Below, in pieces: positions 1-54,057 of a DNA stretch of 54,057 nt. The notes under the pieces are model-generated. The model saw only the letters and a list, made by a program, of their open reading frames with translations, did no database searches and was not told where the DNA came from. The stretch spans positions 1-54,057 of the forward strand of contig JAQWFN010000058.1 of assembly GCA_029238785.1 (NCBI GenBank), read 5' to 3'. The translations under genes and the position numbers were made by a program. This DNA is from Flavobacteriales bacterium. GTDB lineage: Bacteria; Bacteroidota; Bacteroidia; Flavobacteriales_D; Sanyastnellaceae. The number at the start of each line of letters is the position of its first letter. Positions within the stretch are counted from its first letter, which is position 1.

Positions 1-177
1 GTTTTAGCTAGAGCAGAGAAATTGAACAGTGCGCCTTACGGTGGATTTATCAATCCAGTTTTGGTTCCTCAAATGGACGAACAAGGAAATGTGCTTGATG
101 TGGAAGTACGTTATCCAAACGATTTCACCAAACAAATGCTCTACTACAGCGAGAACTATGGTTTCTTGAGTAAATAG
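1..177 (+). CDS. Peptidase M49 (dipeptidyl peptidase III-like), C-terminal end only
   Basis: Frame 1 is open from the window edge to a TAG at 175-177 and encodes the last 58 residues of a protein. The segment contains SAPYGGFINPVLVP and ends YYSENYGFLSK, which resembles from memory the C-terminus of the Bacteroidota M49 peptidases (dipeptidyl peptidase III, often misannotated as dihydrofolate reductase). These zinc exopeptidases release dipeptides from the N-terminus of peptides. The HEXXGH zinc motif lies outside the window, so the family call rests on tail similarity alone. A hairpin terminator follows directly, so this is the end of its transcript. Confidence 0.6.
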   Translation, partial: VLARAEKLNSAPYGGFINPVLVPQMDEQGNVLDVEVRYPNDFTKQMLYYSENYGFLSK

Positions 178-198
178 GGTTTTTCATGTCGAATTTGT

Positions 199-235
199 AA
201 AAAGGGGAGGGCTGCGGCTTTCCCCTTTTATTTTG
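199..235 (+). terminator. Rho-independent terminator after the M49 peptidase gene
   Basis: AAAAGGGGA at 200-208 pairs with TCCCCTTTT at 221-229, followed by ATTTT. It lies 22 nt after the stop codon. Confidence 0.8.
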
Positions 236-339
236 TAAAGAGTGTAGATGAACTAGTAATAGCTCTAAAACCTTTTTTAAGAGGTTTAGAAATCGGATTT
301 ACGAGATATTTTTGAGAACACTATTCTAAAAACTTGCAG

Positions 340-347
340 TACCTTTA
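340..347 (+). promoter_or_regulatory. -7 promoter box, TACCTTTA, 4 nt before a start codon
   Basis: This matches the Bacteroidota -7 consensus TAnnTTTG except for the last base. It ends 4 nt before the ATG at 352, so the transcript would have almost no leader. A second match, TATTTTTG, lies at 307-314. Confidence 0.55.
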
Positions 348-351
348 AACA

Positions 352-615
352 ATGAACCTGGAAGAACGAAAATTGAACATTATCGCAGCAGTTGTTGGTG
401 AAACCGATCAAGATGCTATTCAAATGCTCGAAATGAAACTGGCAGAGATTGATTACGACAAAAAGAGTCGATCAAAAATCATTGGGCTCAACCCTAAAGG
501 GATGCCCATCATCAAAAGTGAATTCGTTCGTTGCATTCACCAATCATTAACAAACCTGGAAAACGGAGAATGGATCACCCTGGATGATCTTGAAAAACGC
601 TCCGAGAATTGGTAA
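352..615 (+). CDS. Small hypothetical protein, antitoxin-like (addiction-module component style)
   Basis: This 87-residue, highly charged protein has no signal peptide or membrane segment. Its C-terminal half (IIKSEFVRCIHQSLTNLENGEWITLDDLEKRSENW, given here as the region around residues 53-87) has the layout of small type II antitoxin-like proteins, in which an 'ENGEwitldDLEkrs.nW' tail follows a helix. No RelE/ParE-type toxin gene follows: the next gene starts 5 nt later and encodes a secreted protein. It is therefore an orphan antitoxin, a regulator or an unrelated small protein. The start is fixed by the -7 box 4 nt upstream. Function is not known; the antitoxin resemblance is my reading of the pattern. 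Confidence 0.6.
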   Translation: MNLEERKLNIIAAVVGETDQDAIQMLEMKLAEIDYDKKSRSKIIGLNPKGMPIIKSEFVRCIHQSLTNLENGEWITLDDLEKRSENW

Positions 616-620
616 CACCT

Positions 621-2585
621 ATGAAAAAATTTTACATTACCCTTGCGCTCGCTTTGGCATTTGCTGGAGTGAAAGCACAAACACCATGTGTTGATGGAAT
701 GGCTGGTCCTTATCCCTGTGATAAAGTTGACCTATTAGCTAGCATGACCATGGATGAAATTGGTGGAGCTCAAAACCAAGCAGATATTTGGGGCTGGACT
801 TCAGCTACTGGAAGAGAATTTGCCATTGTTTGTAAATCAAACGGAACGGCCTTTGTTGAGGTGAGTGACCCTGTTAATCCTGTTTACTTGGGAGACCTTC
901 CTACACACACCATCAACAGCTTGTGGAGAGATGCCAAGGTCTATGCTGATCATGCTTTTATTGTGAGTGAAGCCCCTGGTCATGGAATGCAGGTTTTTGA
1001 TCTTACTCAGTTGCTTTCCATCAGTAACCCTCCTGTTATTTTTGAAGAAACAGCTCATTATGGAAGCTTCGGAAACGCTCATAACATTGTGATTAACGAA
1101 GAAACGGGCTTTGCTTATGGGGTTGGTACAAATACATTTATGGGTGGTTTGCATATTGTGAACATTCAAGATCCTGTAAATCCCGTGATTGCTGGTGCCT
1201 ATGCGGAGGATGAATATACACACGACGCACAAGTGGTGGTTTATCATGGAGATGATGCCGATTATTGCGGTTTAGAGATTGCCTTTAACAGCAACGAAGA
1301 TGCAGTTACGATCGTGAATGTTGAAGATAAAGAAGACTGTCAAACCATTTCCATTTCTCCTTATCCAAACAGCGCTTACACCCACCAAGGTTGGTTGAGT
1401 GAAGATCACAACTTCTTCTTTGTGAACGATGAGCTGGACGAAATGCAAGGTTTGGTGACAAACACTACCACCTTCATCTGGGACATTCGCGATTTGGTCA
1501 ATCCAGTGTTGATTGGAACCCATGCAGGAGTGACCACCTCAATTGACCACAACATGTACACCAAGTGGAACCAAATATTTCAAAGTAATTACCGCTCGGG
1601 TTTGCGAATTTTAGATGCTTCTCTTGCTGAAGAGGGAACCTTGAGTGAAATTGGTTTCTTCGATTGCATTCCAGAAGACGATGCGGCTTCATTCAGCGGA
1701 ACTTGGTCGAATTACCCCTATTTTGAAAGTGGAACCGTAGTGATGACAAACATGACTGGCGACTTCTTGGTACTTCAGCCTAGAACCGTTTCTGCAGATG
1801 CAATTGTGCACGTTTTAGATGGCGTTGATAGCGCTACGTTTAATGTATATACTGCAGCCGACGAAAGTGAAGTAAACTTGAATACTGTTGGCTTGCCTTC
1901 AGGTGTATTTGTTGGATTTGATGATTACACTGGATTAGGACCAACAGCAATTTTACTTAGTGGATTGGAACAACTCGATCCAGGTACCTACGACTTTCAA
2001 ATTGTAGTGAGCATCGATGGAAGCGATGAAGTTTTTGATGCCTCTTTTATTATTAGTGATGAACAAGCACCTTCAATTATAGCTCAAACGCCTATTAATG
2101 AAGAAGTTACAACGCCTGTGCCTGTCTTTGAGTGGTCAGACGATTTTAATGGAGAAACACTGCTTTTGGAAATATCGAGCACGGCTAATTTTGACAACAT
2201 TCTCTTTAGTTTTGAAGTGAATAACAGTCCTTTCGAATCTCCAAATAGCCTCCTTGAAGGTCAATACTTTTGGAGGTTAAGCAATTTTCCTGAATGCAAC
2301 GATGAAGTGGTTTTTTCAAATGGAGCCAGTTTTGGGGTAGTCATTCCTAAGGTGCAAGAGAACAATTTAGGCCTTTTGAGCGTGTATCCAAATCCATCCC
2401 AAGGTCAGCTTAATCTTGATTTGGCTGTTCAAGGAGAACTCAATGTCATCAATGCTTTGGGAGAAACAGTAGCGAAGTTTACTTTGCCTCAAGGTCTCCA
2501 AACCATACAACTTGAAGACATAGCAAAAGGCGTTTACCTCTTGCAATTCAATCAAGTAAATGCGGGTAGAATTATTCTTGAGTAA
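621..2585 (+). CDS. Secreted choice-of-anchor B family protein with T9SS sorting domain
   Basis: The 654-residue protein begins at the ATG at 621; an upstream in-frame TTG at 609 would put four residues before the signal peptide and is rejected. MKKFYITLALALAFAGVKAQ is a signal peptide. Residues about 25-400 match the choice-of-anchor B family (LVIVD-like beta-propeller repeats; for example SDPVNPVYLGDLPTH and QDPVNPVIAGAY). Later residues look like Ig/Fn-type modules. The end (residues about 585-654, LSVYPNPSQGQLNL to a GVYLLQF segment) is a T9SS type A sorting domain. It should be exported by Sec, passed through the type IX system and anchored or released at the cell surface. The substrate is unknown. 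Its 3' end overlaps the convergent transporter gene by 14 bp. Confidence 0.85.
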   Translation: MKKFYITLALALAFAGVKAQTPCVDGMAGPYPCDKVDLLASMTMDEIGGAQNQADIWGWTSATGREFAIVCKSNGTAFVEVSDPVNPVYLGDLPTHTINSLWRDAKVYADHAFIVSEAPGHGMQVFDLTQLLSISNPPVIFEETAHYGSFGNAHNIVINEETGFAYGVGTNTFMGGLHIVNIQDPVNPVIAGAYAEDEYTHDAQVVVYHGDDADYCGLEIAFNSNEDAVTIVNVEDKEDCQTISISPYPNSAYTHQGWLSEDHNFFFVNDELDEMQGLVTNTTTFIWDIRDLVNPVLIGTHAGVTTSIDHNMYTKWNQIFQSNYRSGLRILDASLAEEGTLSEIGFFDCIPEDDAASFSGTWSNYPYFESGTVVMTNMTGDFLVLQPRTVSADAIVHVLDGVDSATFNVYTAADESEVNLNTVGLPSGVFVGFDDYTGLGPTAILLSGLEQLDPGTYDFQIVVSIDGSDEVFDASFIISDEQAPSIIAQTPINEEVTTPVPVFEWSDDFNGETLLLEISSTANFDNILFSFEVNNSPFESPNSLLEGQYFWRLSNFPECNDEVVFSNGASFGVVIPKVQENNLGLLSVYPNPSQGQLNLDLAVQGELNVINALGETVAKFTLPQGLQTIQLEDIAKGVYLLQFNQVNAGRIILE

Positions 2586-3474
2586 GGATATATCTTCGTG
2601 AAATCATGGCAAAGCTGAAACCAGCAACAATATGCCAGATTCCCCACCAAGCGGCAACGAAAGCCATAGCACCGTTGCCATCAAAAAACGCAAAGATTAA
2701 AACAAGACCGAGACCGGAATTCTGAATTCCGGTCTCCATGCTTGTGGTAATTGCGTTCTTTTTTCCCAGACCAAAGCTCATAGCACTCAAATAACCTGTG
2801 AGAAAGGCTGCTGTGTTCTGAATGAGCACAAGCAGAAAAACGAGTCCTAAATAGTCTAAGAAATAATCAAAGTTCTTGGCGAGTGCTATTCCGATAAATG
2901 CCATCAAAATAACAAACGATAGTCCGCGCAAAGGCGCAGAAAGCTTTTGTGATAATTGAGGTTTCCAACGCTGAAGCTGAATGCCTAAAAGACAAGGAAG
3001 CACGATAATGAGTGCAATGGTTTTGATCATGTCCCATTGGTCCAAAACGATCTGCTGTTCGCCCAAATCTGGATAAATGAGTCCACTCCAAAAAGCAAAA
3101 CCAATTGGAGTAAGCACAGCCGAAAGAAGCGAGGAGAAGGTGGTGCTTGAGATACTTAATGCAATATTACCCTTTGCAAAAGAGGTGAAAAAGTTGGACA
3201 CGTTTCCGCCCGGACAACAAGCAACAAGAAGCATTCCCAATCCAAGGCTGCTTTGAGGTTCAAGTACAACAACCAGAAGCGCTGTAACAGCTGGTAAGAG
3301 CAATAGCTGACTGAACATCGTGACTAGAACGGCTTTTGGTCGCTTTAGCAAATAGGCAAGATCGCTCGTTTTCAGCTCTAAAGAAACACCAAACATGATC
3401 AAAGCGATACATGCATTTAAAGCGTTTAAGCTTTCTGGTGAAAAACGCAGCTGAATTTGCTCTAAGTCAATCAT
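2572..3474 (-). CDS. Bile acid:sodium symporter (SBF/BASS) family transporter
   Basis: This 300-residue protein has about nine or ten hydrophobic segments. It carries the SBF-family features LVACCPGGNVSNFFTSFAKGNIALS (residues about 85-108; GG-x-x-SN is the conserved ion/substrate region) and a second crossover-like region ETGIQNSGLGLVLIF near residue 245. Family members couple uptake of organic anions (bile acids, pantoate, keto acids and others) to Na+; the substrate cannot be read from sequence, and in a non-gut bacterium bile acids are unlikely. It is the last gene of the folP-cdaA operon: its ATG overlaps the cdaA stop by 8 bp, implying translational coupling. The 3' end overlaps the convergent choice-of-anchor gene. 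Confidence 0.88.
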   Translation of the reverse strand: MIDLEQIQLRFSPESLNALNACIALIMFGVSLELKTSDLAYLLKRPKAVLVTMFSQLLLLPAVTALLVVVLEPQSSLGLGMLLVACCPGGNVSNFFTSFAKGNIALSISSTTFSSLLSAVLTPIGFAFWSGLIYPDLGEQQIVLDQWDMIKTIALIIVLPCLLGIQLQRWKPQLSQKLSAPLRGLSFVILMAFIGIALAKNFDYFLDYLGLVFLLVLIQNTAAFLTGYLSAMSFGLGKKNAITTSMETGIQNSGLGLVLIFAFFDGNGAMAFVAAWWGIWHIVAGFSFAMISRRYILTQE

Positions 3475-4237
3475 TCAAAAGCAATTCAATTAACTTTTCT
3501 TCTTTAACTCTTCGGTGAATCTGAGCCCCTTCAACAAAACTAATAAAGCCGGTTTCTTCAGACACAACAATCGCACGTGCATCTGTTTCTTCGCACAAGC
3601 CCAATGCAGCGCGGTGTCTCATCCCCATTTCTACGGGTAGATCATCGCGTTGAGTTACGGGTAAAACGGCACTCGCAAAAGTGATCCGCTGATTCATAAT
3701 GATAACGGCACCATCGTGTAAAGGACTGTTTTTAAAAAAAATACTTTGAAGAATGGCCGAGGTAATGCGCGCGTCGATGAGTCGTTTCGATAATACCAGG
3801 CTTTCTAATGGACTGCTTCGCTGAATAACAATCAACGCACCCGTTTTAGTTGAAGCCATTTTCGCGCAAGCCTTGGCAATTTCTGCGGCAGGAAGAGCTT
3901 GTTGACTTTTGGCAGGTAGGAAGCGGCGGAGAAAACGATTTCGCGATTTAAAAAACTCTCGATTACCTATGAATAGGAGGAATTGACGCAACTCTTGCTG
4001 AAAAACAATGATGATAGCAATCACCCCAACTCCCATAAGTTGACCAAGGATTTCCCCCAACAAATTCATTTGCAAGGCATCAACAATCTTCCAAAGCACA
4101 TAAATAAAAGCGAGTCCTAGAAAAATCTTTATCGCAGCTGTGCCTCTGGTGAGTTGAAAAAGCTGATAAAGGATAAAGGCCACCAAGAGCACATCCAATA
4201 CATCTTTGAACTTAATGTCTATAAAGAGCAGCATCAT
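3467..4237 (-). CDS. cdaA: Diadenylate cyclase CdaA (c-di-AMP synthase)
   Basis: The 256-residue protein has three N-terminal membrane helices (residues about 10-80) followed by a DAC/DisA_N catalytic domain. The signature DGA motif is at about residue 175 (LHDGAVII) and the RHR motif at about 206 (MRHRAAL). The enzyme condenses two ATP into the second messenger c-di-AMP, which controls osmolyte and cell-wall homeostasis. I chose the ATG at 4237 because it overlaps the folP stop as ATGA; the reading frame extends 11 codons further upstream but would lie deep inside folP. folP-cdaA adjacency recurs in Bacteroidota genomes. Canonical CdaR and GlmM neighbours are absent here. Confidence 0.93.
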   Translation of the reverse strand: MMLLFIDIKFKDVLDVLLVAFILYQLFQLTRGTAAIKIFLGLAFIYVLWKIVDALQMNLLGEILGQLMGVGVIAIIIVFQQELRQFLLFIGNREFFKSRNRFLRRFLPAKSQQALPAAEIAKACAKMASTKTGALIVIQRSSPLESLVLSKRLIDARITSAILQSIFFKNSPLHDGAVIIMNQRITFASAVLPVTQRDDLPVEMGMRHRAALGLCEETDARAIVVSEETGFISFVEGAQIHRRVKEEKLIELLLND

Positions 4238-5082
4238 AAGTTTGATAGTTGTTGGTGCAAGAGGATACACTCTTTGGCTTCTTTAACATCATGAACCCTA
4301 AGAAGATGAGCGCCCTTATCTAAAGCTAGCATATGCAAAGCTGTTGTTCCATTCAAGGCTGTTTCTGCGCTCGTCTTCAGTACTTTGTTGATCATCGATT
4401 TTCTGCTAAGTCCCACTAATATCGGACAATTTAAAACTTTGAAAAGATCTAAATTATGAAGTAGGGAGTAGTTGTGTTCTACACTTTTCCCGAAACCGAA
4501 TCCCAAGTCTATAGCTATATCTGCAAGCCCCAATCTTCTCAATTCATGAATCTTATTCGCTAAGAATTGGAAAATCTCTCGAGGGGCATTTTCATAGTGG
4601 GGAGCAACTTGCATGCTTTGTGGATCGCCTTGCATGTGCATCAAAACGTAAGGAATCTTCAATTCAGCAACAGTTTCGAACATTTTGACATCGATGCTTC
4701 CTGCAGAAACATCATTGATCATTACTGCACCGCGTTCAACGGCAGCTCGGGCTACCTTACTGTAGAAAGTATCAACAGATATCTTCATGCCAGGGAATTC
4801 CTTTAATGCAGCTTCCATTACAGGAACAAGTCGCTCGAGCTCTTCGTCTTCTGAAAGTCGTTGAGCTCCTGGTCGGGTAGACTGTGCTCCAAAGTCCAAA
4901 AAATCAGCACCATCCTTCAATGAATGCTCAATTCTAAAAAGCTGCTTCGACAAGTCGGAATAAACCCCACCGTCATAAAAAGAGTCGGGCGTAAGGTTGA
5001 TTATCGCCATGATCTTGGGCGAATTAAACTCAAAGAGTTCACCTTTCAGTCGAAATGAGGGGCTATAATGTGTGGTTTCCAT
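4234..5082 (-). CDS. folP: Dihydropteroate synthase
   Basis: The 282-residue TIM-barrel enzyme joins 6-hydroxymethyl-dihydropterin pyrophosphate to p-aminobenzoate in folate synthesis. Seen motifs are MAIINLTPDSFYDGG near the N-terminus (pterin/pyrophosphate loop), DFGAQSTRPGA (pABA loop), DVSAG, IDLGFGFGKS and LVGLSRKS. The start METTHYSP at 5082 is preferred over an upstream in-frame start at 5106, which would run into the divergent gene. The divergent DUF1599 gene starts only 32 bp away, so the two promoters must overlap. It is first in an operon with cdaA and an SBF transporter. The aminotransferase at 8393-9235 may supply its pABA. Confidence 0.95.
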   Translation of the reverse strand: METTHYSPSFRLKGELFEFNSPKIMAIINLTPDSFYDGGVYSDLSKQLFRIEHSLKDGADFLDFGAQSTRPGAQRLSEDEELERLVPVMEAALKEFPGMKISVDTFYSKVARAAVERGAVMINDVSAGSIDVKMFETVAELKIPYVLMHMQGDPQSMQVAPHYENAPREIFQFLANKIHELRRLGLADIAIDLGFGFGKSVEHNYSLLHNLDLFKVLNCPILVGLSRKSMINKVLKTSAETALNGTTALHMLALDKGAHLLRVHDVKEAKECILLHQQLSNL

Positions 5083-5089
5083 ATCTTTC
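5082..5089 (+). promoter_or_regulatory. -7 promoter box, TATCTTTC, for the DUF1599 gene
   Basis: One mismatch to TAnnTTTG, 25 nt before the ATG at 5115. It coincides with the start codon of the divergent folP gene. Confidence 0.45.
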
Positions 5090-5114
5090 GGACGGCAAGA
5101 TAGCACGAAACTTT

Positions 5115-5657
5115 ATGAATCTAACGAGTCAACAATACGACCAAGTGGTCGAACGCTGTAAGTCGCTTTTTATGCAAAAGGCGGCAGATTACGGAACAGC
5201 TTGGAGAATTCTCAGAACCTCTTCATTAACTGATCAAATCTTCATCAAAGCAAACCGAATTAGAACGCTTGAAACTACAGGTGAAAATAAAGTAGGAGAG
5301 AGCATTGAGAATGAATACGTAGGCATTATCAACTACTGCGTTATGGCATTGATTCAGCTCGAATTGCCTGATGATGCGCCAATGGAACTGCCTCTAGACC
5401 AAGTTGAAAAAGCCTACAGCCACCACCTGGCAACAACAAAATCACTCATGGAAGCGAAAAATCACGATTATGGTGAGGCTTGGAGAGATATGAGAGTGAG
5501 TTCGCTTACAGACTTGATTTTAATGAAGTTATTGCGCGTTAAAGAAATTGAAGACAATGAAGGACATACCATTGTTTCAGAGGGGATTGATGCCAATTAC
5601 CAAGACATGATCAACTACGCTGTTTTTGCCATGATTAAACTTACCCTTGAACAATAG
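5115..5657 (+). CDS. DUF1599 (nucleotide modification associated domain 1) protein, two repeats
   Basis: The 180-residue protein is two tandem copies of one domain: residues about 5-85 (AADYGTAWRILRTSSLTDQIFIKANRIRTLE) and about 105-178 (NHDYGEAWRDMRVSSLTDLILMKLLRVKEIE). Both copies keep DYG.AWR.(L/M)R.SSLTD and a following K..R...IE. The family is DUF1599/Nmad1; some domain relatives lie in phage nucleotide-modification loci, but this chromosomal two-repeat form is common in Bacteroidota and has no established reaction that I know of. The start at 5115 is used because the upstream extension contains the promoter box. It is divergent from folP by 32 bp. Confidence 0.85.
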   Translation: MNLTSQQYDQVVERCKSLFMQKAADYGTAWRILRTSSLTDQIFIKANRIRTLETTGENKVGESIENEYVGIINYCVMALIQLELPDDAPMELPLDQVEKAYSHHLATTKSLMEAKNHDYGEAWRDMRVSSLTDLILMKLLRVKEIEDNEGHTIVSEGIDANYQDMINYAVFAMIKLTLEQ

Positions 5658-5716
5658 TTCATCACTGAGCCTGTTAAAATTGGGTTAAAATGAAGACCTC
5701 AAGACGAAGTTCAACT

Positions 5717-5724
5717 TACCTTTA
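5717..5724 (+). promoter_or_regulatory. -7 promoter box, TACCTTTA, for the DoxX-like gene
   Basis: One mismatch to TAnnTTTG, 21 nt before the ATG at 5746. Confidence 0.5.
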
Positions 5725-5745
5725 AGCTCCAAAAACCGATTCTAA

Positions 5746-7113
5746 ATGAAAAATGCTATTGTTCTTATATCTCGAATTATAGTTGGAAGTATTTTTATCA
5801 TTTCCGGACTAATTAAGGCCAATGACGCTATTGGTTTTGAATACAAGTTGATTGAATACTTTAGTGAGAAGGCACTCGGGCTTCCCGATTTAATCCCTTA
5901 CGCCTTACCCTTAGCCGTCTTCATTTGTTTGGGTGAAATTTTATTAGGAGTGGCATTACTTGTTGGAGCATTTCCTAAACTAACCAACGTGCTGCTCATG
6001 ATCATGGTGCTGTTTTTTGGTTGGTTAACTTATTATACCGCAAGTTGTGATCCCTTTGAAGAAATGACTTTTGTTGATTCTAAGGGACAAGAATATACCG
6101 CTACACCAGAATGTGTGCTCGAATGTGGTTGTTTCGGAAATGCCATACCGCTCACGCCTTGGGAATCCTTTGCCAAAGACATGGTGCTCCTCTTTTTTGT
6201 GATCTTCACTTTTTTAGGAGCCTTTGTTTGGAAAAACTTGAAGCTCAATACAGCAAAAGAAGATACCATTCTTGTAACAGCCAATTTGGCCTTTACAGCG
6301 GTTTTTAGCCTCTTAATGCTTGATTGGCTTTTTCCTATCCTGTTTGCTGCATTAACTGTAGGAGTGGCCATCATCATCAAAAAATATACTTCAGGAAAAC
6401 GAAAAGAAATTTACATGGCCCTTGGCGCTTTAATTGTCTGTGGCGCATTTCAATACTACACCTTGGAGCACCTTCCAGTGAAGGATTATCGTCCGTACGC
6501 CGTTGGCAACGACCTTATTGACGGTATGAAAAGCGCTGAAGAGAAAGGCTTAAAACCACCGGTTTATGTTACCATGTATGAAATGACCAACAAAGACACT
6601 AAAGCGGTGATGGAGTTGGACAGTGAGAAATACCTTGAAGATCGCATTTGGGAAGACAAAGCTTGGGAAATCACCAAGTCTTGGGGACCAATTAAAAAGA
6701 GCGATGGTTACGAGCCACCAATTCCTCCCGATTTTGAGTTCATGGATTATGAAGGGAATGATATGACACCTACCATTCTCGAAGGTGAAGATCTTGTTTT
6801 CCTTAATGTAGCTTACGACTTGGACTACACCAACATGGAGGCACAGAAAGCAATCAGCGCATTGGCCGATGAAGTGATGAAAAAAGGTCACCGCTTCTAC
6901 GGTTTGAGTACAGCCGGACAAGAGCAGTGTGAGTCGTTCAGACACGAGGTTCAAGCTGCTTATCCCATCTTTTCAGGCGATGAGAAAATCTTGAAAACCA
7001 TTGTTCGTGCAAACCCAGGGTTAGTAGTGCTCAAAGGTGGAGTGGTACAAGCGAAGTACCATTATAACGACTTGCCAAGTGCCGATGAATTTGGAGCTTA
7101 TTCCGGACGATAA
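5746..7113 (+). CDS. DoxX-like (BT_3928 family) membrane protein with C-terminal thioredoxin-fold-like region
   Basis: Of 455 residues, the N-terminal part has four or more membrane helices with the DoxX/MauE signature (SRIIVGSIFIISGLIKANDAIGFEYKL). A periplasmic loop holds CDPFEE and ECVLECGCFGNAIPL, whose paired cysteines suggest redox chemistry or a disulfide. After further helices near residues 155-245, the soluble part from about residue 330 (PTILEGEDLVFLNVAYDL ... GLVVLKGGVVQAKYHYNDLPS) looks like a thioredoxin fold without a CxxC. The family is widespread in Bacteroidota and often lies near DUF1599, as here. A role in quinone or thiol redox balance is inference. The next gene begins 6 bp after the stop. 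Confidence 0.8.
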   Translation: MKNAIVLISRIIVGSIFIISGLIKANDAIGFEYKLIEYFSEKALGLPDLIPYALPLAVFICLGEILLGVALLVGAFPKLTNVLLMIMVLFFGWLTYYTASCDPFEEMTFVDSKGQEYTATPECVLECGCFGNAIPLTPWESFAKDMVLLFFVIFTFLGAFVWKNLKLNTAKEDTILVTANLAFTAVFSLLMLDWLFPILFAALTVGVAIIIKKYTSGKRKEIYMALGALIVCGAFQYYTLEHLPVKDYRPYAVGNDLIDGMKSAEEKGLKPPVYVTMYEMTNKDTKAVMELDSEKYLEDRIWEDKAWEITKSWGPIKKSDGYEPPIPPDFEFMDYEGNDMTPTILEGEDLVFLNVAYDLDYTNMEAQKAISALADEVMKKGHRFYGLSTAGQEQCESFRHEVQAAYPIFSGDEKILKTIVRANPGLVVLKGGVVQAKYHYNDLPSADEFGAYSGR

Positions 7114-7119
7114 ACGCTC

Positions 7120-8379
7120 ATGAGCTACCTGATTCAACGACTTTCTTATGGATTCTTGGTGCTGCTAGGGGTGGTCTTTCTTGTATTCACGCTCTTTAGT
7201 TTAGTGCCAGACCCAGCAAGAGAGTTGGCCGGACAGAATGAATCTCCGGAAGTTATTGAAGCCATCAGGAAAAAGCACCGCTTGGATTTGCCGTATTTTC
7301 CCCGACTGGGCTATTTCCTGAACGATCTTTCACCAATAAGCTACAACAGCACAATAGAAGGAGAGGCCTCGTTCATCGATCTAAACTCCATCTCAGAACT
7401 GCGTTTATTCGAAGGAGAAGGGCAGGTGCTTATTTTGAAATCCCCTTATTTAGGTCGGTCCTTTTTATCTGATCGTAGCGTTAGCGCCATTCTAGCAGAT
7501 GCCTTGCCCGGAACCGCCGTCCTGGCTTTGGCGGCCATCATTATTGCCATGTTGTTTGGAATTGCCTTAGGTGTGCTTACGGCTTTGAATAAAGACACTT
7601 GGATTGATCACCTAACAATGGTGCTGGCTTCTTTGGGGATGTCAGGGCCATCTTTCTTCATGGCCATACTCATCGCTTGGTTTGGGGGGACTTTAATTTA
7701 TGATCAAGTGCTCATTCCCATTTGGCCCATTGTTTTTGTGCTTTTATTTTTCGGGCTGAAGAAGTATTGGGCTGGGGCGAGGCAATTTTCTTTAATGAAG
7801 GAGAACAGTTTTTTAATCGGACTCCTTTCTGGGCTGGCTGTGTGGTTCGTGCTCATCGCCTTAAAGGTCCCAGGAGGAATCATGTATCTACGACTACCAG
7901 GAACGGGCTTGTCAGCCACCGGAAGCTTGTATGAGGTGGATGTTTGGGAAGGCAAAAAGCTTTCACTGGTCAACCTTATTTTACCCGCAATCACTTTAGG
8001 CATTCGTCCATTAGCAGTCATCATTCAACTTACTCGCTCTTCTTTATTGGAGGTGATGCAAGAAGATTACATCCGCACAGCTTACGCCAAAGGATTAAGC
8101 AGGCAACAAGTCATTTGGAAACACGCTATTCGAAATGCGCTAAACCCCGTCATTACCGCTGCAAGTGGTTGGTTTGCTTCCATGCTTGCAGGTGCGGTAT
8201 TTGTGGAATTTGTTTTCGGATGGAAAGGTATTGGTTTTGAAGTATTTCAAGCCCTAGAGAAAAATGATCTTCCCGTGGTGATGGGGGCGGTTTTGGTGAT
8301 TGCCAGCACCTTTGTCATCATCAATATTCTTGTTGATTTAATCTATGGTTGGCTGGATCCAAGAGCGCGTGTTGTTTGA
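7120..8379 (+). CDS. ABC transporter permease, DppB/OppB type
   Basis: The 419-residue inner-membrane protein starts with the family's first helix (MSYLIQRLSYGFLVLLGVVFLVFTLF) and LVPDP, followed by a long extracytoplasmic insert. The binding-protein-dependent transport (EAA) loop is at residues about 325-350 (EDYIRTAYAKGLSRQQVIWKHAIRNALNPVI). Such permeases pair with a DppC-type permease, two ATPases and a peptide- or nickel-binding protein; none are here, so the partners must be elsewhere. The insert makes it longer than the usual 310-340 residues, a variant seen in Bacteroidota. It is co-directional with the DoxX-like gene with a 6-bp gap. Confidence 0.88.
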   Translation: MSYLIQRLSYGFLVLLGVVFLVFTLFSLVPDPARELAGQNESPEVIEAIRKKHRLDLPYFPRLGYFLNDLSPISYNSTIEGEASFIDLNSISELRLFEGEGQVLILKSPYLGRSFLSDRSVSAILADALPGTAVLALAAIIIAMLFGIALGVLTALNKDTWIDHLTMVLASLGMSGPSFFMAILIAWFGGTLIYDQVLIPIWPIVFVLLFFGLKKYWAGARQFSLMKENSFLIGLLSGLAVWFVLIALKVPGGIMYLRLPGTGLSATGSLYEVDVWEGKKLSLVNLILPAITLGIRPLAVIIQLTRSSLLEVMQEDYIRTAYAKGLSRQQVIWKHAIRNALNPVITAASGWFASMLAGAVFVEFVFGWKGIGFEVFQALEKNDLPVVMGAVLVIASTFVIINILVDLIYGWLDPRARVV

Positions 8380-8392
8380 AAAAGGTAAGAGC

Positions 8393-9235
8393 TTAAATCC
8401 CGAGTTTTGCGTTGAGTAATCGGCAAAATCTAACCGACATATCATTGAAGTAGCGCTTTGTTCGATAAGATCCAACCCATTGAACTCCATGGATGGCATT
8501 GGTCAAAAACAACTCATCTGCCGCCAATAAGTTCTGCGGTGTTAAAGTGCACTCATACACCTTGATGCCGTTTTCTAAAGCAAGGTTGATGATGTTCATA
8601 CGCATGGTTCCGGCAACCGGACCTTCATCTAATCCTGATGTGTATAGTACTCCATTACTTACCAAGAACACATTGCTGGAGGTAGCTTCAATAATCGACC
8701 CTTTGTAGTTTTGAACAAGGGCGTCATCAAGCCCCTTTTCATGAGCAAATAAAGCAGCTTGAATATAAACTTGGCATTCAATGCGCTTATAAACTGCTAA
8801 ACGATTCAGGTCCTTTTTGAATTCAACACAAAGATCAACATTCCTTCCTTGTTCGTTTAGGGTAAAGCGGTTATGTTCCAAAGAATTTGCCTCAATGATG
8901 TATTCCAGTTCATTGCCAATGGGCAGGTAGTAGCCCGCAGATTTCCGGCAAAAGGTCACCCTAACGCGACCACCTTTTTCGATTTGGTTTCGCTCACTTA
9001 GGGCAATAATTTCTTTTTCTAATTTTTGAAGCGTAAAGTCGATCGGACGCTCAATTTTGTAAGCATCCATGGTTTCTAAGACTCTCGAGAAATGATGGTC
9101 GAGGAAAACGGGCTTACCGTCGATTAGTCTGATGGTCTCAAAAAAGCCATCTCCATAATGAAAACCTCTATTGCTAACAGGAAGAGCTGGTCCGTTAACA
9201 GGGTAATAAGTGCCATTGTAAAATACCTCGTTCAT
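8393..9235 (-). CDS. Class IV PLP aminotransferase, probable aminodeoxychorismate lyase
   Basis: This 280-residue fold-type IV PLP enzyme has the N-terminal NRGFHYGDGFFETIR motif, the Schiff-base lysine in LAVYKRIECQ (K150), IEATSSNVFLV and GPVAGTMRMNII (phosphate-binding loop). The family contains 4-amino-4-deoxychorismate lyase (PabC, giving p-aminobenzoate and pyruvate), branched-chain aminotransferase and D-amino acid aminotransferase. Length and the FFETIR motif favour PabC, and folP lies about 3 kb away, but the substrate is not proven. It is second in a two-gene operon, 6 bp after the HAD phosphatase. Confidence 0.8.
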   Translation of the reverse strand: MNEVFYNGTYYPVNGPALPVSNRGFHYGDGFFETIRLIDGKPVFLDHHFSRVLETMDAYKIERPIDFTLQKLEKEIIALSERNQIEKGGRVRVTFCRKSAGYYLPIGNELEYIIEANSLEHNRFTLNEQGRNVDLCVEFKKDLNRLAVYKRIECQVYIQAALFAHEKGLDDALVQNYKGSIIEATSSNVFLVSNGVLYTSGLDEGPVAGTMRMNIINLALENGIKVYECTLTPQNLLAADELFLTNAIHGVQWVGSYRTKRYFNDMSVRFCRLLNAKLGI

Positions 9236-9241
9236 CTTGCG

Positions 9242-9724
9242 CTAAGCTATTAAATCGATGTACTTTTTCAAAGGAGCATTGGTAGGAATTAACACTCCTT
9301 GTACACCAACCTTTTCTCCAGCGTCACAATCGCGTTGTTTGTCGCCAATCATGTATGATTTCGAGGGGTCAATATCGTACTTGGCAAGTGCGCGTTCAAT
9401 CATCAAGCTACCCGGTTTCCGACTCAAGGATTTGCCAAAATCATCGTGGTGCGGAGAATAATAGATTTCGGTAATCTTAATCCCATTTCTTTTAGCTTCG
9501 CGAAGCAAATATTCATGGATTTCAGCCACATCTTCATGAGTATAAAGCCCCTTAGCAATTCCTCCCTGATTGGTAATCAGAATCAGTAAATAACCTCTCT
9601 CCTGAAAAACTTCAAGTGCGTTCCATAGATCAGGAAGAATGGTGAATTCTCTGAGGTGTTTGGTGTAATCTCCTGGGTCGTGGTTGATAACACCATCACG
9701 ATCTAAAAAAATGGCTTTGTTCAT
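9242..9724 (-). CDS. HAD-IIIA phosphatase, GmhB-like, without zinc-loop cysteines
   Basis: The 160-residue HAD hydrolase has FLDRDGVIN with nucleophile D8 and acid/base D10, ILITNQGGIAKGLY (motif II, Thr in ITNQ), the SRKP lysine (motif III) and MIGDKQRDCDAG (motif IV). This architecture matches D-glycero-D-manno-heptose 1,7-bisphosphate 7-phosphatase (LPS heptose synthesis) and the HisB phosphatase domain. In characterised GmhB the loop C-x-H...C-x-C binds zinc; here it reads SPHHDDFGKSLSRKP, with serine at all three cysteine positions and the histidine kept. It therefore either lacks zinc or has another substrate. No other heptose gene is nearby. The start is supported by a -7 box 4 nt upstream. 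Confidence 0.8.
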   Translation of the reverse strand: MNKAIFLDRDGVINHDPGDYTKHLREFTILPDLWNALEVFQERGYLLILITNQGGIAKGLYTHEDVAEIHEYLLREAKRNGIKITEIYYSPHHDDFGKSLSRKPGSLMIERALAKYDIDPSKSYMIGDKQRDCDAGEKVGVQGVLIPTNAPLKKYIDLIA

Positions 9725-9728
9725 AACA

Positions 9729-9736
9729 CAAAGGTG
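9729..9736 (-). promoter_or_regulatory. -7 promoter box, CACCTTTG, 4 nt before the HAD gene
   Basis: One mismatch to TAnnTTTG (C for T at the first base), exactly 4 nt from the ATG. The remaining sequence between 9737 and 9932 shows no gene or clear structure. Confidence 0.5.
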
Positions 9737-9932
9737 ATGATTATCTCTATTGCAGCCAAACAGCCAAGCTCAGATGCCCAAGCTCTTTTTAAATTGTTGA
9801 AAAAGAAGTGATAACGTAATACTAGCGCCTTTTATTATCGCATTCCTATTTGCTTACTTTGTGCTGTTGATCGTTTAGTGGGGCTGCCATAGCCAGTAGT
9901 CCCTTGCACCGCTAAAAACAACTTCACCATCC

Positions 9933-11744
9933 ATGACTTGGCCGAACACTGATCTGAAAGGGGCAATGCCCGCTGTATTTGCAAGGATCTCTCACCAATC
10001 CTTGCGCTTTTCAAAAGACTTGAAATGTGCCTTTGTGAGCATAAGTGGCAATAACAATGTTTTTGCTTTGAACGACGATCAAATGATCGGAAAGCACATC
10101 GATGATTTCCCCATTTCAGAGGTCTCTAAACAACATTTTAAGTCGGTTTGCGAATCACTCGATTCCAAAAACACGGCAAAACGAATTGTTCTTAACGAAA
10201 CTAATGATGATTTTGAGCATTGGTTGATTCGAGTGTCGGGAAATTCAGAAGACTACCTTGAACTCCACGCCATAGCAAATGAGTCTGGAAAAATATTGAA
10301 GAACAGCTACGACGATTTGTTCAGGTATAGAAAAGAACACGTTTTAGTGGTCAACAAGAATGCCGAGATTCAATACCTCAATCGATGTTTCTTAGGATGG
10401 CCGGTATCTACATCCATGGGAAGGAACGTGGCTTCACTTTTTCCGGCTGATGAAAAGCAAGGTTTTTTGGATGAAATCCTTAAGGTGCACGAAACAAAAA
10501 ATGAATCGCAAATAGAATTAAGCGTTCCTTTTTTGCAGCAGGTCCATTATTATATTGCTGATATTCAGCCCATGGCAAACGAGGAGGGGTCGGTGCTTAT
10601 CGAGCTTTTTGACCAAACCAAAGAGAAAAAGAGAAGTCTCGATAGTGAAGAAAAAGCACTGCTTTTTGAAACGGTCCTTGATGGTATGGACCACGCTGTT
10701 TTTGCTGCAAACGCTCAGGGTGAAATCTTATTTCAAAACAGTGCAATCCAAAAATTCTTCGGAAGACGTTTTAATGGCCTTATTGAGTTTACACATGCCA
10801 CTGCTGGTCATTGGCTAAAGAACGATAACAAAACACCAATTAACCTTTTCGATTTGCCTTTCACGCAAGAATTGGATGAAATCGACCCTGCTGTTGAATT
10901 CGAGTTTTTTTATGAAGTAAATGAAAAGGAAGTTCCTTTCGAAATTAGCTGCTCAAAAGTGCAATTCACCGCAGGCGCTGAACTTGCTGTTTGGCAATTC
11001 CGAAACATTTATGACGCATTTAGTGCACGAAAGAGAATGGAAGAGGCAAATGCTAGTCTCGACGATTTTGTGCGTGCTACTGCACACGACCTTCGTTCTC
11101 CAATCTCTAACATGAAGAATTTATTCAATCTTCTCGATAAGGTTGAAGATGAATCGAAAAAAAACTTTGTGCTCGAAAAGGTGTGCGACTCTGTATTCAA
11201 ACTAGACGAACTCTTGAACGGATTAATGCAAATGGTGGATGCTCAAAACAACCAACATTTGATGATTGAACAACTTGATTTTCAGCAAGTATTGAACTTT
11301 GTGTGTAATGATCTGGAAGACCGAATTGAGGAATCTGGAGCCAATATCAAAGCGAGTTTTGAAGTCGATAAAGTGGTTTACAATAAGGCTTACCTAAGGA
11401 GTATCCTACACAATCTGATTTCAAACGCTATCAAGTATAGAGATCAAAATAAACCGCTTGAAATCACGGTCTCAAACAGAAAAAACAACAACGAAATCTG
11501 GCTCCGTGTTGAAGATAATGGTATGGGGATTGACCTCGAGAAACATGGGGAACTCTTGTTCCAACCTTTTAAAAGATTGACTAACGTTGGGAGTGGCAAG
11601 GGAATCGGACTAAGTCTGATTAAACAGTTTGTAGAGAAAAATGGAGGTCAAATCTTTGTCGATAGCGAAGTTGGAGTGGGCACAACTTTCGTTTGTGTAC
11701 TCAATCCTTTTTCTACCAGCATACTTCAGCCAAGCCTCTTCTAA
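9933..11744 (+). CDS. Cytoplasmic PAS-domain sensor histidine kinase
   Basis: The 603-residue protein has no signal peptide or membrane segments, so it should sense an internal signal. Two or three PAS-like regions lie at residues about 20-130, 135-230 and 245-365 (for example VLVVNKNAEIQYLNRCFLGWPV and VFAANAQGEILFQNSAIQKFFG). The HisKA helix carries the phospho-acceptor H385 in ATAHDLRSPISNM. The ATPase domain has the N box (NLISNAIKYRD), G1 (VEDNGMGID) and G2 (GKGIGLSLIKQF). No receiver or response regulator is adjacent, so it is an orphan kinase. Its stop overlaps that of the convergent CsaA-like gene by 4 bp. No promoter box is obvious upstream. Confidence 0.9.
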   Translation: MTWPNTDLKGAMPAVFARISHQSLRFSKDLKCAFVSISGNNNVFALNDDQMIGKHIDDFPISEVSKQHFKSVCESLDSKNTAKRIVLNETNDDFEHWLIRVSGNSEDYLELHAIANESGKILKNSYDDLFRYRKEHVLVVNKNAEIQYLNRCFLGWPVSTSMGRNVASLFPADEKQGFLDEILKVHETKNESQIELSVPFLQQVHYYIADIQPMANEEGSVLIELFDQTKEKKRSLDSEEKALLFETVLDGMDHAVFAANAQGEILFQNSAIQKFFGRRFNGLIEFTHATAGHWLKNDNKTPINLFDLPFTQELDEIDPAVEFEFFYEVNEKEVPFEISCSKVQFTAGAELAVWQFRNIYDAFSARKRMEEANASLDDFVRATAHDLRSPISNMKNLFNLLDKVEDESKKNFVLEKVCDSVFKLDELLNGLMQMVDAQNNQHLMIEQLDFQQVLNFVCNDLEDRIEESGANIKASFEVDKVVYNKAYLRSILHNLISNAIKYRDQNKPLEITVSNRKNNNEIWLRVEDNGMGIDLEKHGELLFQPFKRLTNVGSGKGIGLSLIKQFVEKNGGQIFVDSEVGVGTTFVCVLNPFSTSILQPSLF

Positions 11745-12073
11745 TGAACGCGTTGACCGTTTTCAACGGAATGATCACTTCTTAGTAAGCTTATTCCCCT
11801 ATCTGTACTGAGTCCCAAAACAAGGCACTCGCTCATGAGCTTTCCGATTTGCTTTTTAGGGAAATTGATAACGGCTATAAGCTGTTTTCCAATGAGTTCT
11901 TCCACTTGGTACAGCTCACAGATTTGTGCACTGCTCTTCAAGATTCCATATTCACCAAAATCAATCTGTAAAATGTAGGCGGGCTGACGGGCTGCTGCAA
12001 AAACTTCCGCACTGAGAACGGTTCCCACACGCATTTCAACTTTAAGGAAGGTTTCGAAGTCTGTTGTGTTCAT
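11741..12073 (-). CDS. tRNA-binding domain protein, CsaA-like
   Basis: The 110-residue protein is a single OB-fold EMAP/tRNA-binding domain: FLKVEMRVGTVLSAEVF at the N-terminus, then LQIDFGEYGILKSSAQI, LIGKQLIAVINFPKKQIGKLMSECLVLGL near residues 65-95. Length and layout match CsaA, a dimeric protein with tRNA-binding and reported export-chaperone activity in Bacillus. No other features are present. It ends with a 4-bp convergent overlap with the histidine kinase. Confidence 0.88.
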   Translation of the reverse strand: MNTTDFETFLKVEMRVGTVLSAEVFAAARQPAYILQIDFGEYGILKSSAQICELYQVEELIGKQLIAVINFPKKQIGKLMSECLVLGLSTDRGISLLRSDHSVENGQRVH

Positions 12074-12103
12074 GTTGTTGCTTTAATCAGGCTTAAGATA
12101 GCA

Positions 12104-12156
12104 AGTTCTGAGTGTGTTGTTGAGAACAGCTTCTACTTTTAGATTTCCTCAGAACT
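12104..12156. repeat. 9-bp inverted repeat upstream of mutA
   Basis: AGTTCTGAG at 12104-12112 is matched by CTCAGAACT at 12148-12156, 35 nt apart, in the 185-bp gap between the CsaA-like gene and mutA. It could be a regulator site or a weak hairpin. No T-tract follows. Confidence 0.4.
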
Positions 12157-12232
12157 CGCTAAATGTTGTAAAAAGTACCCTTATGTGGAGAAGATGCAGG
12201 CTTTAGAGGTTTTCCATAAAAGGCATTCGTTG

Positions 12233-12240
12233 TACTTTAG
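12233..12240 (+). promoter_or_regulatory. Probable -7 promoter box, TACTTTAG, for mutAB
   Basis: One mismatch to TAnnTTTG, 10 nt before the first of three nested ATGs (12251, 12255, 12259). I see no cobalamin riboswitch in the leader. Confidence 0.4.
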
Positions 12241-12250
12241 TCGTCTAAAC

Positions 12251-12262
12251 ATGAATGAATGA
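12251..12262 (+). other. Three-codon mini-ORF (MNE-stop) overlapping the mutA start
   Basis: ATG AAT GAA TGA reads from 12251; its stop codon TGA (12260-12262) overlaps the mutA ATG (12259-12261) as ATGA. A second out-of-frame ATG at 12255 opens a seven-codon frame. Such an overlap could permit termination-reinitiation. Whether it is translated is unknown. Confidence 0.35.
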
Positions 12263-13611
12263 GTTGGCCAAAATTTGACTTGGGAGACTTTCCCCAACAA
12301 ACCAAAGAAAGCTGGAAGAAAAAGGTGATTGCCGATCTAAAAGGAAAACCTTACGAAGACCTTTCTTGGGAGGTGGATAAAGACTTGATCCTCGATTGCA
12401 TGTACACAGATGATGAAGGACTTGAGATAATCCGTATTCCAGCTAGAGCCATGCAGAGCGATACGAACGAGTGGTTAATTCATCAGGATTTTAAAGGTCT
12501 AGGATCAAAAATGAATGCTGAAATCCTAGAGGCTTTAAAAAATGGAGTGAACTCAATTGGTTTTACCTTGAGCGACCTTCATGAAAACCCAAAGGCGCTC
12601 GATGGCGTGTATCAAAACATGTTACGACTTCGTCTAGATTGCAGCATTTCTGATTTCAATAAGTCTAGTCTAAAAGACCAGATTAAAACGCTCGATTTTA
12701 GTGCAGATTATAGTGCATTAGTACTTGATGTGTTTACTGAAAAAGAGGTGTCTAAGAGTTTGATTGTGAATGCGATAAGTGAAATTAAAAACATTTATTC
12801 TTGGCGGCTAAAACTGAATGTTTCGGTGTTCACAGAAGCTGGTTTTGGTCCGGTAGATGCCCTAGCACTTGCTGCTTTAAAGTTGACTGATTTACTTGAT
12901 TTAGCCGCTGAAGCGGGAGTGGATGAAAAAACGCTTTATGAGCATTTAGAAGTGGAGCTTTGTATGGGAAGAAGCTATTTAGCAGACGTCGGACTAATTC
13001 GTTCGATGAGGGCAATGCTGAATAAAGTACTGAGAATGTGGAGCGGCGATATTAAGGCTGAAATCCCTGTTTTTATTCAAGCCAATAGCGCTCGTTTCAA
13101 CTTGAGTCGTCTAGATGCCTACAACGGTCTTTTGAGAGGAACAATCGCGGGAATGTCGGCAACAATCGGTGGTGCCGATGCAGTGATGATTCGTCCTTTC
13201 GATGAGCTATGGGCGAACAGCGCTGAGGCTCTGAGGTATGCGAGAAATACACAGCATCTCCTTAAAGAAGAAAGCATGCTCGACGCGGTGCAAGACCCTA
13301 TGAAAGGGGCACTAATCGTTGAGAAGCTTTGCGCTAAGCTGCTTGAAGCGGGGTGGAATAAATTTCAAAAATGGAGCGATGAAGGGACATACCTAGAGCT
13401 TCTGAGTCAAGGGGTAATTGAAAATGCAGCGGAAAAAGCGGCTGCACATCTTCAAAAACAACTCGATGAGCAGTCACTCATTTTGCTTGGAGTAAATAAA
13501 TATAGCGCTCCTCACAGCTCGCTGCCTGAAATGAAAGCACTTGAAGCAGCAGCTGAAATCAAAGCCTTTCGCTGGGCTGAGAAACATGAATCTAAATCAG
13601 AAAAGGCATGA
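12259..13611 (+). CDS. mutA: Methylmalonyl-CoA mutase, small subunit
   Basis: The 450-residue protein is the non-catalytic partner of the heterodimeric mutase that interconverts (R)-methylmalonyl-CoA and succinyl-CoA. It has the mutase barrel (for example [44 protein letters not shown], residues about 275-320) but lacks the full cobalamin domain. At 450 residues it is shorter than classical MutA (about 620), the short form usual in Bacteroidota. The start is certain because an in-frame TGA lies just upstream (12256-12258). It overlaps mutB by 4 bp (ATGA), so the two are translationally coupled. Confidence 0.93.
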
Positions 13612-15743
13612 ATAAGCTGAAAAACCAAGATTGGAGAGTCGGACTAGATTTGCTTGAGCCTTCAGGGAAAAGCGCTAAAACGAGTCTTACAACGGCTGAA
13701 GATATAGTACTGAAGTCAAGTTACGAACGTTCTGATGCTGAGGTACTTATAGGCAAATCTTATGTAGCAGGAATTGCGCCTTTCCTGCGCGGACCATACA
13801 GTACGATGTATGCTTCTCGCGCTTGGACTGTTCGTCAATACGCTGGTTTTAGTACTGCCAAGGAGTCCAACGCCTTCTATCGCAGAAATTTGGCTGCCGG
13901 ACAAAAAGGTTTGAGTGTGGCTTTCGACTTGGCCACGCACAGGGGGTATGATAGTGACCACCCAAGAGTAGTTGGCGATGTAGGTAAAGCAGGTGTAGCC
14001 ATTGATAGTGTGGAAGATATGAAACTGCTCTTTGATGAAATCCCCCTCGATAGAATGTCGGTTTCAATGACCATGAACGGGGCGGTGGTGCCCATCATGG
14101 CTTTCTACATTGTTGCTGCAGAAGAGCAAGGAGTGGAGAAGCACTTGTTGAGCGGAACCATTCAAAACGATATTCTTAAGGAGTTTATGGTGAGGAATAC
14201 CTACATCTATCCGCCTTTGCCATCAATGAAAATCATTTCAGACATCTTCGAATACACTTCGCAAAAGATGCCTAAATTCAATTCAATCAGTATTTCAGGC
14301 TATCACATGCAAGAGGCGGGAGCCACGGCTGATATTGAGCTGGCTTATACTTTGGCTGATGGCTTCGAGTACCTGAAAGCGGGTGTGGCTGCGGGCTTAG
14401 ATATTGATGATTTTGCACCTCGATTGAGTTTTTTCTGGGCTATCGGGATGAACCACAGCATGGAAATTGCTAAGATGAGAGCGGCTCGTTTGCTTTGGGC
14501 GAAATTGGTGAAGACTTTCAATCCAAAAAATGAGAAATCACTGGCCCTAAGAACGCATTGCCAAACATCGGGCTGGAGTTTAACTGAGCAAGATCCTTTC
14601 AATAACGTGGCCCGAACTTGCATCGAAGCTATGGGCGCTGTAAGTGGCGGAACCCAGTCGCTTCACACGAATGCTCTGGATGAGGCAATAGCGCTGCCTA
14701 CCGACTTCTCAGCAAGAATTGCTCGAAATACGCAGCTCTTCATTCAAGAAGAAACCGGACTTTGCAACACTGTTGATCCTTGGGGAGGTTCTTATTTTAT
14801 GGAGAGTCTGACAGAAAGCATTGCTGAAAAAGCCTGGAAACTCATGGAAGAGGTGGAAGAACTTGGTGGTATGGCGAAGGCGATAGAAACCGGTATTCCA
14901 AAAATGCGCATCGAAGAGGCTGCAGCTAAAAAACAAGCTCGTATTGATTCAGGAAGAGATGTTATTGTTGGGGTGAACCAATACACCACGGAGGATGAAA
15001 CAGATATTGAGATCTTAGAAGTAGATAACACTGCTGTTAGAAATGAGCAAGTAGAACGTTTGAAAGAGCTGAGATCTGATCGAAATACGGCAAAAGTTGA
15101 AGCGGCCTTGGAGGCTTTAGCGGCGGCAGCAGCGTCAGGACAAGGAAATTTGCTTGAATTAGCAGTTAATTGCGCCAGAGAACGCGCTACTCTAGGCGAG
15201 ATTTCTGATGCTATGGAAAGAAGCTTCGGTAGGTTTAAGGCGAAAATTAGAAGTATTTCAGGAGTTTATTCTGCGGAAGCTATGGACGATAAAGATTTTG
15301 AAAAAGCACGACAATTGGCCGATAATTTTGCCGAAAAAGCGGGGAGAAGACCACGGATCATGGTGGCGAAGATGGGACAAGATGGTCATGACAGAGGTGC
15401 TAAGGTAATTGCGACAAGTTTTGCCGACCTCGGCTTTGATGTTGATATTGGTCCGCTTTTCCAAACGCCTGAAGAAGCAGCAAAACAAGCGGTAGAAAAT
15501 GATGTGCATGTGCTTGGTGTTTCTTCTTTGGCTGCCGGACACAAAACGCTTATTCCTCAAGTGATGGAAGCACTAGAAAAGGAAGGAAGAGACGATATCC
15601 TTGTTGTTGCAGGAGGGGTGATTCCTAAACAAGACTATGATTTCCTTTATGAAAGGGGAGTTGTGGGGGTGTTCGGACCAGGAACAAAGATTGCTCGGGC
15701 GGCTTCTGATATTCTTAATTTATTGCTGAGCGTTTACGAATAA
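13608..15743 (+). CDS. mutB: Methylmalonyl-CoA mutase, large (catalytic, B12-binding) subunit
   Basis: The 711-residue protein has the substrate barrel ([30 protein letters not shown] near residue 60; [16 protein letters not shown] near 105) and a C-terminal cobalamin domain with DGHDRG (D592, H594 as lower axial ligand), then [16 protein letters not shown] and VVAGGVIP. It carries out the adenosylcobalamin radical rearrangement between methylmalonyl-CoA and succinyl-CoA, linking propionate, odd-chain and branched-chain catabolism to the TCA cycle. MeaB and epimerase genes are not in the window. A strong terminator lies 52 nt past the stop, inside the convergent XRE gene. Confidence 0.97.
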
Positions 15744-15744
15744 A

Positions 15745-16209
15745 CTACGATTGTTCGAAGGACTCAAAAGAGCCGTCGTCATAAAAACAAATTACCCTCA
15801 CAAGCTTCTTGTGGGGGTTTTTCTTTACTGATGGGCTTGGTTTGTATGAAGCTGAATCTTCATAATCTGAAACAGACATCTCGTGGAATTCAGGAGAGCC
15901 ATTTTTTGAAAAACCTTCCGTTACATTTGTAACACCTTCATGAACTTGGCCTTGTTCCTTGCTCGTTACATTTGTAATATTAGTTTCTCTGGTATCAATT
16001 TCTATATCACCTTTACCATGTAAAAGCCAGTTGGTAGATAGCTTAGGGAAGGCTTCTGTAAGCTTGCTGATAAATGAAACACTGGGCTTGTTTCTCCCAT
16101 TGATGATATGCGAAATGGCCGATCGCTGAACGCCTGTGAGCTCTGCGAGGTCTTTTGGACTGATGTTGTAATGAACAATGATCTGGGCAATGCGGTCTGA
16201 AAATGCCAT
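15745..16209 (-). CDS. XRE-family helix-turn-helix regulator, probably autoregulated
   Basis: The 154-residue protein has an N-terminal Cro/CI-type HTH (residues about 5-62: KDLAELTGVQRSAISHIINGRNKPSVSFISKL) followed by LSTNWLLHGKGDIE, a common tail of these domains. A low-complexity linker contains two TNVT tetrapeptides, and the end VRVICFYDDGSFESFEQS is a short conserved-looking module. Orphan regulators of this shape are common in Flavobacteriales; targets are unknown. The promoter lies in an array of four TTACAAATGTAA-like palindromes, and two perfect copies inside the gene encode the TNVT peptides (see the repeat entries). No phage genes are nearby. It converges with mutB with 1 bp between the stops. 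Confidence 0.85.
   Translation of the reverse strand: MAFSDRIAQIIVHYNISPKDLAELTGVQRSAISHIINGRNKPSVSFISKLTEAFPKLSTNWLLHGKGDIEIDTRETNITNVTSKEQGQVHEGVTNVTEGFSKNGSPEFHEMSVSDYEDSASYKPSPSVKKNPHKKLVRVICFYDDGSFESFEQS
15795..15824 (+). terminator. mutB terminator embedded in the opposite-strand XRE coding sequence
   Basis: CCCTCACAAG (15795-15804) pairs with CTTGTGGGGG (15808-15817) in a 10-bp stem with one U-G wobble and a 3-nt loop, then TTTTTC. It is oriented for mutB and lies wholly within the 3' coding region of the minus-strand XRE gene. Confidence 0.85.
15921..15977. repeat. Two intragenic copies of the TTACAAATGTAA palindrome
   Basis: Perfect copies (TTACATTTGTAA on the plus strand) at 15921-15932 and 15966-15977 have centres 45 bp apart, about twice the 22-bp phase of the upstream array. 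On the coding strand they encode parts of VTNVT and ITNVT. Confidence 0.75.
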
Positions 16210-16221
16210 GTCAAATAATTT

Positions 16222-16300
16222 TTACAAATGTAACGATTAAATGTTACAAAAGTAAATAGCATGATGTTACAAATGTGTCGAATGTTGATTACAGATGTAA
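16222..16300. promoter_or_regulatory. Phased operator array upstream of the XRE gene
   Basis: Four copies of a near-palindrome lie at 16222-16233 (TTACAAATGTAA), 16244-16255 (TTACAAAAGTAA), 16267-16278 (TTACAAATGTGT) and 16289-16300 (TTACAGATGTAA, within the 16-nt GATTACA-GA-TGTAATC). Centres are 22, 23 and 22 bp apart, so all face the same side of the helix. The first copy contains the -7 box of the XRE gene. The last reaches the end of fmt. Binding by the XRE protein is inference. Confidence 0.75.
16225..16232 (-). promoter_or_regulatory. -7 promoter box, TACATTTG, for the XRE gene, inside an operator repeat
   Basis: Perfect TAnnTTTG match on the minus strand, 15 nt before the ATG at 16209, lying within the first palindrome of the array. 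The second palindrome also contains a perfect match (TACTTTTG, 16247-16254). Confidence 0.6.
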
Positions 16301-17260
16301 TCACTCGAAAGCTATGGCTTCAAATGTTCTTCGTTGATCTTCTTGTAAACCGTTAATCAGGTCTCTAGATGGCATGCGCTTTTTTCCTTCAAGTTGAATC
16401 TCATCAACCTGAAACCAATAATCACTACAGGCTATTTGGATGCTCCCTTCTTGAACTCGAAGCTTTCCTGGTTTGGAATTGATTGAAGGTGCTGCTGTGG
16501 GCCTGCCTAAGTGGATTTTAAAGTGTTTTTCTCCGTCGGTAGTCCATGCGCTGGGAAAGGGATTTAGTCCCCGAACAAAGTTGTGTACTTCTTGAGCTGT
16601 TTTACTCCAATTGATTTGAGTGTTCTCTTTGAAAAGTTTAGGAGCGTGACTTTGTCCTTCATTCTTGATCAATTCATCTTGATCAATGGCTTCATATTCT
16701 CCGCTTTCAATCATACGGAGTGTTTGAACGATGGTCTCGGCACCAAGCTTCATCATGCGGTCATGTAATGAACCTGTTGTTTCGTTTGCTCCAATTTGAA
16801 TGGCTTCGCGAAGCAAAACAGCACCTGTATCGATTTCTTTTTGGATGAAGAAGGTGCTTACTCCTGTTTCTTTATCGCCATTAATAACGGCCCAATGAAT
16901 TGGAGCGGCCCCACGATAGTTGGGGAGAAGCGAGCCATGAAGGTTAATTGTTCCCAAAGGAGGCATTTGCCAAACAACTTCAGGAAGCATTCGAAAGGCT
17001 ACCACAACAAACAAATCTGCTTGAAGCGCTTGAAGTTCTTCCAAAAAGCCCTCATCGCGCAATTTGAGGGGTTGTAAGACCTTTAATCCTTGTGATTCAG
17101 CGTAGGTCTTGACCGGACTCATTCTCACCTTTTGCCCGCGTCCTGATGGTTTGTCAGCGACGGTTACCACGCCTACAATTTCGTGTTCTGATTCGTGAAT
17201 GGCTTGCAGACCAGCAACGGCGAAGTCTGGAGTTCCCATGTAAACAATTCGTAAGCTCAT
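16301..17260 (-). CDS. fmt: Methionyl-tRNA formyltransferase
   Basis: The 319-residue enzyme formylates initiator Met-tRNA using 10-formyl-tetrahydrofolate. Seen are the N-terminal LRIVYMGTPDFAVAGL, the SGRG.K..MSPVK loop, the catalytic INLHGSLLPNYRGAAPIHWAVINGD (Asn/His pair near residue 105) and ETGVSTFFIQKEIDTGAVLL. The C-terminal OB-like tRNA-binding domain follows (residues about 205-315). It is the last gene of a trmH-MATE-fmt group: its ATG overlaps the MATE stop by 4 bp. Its stop codon touches the last palindrome of the XRE operator array. Confidence 0.96.
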   Translation of the reverse strand: MSLRIVYMGTPDFAVAGLQAIHESEHEIVGVVTVADKPSGRGQKVRMSPVKTYAESQGLKVLQPLKLRDEGFLEELQALQADLFVVVAFRMLPEVVWQMPPLGTINLHGSLLPNYRGAAPIHWAVINGDKETGVSTFFIQKEIDTGAVLLREAIQIGANETTGSLHDRMMKLGAETIVQTLRMIESGEYEAIDQDELIKNEGQSHAPKLFKENTQINWSKTAQEVHNFVRGLNPFPSAWTTDGEKHFKIHLGRPTAAPSINSKPGKLRVQEGSIQIACSDYWFQVDEIQLEGKKRMPSRDLINGLQEDQRRTFEAIAFE

Positions 17261-18633
17261 AATTTATTGTACTTCCAATTTCCAAAAAGCAAAAAGACAG
17301 CACTCAACATTCCCATGAATCCGAAATAAACGTAATCGCTCATCCAAATGATGTGCACGGGTTGTGGGTGAAGTATGGTGATGAAATAGACAAAACAAAG
17401 GTAAATGATAATGGAGGCGAACTCAATTCCAAAACCTACCCAAGTTCTTCCGCTCCCTTCGATAACGTTGAGAAAAACGCCAGAAAAGGAGAAGAGTATG
17501 ATAGAAATGAAAATCACCCGGGTACTTTTGATGAAGTCTTCTAAACCTATTTCTTGATCGAAAAAGAAGGTGGCGATGTATTCTGGATAGAGCACAAAAC
17601 CATGGCAAAGAATAAGCACGCCTATGAGGTTCATGGCGATAAGCTTTTTGATTGCACTAGGAAGCTCGCTTTGCCGAGAAGAGGCGATGAGGGTGCTGAC
17701 GTAGGTGCGGGTGGTCTGTCCAACGCCCATGAGAATGACGAAAGCCAACATGTACAGGGTTCTAACCAGGTTGGACACTTTTAAGGCAACGATGCCTACT
17801 TTTTCAACAAGAAAGAAAAACAAGGTCCAAGTAGCTAAGGCTAGAACTTGCTGTAGCATCAAGGGGAAGGAGACGGCGAGCATTTCCTTTATTGTCTCAA
17901 AAGTAATGGTTTTCCTTCCCGAAATGAGTTTTAATCGTTTGCCATGACCAAAAAAGAGGGTGTAAATGATTAGGAATAGGAAGCCAATGAATTCAGAGCT
18001 CACGGTGGCCCAGGCTGCTCCTTGGTGACCATAAGCCTCAAATCCCCAATTACCGGTGATTAATGCATAGTCTAAAATGATGTTTAGTCCGGCAGTAAGT
18101 ATGGTTGAAAAGATCAGTACTGTGGTTCTAGCGATGCCAATATAAAAGGCCACTAAGGCCATTAATACGGCATAAAATGTCATCCCAAGTAATCGTATTT
18201 CTAGAAACTCTTGGGCAACAATTAAGACGCCTTGATCTCTTGTCCATTGCGGTAATAGGTTGTTGCTAATGAGTGATATAGCTCCACTCAAGAGAAGCGA
18301 TAGTACGACACAGAGAAGGAGCCCATTAATGAAATACTTGGCGAGTTCATTGGCTTTGTTTTCGCCTTGTTTCCGGGCAATGAAGATTTGGGTTCCGGAG
18401 GCCATTCCAGAAATGAACATGGAAGCGGTAATGTAGATCATGGCGGCAATTCCTGCTCCACTGATGGCTTCGTCGCTTGTTTTAGCTAAGAAGTAATTGT
18501 CGGTAAACAGCACGAGAAACTGCACAAACGCACCTATTGATAGGGGCAGGGCTACGCCTATCATGCTGGAGAAGCTCAAAGAAAGGGGTTTAAAGTCCTT
18601 CTCGTTCTTGATATCTTTTGATGATTCCATCAA
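17257..18633 (-). CDS. MATE family efflux transporter
   Basis: The 458-residue protein has about twelve hydrophobic segments in two repeats and MATE/polysaccharide-transporter-like features (GAFVQFLVLFTDNYFLAK near residue 35; ISGAGIAAMIYITASMFISGMASGTQIFIARKQGENK near 55-100). MATE proteins expel cationic drugs or metabolites in exchange for Na+ or H+; the substrate cannot be inferred. The start at 18633 overlaps trmH by 44 bp; ATG at 18630 is an alternative. The long overlap and the ATGA junction with fmt point to one transcript. Confidence 0.9.
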   Translation of the reverse strand: MMESSKDIKNEKDFKPLSLSFSSMIGVALPLSIGAFVQFLVLFTDNYFLAKTSDEAISGAGIAAMIYITASMFISGMASGTQIFIARKQGENKANELAKYFINGLLLCVVLSLLLSGAISLISNNLLPQWTRDQGVLIVAQEFLEIRLLGMTFYAVLMALVAFYIGIARTTVLIFSTILTAGLNIILDYALITGNWGFEAYGHQGAAWATVSSEFIGFLFLIIYTLFFGHGKRLKLISGRKTITFETIKEMLAVSFPLMLQQVLALATWTLFFFLVEKVGIVALKVSNLVRTLYMLAFVILMGVGQTTRTYVSTLIASSRQSELPSAIKKLIAMNLIGVLILCHGFVLYPEYIATFFFDQEIGLEDFIKSTRVIFISIILFSFSGVFLNVIEGSGRTWVGFGIEFASIIIYLCFVYFITILHPQPVHIIWMSDYVYFGFMGMLSAVFLLFGNWKYNKL

Positions 18634-19255
18634 CTCCCTTTATGCTGTTTTTAGTCCATTGCATGAGTATTTCATGCTCTTCTTCACTTGAGAGGCGCCA
18701 AGCAATTTTACTTTCTCTTAAGCGACGCGAAAGGTCGTACAAACTTATGGCAGCGGCAACAGATATGTTAAAGCTTTCGGTGAATCCATACATGGGGATT
18801 TTTACAAACTCATCGGCTTCTTCCATAACGGTTTGCGAAACGCCGTCGATTTCTGTTCCAAAAACGAGGGCAAAGGGGGTGCTAATGTCAAAGTCCTGAA
18901 CATATTGGTCTCGAATATGAGGGGTGGTTGCTACTATGCGAATGCCTTTTGATTTTAAGCTCTGGAGGCAATCACGTGTAGCGTTTTTTCCGTTGTAGCG
19001 ATGTATGCTGAGCCACTTGCTGGACCCTAAGCTTACTTTTTTCTTGATGGCAAATTGATGTCTTTTCTCAATGATATGAACGTTCTGAACGCCAAAGCAA
19101 TCACTGCTTCGTAAAACGGCTGAGATGTTGTGCGGTTGATAAAGGTCTTCTAAAACAACATGCATGTGATTGCTGCGCTCAATAATCAGTTTATCAAACA
19201 AAGCCTTCCGCTCGGGAGATAAAAACGACTGTAAAAATTCAAATAATGATTCCAT
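18590..19255 (-). CDS. trmH: TrmH-family tRNA/rRNA 2'-O-ribose methyltransferase
   Basis: This 221-residue SpoU/TrmH enzyme has the three family motifs: LEDLYQPHNISAVLRSSDCFGVQNVHII (motif 1, with N and R near residues 43-50), FALVFGTEIDGVS (motif 2) and IPMYGFTESFNISVAAAISLYDL (motif 3, SAM-binding knot). Length and layout match TrmH, which methylates the ribose of G18 in tRNA; rRNA targets cannot be excluded. It starts 53 bp after the HU gene, with the HU terminator between and no promoter box in the gap, so expression may depend on read-through. Confidence 0.9.
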   Translation of the reverse strand: MESLFEFLQSFLSPERKALFDKLIIERSNHMHVVLEDLYQPHNISAVLRSSDCFGVQNVHIIEKRHQFAIKKKVSLGSSKWLSIHRYNGKNATRDCLQSLKSKGIRIVATTPHIRDQYVQDFDISTPFALVFGTEIDGVSQTVMEEADEFVKIPMYGFTESFNISVAAAISLYDLSRRLRESKIAWRLSSEEEHEILMQWTKNSIKGVDGIIKRYQEREGL

Positions 19256-19258
19256 GGG

Positions 19259-19288
19259 TCAAAAAAAAGCCCCGTCTAGGACGAGGCT
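19259..19288 (-). terminator. Terminator between HU and trmH
   Basis: On the minus strand AGCCTCGTC pairs with GACGGGGCT across a 3-nt loop (one G-U pair in RNA), followed by eight or more Ts. It ends only a few bases before trmH. Confidence 0.85.
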
Positions 19289-19308
19289 TCATGTTTTTCA
19301 ATCGTGAA

Positions 19309-19581
19309 TTATTTTACACGATCAGAAAGGTCTGCACCTGGCTTGAACTTAACTACCTTCTTAGCTTTGATAGTAATTTCTTTACCTGTTTGTGGGTTAC
19401 GTCCTTTACGTGCTGCACGCTCAGAAACTGAGAAAGATCCGAAACCTACCAACGCAACGCGGTCTCCTTTTTTCAAGGCTACTGAAGTTGTGTCGATGAA
19501 TGCATCCAATGCACGTTTTGCGTCTGCTTTTGAGATGCCTGCGTTCTCCGCCATTGCATCTACTAATTCTGCTTTGTTCAT
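19309..19581 (-). CDS. HU family DNA-binding protein
   Basis: This 90-residue, basic, histone-like protein starts [28 protein letters not shown]; it carries the HU/IHF signature [24 protein letters not shown] with the DNA-intercalating arm RNPQTG near residues 61-66, and ends [16 protein letters not shown] dimers bend and compact DNA. I use the ATG at 19581, not an in-frame codon 24 bases upstream, because the family begins MNKxEL. It has its own strong promoter and its own terminator. Confidence 0.95.
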
Positions 19582-19619
19582 TTTAAATAATATTTGATTT
19601 GACAATCGTTGAATCAGAG

Positions 19620-19651
19620 CAAATATATATGCTAAAACACGCGACTGACAA
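19620..19651 (-). promoter_or_regulatory. HU gene promoter (-7 TATATTTG, -33 TTG)
   Basis: The -7 box TATATTTG is at 19620-19627 and TTG at 19649-19651 on the minus strand, 21 bp apart: a full Bacteroidota-type promoter with a 38-nt leader before the ATG. Confidence 0.7.
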
Positions 19652-19748
19652 GGCTTTACATTAAAAAATGGTCAATTTGTTAATAAGTGCGCTTGAATGT
19701 TAATAAAGTCGGGCTTTTTGGGCTAAAATCCCTTTATTAACGGGCTTT

Positions 19749-20474
19749 TCAAGATTCATTTTGCTCCAAAAAGCGCAAAAAATAGCTGAATTGAGGTCGG
19801 TTTCTTAGGTCTTTGGGCTGATGAATGGCAATAATTCGTCGGTTTTTATCGCTCATCACCCCTAAAGGGAGCCAAGAATCGGCACTTCCATGCTGCTTGC
19901 GGTGCTGAAAAGGAACGGCGTTCTTCATCTTGGGTAGGTCGATGGATGTTGTGGTGTCGCTGATGAAAATGAGTTCTAGTGGACCAGATTCTTCTAGTTC
20001 ACTTTTATAAAGCTGCTCTTGAAAGGCACAAAATGAACTCCATTTCCCTTGCTGAAAGATGAATAGGCTGTAGGCTTTTGTTCCTCTAGGGAAGGTTTCA
20101 GGAAGTTGGTCTCCAATTTTAAGGTTCAATGTGTTTTTCCGAACATTATTTAAAATGAGGTGGTAAACGAGCCATCCAAATAAGCTGATGCTGGCCCAAA
20201 TAAATGGGGTGAGTCCTAAATCTGTCATTTTACCATCGGCAAGAGCGATGAGTGTGCATACTCCTGTGCCTATGGTTATAAATAAGGAAGCGAAACTGTG
20301 ATTGGTGAGTTTGCCAACTTTAAGGTAAAGGAACCAAACCAAAGGAAAGATATGGGCAAACATGCAACTCCACCAAGCAACGGCTTCACTGTGTTGCGAA
20401 AAACCTATGATGGAAATGATCAAACCCACAATAAGGTAAATTTGATATGCACTGATAAATAAGGGACGAATCAT
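19749..20474 (-). CDS. Membrane protein with degenerate thioredoxin-like C-terminal domain
   Basis: The 241-residue protein has four membrane helices (residues about 5-115) and a cytoplasmic or periplasmic tail. The tail (LKIGDQLPETFPRGTKAYSLFIFQQGKWSSFCAFQEQLYKSEL, from about residue 118) resembles the peroxiredoxin-like pattern in which W-C-P-x-C precedes a helix, but the first cysteine is replaced (WSSFC keeps only the second). It is therefore unlikely to be an ordinary peroxiredoxin. Function unknown. The start ATG at 20474 is chosen because the upstream in-frame codon lies within the promoter box at 20490-20497. Confidence 0.65.
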   Translation of the reverse strand: MIRPLFISAYQIYLIVGLIISIIGFSQHSEAVAWWSCMFAHIFPLVWFLYLKVGKLTNHSFASLFITIGTGVCTLIALADGKMTDLGLTPFIWASISLFGWLVYHLILNNVRKNTLNLKIGDQLPETFPRGTKAYSLFIFQQGKWSSFCAFQEQLYKSELEESGPLELIFISDTTTSIDLPKMKNAVPFQHRKQHGSADSWLPLGVMSDKNRRIIAIHQPKDLRNRPQFSYFLRFLEQNES

Positions 20475-20489
20475 TCTTAAATGTTTTTG

Positions 20490-20497
20490 CAAAGGTA
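20490..20497 (-). promoter_or_regulatory. -7 promoter box, TACCTTTG, for the thioredoxin-like gene
   Basis: Perfect TAnnTTTG on the minus strand, 15 nt before the ATG at 20474; it decides that start. Confidence 0.65.
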
Positions 20498-20530
20498 GCT
20501 TCTAGAAGTGGGTACCTTGTTGGTTATGGC

Positions 20531-20538
20531 TACTTTTG
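20531..20538 (+). promoter_or_regulatory. -7 promoter box, TACTTTTG, for the thioesterase gene
   Basis: Perfect TAnnTTTG, 13 nt before the GTG start at 20552. It is divergent from the box at 20490-20497. Confidence 0.6.
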
Positions 20539-20551
20539 ACAAAAAAAAGTT

Positions 20552-20959
20552 GTGAAGAGTAAATACGAGATTGAAGTACGATTTAGAGATATCGATGCAA
20601 TGGGGCACGTAAACAATGCGGTTTACTTGAGTTATTTTGAACAAGCGCGCATTGGCTTTTTCAACGCTATTGTTGATGATAAGTGGGATTGGAATAAGCT
20701 TGGTGTGCTTTTAGCTCGAAATGAAGTAAATTATCTTGCCCCTTTATTCATCAATGAAAAGGCATGGATAGAAACCCGTTGTTCTAAAATGGGAGAGAAG
20801 TCGCTCACCTTTGAATATGAAATCAAAAAGAAAATAAAAGGAGGAGAGCAGTTAATTACTACTGGTCTCTCCATCCTGGTTTGTTTTGACGCGTCAAGTC
20901 ATCAAACAATTCCTGTTCCTCAAATTTGGCGAGATAGGATTACTGTTTTAACTGAATGA
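20552..20959 (+). CDS. Acyl-CoA thioesterase (4-hydroxybenzoyl-CoA thioesterase hot-dog fold)
   Basis: The 135-residue hot-dog protein starts at a GTG and carries the 4HBT signature VRFRDIDAMGHVNNAVYLSYFEQARI, with the catalytic aspartate in D-x-D-x-x-G-H-V-N-N-A (residues about 12-22). Family members hydrolyse acyl-CoA or acyl-ACP thioesters; the acyl chain is not predictable. Its end overlaps the convergent amylase gene by 20 bp. Confidence 0.9.
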   Translation: MKSKYEIEVRFRDIDAMGHVNNAVYLSYFEQARIGFFNAIVDDKWDWNKLGVLLARNEVNYLAPLFINEKAWIETRCSKMGEKSLTFEYEIKKKIKGGEQLITTGLSILVCFDASSHQTIPVPQIWRDRITVLTE

Positions 20960-22796
20960 TCTGAATGCTTTGGGCAGGAGCAGAGATGCTGTCTCCAATC
21001 TTTTTTTCTTTTTGGGTGATGACATCTGCAGCTGTGCTTCCTAAAAGCTGACGTTCATTAAAACGTGCTGTTTTGAGTTCTTGGTCTTTTTCTCCTGTGT
21101 TGACAATCACCATGAGTTGCTCGCCATTCTGTGCTACTCTGAAGTAGACGTAAACGTCTCTTTCAGGAACAAAATGAACCAAATCACCTAAGAAATACTG
21201 AGGGTTGTTTTTTCTGAACTTACTGAGGGTGCTCACGAAGTCAAAGGCTTTTCGTTCGTCTTCTTCTAATTTGCTCTTGTCAAATTTGTTCTCCAGATCG
21301 CTTTCCCATCCTCCAGGAAAGTCTTCTCTCACTTTTCCATCGGGATTGGAAAAGTTGGACATCAAAATCTCGGTTCCATAATAAATACAAGGTATACCTC
21401 TTAAGGTGAAAAGCATCCCGATACCCATTTCATACTTCTTAGGGTCTTTACCTACCATGCTATAAAATCGAGACAGGTCGTGATTGTCTAAGAAAGTAAC
21501 GAGGTTTTCTGGGTGAGGGTAGAGGTAGTCTTTAGCTAAAGTGTAATACAGGCGATGCAGTCCTTCTGCCCAGCCGTCTGGCTTTGTTAGTGCGTCGTTT
21601 ATAGCATAGTAGAGTTGGAAATCGGTTACCGACATTAATCCGCTGTCGTGATCTTTTATTCCTGGTCGGCCTTCGGTAAACCAGTTTTGTACGCTGTTTC
21701 CATGAACCCAGGTTTCGCCAAAAATGAAAAAATCTGGATACTCTTGCATGATTTGGCTGTTGAGGTCCGACATAAAATGCTGGTCTGGATAAGCATAGGT
21801 GTCGATTCGGAAGGCATCTAATCCAAAATACTCAATGAGCCACAAGCTGTTTTGAATGAGGTAAGTGGCAAGTAATGGGTTCTTTTGATTGATGTCGGGC
21901 ATGTGATGATCAAACCAACCATCCGTCATTATCGATTGATCATTTTTTGAGGCATGCGGATCCAAAAGGCTGGTTGCACGATAATTCGTTCTCTGGAAAT
22001 CTGGCCAGTGATGAATGAAACTGCTGTCAGGAAGGTCCTGAATCATCCAATGCTCCAAGCCCCAGTGATTGTACACAACGTCTTGTATGATTTTCATGTC
22101 GCGCTGATGCAATTCATCAATGAGACGCTTGTATAAGCTGTTGCTTCCTAAACGTGGGTCTACCTTGTAAAGGTCGGTCATGGCGTAACCATGATAAGAC
22201 TCTTTGGGCTGATTGTTCTCCAGAACGGGGTTCAACCACAAGGAACTAATTCCTAAGTCTTCGAGGTAATCGAGGTGGTTGATAACACCTTGCAAATCTC
22301 CACCATGCCTGTAGTACATGGAATCCCGGCTTATTTTGGTTTCGTTCATTCCTTTAACGATGTCGTTTGTTGGGTCGCCATTAGAGAAACGATCAGGCAT
22401 TATAAGATACATGAGGTCGCTTTGGTCTAAGCCACGTGATTGCTCAGATTTCGTTTTAAATGAGTAATCGAAGCTCGAGATGGCTTTTTGCTTTCCTTCT
22501 TTGAAAAGTCCGATGGTAACGATTTGGTCCGACTCCCAACTTGGGTCCATCAAAAAATCTACCCATAAATAATTTGAGTTGTTAACACGCTGAACTCCTT
22601 CAATTTCCCCTCCTCCTTGGATGATCTTCACCTCGTATTGAGCGATGTCTTTGCCGTGGAGCATGAGTTGAAAACTCGCTGTGTTCATGCCAATATACCA
22701 ATTGGGCGGTTCTATTCGATCGATAAAATTGCTGTTTTTGGAATGCAAGGAAAGACTAGTAAATAAGGCTAAAACACTTAAGGTCAGAACTCTCAT
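20940..22796 (-). CDS. Secreted GH13 alpha-amylase family enzyme (cyclomaltodextrinase/neopullulanase-like)
   Basis: The 618-residue protein has a signal peptide (MRVLTLSVLALFTSLSLHS), an N-terminal Ig-like domain (residues about 25-120, starting IEPPNWYIGMN) and a GH13 barrel. The catalytic residues are visible: nucleophile Asp in GLDAFRIDT (about 330), acid/base Glu in FIFGETW (about 360) and the transition-state Asp in FLDNHDLSR (about 438). Region I reads IIQDVVYNHWG. It resembles SusA-type neopullulanase or cyclomaltodextrinase, which cut alpha-1,4 (and some alpha-1,6) glucan bonds. It has no T9SS domain and is likely periplasmic. It is divergent from a four-repeat T9SS protein 123 bp away. 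Confidence 0.92.
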   Translation of the reverse strand: MRVLTLSVLALFTSLSLHSKNSNFIDRIEPPNWYIGMNTASFQLMLHGKDIAQYEVKIIQGGGEIEGVQRVNNSNYLWVDFLMDPSWESDQIVTIGLFKEGKQKAISSFDYSFKTKSEQSRGLDQSDLMYLIMPDRFSNGDPTNDIVKGMNETKISRDSMYYRHGGDLQGVINHLDYLEDLGISSLWLNPVLENNQPKESYHGYAMTDLYKVDPRLGSNSLYKRLIDELHQRDMKIIQDVVYNHWGLEHWMIQDLPDSSFIHHWPDFQRTNYRATSLLDPHASKNDQSIMTDGWFDHHMPDINQKNPLLATYLIQNSLWLIEYFGLDAFRIDTYAYPDQHFMSDLNSQIMQEYPDFFIFGETWVHGNSVQNWFTEGRPGIKDHDSGLMSVTDFQLYYAINDALTKPDGWAEGLHRLYYTLAKDYLYPHPENLVTFLDNHDLSRFYSMVGKDPKKYEMGIGMLFTLRGIPCIYYGTEILMSNFSNPDGKVREDFPGGWESDLENKFDKSKLEEDERKAFDFVSTLSKFRKNNPQYFLGDLVHFVPERDVYVYFRVAQNGEQLMVIVNTGEKDQELKTARFNERQLLGSTAADVITQKEKKIGDSISAPAQSIQIIQLKQ

Positions 22797-22864
22797 TTTG
22801 TATTGGGTTTACACGTTTGTTAAGTCTGGATGAAGATTTCGTTTTCTTCACAAGAAAAAATAGC

Positions 22865-22872
22865 TACTTTTA
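22865..22872 (+). promoter_or_regulatory. Probable -7 box, TACTTTTA, for the four-repeat T9SS protein
   Basis: One mismatch to TAnnTTTG, 47 nt before the ATG, in the 123-bp region shared with the divergent amylase gene. Confidence 0.4.
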
Positions 22873-22919
22873 CAAAGTGTGAAAGATACACCACCCACTA
22901 AAACATTAAACAAGTTATT

Positions 22920-24665
22920 ATGAAGAAAATTTACTTTTTTGCATTATTCCTATGCGCTTCAGTAGTTGCTAGTGCTCAGGTTGCCGTTACATTTTCGGTT
23001 GATTTGAATAATGAGGCAATGCCTAGTGCAGATGGAGTTCACATCGCTGGAAATTTCGGCGATACCAACCCAGCATATCCAGTATGGGATCCAGCAGGTA
23101 TTGAAATGATGGACATGGATATGGATGGTGTTTATGAGGTTACTTTAGACCTTTTGCCTGGAACTTATGAGTACAAGTTCATTAATGGTAATGATTGGCC
23201 TATGAATGAAAATGTTCCGGCTCCTTGTCAAGTTGGTGGAGGGAACTCAAACCGTGAGATTACAGTTGCTATGGAAGCAATGAGTTCATCTGTTTGTTTT
23301 GGAAGCTGCGCTGCTTGTAATGATTATGCAGTCCTTTTCAGAGTAGATATGTCTACTCAGCCAGCGGTCAACCCAAATGGAGTTCATGTTGCTGGTTCTT
23401 TCCAAGAGCCTGTTTGGCAAGCAGGAGACACACCTTTGGCTGATGAAGATGGCGATGGAGTATGGGAAGCACTTGTTACGTTTGGTGCAGATAAATTGGA
23501 CGAGAATGGAAACATTGAGTTCAAGTACATCAACGGTAACACCTGGGATAATTCTAATGAGGACATGACTGGTCAGGATTGCGCTGTACCAGGAGGTAAC
23601 AATCGTCAATTGGCAGTTACTGAGTTCAATATGATGACAGAAAGCTACTGCTTTGCAACATGTGCCACTTGTACTGCGCCAACAATGGTTACTTTCCAAG
23701 TAGACATGAGTCTTCAAACGGTATCTCCTAACGGCGTTCACGTTGCTGGAGCTTTCCAAACACCAGACGCTTGGCAGCCAGGAGCTACTGAGATGACTGA
23801 CGACGATGCTGACGGTATCTATGAAGTAACTGTGCCAGTTGCTCCAGGTAACTATGGTTACAAGTTCATCAACGGTAACAACTGGGATGGCGTAGATAAC
23901 GATAACGAAGCTGTACCAGGCGAATGCGCAACAGACGGTAACCGTTTGCTAGTTGCTGAAGGTGAAGCAATGACTGTTACTTTCTGCTACAATCAGTGCA
24001 CTGCTGAGTGTGTTGCTGATCCAGACCCAGAAGAAATTACTTTCCGTGTAGACATGACAGAAGAAACTGTTGATGCAGCTGGAGTTTGGTTGATTGGTGG
24101 GTTTACTTCTCCTCAATGGCAAGCTGGTGCAAATCAAATGACAGACCTTGATGCTGACGGCATCTATGAGGTTACCCTCACTGTGGATGGCTCTGCTGAA
24201 TTGCAGTACAAATTTACTAATGGAGATCCTTATCCAAACATGTCTGCTGATGATTCTGTTAGTGAAACAGGTGATTTCCTTGCTGGTGGATGTGGTATTT
24301 CTAACGGACTAGGTGCATTCAACAGAACTTATTTGAGAGATGGTTCTGGAGTTGTTCTTGACGTTGTTTGCTACAATTCATGCGCAGCTTGTATCGTGAG
24401 TGTTGATGAAGTTGCAGCTCAAGTTGGATTAAACGTTTATCCAAATCCAAGCACAGACGTATTGAACATCACAATGGAAGATGCTTCTTTGGTCAACGCT
24501 ATTCAGCTTGTTAGCCAACTTGGTCAGGTTGTCTTCGGAATCCAAAATACAGATGTTTCTAACAATGCGGTCGTTCTTGATATGAATCAGTTCGCTGCAG
24601 GATTCTATACTTTGAGTGTCTTCACTGATAAAGGTGTAGTAACTCAAAAAGTGATTAAAAAATAA
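22920..24665 (+). CDS. T9SS-sorted surface protein with four carbohydrate-binding-like repeats
   Basis: The 581-residue protein has a signal peptide (MKKIYFFALFLCASVVASAQ) and four repeats of about 110-120 residues, starting near 22, 133, 253 and 371. Each reads V(T/L)F.VDM...V.P.GVH(V/I)AG.F ... MTD.D.DG(I/V)YEVT(L/V) ... G.YEYKFINGN.W, contains a central cysteine and ends in a Cys-rich C-x3-C-x2/3-C. The fold suggested is an Ig-like starch/glycogen-binding (CBM20/48-like) domain. A T9SS type A sorting domain (LNVYPNPSTDVLNI) closes the protein. The neighbouring GH13 enzyme supports alpha-glucan binding at the cell surface; no carbohydrate-binding data can be read from sequence. Base and codon use match the neighbours. 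Confidence 0.82.
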   Translation: MKKIYFFALFLCASVVASAQVAVTFSVDLNNEAMPSADGVHIAGNFGDTNPAYPVWDPAGIEMMDMDMDGVYEVTLDLLPGTYEYKFINGNDWPMNENVPAPCQVGGGNSNREITVAMEAMSSSVCFGSCAACNDYAVLFRVDMSTQPAVNPNGVHVAGSFQEPVWQAGDTPLADEDGDGVWEALVTFGADKLDENGNIEFKYINGNTWDNSNEDMTGQDCAVPGGNNRQLAVTEFNMMTESYCFATCATCTAPTMVTFQVDMSLQTVSPNGVHVAGAFQTPDAWQPGATEMTDDDADGIYEVTVPVAPGNYGYKFINGNNWDGVDNDNEAVPGECATDGNRLLVAEGEAMTVTFCYNQCTAECVADPDPEEITFRVDMTEETVDAAGVWLIGGFTSPQWQAGANQMTDLDADGIYEVTLTVDGSAELQYKFTNGDPYPNMSADDSVSETGDFLAGGCGISNGLGAFNRTYLRDGSGVVLDVVCYNSCAACIVSVDEVAAQVGLNVYPNPSTDVLNITMEDASLVNAIQLVSQLGQVVFGIQNTDVSNNAVVLDMNQFAAGFYTLSVFTDKGVVTQKVIKK

Positions 24666-24689
24666 GGGGATAGCCCTAATTAATTTTGA

Positions 24690-24728
24690 AGCCCGAGATG
24701 CAAGTTCAACTGCATTCTCGGGCTTTTT
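24690..24728 (+). terminator. Terminator after the four-repeat protein
   Basis: GCCCGAG (24691-24697) pairs with CTCGGGC, with an inner TGCA/TGCA helix, followed by TTTTTT. Confidence 0.85.
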
Positions 24729-24773
24729 TCTTTTAAAGCGCAGATACTTGTTAATATTTGTCGATTTTAGCGC

Positions 24774-24804
24774 TTGTGTAAATTGTATGGGACGCATATC
24801 TTTA
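24774..24804 (+). promoter_or_regulatory. Promoter of the SprB-repeat protein (-33 TTG, -7 TATCTTTA)
   Basis: TTG at 24774-24776 and TATCTTTA at 24797-24804 are 20 bp apart; the -7 box has one mismatch. The leader is about 41 nt. Confidence 0.5.
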
Positions 24805-24845
24805 CATCAAATTGATTATTTATCTACAACCAATCCAAATCTTAC

Positions 24846-27212
24846 ATGAAAAGGTTTTTACTATTTATTGCTTGTGCAGTACTTTCAACCGCTTCTTTTG
24901 CCCAGTTTACTGGTTTAGAAGTAGAGGTTTACCAAGTACATGACGGATCTCTTCCGGCACTTGAAGGGATGACTACCTACCGACTTTACGCTAATTTTGC
25001 TGATCCAGACGATTTCGTTTCTGCGATGTCAGGTCTTCAAGGAGAACCTTTGAAGATTAGAACCTCGACTTCTTTCTACCAGTCTCCAGCTGGAGGTGAT
25101 GCGGGATTTCAAATTAACCCAGCCATTTTTGCTTTTGTTCCAGAAGCTGAGTTTGATTCATTTATGACTATTGGAGTAGACGATTCAAATGATCCAGGAC
25201 AAAACATCACTATTATAGATGATACCCAAGAATCTTGGTTAGCTCCATTTAACGCAGGAGAAGATCTAATCATTGATGGTCTCGTAGGTGGTGCTTGGTT
25301 TGTTACTTTCGGAGCAACTACGGTTAACGCATTCGCTGGTCCAGAAGGAAGAGTACTTCTTGGTCAGTTCACGACCGACGGAACTTTTGATGGTGTTATG
25401 AATATTCAGGTATTCGAAAATGCGAGTCAAGACAATGATTTTCGTGTAGTTGGAGAACCTTTCTCTTCAGATCCTACAGCAATTTTCGGTTGTACAGACG
25501 AAACAGCATTGAACTTTGACCCAAGTGCAACGGTTGACGATTGTACTTGTGAGTTCCCTTGTTTCTTGAATATTGATGAAGTTGTGATTACTCCAACAAC
25601 ATGCGCGAATACAAGCAACGGTTCTGCTCAAATTGTTACTTCAGGAGGTCAAGGATCTGTATTCTTTAACTTGAATGATGGTAATAACTTGGTGATCAAC
25701 ACCTACAACAACTTAGGAGCTGGAACGTATGACATTTTGGTTTTCGATAGCCAAGGTTGTCGTGATTCATTGATGTTTGACATGATTGTTCCTGAGCCTA
25801 TTGGAATTAATGTCTCTCTTGATTCACCGATCAGCTGTAATGGTGATGCTAACGGTGTTCTCGTTGCTCAATCTACAGGTGGAACTGGAGCGTTTACTTA
25901 CAGTTTAGATGCTGGGTTCACCAGCCCAACAACTGATCCTACTTTCTCAAATCTTGGTCCTGGTAACTACGTTGTTTATGCGCAAGATGAAAATGGATGT
26001 GCAGCACAGACAACACCTTTGAATTTATCTCAACCCTTAGTTCTTCAAGCAAACAGCACAAACGTTTTAGCAGCGAGCTGTTTCGGTGCTGAGGATGGAC
26101 GTATTATCGCTATTGGAATTGGTGGTACTCCTCCTTACCAATACTCTGTTGATGGTGAGTCATGGCAGAATAGCAACCTCCTAGATCTTCCTGCGGGAGA
26201 CTATGTTGTGAACATTTTGGATGCTAACGGTTGTTTCGACTTAGGACCTAACACCCTTACAATTGGACAGCCTGATGAGATCGTGATCTCTGAGATTTTG
26301 AGCAACATTACTTGTAACGGCGATGGAAACGGAAGCATCGAAGTTGCCGCTACTGGTGGAAATGGTGGTTTCTCTTTCTCTTTTGATGGTGGAGATTTCT
26401 CTGATGTTGTTGCATGGGACATGCTTGCGGCAGGAGTTTACACTGTAGATGTAGTTGATAGTGATGATTGTGTTGCTCAAGCCGAATTTGAGATTATTGA
26501 GCCAGTAGCACTTAGTGTTGTTCTGAACGAATCAGACATTACTTGTAATGGTGCTGCGGATGGTGCTGTGCTTGTTGAAATCGAGGGCGGTACTCCTGAT
26601 TACACTGTTGACGGTGATACTGTTGGCTTAGAAGCGGGAGAATATACTTACACGGTAACCGATGCAAACGGTTGTGTTGCAACTGAAACAGCAACGATTG
26701 AGGAACCAACAGCTTTAGAAGTAAGTGTTGACGAAGTTGTTAACGCTGAAGATATGGATGGCTCTATTGATGTAACTGCAACAGGTGGTACTGGTGTCCT
26801 TACATACTCTTGGACTGGTCCTAACGGCTTTACTTCAGATCAAGAAGATTTAACTGGACTCGATGTTGGTGAATATGAGCTTACTGTTACCGATGAAAAC
26901 GGATGTGAAGTAGCTACAGAAGCTGTTTCTGTTTTGGTAGGAATTGGCGAGCTTCTTAATCGTGTTTCATTGAGTGTTTACCCTAACCCAAACAACGGGA
27001 TGTTCACTTTGAATATCGAAGGATTGAATGGTGAGGCTGTAAACTTTGACGTTGTTGACGCAATTGGAAAAACAGTTGCTTCTGAGCAATTCAATTCAGT
27101 TAATGCATCTTTCCAACACCAAATGGACTTAAGCAATCTTGCAAATGGATTGTACTACTTGAACATTCAATTGAATGGTTCGGTGAAGTCGATCAAAATG
27201 GTGAAGCAATAA
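24846..27212 (+). CDS. Large secreted SprB-repeat protein with T9SS sorting domain
   Basis: The 788-residue protein has a signal peptide (to SFAQ, residue about 20), a unique N-terminal domain (about 21-215), a short Cys module (FGCTDETALNFDPSATVDDCTCEF) and about five to six SprB-type repeats of 70-80 residues (for example ITCNGDGNGSIEVAATGGNGGFSFSFDGG, then AGVYTVDVVDSDDC). It ends in a T9SS type A sorting domain (LSVYPNPNNGMFTLNI). SprB is a gliding-motility adhesin in Flavobacterium, but these repeats occur in many unrelated surface proteins, and this one is far shorter than SprB. A surface adhesin or structural role is the best guess. Confidence 0.85.
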   Translation: MKRFLLFIACAVLSTASFAQFTGLEVEVYQVHDGSLPALEGMTTYRLYANFADPDDFVSAMSGLQGEPLKIRTSTSFYQSPAGGDAGFQINPAIFAFVPEAEFDSFMTIGVDDSNDPGQNITIIDDTQESWLAPFNAGEDLIIDGLVGGAWFVTFGATTVNAFAGPEGRVLLGQFTTDGTFDGVMNIQVFENASQDNDFRVVGEPFSSDPTAIFGCTDETALNFDPSATVDDCTCEFPCFLNIDEVVITPTTCANTSNGSAQIVTSGGQGSVFFNLNDGNNLVINTYNNLGAGTYDILVFDSQGCRDSLMFDMIVPEPIGINVSLDSPISCNGDANGVLVAQSTGGTGAFTYSLDAGFTSPTTDPTFSNLGPGNYVVYAQDENGCAAQTTPLNLSQPLVLQANSTNVLAASCFGAEDGRIIAIGIGGTPPYQYSVDGESWQNSNLLDLPAGDYVVNILDANGCFDLGPNTLTIGQPDEIVISEILSNITCNGDGNGSIEVAATGGNGGFSFSFDGGDFSDVVAWDMLAAGVYTVDVVDSDDCVAQAEFEIIEPVALSVVLNESDITCNGAADGAVLVEIEGGTPDYTVDGDTVGLEAGEYTYTVTDANGCVATETATIEEPTALEVSVDEVVNAEDMDGSIDVTATGGTGVLTYSWTGPNGFTSDQEDLTGLDVGEYELTVTDENGCEVATEAVSVLVGIGELLNRVSLSVYPNPNNGMFTLNIEGLNGEAVNFDVVDAIGKTVASEQFNSVNASFQHQMDLSNLANGLYYLNIQLNGSVKSIKMVKQ

Positions 27213-27234
27213 GCAAAACCATAACGAAGAAATT

Positions 27235-27266
27235 AAAAAGCCCCGATGTAAATCGGGGCTTTTTTT
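27235..27266. terminator. Bidirectional terminator between the SprB-repeat and DUF4407 genes
   Basis: AAAAAGCCCCGAT and ATCGGGGCTTTTTT form a 12-bp stem with a 4-nt loop, with A and T tracts on either side. It abuts the DUF4407 stop codon. Confidence 0.9.
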
Positions 27267-28356
27267 ATGCTTGCCACTGTTTCAATGCACTTTGTAATTC
27301 GGATTCAATCTTTGCTCTTTCCAATTTGATTTGAGCATTCATTTGAGCTGTTGTAATCTGTGTGTGATACTTCAACTTCTCCTCTAAATCATGTTGCCTG
27401 ATGGTACTTAATTCTTTTGCATGGTGTTCAGCACTTAGCTCATGCAGGTTCAAACGGTGATCGTAAGGAGATCGAGAGGTGATGAGTTTTACCAGGAGTG
27501 GACAGCACTCAATCATTAAGAAAAGAAAGAAGATGAACAAATGAGCCTTTTCAATCTTTGGATAAACTTTTCCCAAACGATCCAAAGCTTCAATTCTTCC
27601 TGAAATTCCTCCAAAATTTGGGGGCGGGATGTTCCCCAGTGCTTCACGTTTTTCTACTTCTACTGATTCAATGGATGAGTTTAATGAAGCGGTCTCACGC
27701 AATATCTCTGCTCTAAGTTGTTCATGTTCTCGACTCGCTTTATCTGCAGCTGCCCGTTTTAATTGGTATATAGGTCCCATGTTTCTTCTTTGAGACCCTC
27801 CGGTTCCATCTGCTTCCGCTAATGCCGCTCCAAGAAGTAAGTTTTTGTTTTCTTCAGAACGTTTCAGTTTTTCATCCAAGAGCAGCAGCTGTTCGTTTTT
27901 AGATTTTAAAGCCTCCTCAAAACCTTGCAAAACAAGTTCACGCTGTTCCAGGCGCCTTTCTTCTTGCATGGATACCAACTCCGTTTCAATTTCACTTTCG
28001 AATAAACGCAATTCGATAGGAGTGGACATCACCAACGCTATCACTACAGCCATAACTATTCGAGGTGAGGCGAGTAGTAAGCGAGATACAAAACCTGCCT
28101 TATGCTTCATGCTTGAAACAATCAAGCGATCAAGGTTAAATATCATGAGCCCCCAAACCAAACCAATTACAAGGGCAATCAGCACATTTTCAAAAATCAG
28201 GTGCACAGCATAAGCTGCGGCAAGGCTGGCAAAGATGGCGGTAAACAGAATTGTTCCACCCAAACCTATGTGTTTATTGAGATCGCTTGGTGAACGTTTT
28301 AATATCGACTGATCTGCACCAGAACACATCAGAAGAAATTCTTGTAAGTTTTTCAT
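27265..28356 (-). CDS. DUF4407 domain membrane protein
   Basis: This 363-residue protein starts MKNLQEFLLMCSGADQSILKRSP, a typical DUF4407 beginning; an upstream in-frame codon is rejected. It has two helices near residues 30-75, a third near 95-115, a long coiled coil (about 125-270, Glu/Lys/Arg/Leu-rich) and a fourth helix near 285-305. The C-terminal tail is again helical. The family is found across Bacteroidota and has no assigned function that I can name. It is a single gene with its own terminator. Confidence 0.85.
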   Translation of the reverse strand: MKNLQEFLLMCSGADQSILKRSPSDLNKHIGLGGTILFTAIFASLAAAYAVHLIFENVLIALVIGLVWGLMIFNLDRLIVSSMKHKAGFVSRLLLASPRIVMAVVIALVMSTPIELRLFESEIETELVSMQEERRLEQRELVLQGFEEALKSKNEQLLLLDEKLKRSEENKNLLLGAALAEADGTGGSQRRNMGPIYQLKRAAADKASREHEQLRAEILRETASLNSSIESVEVEKREALGNIPPPNFGGISGRIEALDRLGKVYPKIEKAHLFIFFLFLMIECCPLLVKLITSRSPYDHRLNLHELSAEHHAKELSTIRQHDLEEKLKYHTQITTAQMNAQIKLERAKIESELQSALKQWQA

Positions 28357-28558
28357 TTTCCTTGGATTTAATGGTTTAAGAATCAACGAAATATACTTTG
28401 TGCTTATTTCTTTGAAAGAAAAATCTTTGAGAAATTTGGCAAGTATTATGAGGTTTGATGCAGCTTCTAGCTCGTTTAAGGCTTCCTCCAGAAAGTTGAT
28501 TCACAATAGATTGTTCATTTGACAGCCGTGATTTAACGCTCCTTCTCAAGAATAGTAG

Positions 28559-28566
28559 TACTTTTG
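28559..28566 (+). promoter_or_regulatory. -7 promoter box, TACTTTTG, for the DEAD-box helicase
   Basis: Perfect TAnnTTTG, 20 nt before the TTG start. The rest of the 230-bp gap from DUF4407 shows no gene. Confidence 0.65.
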
Positions 28567-28586
28567 CATTTTATATCAGATTCCAT

Positions 28587-30446
28587 TTGAACAATTTCAA
28601 AGACTTAGGGCTCTCCGAGCCTATCCTTCTTGCCCTCGATTCGATGGGCATTAGTACCCCAACACCTATCCAAGCTCAAGCCATTCCGCTCTTGCTCGAA
28701 GAGAAGCAAGATTTAATTGGTTTAGCCCAAACAGGTACCGGGAAGACAGCTGCGTTCAGTTTGCCTCTTTTAGAGCGAATTGATCAGAACAGCTCTAAAG
28801 TACAAGCTGTAATTCTTAGTCCGACCAGAGAACTTGGTCAACAAATTGCAGCCCAAATCGAAGCTTTTTCCAAGCATCAGAAAAAAGTAAACACGCTTGC
28901 TGTTTATGGTGGTACGTCCATCGTAAACCAAATCAGAGAACTGAAAAAACCAGTTCACGTAGTTATTGCTACCCCTGGTCGTTTACTCGATTTGATCCGC
29001 AGACGAGCAATAAGCTTACGAAGTGTAGAATACTTAGTTCTTGATGAAGCAGATGAAATGCTTAACATGGGCTTCAAAGAAGACATCGATGAAATCCTAA
29101 AAGGGGTGGAGCGCTCGAATTGCGTGACATGGTTGTTTTCGGCTACGATGCCTAGTGGTATTCGCTCTATCATCAAGCATTACATGTCTCCTGACGCTAA
29201 AGAAGTTAAAGTTAGCACAGGTAACCAAGTAAACACAAACATTGAACACCAATACATGGTGCTTCGTACAGAAGAAAAAACCAGTGTATTGAAGTTACTC
29301 ATGGATTCCGAAGAAAACATGAGAGGTATTGTTTTCTGCAGAACCAAAGCGGGTACCCAGAAACTTTCAGATAGCCTATCTAAAGAAGGATATCTTGCTG
29401 ATGCGCTTCACGGAGATTTGTCTCAGAACCAAAGAGATGCGGTAATGGGTAAATTTAAAGCCCATCGTTTGCAAGTACTTTGTGCTACGGATGTTGCAGC
29501 TCGTGGTATTGACGTTAACGACCTTACACACGTTATCCATTTCAATTTACCAGACAACGATGAGTACTATACTCACCGTAGTGGACGTACTGCCCGTGCT
29601 GGTAAATCAGGTGTCTCAATTGCTTTGGTATCATCCAGAGAAAGAACAAAACTGCTAGGATTTGCTCGTAACATTAAGATTGATGTAACAAGGGTAAACC
29701 CGCCTTCAGGACGAGTGATTGTTGAGAAGAGAGTGATGAACTTGGCCAAAAGAATCGAAAACATCGATGTTCCAAGAGCTTTGCCAGATGAAATTATTGA
29801 AGCAGGTATTAGCCAGCTAGATCACCTCAGTAAAGTAGAACTCATCACCAAGATGATTGCTATGGAGGTGAATATGATGGACTTGGATGAACTTCTATCA
29901 AACAAGCCTGCAAGAAACACGAGAGAAAGAGACGATCGCCCAGAAAGAGGAGAACGCAGATCTAGAGACGAAAGAAAGCCTAGAGCTGATAGAGACGATA
30001 GAAAACCTAGAGCTGATAGAGCAGATAGAGCTGAACGCCCTGAAAGAAAAGACCGCGAATTCAAGAAGAGAGATGAATTTAAGTCTGAATCATTTGATTC
30101 ACCTAAAGAAGCTCGAACTAGAAAAGCAAGTAAAGACAGCGAAGGTTTTGTTCGTTTCTTCATCAATTTAGGGAAAGTAGATCAGGTTAAAAAGGACGAT
30201 TTAGTAGAGTTTCTTCACGAACAAGGAGGAATTGAACAATCCAACCTTGGAAGCATCACTGTAAACGATCAACACTCTTTCTTTGAAGTAGATGAGAAGT
30301 CGTCTAAAAAGATTGCTCAACGCTTCAAAGGTCTCCTCGTTAATGGCCGACCATTACGTGTGAACCGCGATGAGCCTGGAGATTCATTCCCTGGTAAAAA
30401 GAAGGGTAAAGGAAAACCTAGTTCTAAGCAAAGAAAAAGATCATAA
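28587..30446 (+). CDS. DEAD-box RNA helicase (DeaD/CsdA type) with DbpA RNA-binding domain
   Basis: The 619-residue protein starts at a TTG (MNNFKDLGLSEPILLAL), supported by the promoter 20 nt upstream. Seen are the Q motif (PTPIQAQAIP), motif I AQTGTGKT, Ia PTRELGQQ, II LDEADEM, III SAT, and VI HRSGRTARAG. A linker rich in Arg, Asp and Glu (residues about 440-520) shows repeated RDDRKPRADR-like units, followed by a DbpA-type RNA-binding domain (FVRFFINLGKVDQVKKDDLVEFL) and a basic tail. Such helicases act in ribosome assembly and cold-shock RNA remodelling. A second DbpA-domain helicase lies at 39577-40887. Confidence 0.93.
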   Translation: MNNFKDLGLSEPILLALDSMGISTPTPIQAQAIPLLLEEKQDLIGLAQTGTGKTAAFSLPLLERIDQNSSKVQAVILSPTRELGQQIAAQIEAFSKHQKKVNTLAVYGGTSIVNQIRELKKPVHVVIATPGRLLDLIRRRAISLRSVEYLVLDEADEMLNMGFKEDIDEILKGVERSNCVTWLFSATMPSGIRSIIKHYMSPDAKEVKVSTGNQVNTNIEHQYMVLRTEEKTSVLKLLMDSEENMRGIVFCRTKAGTQKLSDSLSKEGYLADALHGDLSQNQRDAVMGKFKAHRLQVLCATDVAARGIDVNDLTHVIHFNLPDNDEYYTHRSGRTARAGKSGVSIALVSSRERTKLLGFARNIKIDVTRVNPPSGRVIVEKRVMNLAKRIENIDVPRALPDEIIEAGISQLDHLSKVELITKMIAMEVNMMDLDELLSNKPARNTRERDDRPERGERRSRDERKPRADRDDRKPRADRADRAERPERKDREFKKRDEFKSESFDSPKEARTRKASKDSEGFVRFFINLGKVDQVKKDDLVEFLHEQGGIEQSNLGSITVNDQHSFFEVDEKSSKKIAQRFKGLLVNGRPLRVNRDEPGDSFPGKKKGKGKPSSKQRKRS

Positions 30447-30491
30447 CCGATCATTAATCATTCCCCTAGTTATACAGAGGCTTAAGTATCG

Positions 30492-30499
30492 TACTTTTG
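30492..30499 (+). promoter_or_regulatory. -7 promoter box, TACTTTTG, for typA
   Basis: Perfect TAnnTTTG, 24 nt before the ATG at 30524. It shows that an upstream in-frame TTG at 30497 is promoter, not start. Confidence 0.7.
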
Positions 30500-30523
30500 C
30501 GGCCTCAAATCAACACCTACAAG

Positions 30524-32284
30524 ATGCAATCGATTAGAAATATCGCCATCATTGCCCACGTTGACCACGGTAAAACGACTTTGGTTGACAAAATTATCCA
30601 AGAGTGCCAGGCCATGGATACCAGAAAAGAAACTGGTGAACTTATTCTTGACAACAACGACTTGGAAAGAGAACGTGGTATCACCATTCTTTCTAAGAAC
30701 GTATCAGTTTCATATAAAGACGTAAAAATCAACATCATAGATACACCTGGTCACGCCGATTTCGGTGGTGAAGTTGAGCGTGTATTGAAAATGGCTGATG
30801 GTGTTATCCTTTTGGTTGATGCCTTTGAAGGTCCAATGCCACAAACGCGCTTCGTTTTAGGAAAAGCGATTGAATTGGGCTTGAAACCTATTGTTGTTGT
30901 TAATAAGGTGGATAAAGATAACTGTACTCCTGATTTGGTTCATGAAGCAGTGTTCGATTTGATGTTTAACCTCGACGCAACAGAAGATCAGTTAGATTTC
31001 CCAACTGTTTACGGTTCTTCAAAACAAGGTTGGATGAGCGATGATTGGAAGAAACCAACAACGAAAATCATTCCACTTTTGGATACCATTCTTGAGTTTA
31101 TTCCGGAAGCCCCCCACCGCGAAGGAACTCCTCAAATGCAAATTACATCGCTTGACTTTAGCTCTTTCGTGGGGCGAATCGCTATCGGACGCGTGTTTCG
31201 TGGTGATTTGAAAGAAGGTATGGATGTGATGCTTTGTAAAGCGGAAGGCGTGATGAAAAAAGCACGTATCAAAGAACTTTACATCTTTAAAGGTCTTGGA
31301 AGAGAAAAGGTTGAAAGCGTTAGGAGTGGAGATATCTGCGCTATCGTTGGTTTGGATGATTTCGAAATTGGCGATACTGTTGCCGACAGAAATGCACCGG
31401 AACCATTGAAAAGAATCTCAGTTGATGAACCAACGATGAGCATGCTTTTCACGATCAACAACTCACCTTTCTTCGGTAAAGAAGGAAAATTTGTTACTTC
31501 TCGTCACCTCCGTGATCGTTTGTTCAAGGAAACAGAACGTAACTTAGCGCTTAGAGTTGAAGAAACAGATACTGAGGATAAATTCAACGTTTACGGACGT
31601 GGAGTGCTTCACTTAAGTGTATTGATCGAAACGATGCGTCGTGAAGGTTATGAGCTTCAAGTGGGTAAACCGCAGGTGATTATCAAAGAAGTTGATGGCA
31701 AGAAACACGAGCCTTTTGAGACTTTGGTGATTGATGTTCCTGAATCGAGCAGCGGTAAAGCAATCGAATTGGTAACACAACGTAAAGGTGAGCTTCAAGT
31801 AATGGAACCGAAAGGAGATCTACAACACTTGGAGTTTGATATCCCTTCTCGTGGTATCATCGGTCTAAGAAACAATATTCTTACTGCAACTGCTGGTGAA
31901 GCGGTGATGACACACCGTTTTAGAGCTTACGAACCTTTCAAAGGGGAGTTAACGAATAAAACAAAGGGTTCTTTGGTGAGCATGGAACAAGGTCAAGCAC
32001 TGGCTTATGCGATTGACAGATTGCAAGACAGAGGTAGGTTCTTCGTTGAACCAGGTGATCCTGTTTATAAAGGTCAAGTTATTGGCGAGCACAGCCGTGA
32101 GAAAGACCTTGAAGTGAATGTAATCAAAGGAAAACAACTCACAAACATGCGTGCTTCTGGATCTGATAGCAACACTAAAATTGCTCCGAAAATTCAGTTT
32201 AGCCTTGAGGAAGCAATGGAATATATCCGAGACGATGAGTACTTGGAAGTTACTCCAGAAAGCCTCCGTATGAGAAAAATATAA
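30524..32284 (+). CDS. typA: Ribosome-associated GTPase TypA/BipA
   Basis: The 586-residue translational GTPase has G1 AHVDHGKT (residues 11-18), G2 RERGITI, G3 DTPGHADF, G4 NKVDKD and the TypA-specific C-terminal domain ([17 protein letters not shown]; then [17 protein letters not shown]). It resembles EF-G and acts on 50S assembly and stress- or cold-related translation. It is separated from the helicase by 77 bp with its own promoter, and a terminator follows. Confidence 0.97.
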
Positions 32285-32303
32285 GGGCTGTTTGTTTCAG
32301 CTT

Positions 32304-32338
32304 TAAAAGGACCCCCAAGTGATTAGGGGTCCTTTTTA
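32304..32338 (+). terminator. Terminator after typA
   Basis: AAAAGGACCCC (32305-32315) pairs with GGGGTCCTTTT, followed by T. Confidence 0.88.
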
Positions 32339-32376
32339 AATTTTATCATTTTAGTCATCAAGTGAATTCATAAATC

Positions 32377-33975
32377 ATGCTCAAACTCATTTTAAAGAAA
32401 ACCAATAACGCGAAAGACGATATTCTCTCTGGTCTCACTGTGGCGCTGGCCTTGGTACCAGAAGCTGTGGCCTTTGCTTTTGTTGCCGATATACCCCCAA
32501 TCATTGGTTTGTACGGCGCTTTTATGGTGGGATTGATCACTTCCATTTTTGGTGGTAGGCCAGGCATGATCTCAGGCGCAACTGGAGCTTTGGCCGTGGT
32601 GATGGTGCATTTGGTGAAGGAGGGTAGAGAGCTGTCGCCAGACATTGAGTTTGCCGGACTCCAATACCTTTTCGCTACACTGATTTTGATGGGAATCATT
32701 CAAATGAGTGCTGGTTTCTTGAAGCTTGGGAAGTTTGTGCGATTGATTCCTCACCCGGTAATGATGGGATTTGTAAACGGTTTGGCAATTGTGATTTTCA
32801 CTTCCCAACTGGGCATGTTTAAAATAGGAGGTGAGTACATCGACGGAGGTCCTTTATATATGATGCTCGGCCTTGTCGCCCTTACAATGGCGATCATGTT
32901 TTTCTTGCCGAAACTCACAAAGAAGGTACCAGCCGGTTTGGTGGCCATTTTAACGGTTTCTGCCATCGTTATTTTTGGTGGTATTGAAACGGAAACGGTT
33001 TTGAGCTTTGTTCAGTCGAAAGCAACTGATGGTCAAGCAGCGAGTATCGAAGGCGGCTTGCCAAGTTTCTCTATTCCAAACATCGCTCTTAACTGGGAAA
33101 CCTTGTCGTTCATCTTTCCTTATGCGCTTATTCTGGCAGCAATTGGTTTGATTGAAAGTTTGATGACCTTGCAACTGATTGATGAGCTTACCGAAACGAG
33201 AGGGAATAGCAATCGAGAATGTATCGCTCAAGGTGCAGCGAATGTGGTGAATGGATTTTTCGGTGGTATGGGTGGCTGCGCAATGATCGGTCAGTCAATC
33301 ATCAATATCAACTCTGGCGGTAGAGGCCGATTATCGGGTATTGTAGCGTCTTTGGTTTTGCTTTCGTTCATCTTGTTCCTCTCGCCTTATATCGAAATGA
33401 TTCCTATTGCTGCTTTAGTAGGGGTGATGTTTATGGTGGTTATTGGAACATTTGCTTGGTCTAGTTTTAGAATCTTGCATAAAATTCCTTTGGCTGATGC
33501 TTTTGTGCTTGTTGCTGTTTCTTCACTAACGGTTATTTTCGACTTGGCGATTGCGGTTGCTGCTGGGGTAGTGATCAGTGCTTTGGTCTTCTCTTGGCAA
33601 AACGCCGTGCGCATTAGAGCAAGAAAACACATTGAAAGCGACGGAACGAAGGTGTATGAAATTTGGGGACCCTTATTCTTTGGCTCAGTTCAAGCTTTCA
33701 ACCAGAAATTTGATATTCAAGGTGACCCTGAAAAGGTGACTATCGATTTTATAGAATCTAGAGTTTCTGATCACTCCGGGATGGAGGCGATTGAAAACCT
33801 GGCAGACAAATACCTCAAAGAGGGCAAACAACTTCGCTTAAGACACCTCAGTCCGGATTGCATTAACCTTCTCACCAAAGGAAATCCAAAGTTCGAAGAG
33901 ATCATTGAAAGGGATATTGACGACCCAAGATACTATGTGGTGATTGATGCTAAAGCTCCTTTAAAAGCGCAGTAG
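32377..33975 (+). CDS. SulP family anion transporter
   Basis: The 532-residue protein has 10 to 12 hydrophobic segments with the SulP signature (DILSGLTVALALVPEAVAFAFVADIPPIIGLYGAF near residue 15) and a C-terminal STAS domain from about residue 430 (DPEKVTIDFIESRVSDHSGMEAIENLADKY). The family moves sulfate, bicarbonate or other small anions; without pathway neighbours I do not choose. It stands alone between two terminators. No promoter box is obvious in its 92-bp upstream gap. Confidence 0.92.
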   Translation: MLKLILKKTNNAKDDILSGLTVALALVPEAVAFAFVADIPPIIGLYGAFMVGLITSIFGGRPGMISGATGALAVVMVHLVKEGRELSPDIEFAGLQYLFATLILMGIIQMSAGFLKLGKFVRLIPHPVMMGFVNGLAIVIFTSQLGMFKIGGEYIDGGPLYMMLGLVALTMAIMFFLPKLTKKVPAGLVAILTVSAIVIFGGIETETVLSFVQSKATDGQAASIEGGLPSFSIPNIALNWETLSFIFPYALILAAIGLIESLMTLQLIDELTETRGNSNRECIAQGAANVVNGFFGGMGGCAMIGQSIININSGGRGRLSGIVASLVLLSFILFLSPYIEMIPIAALVGVMFMVVIGTFAWSSFRILHKIPLADAFVLVAVSSLTVIFDLAIAVAAGVVISALVFSWQNAVRIRARKHIESDGTKVYEIWGPLFFGSVQAFNQKFDIQGDPEKVTIDFIESRVSDHSGMEAIENLADKYLKEGKQLRLRHLSPDCINLLTKGNPKFEEIIERDIDDPRYYVVIDAKAPLKAQ

Positions 33976-33990
33976 AAAACGATTTATTAC

Positions 33991-34025
33991 AAAAAAGCCC
34001 GATCATCTCTGATCGGGCTTTTTTA
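33991..34025. terminator. Bidirectional terminator between sulP and the ABC-F gene
   Basis: AAAAAAGCCCGATCA and TGATCGGGCTTTTTT form a 15-bp stem with a 4-nt loop. Confidence 0.92.
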
Positions 34026-34068
34026 ATGAAGGCTTATTTATCTTGTTGAAATGCTTTTTGAGCATAAA

Positions 34069-35709
<1,641 letters not shown>

Positions 35710-35721
35710 TTAAATGAGCTG

Positions 35722-35729
35722 CAAAGGTA
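35722..35729 (-). promoter_or_regulatory. -7 promoter box, TACCTTTG, for the ABC-F gene
   Basis: Perfect TAnnTTTG on the minus strand, 24 nt before the ATG. Confidence 0.7.
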
Positions 35730-35771
35730 CTTGTTTCTTTTTACTTAAGCCCAATAAATGCAAGGGTTTCG

Positions 35772-35779
35772 TACCTTTC
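35772..35779 (+). promoter_or_regulatory. -7 promoter box, TACCTTTC, for the GreA-like gene
   Basis: One mismatch to TAnnTTTG, 8 nt before the ATG at 35788 and 17 nt before the ATG at 35797. Confidence 0.45.
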
Positions 35780-35787
35780 TCATCCAA

Positions 35788-36240
35788 ATGGAACTTATGG
35801 ACAAATCTGCGGTTTACGATGCTTGTGTAAAACAATTAAGCGAACAAATAGCTGAAGCGATGAAGGCTACTCAAGATGCTCAGGAGAGTGTTTTTTCGAA
35901 TTCGAAGTCATCTGCTGGCGACAAGCACGAAACGGGCAGAGCGATGGCTCAAATTGAATTGGAGAAATTATCTAACAACCTTTTACAAAGCAAACAGGTC
36001 CTTTCTGCCTTGCAACAAGTGAAAAAGGGGAAGTCAGATGTGGTTGAGCGAGGTGCCCTTTGCGAGACAGACCTAGCTTGCTTCTATGTGGCTGTTTCTC
36101 TTGGGATGATTTCGCTTGGTGGTAAATCGGTGTTTTGTCTTTCTCCAGCTGCTCCACTTGCTCAAGCCATGCTCGGCTTAATTGTTGGGGAGTCGTTTGA
36201 AATAAATGGAAAAAAACAAACAATTAAAGCCATCTATTGA
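35788..36240 (+). CDS. Small protein with GreA/GreB-like C-terminal region (often misnamed 3-oxoacyl-ACP synthase)
   Basis: The 150-residue protein has an N-terminal helical hairpin with SSAGDKHETGRAMAQIELEKL (residues about 40-60; reminiscent of the Gre-factor coiled coil 'GD..EN') and a C-terminal region SPAAPLAQAMLGLIVGESFEINGKKQTI, like the FKBP-type C-domain of GreA (S.PlG.ALLGk.vGD...). Short Bacteroidota proteins of this kind are labelled '3-oxoacyl-ACP synthase' in databases, which the sequence does not support: no thiolase fold or catalytic Cys-His-Asn is visible. RNA-polymerase binding is inference. The ATG at 35797 is an alternative start; the ATG at 35758 lies upstream of the promoter box. 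It ends with a 7-bp convergent overlap with recQ. Confidence 0.7.
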   Translation: MELMDKSAVYDACVKQLSEQIAEAMKATQDAQESVFSNSKSSAGDKHETGRAMAQIELEKLSNNLLQSKQVLSALQQVKKGKSDVVERGALCETDLACFYVAVSLGMISLGGKSVFCLSPAAPLAQAMLGLIVGESFEINGKKQTIKAIY

Positions 36241-38360
36241 GCGACTTCAAGCTCCCCGGTTTTCTCAAGATAGGCCAAGGCTAAGCGAATTTCATGATAA
36301 GGCACTTGTTCATTGAGGGCATCATAGTAGGGCCTTAATTTCGACTTTTCCTCTATTTGCGGCATCACAGATCTGACAAGTTTAATGCTGTCTTCTTCAA
36401 CCAATCCTTCCAAAGTTTGAAGTCTTCCGTCGATGTAAAGGTTGGCAAGGTGACTGTAAATCGTGGTTACTTGAAGATCCCGATCGATCGCAATTTGTTT
36501 CGGACTCAAGCCTTTGTGAAACAACTCCAATGTTTTATAAAAGGTATCTGAAGGCTTTTTTTGGGTTTTTAAATAGCCAGCGATTTCTGCAAGGAAGTCG
36601 TGCGCATACTTGTTAGCTTTAAACTCTCCAACCCCCGACACATCAAGGAAGCGCTCAAAATTTGTGGGCTTGATTTGAACCATATCCCTTAAAGTGGCAT
36701 CATTGAACACTTGATAGGGGGGAACCTTAGCCTCCGAAGCAATGCGTTTACGAAGCGCTCTGAGTTTTTCGAAGAGCACATCGTTTTCACTGATGGCTTT
36801 GCTTGGTCGCTTCTTGGCCGCTTTAATTTCATCTTGAGGTACTTCTTCAGGAACCTTAGTGAGCTGAATTGCTTTCTGCCCTAGCAATACTTCTTTGGCT
36901 GCCTTGGTTACCTTTAGGCTGAAACCTTCATCGTAAGCCAATTCAAACAAACCTTGATTGAGCATTTGAACAATGTAATGCTTCCATTCTCTGAATGATA
37001 CCATTTTACCAACACCATAGGTTTTGATTTTATCGTATTCATTAGCCAGTACTTCACTGTTTGCTGAGCCTCGAAGAATGTTTACAAGCATTACGGTGGC
37101 CACTTTTTCTTTCGTTCTCACAGCGGCTGACAGGGCCATTTGGGTCAGTTGCGTTCCGTCAAAACTTACCGGTGGATGTTCGCAGATGTCGCAATTCCCA
37201 CAGTCTTCCTTCATGTATTCGCCAAAATAGGAGAGGAGGACCCGTCTTCTGCATGTGGTGGCTTCAGCATACTGAAGCATCCGATCAAGCTTGGTTTTGT
37301 TGAGCTCTTTCTGTCCACTATCTTCAATAAACTTGCTCAACATCACGATGTCTTTCATGCTGAAATAGAGCACAGTATCACTTGGTAAGCCATCTCTTCC
37401 TGCCCTGCCAATTTCTTGATAATAACCTTCAATATTTTTAGGCATGTTGTAGTGCATCACCCAGCGAACATTACTCTTATCGATCCCCATTCCAAAGGCA
37501 ATGGTGGCACAAATTACTTGTGTTCTGTCGTTAATGAAGTCTTCTTGAACTTTTGAACGAACATCGGACGAAAAGCCCGCGTGATAAGCTTCCGCATCAA
37601 TTCCTGCTGTAGCTAAATTGGCAGCAAGTGCTTCGGTTTCTTTTCGACTCAAACAATAGATGATACCGGCTTGATGTGGACGACGATTAATAAAGGAAAT
37701 GATCTCTTTAAGTTTCTCTTTTTGAGTCATTTGTGGACGAACCTTTAAGCTGAGGTTCTTCCGGTCAAAGGAACTCACAAAAGTTTTTGGAGAGCGCAGC
37801 CCAAGTTGTTCAACGATGTCTTTGCGAGTAACTTTATCTGCTGTTGCGGTGAATGCCACAAATGGGCAATGCGACCACCTTTCTCGGATGAGTTTTAATT
37901 GTGTGTACTCTGGTCGGAAATCATGTCCCCACATACTCACACAATGGGCTTCATCAATAGCAACAAAGGAAATGTCATCATCCTTCAACCAAGGAATTCC
38001 TCCGCCAATGAGTCGTTCGGGAGAAACATAGAGGAACTTTAATGATTTGGATTCAACCAAGGAACGCACATCCGTTTCTTCGTTTGAACTTAAAGAGCTA
38101 TTGTAATAGGCTGCAGCAATCCCATTAGCTTTTAATGCTTCAACCTGGTCTTTCATTAAAGAAATGAGGGGGGAAATAACAAGTGTCAAACCCTCAAACA
38201 TCAATCCTGGGATTTGAAAACAAATGGATTTCCCACCACCGGTTGGCATTAATACCAAACCGTCTCTTTTATCAAGAATGTGGTCGATGATTTCTTTCTG
38301 TTTCGGTCTGAATTCATCATAACCAAAGACCTCTTTTAATATGGCTTCAGGCGTACTCAT
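36234..38360 (-). CDS. recQ: ATP-dependent DNA helicase RecQ
   Basis: The 708-residue helicase has FRPKQKEIIDHIL, motif I MPTGGGKSICFQIP, DEAH box AIDEAHCVSMWGHDFRPEY, SAF/TATAD region, motif VI QEIGRAGRDGLPS, the zinc domain (CRRRVLLSYFGE, CGNCDIC), a winged-helix RQC, an HRDC domain (ATLRDMVQIKPTNFERFLDVSGVG) and a C-terminal helix-turn-helix (LSPKQIAIDRDLQVTTIYSHL). RecQ unwinds DNA 3'-5' in recombination and repair. The start at 38360 follows from the promoter at 38365-38372, only 4 nt away; a longer in-frame version would begin upstream of the promoter. Confidence 0.96.
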   Translation of the reverse strand: MSTPEAILKEVFGYDEFRPKQKEIIDHILDKRDGLVLMPTGGGKSICFQIPGLMFEGLTLVISPLISLMKDQVEALKANGIAAAYYNSSLSSNEETDVRSLVESKSLKFLYVSPERLIGGGIPWLKDDDISFVAIDEAHCVSMWGHDFRPEYTQLKLIRERWSHCPFVAFTATADKVTRKDIVEQLGLRSPKTFVSSFDRKNLSLKVRPQMTQKEKLKEIISFINRRPHQAGIIYCLSRKETEALAANLATAGIDAEAYHAGFSSDVRSKVQEDFINDRTQVICATIAFGMGIDKSNVRWVMHYNMPKNIEGYYQEIGRAGRDGLPSDTVLYFSMKDIVMLSKFIEDSGQKELNKTKLDRMLQYAEATTCRRRVLLSYFGEYMKEDCGNCDICEHPPVSFDGTQLTQMALSAAVRTKEKVATVMLVNILRGSANSEVLANEYDKIKTYGVGKMVSFREWKHYIVQMLNQGLFELAYDEGFSLKVTKAAKEVLLGQKAIQLTKVPEEVPQDEIKAAKKRPSKAISENDVLFEKLRALRKRIASEAKVPPYQVFNDATLRDMVQIKPTNFERFLDVSGVGEFKANKYAHDFLAEIAGYLKTQKKPSDTFYKTLELFHKGLSPKQIAIDRDLQVTTIYSHLANLYIDGRLQTLEGLVEEDSIKLVRSVMPQIEEKSKLRPYYDALNEQVPYHEIRLALAYLEKTGELEVAQ

Positions 38361-38364
38361 GAGA

Positions 38365-38372
38365 CAAAGGTA
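38365..38372 (-). promoter_or_regulatory. -7 promoter box, TACCTTTG, 4 nt before recQ
   Basis: Perfect TAnnTTTG; the spacing implies a leaderless or nearly leaderless mRNA. Confidence 0.65.
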
Positions 38373-38505
38373 GTTCTTCACTTCGAGCAAAACCGGAGAA
38401 CTTTGTAGGTGTTCATGAACATTTTGTGAACGTAAAAGCTCGAGGAGGTTGAAATTATTATTGCAGCCTTATTTCAGAATTAATGGAATATTCAAAATTG
38501 TCTAC

Positions 38506-38513
38506 GACCTTTG
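38506..38513 (+). promoter_or_regulatory. -7 promoter box, GACCTTTG, 4 nt before a GTG start
   Basis: One mismatch to TAnnTTTG; same 4-nt spacing as recQ and others. Confidence 0.5.
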
Positions 38514-38517
38514 TGAG

Positions 38518-39546
38518 GTGAAAAGACTCAGTATTCTATCAATTTTTCTGACCAACATCGCTTTGGCTCAGATACCTCCTGGATATTATGATAATGCTCA
38601 AGGCTTAGAGGGACTTGCTCTTCGACAAGCACTTCATAACATCATTGATGATCATAACGTGCTCTCCTATAATAGCTTATGGGGACATATGGACGAAACG
38701 GATGCTCAGCCAGATGGTGATGTTTGGGACATTTACAGCTATGATCCTGATGAAACTCCGGCTTATGAATACAATTTCTTTTCAGATCAGTGTGGAACTT
38801 ACAGTGGGGAAGGTGACTGCTATAATAGAGAACACAGCTTTCCAAAATCGTGGTTTGGCGACACGCCTCCAATGAACTCAGATCTGTTTCATATTTATCC
38901 AACAGACGGTTATGTGAACGGGCAAAGAAGCAACCTACCTTATGGAGAAGTTGAAACTGTTGTTTGGGAATCAACGCTTGGTGCGGCGAATGGTATCGGT
39001 GAGAATTTCGGATACAACGGTCCGGTATTCGAACCACCAGCTGAGTACAAAGGAGATTTGGCCCGAACTTACTTCTACATGTTAACGCGGTATTACGATG
39101 TGTGTAGCACTTGGCAAACGCCCATGATGAGCAATGGAGACTTTGTTCAGTGGTCTGTTAACACTTTGATTGATTGGCATTTAAGTGATCCCGTTTCAAG
39201 TAAAGAAATCAATAGAAATAACGCGGTTTATTTAAAGCAAAACAACAGAAATCCTTTTATCGATAATCCGGAATGGGCGGAGTTGATATGGATTGCCGAT
39301 CCTGTAGCTTCAGTAGATGACGAAGGTTTAAGCTTGAAGCTAACACAAAATGGAAGTCGCTTTAGCGTTTCTGGAATTCAGGGTTTTGCCGACTTTGAAG
39401 TGTATGACTTGCTAGGAAGAACTCTTGTAAAAGAAAGCGTTTTCAATCAACAAGTACTTGATTTGAGCGCTTGTACTGGTCATCTCATCATCGTTCTTAG
39501 AATGGACAATGACGTGCTCTCACAGCGCATTTTCCTTCAACCATAA
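38518..39546 (+). CDS. Secreted endonuclease I family nuclease with T9SS-like C-terminus
   Basis: The 342-residue protein starts at GTG 38518, giving a signal peptide (residues 1-18, VKRLSILSIFLTNIALAQ); an in-frame TTG at 38449 would bury it. The Endonuclease_1 domain (about 20-250) has NREHSFPKSWFGD and SDLFHIYPTDGYVNGQRSNLPYG, the His and metal-binding region of EndA/Vvn-type nucleases, which cut DNA (and RNA) non-specifically. A C-terminal beta domain (about 270-342, ending VLSQRIFLQP) resembles a T9SS sorting domain but lacks a clear YPNP motif. It probably scavenges extracellular DNA. Confidence 0.88.
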   Translation: MKRLSILSIFLTNIALAQIPPGYYDNAQGLEGLALRQALHNIIDDHNVLSYNSLWGHMDETDAQPDGDVWDIYSYDPDETPAYEYNFFSDQCGTYSGEGDCYNREHSFPKSWFGDTPPMNSDLFHIYPTDGYVNGQRSNLPYGEVETVVWESTLGAANGIGENFGYNGPVFEPPAEYKGDLARTYFYMLTRYYDVCSTWQTPMMSNGDFVQWSVNTLIDWHLSDPVSSKEINRNNAVYLKQNNRNPFIDNPEWAELIWIADPVASVDDEGLSLKLTQNGSRFSVSGIQGFADFEVYDLLGRTLVKESVFNQQVLDLSACTGHLIIVLRMDNDVLSQRIFLQP

Positions 39547-39556
39547 AAGAAAAGTC

Positions 39557-39579
39557 GAAAAGGGGTGCAAGCCCTTTTA
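39557..39579. terminator. Weak hairpin between endonuclease and helicase genes
   Basis: AAAAGGG pairs with CCCTTTT across an 8-nt loop; no long T-tract beyond the stem. It touches the helicase stop codon. Confidence 0.4.
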
Positions 39580-40887
39580 CCAACAGCGATCTACTTTTAT
39601 TTTTTTCCCTTTAATCTTCACTTGACGGAGGGTGCTTATGAGGTCCTTAATTTTCGATTTTGGAACAGCTACGAAAGCTGAATGATCCATTACATCGATT
39701 TTACCCACTTCATTAGGATTTAGTTTTCCTTGTTTAATCAGTACTCCAAGGACATCAGTCTTGTTGATTTTTTCCTTTTTTCCACCACCAAAGTACAAGG
39801 TAGCCATTGAAGGAACGCTTACTGAGTTGTGGTTTGAAGGAAGTCGATAATCTTCAAATTCCGCAGCAAAATCGGGAAGAAACTCGTCTTCACTCAGAAG
39901 TAAAAAACTCTTCCCTTCAGCGCTCATTCTTGCGGTTCGACCGTTTCTGTGGATGAATGAAGCTTCATCGCGTGTGCTTTGATAGTGCACCACAAAGTCC
40001 ATATTTTGAATGTCCAAACCTCGCGCTGCAAGGTCTGTGGCCAAAATGTAATTAACACTCCCATTTCTGAACTTGATCAGCGCTTTCTCACGGTCCATTT
40101 GTTCCATACCTCCGTGAAAAGTTTCGTGTGGAAGACCAATGTTATCAAGGAAATCACTCACTCGGTCAACGGCTTCTCGGTGGTTGAAAAATATGATGCC
40201 CTGCTGCTTGTCGAGAACTCCAAGTAGGCGTTCTAAATAAGTTGTTTTTTCATCTTTAGGTGAGATGATTTTATATTTCTCGAGTTGTTGAGCTAATTCA
40301 TGCTGACCACCAGAAAGTTTGTGAAAAGGAAGGTTGTTCCAATGCTCAGGGAGCACAATCTGGTCTGTTGCTGAAACTAAATAGTGCTTTTCCACATGCT
40401 CTAAATAAGCCAAAATCGTATTGATGTCTTCTTCAAAACCGAGCTCCAATGCCTTGTCATATTCATCTACGACAACCATTTGTAGTTGATCTTTGGAAAA
40501 ACGTTCGTTTCTGCAGTGATCAGCTAAGCGACCAGGAGTTCCAATAATCACCTCAGGTGCATTGGCTAAGCTTCTCGCTTCGTTTCTGCGATCATGACCT
40601 CCATAGCAACACGTGATATTAAGTCCGGTTTTCATGTCTTGCCAAACACTGGTAATCTGGAGTGCAAGCTCCCTACTTGGTGCAATTATCATGCATTGCG
40701 ACCCACCTTGAACTTCAATAAAGTTAAGCAGGGGAAGAGAGAACCCCAGCGTTTTCCCGCTACCCGTTGGTGCATGAAGCTGAATGTTATTGTGACTTTG
40801 CGAAGCCGCTAACATCGACTCTTGCATTGGTTTAAGTTCAGAAAAACCTAACTTGTTTAATGCCCGATTTACTTGTGGAGTATTCAT
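39577..40887 (-). CDS. DEAD-box-type RNA helicase with DbpA RNA-binding domain, motif II DEYD
   Basis: The 436-residue protein has a Q-motif-like start (LGFSELKPMQESML), motif I APTGSGKT, Ia PSRELALQ, a changed motif II VVDEYDKALELGF (DEYD instead of DEAD), SATD, motif V ATDLAARGLD and a variant motif VI HRNGRTAR. A DbpA-type RNA-binding domain occupies residues about 360-430 (KTDVLGVLIKQGKLNPNEVGKIDV). DbpA homologues act in 50S assembly; this is a short, divergent relative. The start is supported by the -7 box 4 nt upstream. Confidence 0.9.
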   Translation of the reverse strand: MNTPQVNRALNKLGFSELKPMQESMLAASQSHNNIQLHAPTGSGKTLGFSLPLLNFIEVQGGSQCMIIAPSRELALQITSVWQDMKTGLNITCCYGGHDRRNEARSLANAPEVIIGTPGRLADHCRNERFSKDQLQMVVVDEYDKALELGFEEDINTILAYLEHVEKHYLVSATDQIVLPEHWNNLPFHKLSGGQHELAQQLEKYKIISPKDEKTTYLERLLGVLDKQQGIIFFNHREAVDRVSDFLDNIGLPHETFHGGMEQMDREKALIKFRNGSVNYILATDLAARGLDIQNMDFVVHYQSTRDEASFIHRNGRTARMSAEGKSFLLLSEDEFLPDFAAEFEDYRLPSNHNSVSVPSMATLYFGGGKKEKINKTDVLGVLIKQGKLNPNEVGKIDVMDHSAFVAVPKSKIKDLISTLRQVKIKGKKIKVDRCW

Positions 40888-40891
40888 CAGG

Positions 40892-40899
40892 CAAAGGTA
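40892..40899 (-). promoter_or_regulatory. -7 promoter box, TACCTTTG, 4 nt before the helicase
   Basis: Perfect TAnnTTTG; leaderless spacing. Confidence 0.65.
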
Positions 40900-40971
40900 G
40901 GTGCTCTTGTTATGAGAAGAAAGTTTAATTTAGCCGCAAATTTAAAATCAGAACAAAAGCTATTTCTAGCG

Positions 40972-40979
40972 TAGTTTTG
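40972..40979 (+). promoter_or_regulatory. -7 promoter box, TAGTTTTG, for the methyltransferase-like gene
   Basis: Perfect TAnnTTTG, 27 nt before the ATG at 41007. Confidence 0.6.
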
Positions 40980-41006
40980 ATTTAGAAAGAACCATAAGAC
41001 AGAATC

Positions 41007-41750
41007 ATGCTTCAATATTCACTAGAGAAAACAGGAAACAAATTATTCAAGTATAGAGGTCAAATCCCTGTGGTGCTCTTTGTTTTGGCTATTCCATTTA
41101 TTTGGACGACGTCTTATTTTGATATGACAGAGGCAACGATTGGCTCTTTGACCATTGCTTCCATCATCGTTTCACTCATTGGGTTTTACATCCGTTTTTT
41201 CGCCATCGCTACTACACCTCGTGGCACATCTGGCCGAAACACCAGCAAGCAAGTAGCAGAATCCCTGAATACCAAGGGTATTTATTCAATTGTTAGACAC
41301 CCTCTTTATTTGGGGAATTACTTTATCTGGTTAGGAATCGTTGTTTTTACTTTCAGCTGGTCGTTCATGCTTATTTTCTCACTGGCATATTGGATTTACT
41401 ACGAGCGGATCATGTATGCTGAAGAGCAATTCTTACACAAGAAGTTTGGCGATAAGTACAAGAACTGGAGCAGTAAGACACCTGCGTTTTGGCCTTCTTT
41501 TAAGCACTCGGCAAAAGGAGATGTCCCCTTTTCAATGAAAGCTATTCTACGCCGCGAGTATTCTGGCGTACTTGCTACCGTTATGGGCTTCGTTTATGTT
41601 GAAGCACTTCGTCAATATTCTCAAGACATGCTGAGCATGGACACCATGAGAATTCCGCTCTACATTCTTGGAGGAACGGCTGTTATTACCTTGATTCTGA
41701 GAACACTCAAGAAAACCACTAGAGTGCTTCACGATGATGTTAGAGATTAA
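41007..41750 (+). CDS. Isoprenylcysteine carboxyl methyltransferase-like membrane protein (LmtA-like)
   Basis: The 247-residue protein has about five to six membrane helices and the ICMT/PEMT SAM-binding pattern: TKGIYSIVRHPLYLGNYFIWLGI (residues about 90-112; RHPxYxG) followed by EEQFLHKKFGDKYKNWSSKTPAFWP. Relatives include LmtA of Leptospira, which methylates the lipid A 1-phosphate. The target here is not known. It ends with a 4-bp convergent overlap with tex. Confidence 0.82.
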   Translation: MLQYSLEKTGNKLFKYRGQIPVVLFVLAIPFIWTTSYFDMTEATIGSLTIASIIVSLIGFYIRFFAIATTPRGTSGRNTSKQVAESLNTKGIYSIVRHPLYLGNYFIWLGIVVFTFSWSFMLIFSLAYWIYYERIMYAEEQFLHKKFGDKYKNWSSKTPAFWPSFKHSAKGDVPFSMKAILRREYSGVLATVMGFVYVEALRQYSQDMLSMDTMRIPLYILGGTAVITLILRTLKKTTRVLHDDVRD

Positions 41751-43852
41751 ATCCCTCTCATTGTTAATTGAATTCTTTTTCGCGAAGCATCAACTTCAAG
41801 CACTTTAACACGAACTTCTTGCCCTAATCGCACAACATCGAGTGGATCGCTGACATAGCGATCGGCCAGTTGCGACAGATGAACGAGTCCGTCTTGCTTT
41901 ACACCTATGTCAACAAAGGCCCCAAAGTGAGTAATGTTGCTTACTTTTCCTGGCAAAATAAGTCCTTCTTTTAGGTCTTCAATGCTCTTCACGAAACTAG
42001 CAAACTCAAACTGCTTCGCATTTCCCCGAGGATCGCGACCAGGTTTTTTTAGTTCTTCGCTAATATCGAGTAGTGTAGGTAGTCCGATTTCTTCATTAAT
42101 ATAAGCTGACAAATCGATCTTCTCCATCCAGTCTCCTTGAATTTTATTTAGGTCTTTATCAGCTTCTTTGAGCATCGTTTTGATTAATTCGTATCGTTCC
42201 GGGTGAACCCCTGTATTATCTAGGGCTTCATCGCCATTATCAATTCTCAAAAAGCCAGCAGCTTGTTCAAATGCCTTAGCGCCTAGTCCTTTGACCTTTT
42301 TTAATTCTTGGCGATTGCTGAAGTTACCATGTTTGCTTCGGTGTTCGATGATGTTTTTCGCCATGGTCTTCGACAAACCAGAGATGTGTTGGAGAAGGTG
42401 CTCACTTGCAAGGTTGAGGTTCACCCCAACTCGATTCACACAACGTTCAACCACTTGGTCGAGGCGTTCCTTCAAACGTTTTTGATTCACATCGTGCTGA
42501 TATTGGCCAACGCCAATCGATTTCGGGTCGATTTTCACCAATTCCGACAAGGGGTCCATCAATCTTCGTCCAATGCTCACCGCACCTCTCACAGTGACAT
42601 CATAATCTGGGAATTCCTCTCGTGCCAGGGGTGATGCAGAGTAGATGCTCGCTCCAGCTTCGTTGACCATGTGGGCCTCGATTTTATTGTATTTCACCAA
42701 GTCCTTTACAAAGGTCATTGTTTCTCTACCCGCAGTTCCATCACCAACAGCAATCACCTCAATTTTATAAGCCTCAATCAGGTTTTCAAGTTTACTCATC
42801 GCCCCTTTTCGATCATTTTTAGGAGGATGAGGGAATACAGTGCTGTTGTGCATTAGTCCGCCAATTTCATCCAAGCAAACCACTTTGCAACCTGTTCTAA
42901 AACCAGGATCTAGTGCGAGAACACGTTTTTGTCCCAAAGGAGCTGCCATCAAAAGTTGTTCGAGGTTTCCAGCGAAAACGTCAATTGCTTGTTCTTCGGC
43001 GATAGCGAGATAATGCTGACGAATTTCAGTTTCCAAACTAGGTTTCAAGAGACGGGTATAAGCATCATTAACAGCCAGTTCCACTTGTTCAGAGCAAGTG
43101 TTTCTTCCCTTCACAAAAATCTCGTTTAGCACCGCAATAGCTTCTTCCTTATTGGGTCCAATATTCACTCGCAAGAACTTCTCCCGTTCACCGCGCAGAA
43201 TTGCTAGAAGACGATAGCCTGGTGTTTTTGAAATGGGATGTTCGTATTTGAAATAGTCGCGATACTTCTGTCCAGATTCCTCTTCTCCTTTAATGACTTT
43301 CGAGTTGATTTTAGCTTCTCGATGGAAAAGTCCTCTCAGACGTTTCCGAGCAAAAGCCCGTTCACTGATCCATTCGGCCATAATGTATCGAGCACCTTCC
43401 AGTGCTTCTTCGGTGTTTTTAACATCACCTTTAACAAAGCGTTGGGCGAGGGATTGTAGTTCTGATTTCTCTTGCTTCATGATCAGACCAGCGAGTGGTT
43501 CTAAACCAAGTTCACGAGCAAGCGAGGCCTTCGTTTTACGTTTGGGTTTAAAAGGAAGGTAGAAGTCTTCAAGAAGCGTGATATTGTCGAAATTCTGAAT
43601 CTTCGTTTTTAATTCTTCATCCAATAGGCCTTGTTCATCAAGACTTTTTGTTACCGCTATCTTTCTTGCTTCAAGGACTTTTTGAGCCGTCAGGAGGTCG
43701 ATAATTTGTTGAATTTGAACTTCATCTAGTCCGGAAGTTCGTTCTTTACGGTATCTCGCGATGAAAGGAACCGTGGCTCCTTCGTTGGTGAGTTGTTGAA
43801 CGGCGCTGATTTGAGCTTTGGAAAAGTGGGCTAGGGCTTCTTTACTAATCAT
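41747..43852 (-). CDS. tex: Tex family transcription accessory protein (S1 RNA-binding)
   Basis: The 701-residue protein shows the Tex layout: N-terminal helical part (ATVPFIARYRKERTSGLDEVQIQQI), YqgF-like RNase H fold (RVLALDPGFRTGCKVVCLD near residue 315), helix-hairpin-helix (SKHGNFSNRQELKKVKGLGAKAFEQAAGFLRI) and a C-terminal S1 domain (LILPGKVSNITHFGAFVDIGVKQDGLVHLSQL). Tex is a nucleic-acid-binding protein related to Spt6. The -7 box is 4 nt before the ATG. An IS end lies 13 bp upstream of that box, so the original -33 region may have been replaced. Confidence 0.96.
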   Translation of the reverse strand: MISKEALAHFSKAQISAVQQLTNEGATVPFIARYRKERTSGLDEVQIQQIIDLLTAQKVLEARKIAVTKSLDEQGLLDEELKTKIQNFDNITLLEDFYLPFKPKRKTKASLARELGLEPLAGLIMKQEKSELQSLAQRFVKGDVKNTEEALEGARYIMAEWISERAFARKRLRGLFHREAKINSKVIKGEEESGQKYRDYFKYEHPISKTPGYRLLAILRGEREKFLRVNIGPNKEEAIAVLNEIFVKGRNTCSEQVELAVNDAYTRLLKPSLETEIRQHYLAIAEEQAIDVFAGNLEQLLMAAPLGQKRVLALDPGFRTGCKVVCLDEIGGLMHNSTVFPHPPKNDRKGAMSKLENLIEAYKIEVIAVGDGTAGRETMTFVKDLVKYNKIEAHMVNEAGASIYSASPLAREEFPDYDVTVRGAVSIGRRLMDPLSELVKIDPKSIGVGQYQHDVNQKRLKERLDQVVERCVNRVGVNLNLASEHLLQHISGLSKTMAKNIIEHRSKHGNFSNRQELKKVKGLGAKAFEQAAGFLRIDNGDEALDNTGVHPERYELIKTMLKEADKDLNKIQGDWMEKIDLSAYINEEIGLPTLLDISEELKKPGRDPRGNAKQFEFASFVKSIEDLKEGLILPGKVSNITHFGAFVDIGVKQDGLVHLSQLADRYVSDPLDVVRLGQEVRVKVLEVDASRKRIQLTMRGI

Positions 43853-43856
43853 CTCG

Positions 43857-43864
43857 CAAAGATA
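43857..43864 (-). promoter_or_regulatory. -7 promoter box, TATCTTTG, 4 nt before tex
   Basis: Perfect TAnnTTTG; the IS terminal repeat begins at 43877, where the -33 element would be expected to fall inside the IS. Confidence 0.6.
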
Positions 43865-43876
43865 TTCTTTGTGGTG

Positions 43877-43897
43877 ATTATTGACTTAAGTCGCCGA
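43877..43897 (+). repeat. IS inverted repeat, tex side
   Basis: 21 bp, perfect inverted copy of 44872-44892. Confidence 0.9.
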
Positions 43898-44767
43898 GAT
43901 TCGTTTGAAGGATAACCAAGGGTGTTGGACCATGACTTGCATCAAGCTAAAGAAACCGTCATTTTTGCTAATCTTTTTTCGCCAGTGACGATATATGTGC
44001 TCACAACAATAATAAAACAAGTGTTTTTTTGAAATGTGATGATGCGTTCGTTTCACCCATTGAGCTAGTTCAATCTTAAAGTGTGAGTTGTGGATCACAA
44101 CGAAGTCCCTTCTTACAATCAAGTTTTCTATCCATTGATCACCTCGAGCCTTTGAATGTTGCTCTTTTTTCGATTGAATCATTTGTTCTGATTCAGAACC
44201 CGACCCGAGTGTTCTCGCTGATTTTAGTTTAATGTAAAGAAGTTGCTTAGTTTGAAGTTCACCAATAGTAATTCTGGAGATATCGGCGTAAGTGATTCTG
44301 CCGAAACTCTGTTCATCAAGCATAATTCCTTTGATATCAAGGGATGGTAAGGATTCCATTTTGCTTGAGATGGTTTCAATGAATGCCGCTGTCTCAATCC
44401 TGGTAATACCTTGTTGTACTTTCCGTTTGAAAAACCATGCTGTCTTTTGACAAATAGAATACTGTCTGCTTAATTCATTTGAAGAAATACCTTGTGGTAT
44501 CTGAAGTAGTTGTAAAATGATATGGAATGCCTCTGAAATTGGGAATTTCAGTTTGTGAAATAAGGTATTGGCCGTGGCAGATTCGTCATAGCGACACTTT
44601 AGACATCTTCGAGAGTGCCATTTTTTTCCACGACCATACTTATTTGAACTGCATTTATTGCACTTGTAGCCATCAGCCCACTTCAAATAAACGAGGTAGT
44701 GATAACAAGAATTATCGCTATCGAAAAGGTCGGTAAAAACATCATTATGTAACGAATCTATCTGCAT
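43886..44767 (-). CDS. IS1595-like transposase with N-terminal zinc ribbon
   Basis: The 293-residue protein has an IS1595-type zinc ribbon (CNKCSSNKYGRG ... SRRCLKCR, residues about 35-60) followed by NTLFHKLKFPISEAFHIILQLLQIPQGISSNELSRQ and a helix-turn-helix (ICQKTAWFFKRKVQ). The catalytic part is divergent from ISXO2-type domains: IMLDEQSFG may hold the first Asp and CCEHIYRHWRK the Glu; the middle Asp is uncertain. The stop codon overlaps the terminal repeat. A -7 box lies 12 nt before the start. The reading frame is intact, so activity is possible; family assignment below IS1595 is not made. Confidence 0.82.
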   Translation of the reverse strand: MQIDSLHNDVFTDLFDSDNSCYHYLVYLKWADGYKCNKCSSNKYGRGKKWHSRRCLKCRYDESATANTLFHKLKFPISEAFHIILQLLQIPQGISSNELSRQYSICQKTAWFFKRKVQQGITRIETAAFIETISSKMESLPSLDIKGIMLDEQSFGRITYADISRITIGELQTKQLLYIKLKSARTLGSGSESEQMIQSKKEQHSKARGDQWIENLIVRRDFVVIHNSHFKIELAQWVKRTHHHISKKHLFYYCCEHIYRHWRKKISKNDGFFSLMQVMVQHPWLSFKRISAT

Positions 44768-44779
44768 ATCAGTTGCTTA

Positions 44780-44787
44780 CAAAGCTA
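44780..44787 (-). promoter_or_regulatory. -7 promoter box, TAGCTTTG, for the transposase
   Basis: Perfect TAnnTTTG, 12 nt before the ATG at 44767, inside the IS. Confidence 0.55.
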
Positions 44788-44871
44788 AGTTGTGTGATGA
44801 GGATTTCATAACTCATCCACAAACTGATGGAGTGCATTCACAAATTCATCTACAAAAATTCACTTCATTTT

Positions 44872-44892
44872 TCGGCGACTTAAGTCAATAAT
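44872..44892 (-). repeat. IS inverted repeat, cyclophilin side
   Basis: 21 bp, perfect inverted copy of 43877-43897. Confidence 0.9.
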
Positions 44893-44946
44893 GAGCATAC
44901 AGAATTTTTTTGTCGATCTGAACAAAGCAAAAAATCCAGTATTAAG

Positions 44947-44954
44947 TACCTTTG
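44947..44954 (+). promoter_or_regulatory. -7 promoter box, TACCTTTG, for the cyclophilin gene
   Basis: Perfect TAnnTTTG, 23 nt before the ATG at 44978, 55 bp from the IS end. Confidence 0.7.
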
Positions 44955-44977
44955 CACCCATTCAAAAACAAACAAAC

Positions 44978-45412
44978 ATGCCTACAGCAGATATCCAAAC
45001 AGAAAAAGGGACCATGAAAGTGGAATTCTTCCAGAAAGACGCCCCTAAAACTGTCCAGAATTTTATCGACCTCGCTAAAAAGGGGTACTACGATGGTCTC
45101 ACTTTTCACCGAGTTATCCCAAACTTCGTTATTCAAGGCGGTTGTCCTGATGGAACAGGAGCTGGCGGACCAGGTTATAAGATCGACTGTGAGTTAGATG
45201 GAGATAATCAATACCACGATAGAGGGGTTTTGAGTATGGCTCATGCTGGTAGAAATACCGGGGGATCTCAGTTTTTTGTTTGTCACAGCAGAGACAATAC
45301 GGCGCATCTCGATAGAAACCATACTTGCTTCGGGAAAGTAATCGAAGGACTTGATGTGATTGATGATATTCGCCAAGGTGATAAAATCGAAAAAATCACG
45401 ATCAACGATTAA
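44978..45412 (+). CDS. Cyclophilin-type peptidyl-prolyl cis-trans isomerase
   Basis: The 144-residue protein is a minimal cyclophilin: KTVQNFIDLAKKGYYDGLTFHRVIPNFVIQGGCPDGTG (with catalytic Arg in FHRV), GVLSMAHAGRNTGGSQFFV (Q-F-F) and HLDRNHTCFGKVIEGLDVID. It has no signal peptide and is likely cytoplasmic. The start at 44978 is set by the promoter 23 nt upstream; a longer in-frame version would begin at the IS border (44891), before the promoter. A terminator follows. Confidence 0.95.
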   Translation: MPTADIQTEKGTMKVEFFQKDAPKTVQNFIDLAKKGYYDGLTFHRVIPNFVIQGGCPDGTGAGGPGYKIDCELDGDNQYHDRGVLSMAHAGRNTGGSQFFVCHSRDNTAHLDRNHTCFGKVIEGLDVIDDIRQGDKIEKITIND

Positions 45413-45429
45413 ATATAATTCAAACTAGA

Positions 45430-45464
45430 TGGCCATCCGATAATATCGTGATGGCCTTTTTTTT
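45430..45464 (+). terminator. Terminator after the cyclophilin gene
   Basis: GGCCATC-CGA pairs with TCG-T-GATGGCC around TAATA, followed by eight Ts. Confidence 0.88.
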
Positions 45465-45551
45465 GCCATTACTCTTTGGAACTATTAACAAGGATTTAAA
45501 GGATTTGTAGACAAGAAAACTTAGGTTCAAACTCAATTTATAAAAAGATAA

Positions 45552-46250
45552 ATGATGGATTTTAAAGGGAAGAAAGTATTGATCACTGGAGGTAGTTCAG
45601 GCTTAGGAAAAGCAACGGCTGCAATGCTTGCTAAAAAAGGAGCTGATGTGCTCATCACTGGAAGAGATGATCAAAAGCTTAAAGATGTAGCTACTGAATT
45701 AAACTGCAAGGCCTTAGTGCTCGATATGAATAATAAAGGGGCAATCAAAGGTATAGCAGAGGAAGTACTTTCTGTTTTAGGAGGACTCGATATTCTCATC
45801 AACAATGCAGGAATAGGGGAGTTTGCTTTATTGGAAGAACTGAATTTGGATGCCTTCGAACGTGTTTTTCAAACGAATGTTTTTGGCTTGGCGATGCTGA
45901 CTCAAGCACTTTTGCCGACTTTAAAAGCGTCTGAAGGAGATATCATCAATATTGCTAGTACAGCAGGAGGGAAGGGCTTTGCTTATGGAAGTGTTTACGC
46001 GGGATCTAAATTTGCGCTCAGAGGGATGACCCAATGTTGGCAAGCAGAATTGAGACAGCATAACATCCGAGTTATTCTGGTAAACCCTTCTGAAGTACCT
46101 ACGGCTTTTAATGTAGCCGACAGAACTGAAAAGGAATTAAGCGATGGTAAGTTGACCCCAACGGAGATTGCACACACTATCGTGTCGGCACTGGAAATGG
46201 ATAAAAGAGGTTTCATTCCGGAAGTGACTGTTTGGGCCACGAATCCATAA
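45552..46250 (+). CDS. Short-chain dehydrogenase/reductase
   Basis: This 232-residue classical SDR has a TGGSSGLG cofactor loop (residues 12-19), NNAG (about 88), the catalytic Ser in NIASTAGG and Y-x3-K in YAGSKFALRG. GRDDQ after the second strand suggests NADP(H) preference through the Arg. The substrate is unknown; many are 3-oxoacyl-ACP reductase-like or clerodane-type misannotations. ATG at 45555 is an equal alternative start. No operon partner is apparent. Confidence 0.92.
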   Translation: MMDFKGKKVLITGGSSGLGKATAAMLAKKGADVLITGRDDQKLKDVATELNCKALVLDMNNKGAIKGIAEEVLSVLGGLDILINNAGIGEFALLEELNLDAFERVFQTNVFGLAMLTQALLPTLKASEGDIINIASTAGGKGFAYGSVYAGSKFALRGMTQCWQAELRQHNIRVILVNPSEVPTAFNVADRTEKELSDGKLTPTEIAHTIVSALEMDKRGFIPEVTVWATNP

Positions 46251-46283
46251 CTTGGATAAGGATAAGTGTTGACGTGAAGTCCC

Positions 46284-46598
46284 TTAAACCCCTTGTGAAA
46301 TTGGTTTTAAGATCTTCGCGTCAATATAAAATGTCCCAAAGGGGATGATGGAAGAGGCGAGGACCTTCCATGTTGTTTTGAAAAACTTCCAATCGTAATT
46401 TACATGAACGAGAACAGCGGCAAGGACGAAGGCTAAGAACAGAAATCCATGCGCCATTCCAACCGTTTTCACGATGAAATCGTTAGCGAACATGTACTTC
46501 ATGGGCATCCCAATGAACATTAATACGATCAAAGAAAGTCCTTCAAAGAAGGCAATAAACCTGAGAAAACCTATAGATGTGGTGAAGTACTTTTTCAT
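46284..46598 (-). CDS. DUF3817 membrane protein
   Basis: The 104-residue protein has three membrane helices and the DUF3817 pattern: FLRFIAFFEGLSLIVLMFIGMPMKYMF, then GMAHGFLFLAFVLAAVLV and a C-terminal helix ending GTFYIDAKIL. Function unknown. The start at 46598 is chosen because an upstream in-frame TTG (46625) is part of the promoter box. It converges with the SDR gene. Confidence 0.88.
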   Translation of the reverse strand: MKKYFTTSIGFLRFIAFFEGLSLIVLMFIGMPMKYMFANDFIVKTVGMAHGFLFLAFVLAAVLVHVNYDWKFFKTTWKVLASSIIPFGTFYIDAKILKPISQGV

Positions 46599-46622
46599 TT
46601 TGCCGCTGTCAACTTGTAAATA

Positions 46623-46630
46623 CAAAGGTA
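46623..46630 (-). promoter_or_regulatory. -7 promoter box, TACCTTTG, for the DUF3817 gene
   Basis: Perfect TAnnTTTG, 24 nt before the ATG at 46598. Confidence 0.7.
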
Positions 46631-46677
46631 ATTGGGGAAATTCATCGAATTGTCATGGTAAAATCATTTGACCATAC

Positions 46678-47198
46678 ATTATGTTAAGTTGATGGCTTAT
46701 GTGGAGATGTCCTATTTGTGAGCGTAAGTTCAATGCCCCAGACCAAAGGCATTCGTGCAGCACAAAAGATGTGGGTGAGTTGTTTATCAATCGTTCAGAT
46801 GAATTAGTTCTGGCTTATGATGCTTTGTCCAGAGCGGTTGAGGATTGGCCAAATGTAGAAATTAGAGCCGCAATTCATAGTGTGGTGTTTTCGGTTGGAC
46901 GAGCTTTCTTGGTGGTAAAACCAATGAAATCTCAATTGGATCTTAAACTATACCACAACGAGGAATTCGAGAACAACTTGTTTCACAAGGTGAACCGGTT
47001 TTATGGTCGCTTTCAATATCAAATCAGAATTAAATCAGAACACGACGTGAGCGATGAGCTTATCGATTTTATTTCAAAGTCCTACGAACATGCCCAGCAA
47101 GAGCGCGTTGTGGAATATCGTCGCAGACGCAAAAGATATTAATGGCGGGAGATATATTCAAACCTCAGTTTAGAATATAATTAATATTATGTTAAGTT
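46678..47198 (+). repeat. 13-bp direct repeats flanking the DUF5655 gene
   Basis: ATTATGTTAAGTT occurs at 46678-46690 and 47186-47198, one on each side of the gene at 46699-47142. No inverted repeats or transposase are visible. They may be chance in AT-rich DNA. Confidence 0.45.
46699..47142 (+). CDS. DUF5655 domain protein with N-terminal Cys/His cluster
   Basis: The 147-residue protein starts WRCPICERKFNAPDQRHSC, a Cys2-(His)-Cys pattern typical of one DUF5655 subgroup and possibly zinc-binding, followed by a domain with EIRAAIHSVVFSVGRAFLVVKPMKSQLDL ... FHKVNRFYGRFQYQIRIKSEHDVSDELIDFI, which is the DUF5655 core. Function is not established. It is single, flanked by 13-bp direct repeats, with no evident promoter box. 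Confidence 0.8.
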   Translation: MWRCPICERKFNAPDQRHSCSTKDVGELFINRSDELVLAYDALSRAVEDWPNVEIRAAIHSVVFSVGRAFLVVKPMKSQLDLKLYHNEEFENNLFHKVNRFYGRFQYQIRIKSEHDVSDELIDFISKSYEHAQQERVVEYRRRRKRY

Positions 47199-47212
47199 AA
47201 TAGTACAAGAAT

Positions 47213-47240
47213 AAGGGCCGAATGTTTTCCGACCCTCTTC
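47213..47240 (-). terminator. Weak terminator after the TPR gene
   Basis: On the minus strand GGGTCG pairs with CGGCCC (one U-G) with a short, T-poor tail (TTATTCTT). Confidence 0.5.
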
Positions 47241-47247
47241 TCTAATG

Positions 47248-48381
47248 TTATTTTCCTTCCAACAACTTCGACATCTTTAAAAGTCCTTCGTCGTTTCCAG
47301 TTCTTGCATAAATGTCTCTTAACGATTTAATCGTCGATTGATCTTGTCCATCCAAATCAAATGCACGCTCTAAATAAGGCAATGCCTTTTCAAAATCTGC
47401 ATTGGCTTTATCAACCATGGCTTTATACTTCGCGTTTTCTCTAGGTGGAATTTCATTTGCTAATTTGATCTTCTGTACACCTTGGTTAAAGTACATTGCC
47501 CCTAGGTTATAATTTGCATCAAAATAATCTGGTTTAACTTCGATGGCTTTCAAGTAAGCCGCTTCTGCTTGATCCAGCTTGTCCAAATTATCACTAACGG
47601 TTCCTAAACTAAACCACAATAACTCGTTTGTAGGGTCTTGCTCTGCTGCTAGTTCCAAGTTTTGTTGAGCTAAGTCAAATTCTCCTCTTTTGATGTAAAT
47701 ATTCAACTCTTCAATAATAAGCGACTGCTCTCTTGGGTAAGTTTTTCTTGCTTCGCGAAGGGTTTCTAGTGCTGCATTATCGTCCCCTGCTTGGCCTTGT
47801 ATGTTAGCAATGAACAAGTATACGTTAGGTACTTGATAGTTCAATTCACCACACTTTAGGTACTTTTCAATAGCGGCGTCCATCATTCCTGCTTTCTCAA
47901 AGCAAAGTGCTGTATTGAAGATACCAAGTGTATCTATTCTTCCAAATGATTGGGCAACTACAGTAGATAAGTCAAACATTTTAGCTGCCTTCTCAAAATT
48001 CTCCGACTGGTAGAAGGTAGCACCATAGTTATTAGCCCATACCTGGGCAGTTTGAAGTCCCATTTGGTCTTCTTGATGATAAGATCCTTTTGGATCAAGT
48101 TCCATTGCTTTGTTGTATGACTCGATTGTTGTCATTAAAGCATTTGGCTTTTGAGAAAACAAAGACGAGTCTCTCGCGATATTGAGATAGATGTCACCTC
48201 GATATCTCCAAGTTTTCTCTTTGAAATTCGCTTTTTCATTGGTGATGGCGCGATCAATGGCCTCTGCCGCTGCAAGGTATTTACCTTCTTTGTTCAAGTT
48301 GTATGCTGTAACCACGTCCTTCTGTCCAAAAACAGAAACGCTAATGACAACAAATGCTAGTACTGAAACTATTTTCTTCAT
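47248..48381 (-). CDS. Exported tetratricopeptide repeat protein
   Basis: The 377-residue protein has a signal peptide (MKKIVSVLAFVVISVSVFGQ) and about seven TPR units, most clearly residues 220-330 (for example LWFSLGTVSDNLDKLDQAEAAYLKAIEVKPDYFDANYNLGAMYFNQG). It is probably periplasmic and acts as a protein-binding scaffold. No partner is named by its neighbours. It lies downstream of gyrA but is separated by that gene's terminator. Confidence 0.85.
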   Translation of the reverse strand: MKKIVSVLAFVVISVSVFGQKDVVTAYNLNKEGKYLAAAEAIDRAITNEKANFKEKTWRYRGDIYLNIARDSSLFSQKPNALMTTIESYNKAMELDPKGSYHQEDQMGLQTAQVWANNYGATFYQSENFEKAAKMFDLSTVVAQSFGRIDTLGIFNTALCFEKAGMMDAAIEKYLKCGELNYQVPNVYLFIANIQGQAGDDNAALETLREARKTYPREQSLIIEELNIYIKRGEFDLAQQNLELAAEQDPTNELLWFSLGTVSDNLDKLDQAEAAYLKAIEVKPDYFDANYNLGAMYFNQGVQKIKLANEIPPRENAKYKAMVDKANADFEKALPYLERAFDLDGQDQSTIKSLRDIYARTGNDEGLLKMSKLLEGK

Positions 48382-48477
48382 GTCTGACTAAGTGTTTTTA
48401 TAGCTGATGCTAAATTAGCAATTATTCCACACCTCTCTAGGCAAATTGGATGCCAAAGTTCATTATTTAGCCAAACA

Positions 48478-48512
48478 AAAACGGCCGAACCACTGGTCCG
48501 ACCGTTTTTTTA
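48478..48512 (-). terminator. Terminator after gyrA
   Basis: On the minus strand ACGGTCGGACC pairs with GGTTCGGCCGT (two G-U pairs, 3-nt loop), followed by TTTTT. Confidence 0.85.
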
Positions 48513-48529
48513 TTCTCATTTCAAACAAC

Positions 48530-51094
48530 TTATTCTTCGTTGTCCTCGCTTTCTTCAGAAGTGTTTTCTTGTGAAGTATCTTCTTCATCAAGTTCATTCT
48601 GAGGAGTTTCAATGATGTTACCCTCCTCGTCATAGATAACTTCTTCTTCCTCGTCTTCTCTAATTACTTTGCAAACAGCAGCAATTTGATCTTTACCTTT
48701 CAAGTTGATTAAGCGTACACCTTGTGTTGCACGTCCCATAACTCGAAGCTCATCAATTCTCAAACGAATAGCAATTCCTGATTTGTTGATGATCATTAAA
48801 TCATTCTCATCCTCAACATTCAAAATGGCTATAAGATCTCCAGTTTTCTCAGTAATGTTCAAGGTTTTAACTCCCTTTCCACCACGGTTTGTGATTCGGT
48901 AATCTTCAACAGCAGATCGTTTTCCATAGCCGTTTTCAGATACTACAAGAACATCTGTAGTGGCATCTTTGATACAAATCATGCCGATAACTTCATCCTT
49001 GTCGTTCGCTAAAGTAATTCCTTTAACACCTTGAGCAGTTCTTCCAACAGCCCTTACTGTTTTTTCGTTGAAACGAATGGCTTTACCACTCTTCAATCCC
49101 ATGATGATTTCATTTTCACCATCGGTCAAACGAGCAGCTAACAATTCATCTCCATCTCTAACAGTGATGGCATTAATTCCGTTGGTTCTTGGACGAGAAT
49201 ACGCCTCCAAAGTGGTCTTCTTAATGAGGCCTTTCTTCGTGCAAAGAATCAAGTTGTTTTCTTTAACGTAAGCTTCATCTCTGATATCTTGAACTGGAAT
49301 GTAAGCAAGAACTTTATCTTCAGATTCAATGTTGATTAAGTTCTGAATAGCTCTACCCTTTGCTTGTTTCGTTCCTTCTGGAACTTCAAAGATTCTCATC
49401 CAGAAACACTTCCCTTGCTGAGTAAATATCAATAACCAATTGTGGTTGGTAGCTGTAAAGATGTGCTCTAAGAAGTCGTTATCTCTAGTAGTAGATCCTT
49501 TCGAACCAACCCCTCCTCTACTTTGAGCTCTGTATTCATTCAGCTTCGTTCTCTTGATATATCCTGCGTGACTAATAGTAATCACCACACTCTCATCTGG
49601 AATCATGTCCTCAATACTCAAGTCAGCAGAACTGAACTCAATATTAGAACGACGCTCATCTCCATATTTATCGCGGATTTCAATCAACTCATCTTTGATG
49701 ATCTCCATTCGGAGTTCTTTCTTAGCTAGAATTTCTTCTAATCTATTGATCAAAGCCATGAGTTCTTCAAATTCCTCACGCAACTTATCTCTTTCAAGAC
49801 CCGTCAGCTTTTGTAGTCGCATATCAAGTATCGCTCTTGCCTGAAGTTCAGACAATTCAAAGCGATCCATCAATCCATTACGCGCTTCTTCTGGTGTTTT
49901 ACTTGCTCTAATAAGCTTGATAACTTCATCAATATTATCAAGAGCAATGATTAAACCTTCAAGAATGTGCGCTCTTTCTTGTGCTTTACGCAACTCAAAC
50001 TGTGTTCTTCGAACAACAACCTCATGTCTGTGCTCAACAAAGCAAGCAATCATTTGCTTTAAGTTGAGCATCTCTGGTCTGCCCTTAACGAGAGCAATGT
50101 TGTTCACAGAAAAAGAGTTCTGCAAGGCGGTATATTTGAACAATTTGTTCAATACCACATTCGGAATAGCATCTCTTTTCAACTCATAAACGATACGCAT
50201 ACCATTACGGTCACTCTCGTCGCGAATCTCAGAAATACCTTCAATCTTCTTTTCATTAACCAATTCAGCCGTCTTCTTGATCATATCGGCTTTATTGACT
50301 TGGTAAGGGATTTCATCAACAATAATGACTTCTTTCCCCGTTTTGGTTTCTTCGAAGTGAGTTTTACCTCTCAATACAACACGTCCTCTTCCTGTTTCAA
50401 AAGCAGAACGAACACCTTCAACACCATAAATGGTACCTCCTGTTGGGAAATCTGGTGCTTTGACATGTTCCATCAATTCTTCCATGCTCACATCGTGATT
50501 ATCGATGTAGGCTATAGTACCGTTGACAACTTCAGTGAGGTTATGAGGAGGCATGTTCGTGGCCATACCAACAGCAATTCCAGAAGCTCCATTAACCAAG
50601 AGGTTAGGGATTCTTGCAGGAAGCACGGTGGGCTCCTTTAATGATTCATCAAAGTTTGGTGAAAAGTCAACGGTTTCTTTCTCAAGATCAGAGAGCATTT
50701 CTTCGGCAATCTTTTTCAATCTCGCCTCAGTATATCTCATCGCCGCCGGATTATCACCATCGATAGATCCAAAGTTACCTTGTCCATCCACCATTGGATA
50801 ACGTAAAGACCAATCCTGGGCCATACGTACCATGGTGTCATAAACAGAAGAATCACCATGTGGGTGATACTTACCAAGCACCTCCCCTACGATTCTTGCC
50901 GACTTTTTATACGGTCTGTTTGACAGTACGCCCAAGTCGAGCATACCATATAATACCCTTCTGTGTACGGGCTTCAAGCCGTCTCTTACATCTGGTAGGG
51001 CACGCGAAACGATAACCGACATCGAATAATCGATGTACGCAGATTTCATTTCGTCTTCTATGTTAATGGAAATTATTCTTTCTCCCTCTGCCAT
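48530..51094 (-). CDS. gyrA: DNA gyrase subunit A
   Basis: The 854-residue protein starts [51 protein letters not shown], has the quinolone-determining loop [25 protein letters not shown] and the active-site tyrosine in [10 protein letters not shown], and six C-terminal beta-pinwheel blades. The GyrA-box region reads [10 protein letters not shown], the form usual in Bacteroidota. Ser and Asp at the quinolone positions are unchanged. The end is a long acidic tail (residues about 815-854). GyrA with GyrB introduces negative supercoils. It is divergent from clpC, 239 bp apart. Confidence 0.97.
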
Positions 51095-51256
51095 ATCTTC
51101 CTTAATTTAGGTTTAGCATAGTCTTTGATAAGACATACGAAAATAAGCATTTTGCAAGGCTTAGACGGAAATGTTTCCATTCAATTTTCCACAAAATTGC
51201 ACACATGAATGTGGATAAAAAGAATGTAGGAAAGCGATTACGGGAACAACATCCGA

Positions 51257-51264
51257 TATTTTTG
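51257..51264 (+). promoter_or_regulatory. Probable -7 promoter box, TATTTTTG, for clpC
   Basis: Perfect TAnnTTTG, 69 nt before the ATG. The 239-bp gap (51095-51333) between gyrA and clpC shows no small gene, and I did not find a CIRCE-type repeat. Confidence 0.45.
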
Positions 51265-51333
51265 AAAACAGGGAGTTTTCGAACTAAATTACCCCCTGTC
51301 GTGTTAACTTAGAACAAGAAGAAAGGAAACAAT

Positions 51334-53910
51334 ATGGACGCAAAATTTTCTCCCCGAGTAAAAGATGTCATCACATACAGTCGTGAAGAGGCACTGCGCC
51401 TAGGTCATAACTATATTGGTGTAGAGCATTTACTGCTTGGAATTATCCGTGAGGGAGAAGGAACAGCTGTAAAAATAATGGAGGGTCTTTCTGTTGATTT
51501 AGCGAAACTTAGAAAGATGGTCGAGTCATCAATTCGAGCCAATGCTTCTAAAACTGCTAGTCAAGGGAACATTCCTTTGGTTAAACAAGCTGAAAAGATC
51601 TTGAAAATAACCTATCTAGAAGCTAAAATTTTTAAATCTCCCTTAATTGGAACTGAGCACCTGCTGCTCTCAATTCTTAAAGACGAAGATAACGTCGCAA
51701 CAAAAACCCTACATTCTTTCAGCGTCGATTATGATGCGGCGAAAGAAGAATTTGAAAGTATATTGATGGAAAACGCAGATATGGATTTGCCTAAATCTGA
51801 ATTCCCGGGCACGTCAGACGATGACGATGATGGATTCGGTAGCTCAAGTGGCAGCGCTTCAAGCAAAAAGCCTGGAGATAGCAAGAGCAAAACACCGGTA
51901 TTAGACAATTTCGGTAGAGACCTGACAAAATTGGCAGAAGAAGGTAAACTTGATGCTATTGTTGGTAGAGAAAAGGAAACAGAACGGGTGTCTCAAATTC
52001 TTTCAAGAAGAAAAAAGAACAATCCTATTCTTATCGGTGAACCCGGTGTTGGTAAGTCAGCAATTGCAGAAGGTCTTGCCCTAAGAATTGTTCAGAAGAA
52101 AGTGAGTCGTGTACTCTTCGGTAAGCGTATTGTAACGCTTGATGTTGCTTCTCTTGTAGCTGGTACAAAGTATAGAGGTCAGTTCGAGGAGCGAATGAAA
52201 GCAGTGATGAACGAATTGGAAAAATCTCCAGACGTGATTCTCTTTATTGATGAAATTCACACCATCGTTGGTGCCGGTGGCGCAAGCGGTTCGCTGGATG
52301 CATCAAACATGTTTAAGCCAGCCTTAGCTCGTGGCGAAATTCAATGTATTGGTGCTACTACTCTTGATGAGTACCGTCAACACATTGAGAAGGATGGTGC
52401 ACTAGAACGTCGTTTCCAAAAGGTGATGGTTGAACCAACTACTCCGGAAGAAACACTGCAGATTCTGAACAATATTAAAGACAAGTATGAAGAACACCAC
52501 AGTGTGAATTATACCGAAGAAGCGCTCGAAGCTTGTGTTAAATTGACAACGAGGTACATCACTGATCGTCACCTTCCTGATAAGGCAATTGATGCGCTTG
52601 ATGAAGTTGGCTCTCGTGTTCACCTTAAAAACATCAATGTTCCAAAAGAAATTCTGGACATTGAAGGTCAAATCGAAGACATCAAGGAAGAGAAAAACCG
52701 CGTTGTTCGTAGTCAGAAATACGAAGAAGCAGCTAAACTTAGAGATAAGGAACGTCAGCTCATCGAGCGTTTAGAGGCCGCGAAACAGAAGTGGGAAGAA
52801 GACAGCAAAAACCACAGAGAAACGGTTACAGTTGACAATGTAGAGGAAGTTGTTGCAATGATGACGGGTATCCCTGTTCAGCGTATTGCTGAAAAAGAAA
52901 GTGGGAAACTTGTGCGAATGGAAAATGAATTGGAAGGCAAAGTTATTGGTCAGGATGAAGCCATTAAAAAGGTGGTTCAATCGATCAAACGTAACAGAGC
53001 TGGTCTTAAAGACCCGAATAAGCCAATTGGTTCTTTCATCTTCCTCGGCCCTACTGGTGTTGGTAAAACCCAATTGGCTAAGGAGCTCGCTAAATATTTG
53101 TTCGACTCTGAAGATGCGCTCATTAGAATCGATATGAGTGAGTACATGGAGAAATTCGCAGTTTCTCGATTGATTGGAGCGCCTCCAGGATATATTGGGT
53201 ATGAAGAAGGTGGACAGTTGACTGAAAAAGTGCGTCGTCGCCCCTACTCGATTATCTTGCTTGATGAGATCGAAAAAGCACACCCGGATGTATTCAACTT
53301 GCTACTTCAAGCCTTGGATGATGGACAATTGACTGATAGTTTAGGACGTCGTATCGACTTTAGAAACACCATCATGATCATGACATCAAACATTGGGGCA
53401 AGACAACTTCAAGATTTCGGTACAGGTGTTGGTTTCTCTACATCGTCAAAAACATCGAAAGAAACAGAAGCAAGAACGGGAGTGATTACTTCTGCTTTGA
53501 AAAAGGCCTTCGCTCCAGAATTCTTGAACAGAATTGATGATGTGGTGATGTTCAATTCTTTAAAGAGAGAACACATCCACGAAATTATCGATATCGAATT
53601 ATCACGTTTGTTCTCTCGTGTTGAAGATTTGGGTTACGAACTTAAACTCACTGAAGATGCTAAAGACTTTATCGCTAACAGAGGTTACGATGAGAAGTAT
53701 GGCGCTCGTCCACTCAAAAGAGCTATCCAGAAATACTTGGAAGATCCTTTGGCTGAGCAGATCATCAATGCGAGTTTGAAAGAAGGTGATTTGATCAACG
53801 TAGGCTACGATGAAAAGAAGGAAGAAATCACTGTTGCAGTGAAAAAAGGTGGCGCAAAAAAGAAGGATAAAAAGAAAGGGAAACCTACTGAAAGTCCGGA
53901 CGAAGAATAA
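51334..53910 (+). CDS. clpC: ATP-dependent Clp protease ATP-binding subunit ClpC
   Basis: The 858-residue AAA+ unfoldase has a double Clp_N domain (residues about 1-150), an acidic Ser/Gly-rich linker (about 162-190), AAA1 with Walker A GEPGVGKS (235-242), a UVR-type middle segment (YEEAAKLRDKERQLIERLEAAK), AAA2 with Walker A GPTGVGKT (572-579) and sensor 2 (YGARPLKRAI). ClpC feeds proteins to ClpP. The C-terminal tail is Lys-rich. A Walker B IDEIHT and the Arg-finger region (ALERRFQKV) are intact. A terminator follows. Confidence 0.97.
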   Translation: MDAKFSPRVKDVITYSREEALRLGHNYIGVEHLLLGIIREGEGTAVKIMEGLSVDLAKLRKMVESSIRANASKTASQGNIPLVKQAEKILKITYLEAKIFKSPLIGTEHLLLSILKDEDNVATKTLHSFSVDYDAAKEEFESILMENADMDLPKSEFPGTSDDDDDGFGSSSGSASSKKPGDSKSKTPVLDNFGRDLTKLAEEGKLDAIVGREKETERVSQILSRRKKNNPILIGEPGVGKSAIAEGLALRIVQKKVSRVLFGKRIVTLDVASLVAGTKYRGQFEERMKAVMNELEKSPDVILFIDEIHTIVGAGGASGSLDASNMFKPALARGEIQCIGATTLDEYRQHIEKDGALERRFQKVMVEPTTPEETLQILNNIKDKYEEHHSVNYTEEALEACVKLTTRYITDRHLPDKAIDALDEVGSRVHLKNINVPKEILDIEGQIEDIKEEKNRVVRSQKYEEAAKLRDKERQLIERLEAAKQKWEEDSKNHRETVTVDNVEEVVAMMTGIPVQRIAEKESGKLVRMENELEGKVIGQDEAIKKVVQSIKRNRAGLKDPNKPIGSFIFLGPTGVGKTQLAKELAKYLFDSEDALIRIDMSEYMEKFAVSRLIGAPPGYIGYEEGGQLTEKVRRRPYSIILLDEIEKAHPDVFNLLLQALDDGQLTDSLGRRIDFRNTIMIMTSNIGARQLQDFGTGVGFSTSSKTSKETEARTGVITSALKKAFAPEFLNRIDDVVMFNSLKREHIHEIIDIELSRLFSRVEDLGYELKLTEDAKDFIANRGYDEKYGARPLKRAIQKYLEDPLAEQIINASLKEGDLINVGYDEKKEEITVAVKKGGAKKKDKKKGKPTESPDEE

Positions 53911-53930
53911 GTCTACCGTATTAAGTATTC

Positions 53931-53970
53931 AAAAGCCCGGTTATTTATTTAATCGGGCTTTTCTTTTTTT
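53931..53970 (+). terminator. Terminator after clpC
   Basis: AAAAGCCCG (53931-53939) pairs with CGGGCTTTT (53954-53962), extended by inner TTA/TAA pairs, then CTTTTTTT. Confidence 0.88.
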
Positions 53971-54025
53971 AACATCCCAGCTTGGATAAGAATTTTCTTA
54001 AGCGAATTGTCCCTTGAACTTTTTG

Positions 54026-54057
54026 GTTGAAATTAGGTGCATGCACCTAATTTCAAC
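54026..54057. repeat. Perfect 32-bp palindrome at the window end
   Basis: GTTGAAATTAGGTGCA (54026-54041) is followed at once by its exact reverse complement, with no spacer; the window stops at the last base. The 55 bp between the clpC terminator and the palindrome show no gene. Confidence 0.9.

Follow-up and report, generated by a model that had tools for sequence, protein, structure and literature searches.

Palindromic sites at the promoter and within the coding sequence of a putative XRE-family autoregulator gene in Flavobacteriales

The locus, its regulator and its palindromes

In this study, a stretch of 54,057 nucleotides from a Flavobacteriales bacterium (assembly GCA_029238785.1, contig JAQWFN010000058.1), hereafter the window, was investigated around a small regulator gene lying on the reverse strand between fmt and a convergent gene, which reads as a putative methylmalonyl-CoA mutase-like gene. 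The genes and the coding segments of the regulator are listed below.

13608..15743, plus strand: convergent context gene, its stop abutting the XRE stop (ORF; synteny)
15745..16209, minus strand: putative XRE-family autoregulator gene, 154 aa (ORF; Pfam HTH_3, E 1e-10)
15754..15798, minus strand: codons of the conserved C-terminal beta-hairpin, residues 138-152 (AlphaFold2 strands 138-142 and 148-152)
15820..15996, minus strand: linker codons, residues ~72-130 (pLDDT 53-64 by block, low confidence)
16018..16203, minus strand: HTH domain codons, residues 3-64 (AlphaFold2 pLDDT 96-98 by block; sequence-profile matches to SinR and other XRE HTHs)
16301..17260, minus strand: methionyl-tRNA formyltransferase gene fmt, upstream, in co-directional context (Pfam Formyl_trans_N and Formyl_trans_C)

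The protein is an XRE regulator of the HTH_3 class, scoring 41.9 bits against PF01381 with a curated cut-off of 23. It is also a member of an XRE family of the Bacteroidota whose architecture, as observed in alignments of 15 and 73 members and in the model, consists of an HTH domain, a variable linker and a C-terminal hairpin of the RIVxFYxDGTFxxY type, with D145 and F148 at least 90% conserved across the 73 sequences. The AlphaFold2 model comprises a confident HTH (3-64), a low-confidence linker, presumably disordered over residues ~72-130, and a confident hairpin (138-152). Profile matches to solved structures were confined to the HTH, with SinR and DdrO among them, and a Foldseek search of the model returned nothing at E 0.001 or better, the best matches including C.AhdI, 434 Cro, DdrO and SinR, with the HTH of the 434 repressor among the weaker-than-threshold matches too. 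Among the named regulators of NCBIfam, RstR (29.2 bits against 80), PuuR (25.1 against 211) and HigA (20.7 against 47.7) all fell below their curated cut-offs, and no S24 or LexA-like C-terminal domain was matched in Pfam at E 0.01, the C-terminus being modelled as the hairpin. The titles and abstract openings of the literature on the motif and on similar systems, with few subscription journals among them, hold no description of this XRE family.

The order of fmt, the XRE gene and the convergent gene was found in all ten orthologous loci of the window's family, with fmt 57-223 bp upstream of the XRE gene and the stop of the convergent gene falling between -22 and +33 bp relative to that of the XRE gene. 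This synteny argues for a chromosomal gene, and a prophage origin, for which only 10 phage records matched at <60% identity, was rejected. A dihydroorotate dehydrogenase-like gene (putative, by reading), differing from the window's neighbour, lies downstream of the XRE gene in several other loci, being the next gene in L045, L068 and L082 and nearby in L035, L069 and L080.

The preliminary description of this DNA had placed four palindromes upstream of the gene at spacings of 22, 23 and 22 bp, and two perfect copies 45 bp apart within its coding sequence. All six were recovered at those centres and coordinates, with two of the upstream four being imperfect.

16289-16300, unstranded: predicted operator at ATG-85, exact, adjoining the fmt stop codon (centre 16294.5)
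16267-16278, unstranded: predicted operator at ATG-63, 2 mismatches (centre 16272.5)
16244-16255, unstranded: predicted operator at ATG-40, 1 mismatch (centre 16249.5); the gene strand has TACTTTTG
16222-16233, unstranded: predicted operator at ATG-18, exact (centre 16227.5); the gene strand has TACATTTG, a TAnnTTTG-type -7 box
15966-15977, unstranded: predicted intragenic operator at +238, exact, encoding ITNVT
15921-15932, unstranded: predicted intragenic operator at +283, exact, encoding VTNVT

The search of the whole genome for TTACANNTGTAA, which that description had proposed, yielded four exact copies in 3.1 Mb, all of them at the XRE gene. By total number this is unremarkable, as two Markov estimates predict 3.5 to 6.4 exact copies genome-wide and the reversed control pattern gave five matches in the same genome. 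The 570-bp gene region, however, holds these four exact sites against about 0.001 expected under a first-order Markov model. When up to two mismatches were allowed, 37 matches were obtained in the whole window against 33.5 expected by chance, and 31 of the 37 lay outside the locus with one or two mismatches. Because this total equals chance, the signal consists in the exact copies and their clustering. An artefact of chance or composition would fit the motif being as common in the window as in shuffles at this loose threshold, but the exact clustering at the gene, together with the roughly 90-fold enrichment of exact copies upstream of 103 related genes described below, leaves that explanation a negligible probability.

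Distribution of the palindrome with the XRE family

For the comparison across genomes, an alignment search of named genomes gave the best 80 of 585 confirmed candidates. A total of 132 loci (L001-L132) was reduced to 103 non-redundant ones by setting aside nine loci without an ORF by the search pattern (L022, L023, L084, L122, L125-L128 and L132) and 20 duplicates or near-duplicates; gene starts were assigned by rule, not evidence. Among the nine, L022 and L023 were read as longer S24-type XREs with zero sites, and L084 also had zero, while each of the remaining six had at least one site of 0-1 mismatch, in L125 directly upstream of the gene. The protein was matched in 23 of 100 genomes, the window's own included (21 after setting aside L022 and L023), and the XRE gene was present in 10 of the 61 searched genomes of the window's family. 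The order-wide search matched 173 of 355 genomes at a loose threshold, which includes many weak HTH-only matches. The XRE gene on one contig titled Lachnospiraceae (L026) is almost the same as the Epilithonimonas hominis gene (L025), which may reflect a binning error.

The palindrome follows this gene closely. Upstream of the 103 genes (300 bp each, 30.9 kb) there are 139 exact copies, or 4.5 per kb, against 24 in 477 kb of flanks of the same loci, or 0.05 per kb. The genes themselves contain 13 exact copies and 17 with one mismatch. One or more upstream sites (-300..+3, at most one mismatch) were present in 95 of the 103 loci and an exact one in 75, the eight loci with zero such sites including one (L130) with only 239 bp of upstream sequence. 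The window's gene carries the TTACAnnTGTAA sites at its own promoter that define membership of the family. The ten genomes of the window's family with an orthologue gave 108 HTH_3 matches; as a control, we considered 29 of them, namely those with locus sequence available and the orthologue removed, and these had no exact site and one site with one mismatch in 37 kb, against 18 exact sites in 13 kb for the ten orthologues. The preliminary description had also proposed that the XRE protein binds these sites and represses itself; the comparison lends this proposal good support, as the array tracks the XRE family across Bacteroidota and is absent in exact form from the 29 other HTH_3 loci.

A search for paired palindromes from DNA alone (final gaps 10-38) gave 20 matches in the 100 genomes, of which 15 were located at the XRE gene of 10 genomes and five elsewhere, the latter being the number that the reversed control also gave. 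With gaps of 4-34, no paired sites were found in the window's genome, because the gap of the intragenic pair is 35 and two of the upstream sites are imperfect. The strict paired pattern was found at the XRE gene in 10 of the 21 carrier genomes and was absent there in 11, and among the genomes of the window's family carrying the gene, a second place with paired sites was not seen. Single exact sites elsewhere were not commoner than control matches whether the gene was present or absent: nine relatives with the gene had 34 exact sites, 14 of them in XRE loci and 20 elsewhere, against 33 control matches; ten relatives without it had 16 against 31; and the window genome had none outside the locus against five. 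A genome-wide depletion of stray sites by the regulator was rejected, since the relatives without the gene show the same ratio. One genome (G074, XRE locus L013) carries 19 exact TTACANNTGTAA copies genome-wide against seven control matches, three of the 19 at the XRE gene; its regulon may be wider, or the motif may have another user there.

The sites could instead belong to a repressor of the BlaI/MecI/CopY type, which recognises TACAnnTGTA. The CopR-CopY operator TACANNTGTA, ascribed also to BlaI and MecI in an excerpt of PMC7253601, has the same core palindrome. That system, however, belongs to another protein family, the window's protein being an HTH_3 protein, and no Penicillinase_R (PF03965) match was present in the window genome, which removes the obvious rival owner of TACAnnTGTA. 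Moreover, the motif tracks the XRE gene across families with differing neighbours, and paired sites elsewhere in the 100 genomes do not exceed the control, so that ownership by such a repressor is highly improbable.

Promoter overlap, spacing and copies within the gene

Within the promoters, TTTG at what we take to be the gap of a -33 element from the -7 box was rare, with eight occurrences among 70 proximal sites. A TT centre, which makes TAnnTTTG (TACATTTG on the gene strand), was found in 40 of the 46 exact sites at -60..-15, and TAnnTTTG is given as the sigma-A -7 consensus of Flavobacterium psychrophilum in an excerpt of PMC9723704; the proximal operator therefore probably coincides with the -7 box. 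The earlier suggestion that the first upstream copy contains the gene's own -7 box thus gains family-wide support, and at this locus the sites at -18 and -40 both fit.

In Flavobacteriaceae loci (e.g. L032, L050 and L064), the start codon itself lies within an operator-like palindrome, TTACA-ATG-GTA-AAC. Among XRE genes starting with Met-Val, TTACA precedes ATG in 20 of 24 and GTA follows in 24 of 24, and this start-codon palindrome keeps to the lattice, at a distance of about 35 bp from the -34 site; part of it may stem from Kozak-like preferences in the phylum, as outlined in an excerpt of PMC6847099. In three loci of Chryseobacterium/Epilithonimonas (L025, L028 and L030), a near-operator TTACAAAAGTAA was observed at +25 in the HTH codons, where it encodes TKV, 32 bp after the -7 site.

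Farther upstream, 53 loci have a divergent neighbour, and 31 of their 57 exact distal copies lie 32-46 nt before the neighbour's ATG (starts by rule); such copies may therefore serve to control the divergent gene, not a loop. In Flavobacteriaceae loci (e.g. L041, L043, L050 and L103), this neighbour is by reading a putative M14-type peptidase, a possible second target.

The spacing of neighbouring sites is regular. Centre distances below 60 bp were mostly 12-13, 22-25, 32-36, 44-48 and 56-59 bp, and in 67 collapsed clusters the local cosine test scored 0.66 at 11.4 bp, where the null reached 0.235 at most, but only -0.16 at 10.5 bp. A helical phase with the latter period is consequently not supported; of the phasing claimed earlier, the regular spacing holds, while 'two helical turns' is only approximate on a lattice of ~11.4 bp. 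Distances of 180-300 bp were also non-random in the full set, with a best period that shifts from 11.8 bp (all loci) to 11.2 bp (clusters), and in the collapsed clusters this long-range phasing was weak (0.337 against a null maximum of 0.235). With long-range phasing weak and its period unstable, looping was kept as no more than a candidate mechanism, and cooperative binding of neighbouring sites was taken as likely.

Copies within the gene (at most one mismatch, +100 or later) occur in 17 of the 103 loci, 27 copies in total; the sole copy in L094 is not of the T-x-V type and may be due to chance. In the window's family, all ten orthologues have linker copies at this threshold, seven of them an exact one. 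On a poorly resolved tree the intragenic trait requires seven changes, and several independent origins are therefore likely.

It is conceivable that TNVT-like peptides are what is selected, for instance as an interaction motif, with the DNA palindrome being incidental. The 27 linker sites share a single frame, and nearly all of them encode T-x-V, with Asn the commonest middle residue (17 of 30). The single frame is nevertheless explained by the other two giving a stop or cysteine, the middle residue varies widely (N, S, D, G, T, Y, P, L and F), and the same DNA motif also stands in the non-coding promoter. The codons are more telling: ACA-NNT-GTA is used for 30 of 45 linker T-x-V (20 of 24 in the window's family and 10 of 21 in the rest, linkers of related genera not being independent samples). 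By comparison, none of the 12 HTH triplets and none of the three C-terminal ones use it, and for flanking ORFs, collected mechanically from both strands, the count is 20 of 279 (Fisher 3e-18 for linkers against flanks). Three of the 12 HTH T-x-V lie within one mismatch of the motif anyway, in Chryseobacterium-type loci. The codon bias implies that the DNA, and not only the peptide, is under selection, and the figure for the window's family is the opposite of TNVT peptides being kept while synonymous codons break the palindrome, the outcome that the preliminary description had named as contrary to its proposal. Selection on the peptide alone is largely contradicted and very unlikely, there is strong support for a DNA-level constraint on operator-like sites in the gene itself, and the demands of DNA binding appear to have influenced part of the XRE protein's sequence.

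Two other uses of the intragenic sites were tried and rejected. As antisense -7 boxes they fail because the AA centre, though commonest, is not constant (GA, TC, CC, AG, AC, GG, TA and CT also occur), and as sites serving the downstream gene they are at odds with that gene being convergent in all ten loci of the window's family.

Regarding how such sites would act, dimers at +238 and +283 may bridge to the promoter array over a loop of ~225-300 bp, a plausible arrangement against which we lean slightly. It would agree with the intragenic site occurring in 6 of 74 loci with an upstream distal site against 11 of 26 without one (Fisher 2e-4; three of the 103 loci omitted for short upstream sequence), a contrast repeated in collapsed clusters (5 of 45 against 10 of 20). 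Seven of the ten loci of the window's family place the first intragenic site 224-225 bp from the proximal one (proximal sites with two mismatches counted), and 222-225 bp is common across all loci. The fixed 214-220 position, however, is also the first free stretch past the HTH domain, the tree-based sign test offers one informative pair on well supported branches, and the long-range phasing is weak as described above. A conserved loop length of 224 bp was set aside as confounded by the fixed length of the HTH and, elsewhere, by divergent promoters. Alternatively, the intragenic sites may form no loop, serving instead as a roadblock or to concentrate repressor locally. Protein bound there, >200 bp away from the promoter, could stop elongation, and the sites do increase local site density; for a roadblock, however, several sites would not be needed, and we regard this explanation as unlikely.

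Proposed autorepression and relation to known systems

Taken together, the XRE gene probably encodes an autorepressor that binds its own promoter array and its own coding sequence. In this model, dimers would bind each palindrome through the HTH, and neighbouring dimers would contact one another cooperatively, with the conserved C-terminal hairpin as the candidate contact. Bound dimers would cover the -7 box and thereby silence transcription of the gene that encodes them. In the ten loci of the window's family, 224-256 bp separate the first intragenic copy from the proximal operator; the intragenic copies would strengthen repression either by a loop to the promoter array or by carrying the repression complex onward into the coding region. 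The linker TxV repeats would then mostly follow from selection on the DNA, read in the one frame free of a stop or cysteine.

Several known systems share parts of this arrangement. PurR of E. coli, a LacI-family repressor with a large regulon, is autoregulated with one operator inside purR, the point of likeness to the present case being an operator placed within the repressor's own coding region. Here, by contrast, the regulator is of the XRE family and the sites form arrays; those in the linker codons determine the peptide, and the search revealed no further place with paired sites in the window's family. The lambda and 434 CI and Cro proteins are autoregulated through tandem palindromic operators over the promoter, with centres ~23-24 bp apart; the likeness extends to the HTH_3-type domain, the tandem palindromes over the promoter and the similar spacing. 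They differ in that no CI or LexA-like C-terminal domain was found in the window's protein, which has a short hairpin after a variable linker, and in that predicted operators here lie inside the gene. SinR of Bacillus subtilis ranks among the nearest cellular regulators of solved structure in the profile comparison (E 6.7e-6) and carries a C-terminal oligomerisation element beside its HTH, but the profile match covers the HTH only, and the C-terminus here is modelled as a beta-hairpin. The lac and gal repressors have auxiliary operators within coding DNA, some hundreds of bp away from the promoter; these lie in target genes, whereas here they are predicted in the repressor's own gene. By these analogies, intragenic operators are already known, including one in a repressor's own gene, that of PurR.

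Beyond these precedents, we tentatively propose, as a possibility that is still doubtful, that a family spread across much of the Bacteroidota repeatedly writes operators into its own coding sequence, in the linker codons of several lineages and at the Flavobacteriaceae start codon, with cis-regulatory DNA dictating protein. In the window's lineage, the regulator's own gene would then be its only strong target, making a self-contained autoregulatory unit in which the occupied gene body is a functional structure. The XRE system as a whole offers a natural case in which selection on DNA binding sets amino acids in the linker of the binding protein itself. Coding and non-coding versions of one operator can be compared across many species, and codon recoding could separate DNA from peptide effects in a single experiment. 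For an uncharacterised XRE regulator, widespread in the order by the loose count given above, the analysis also predicts the operator and the way in which control probably works.
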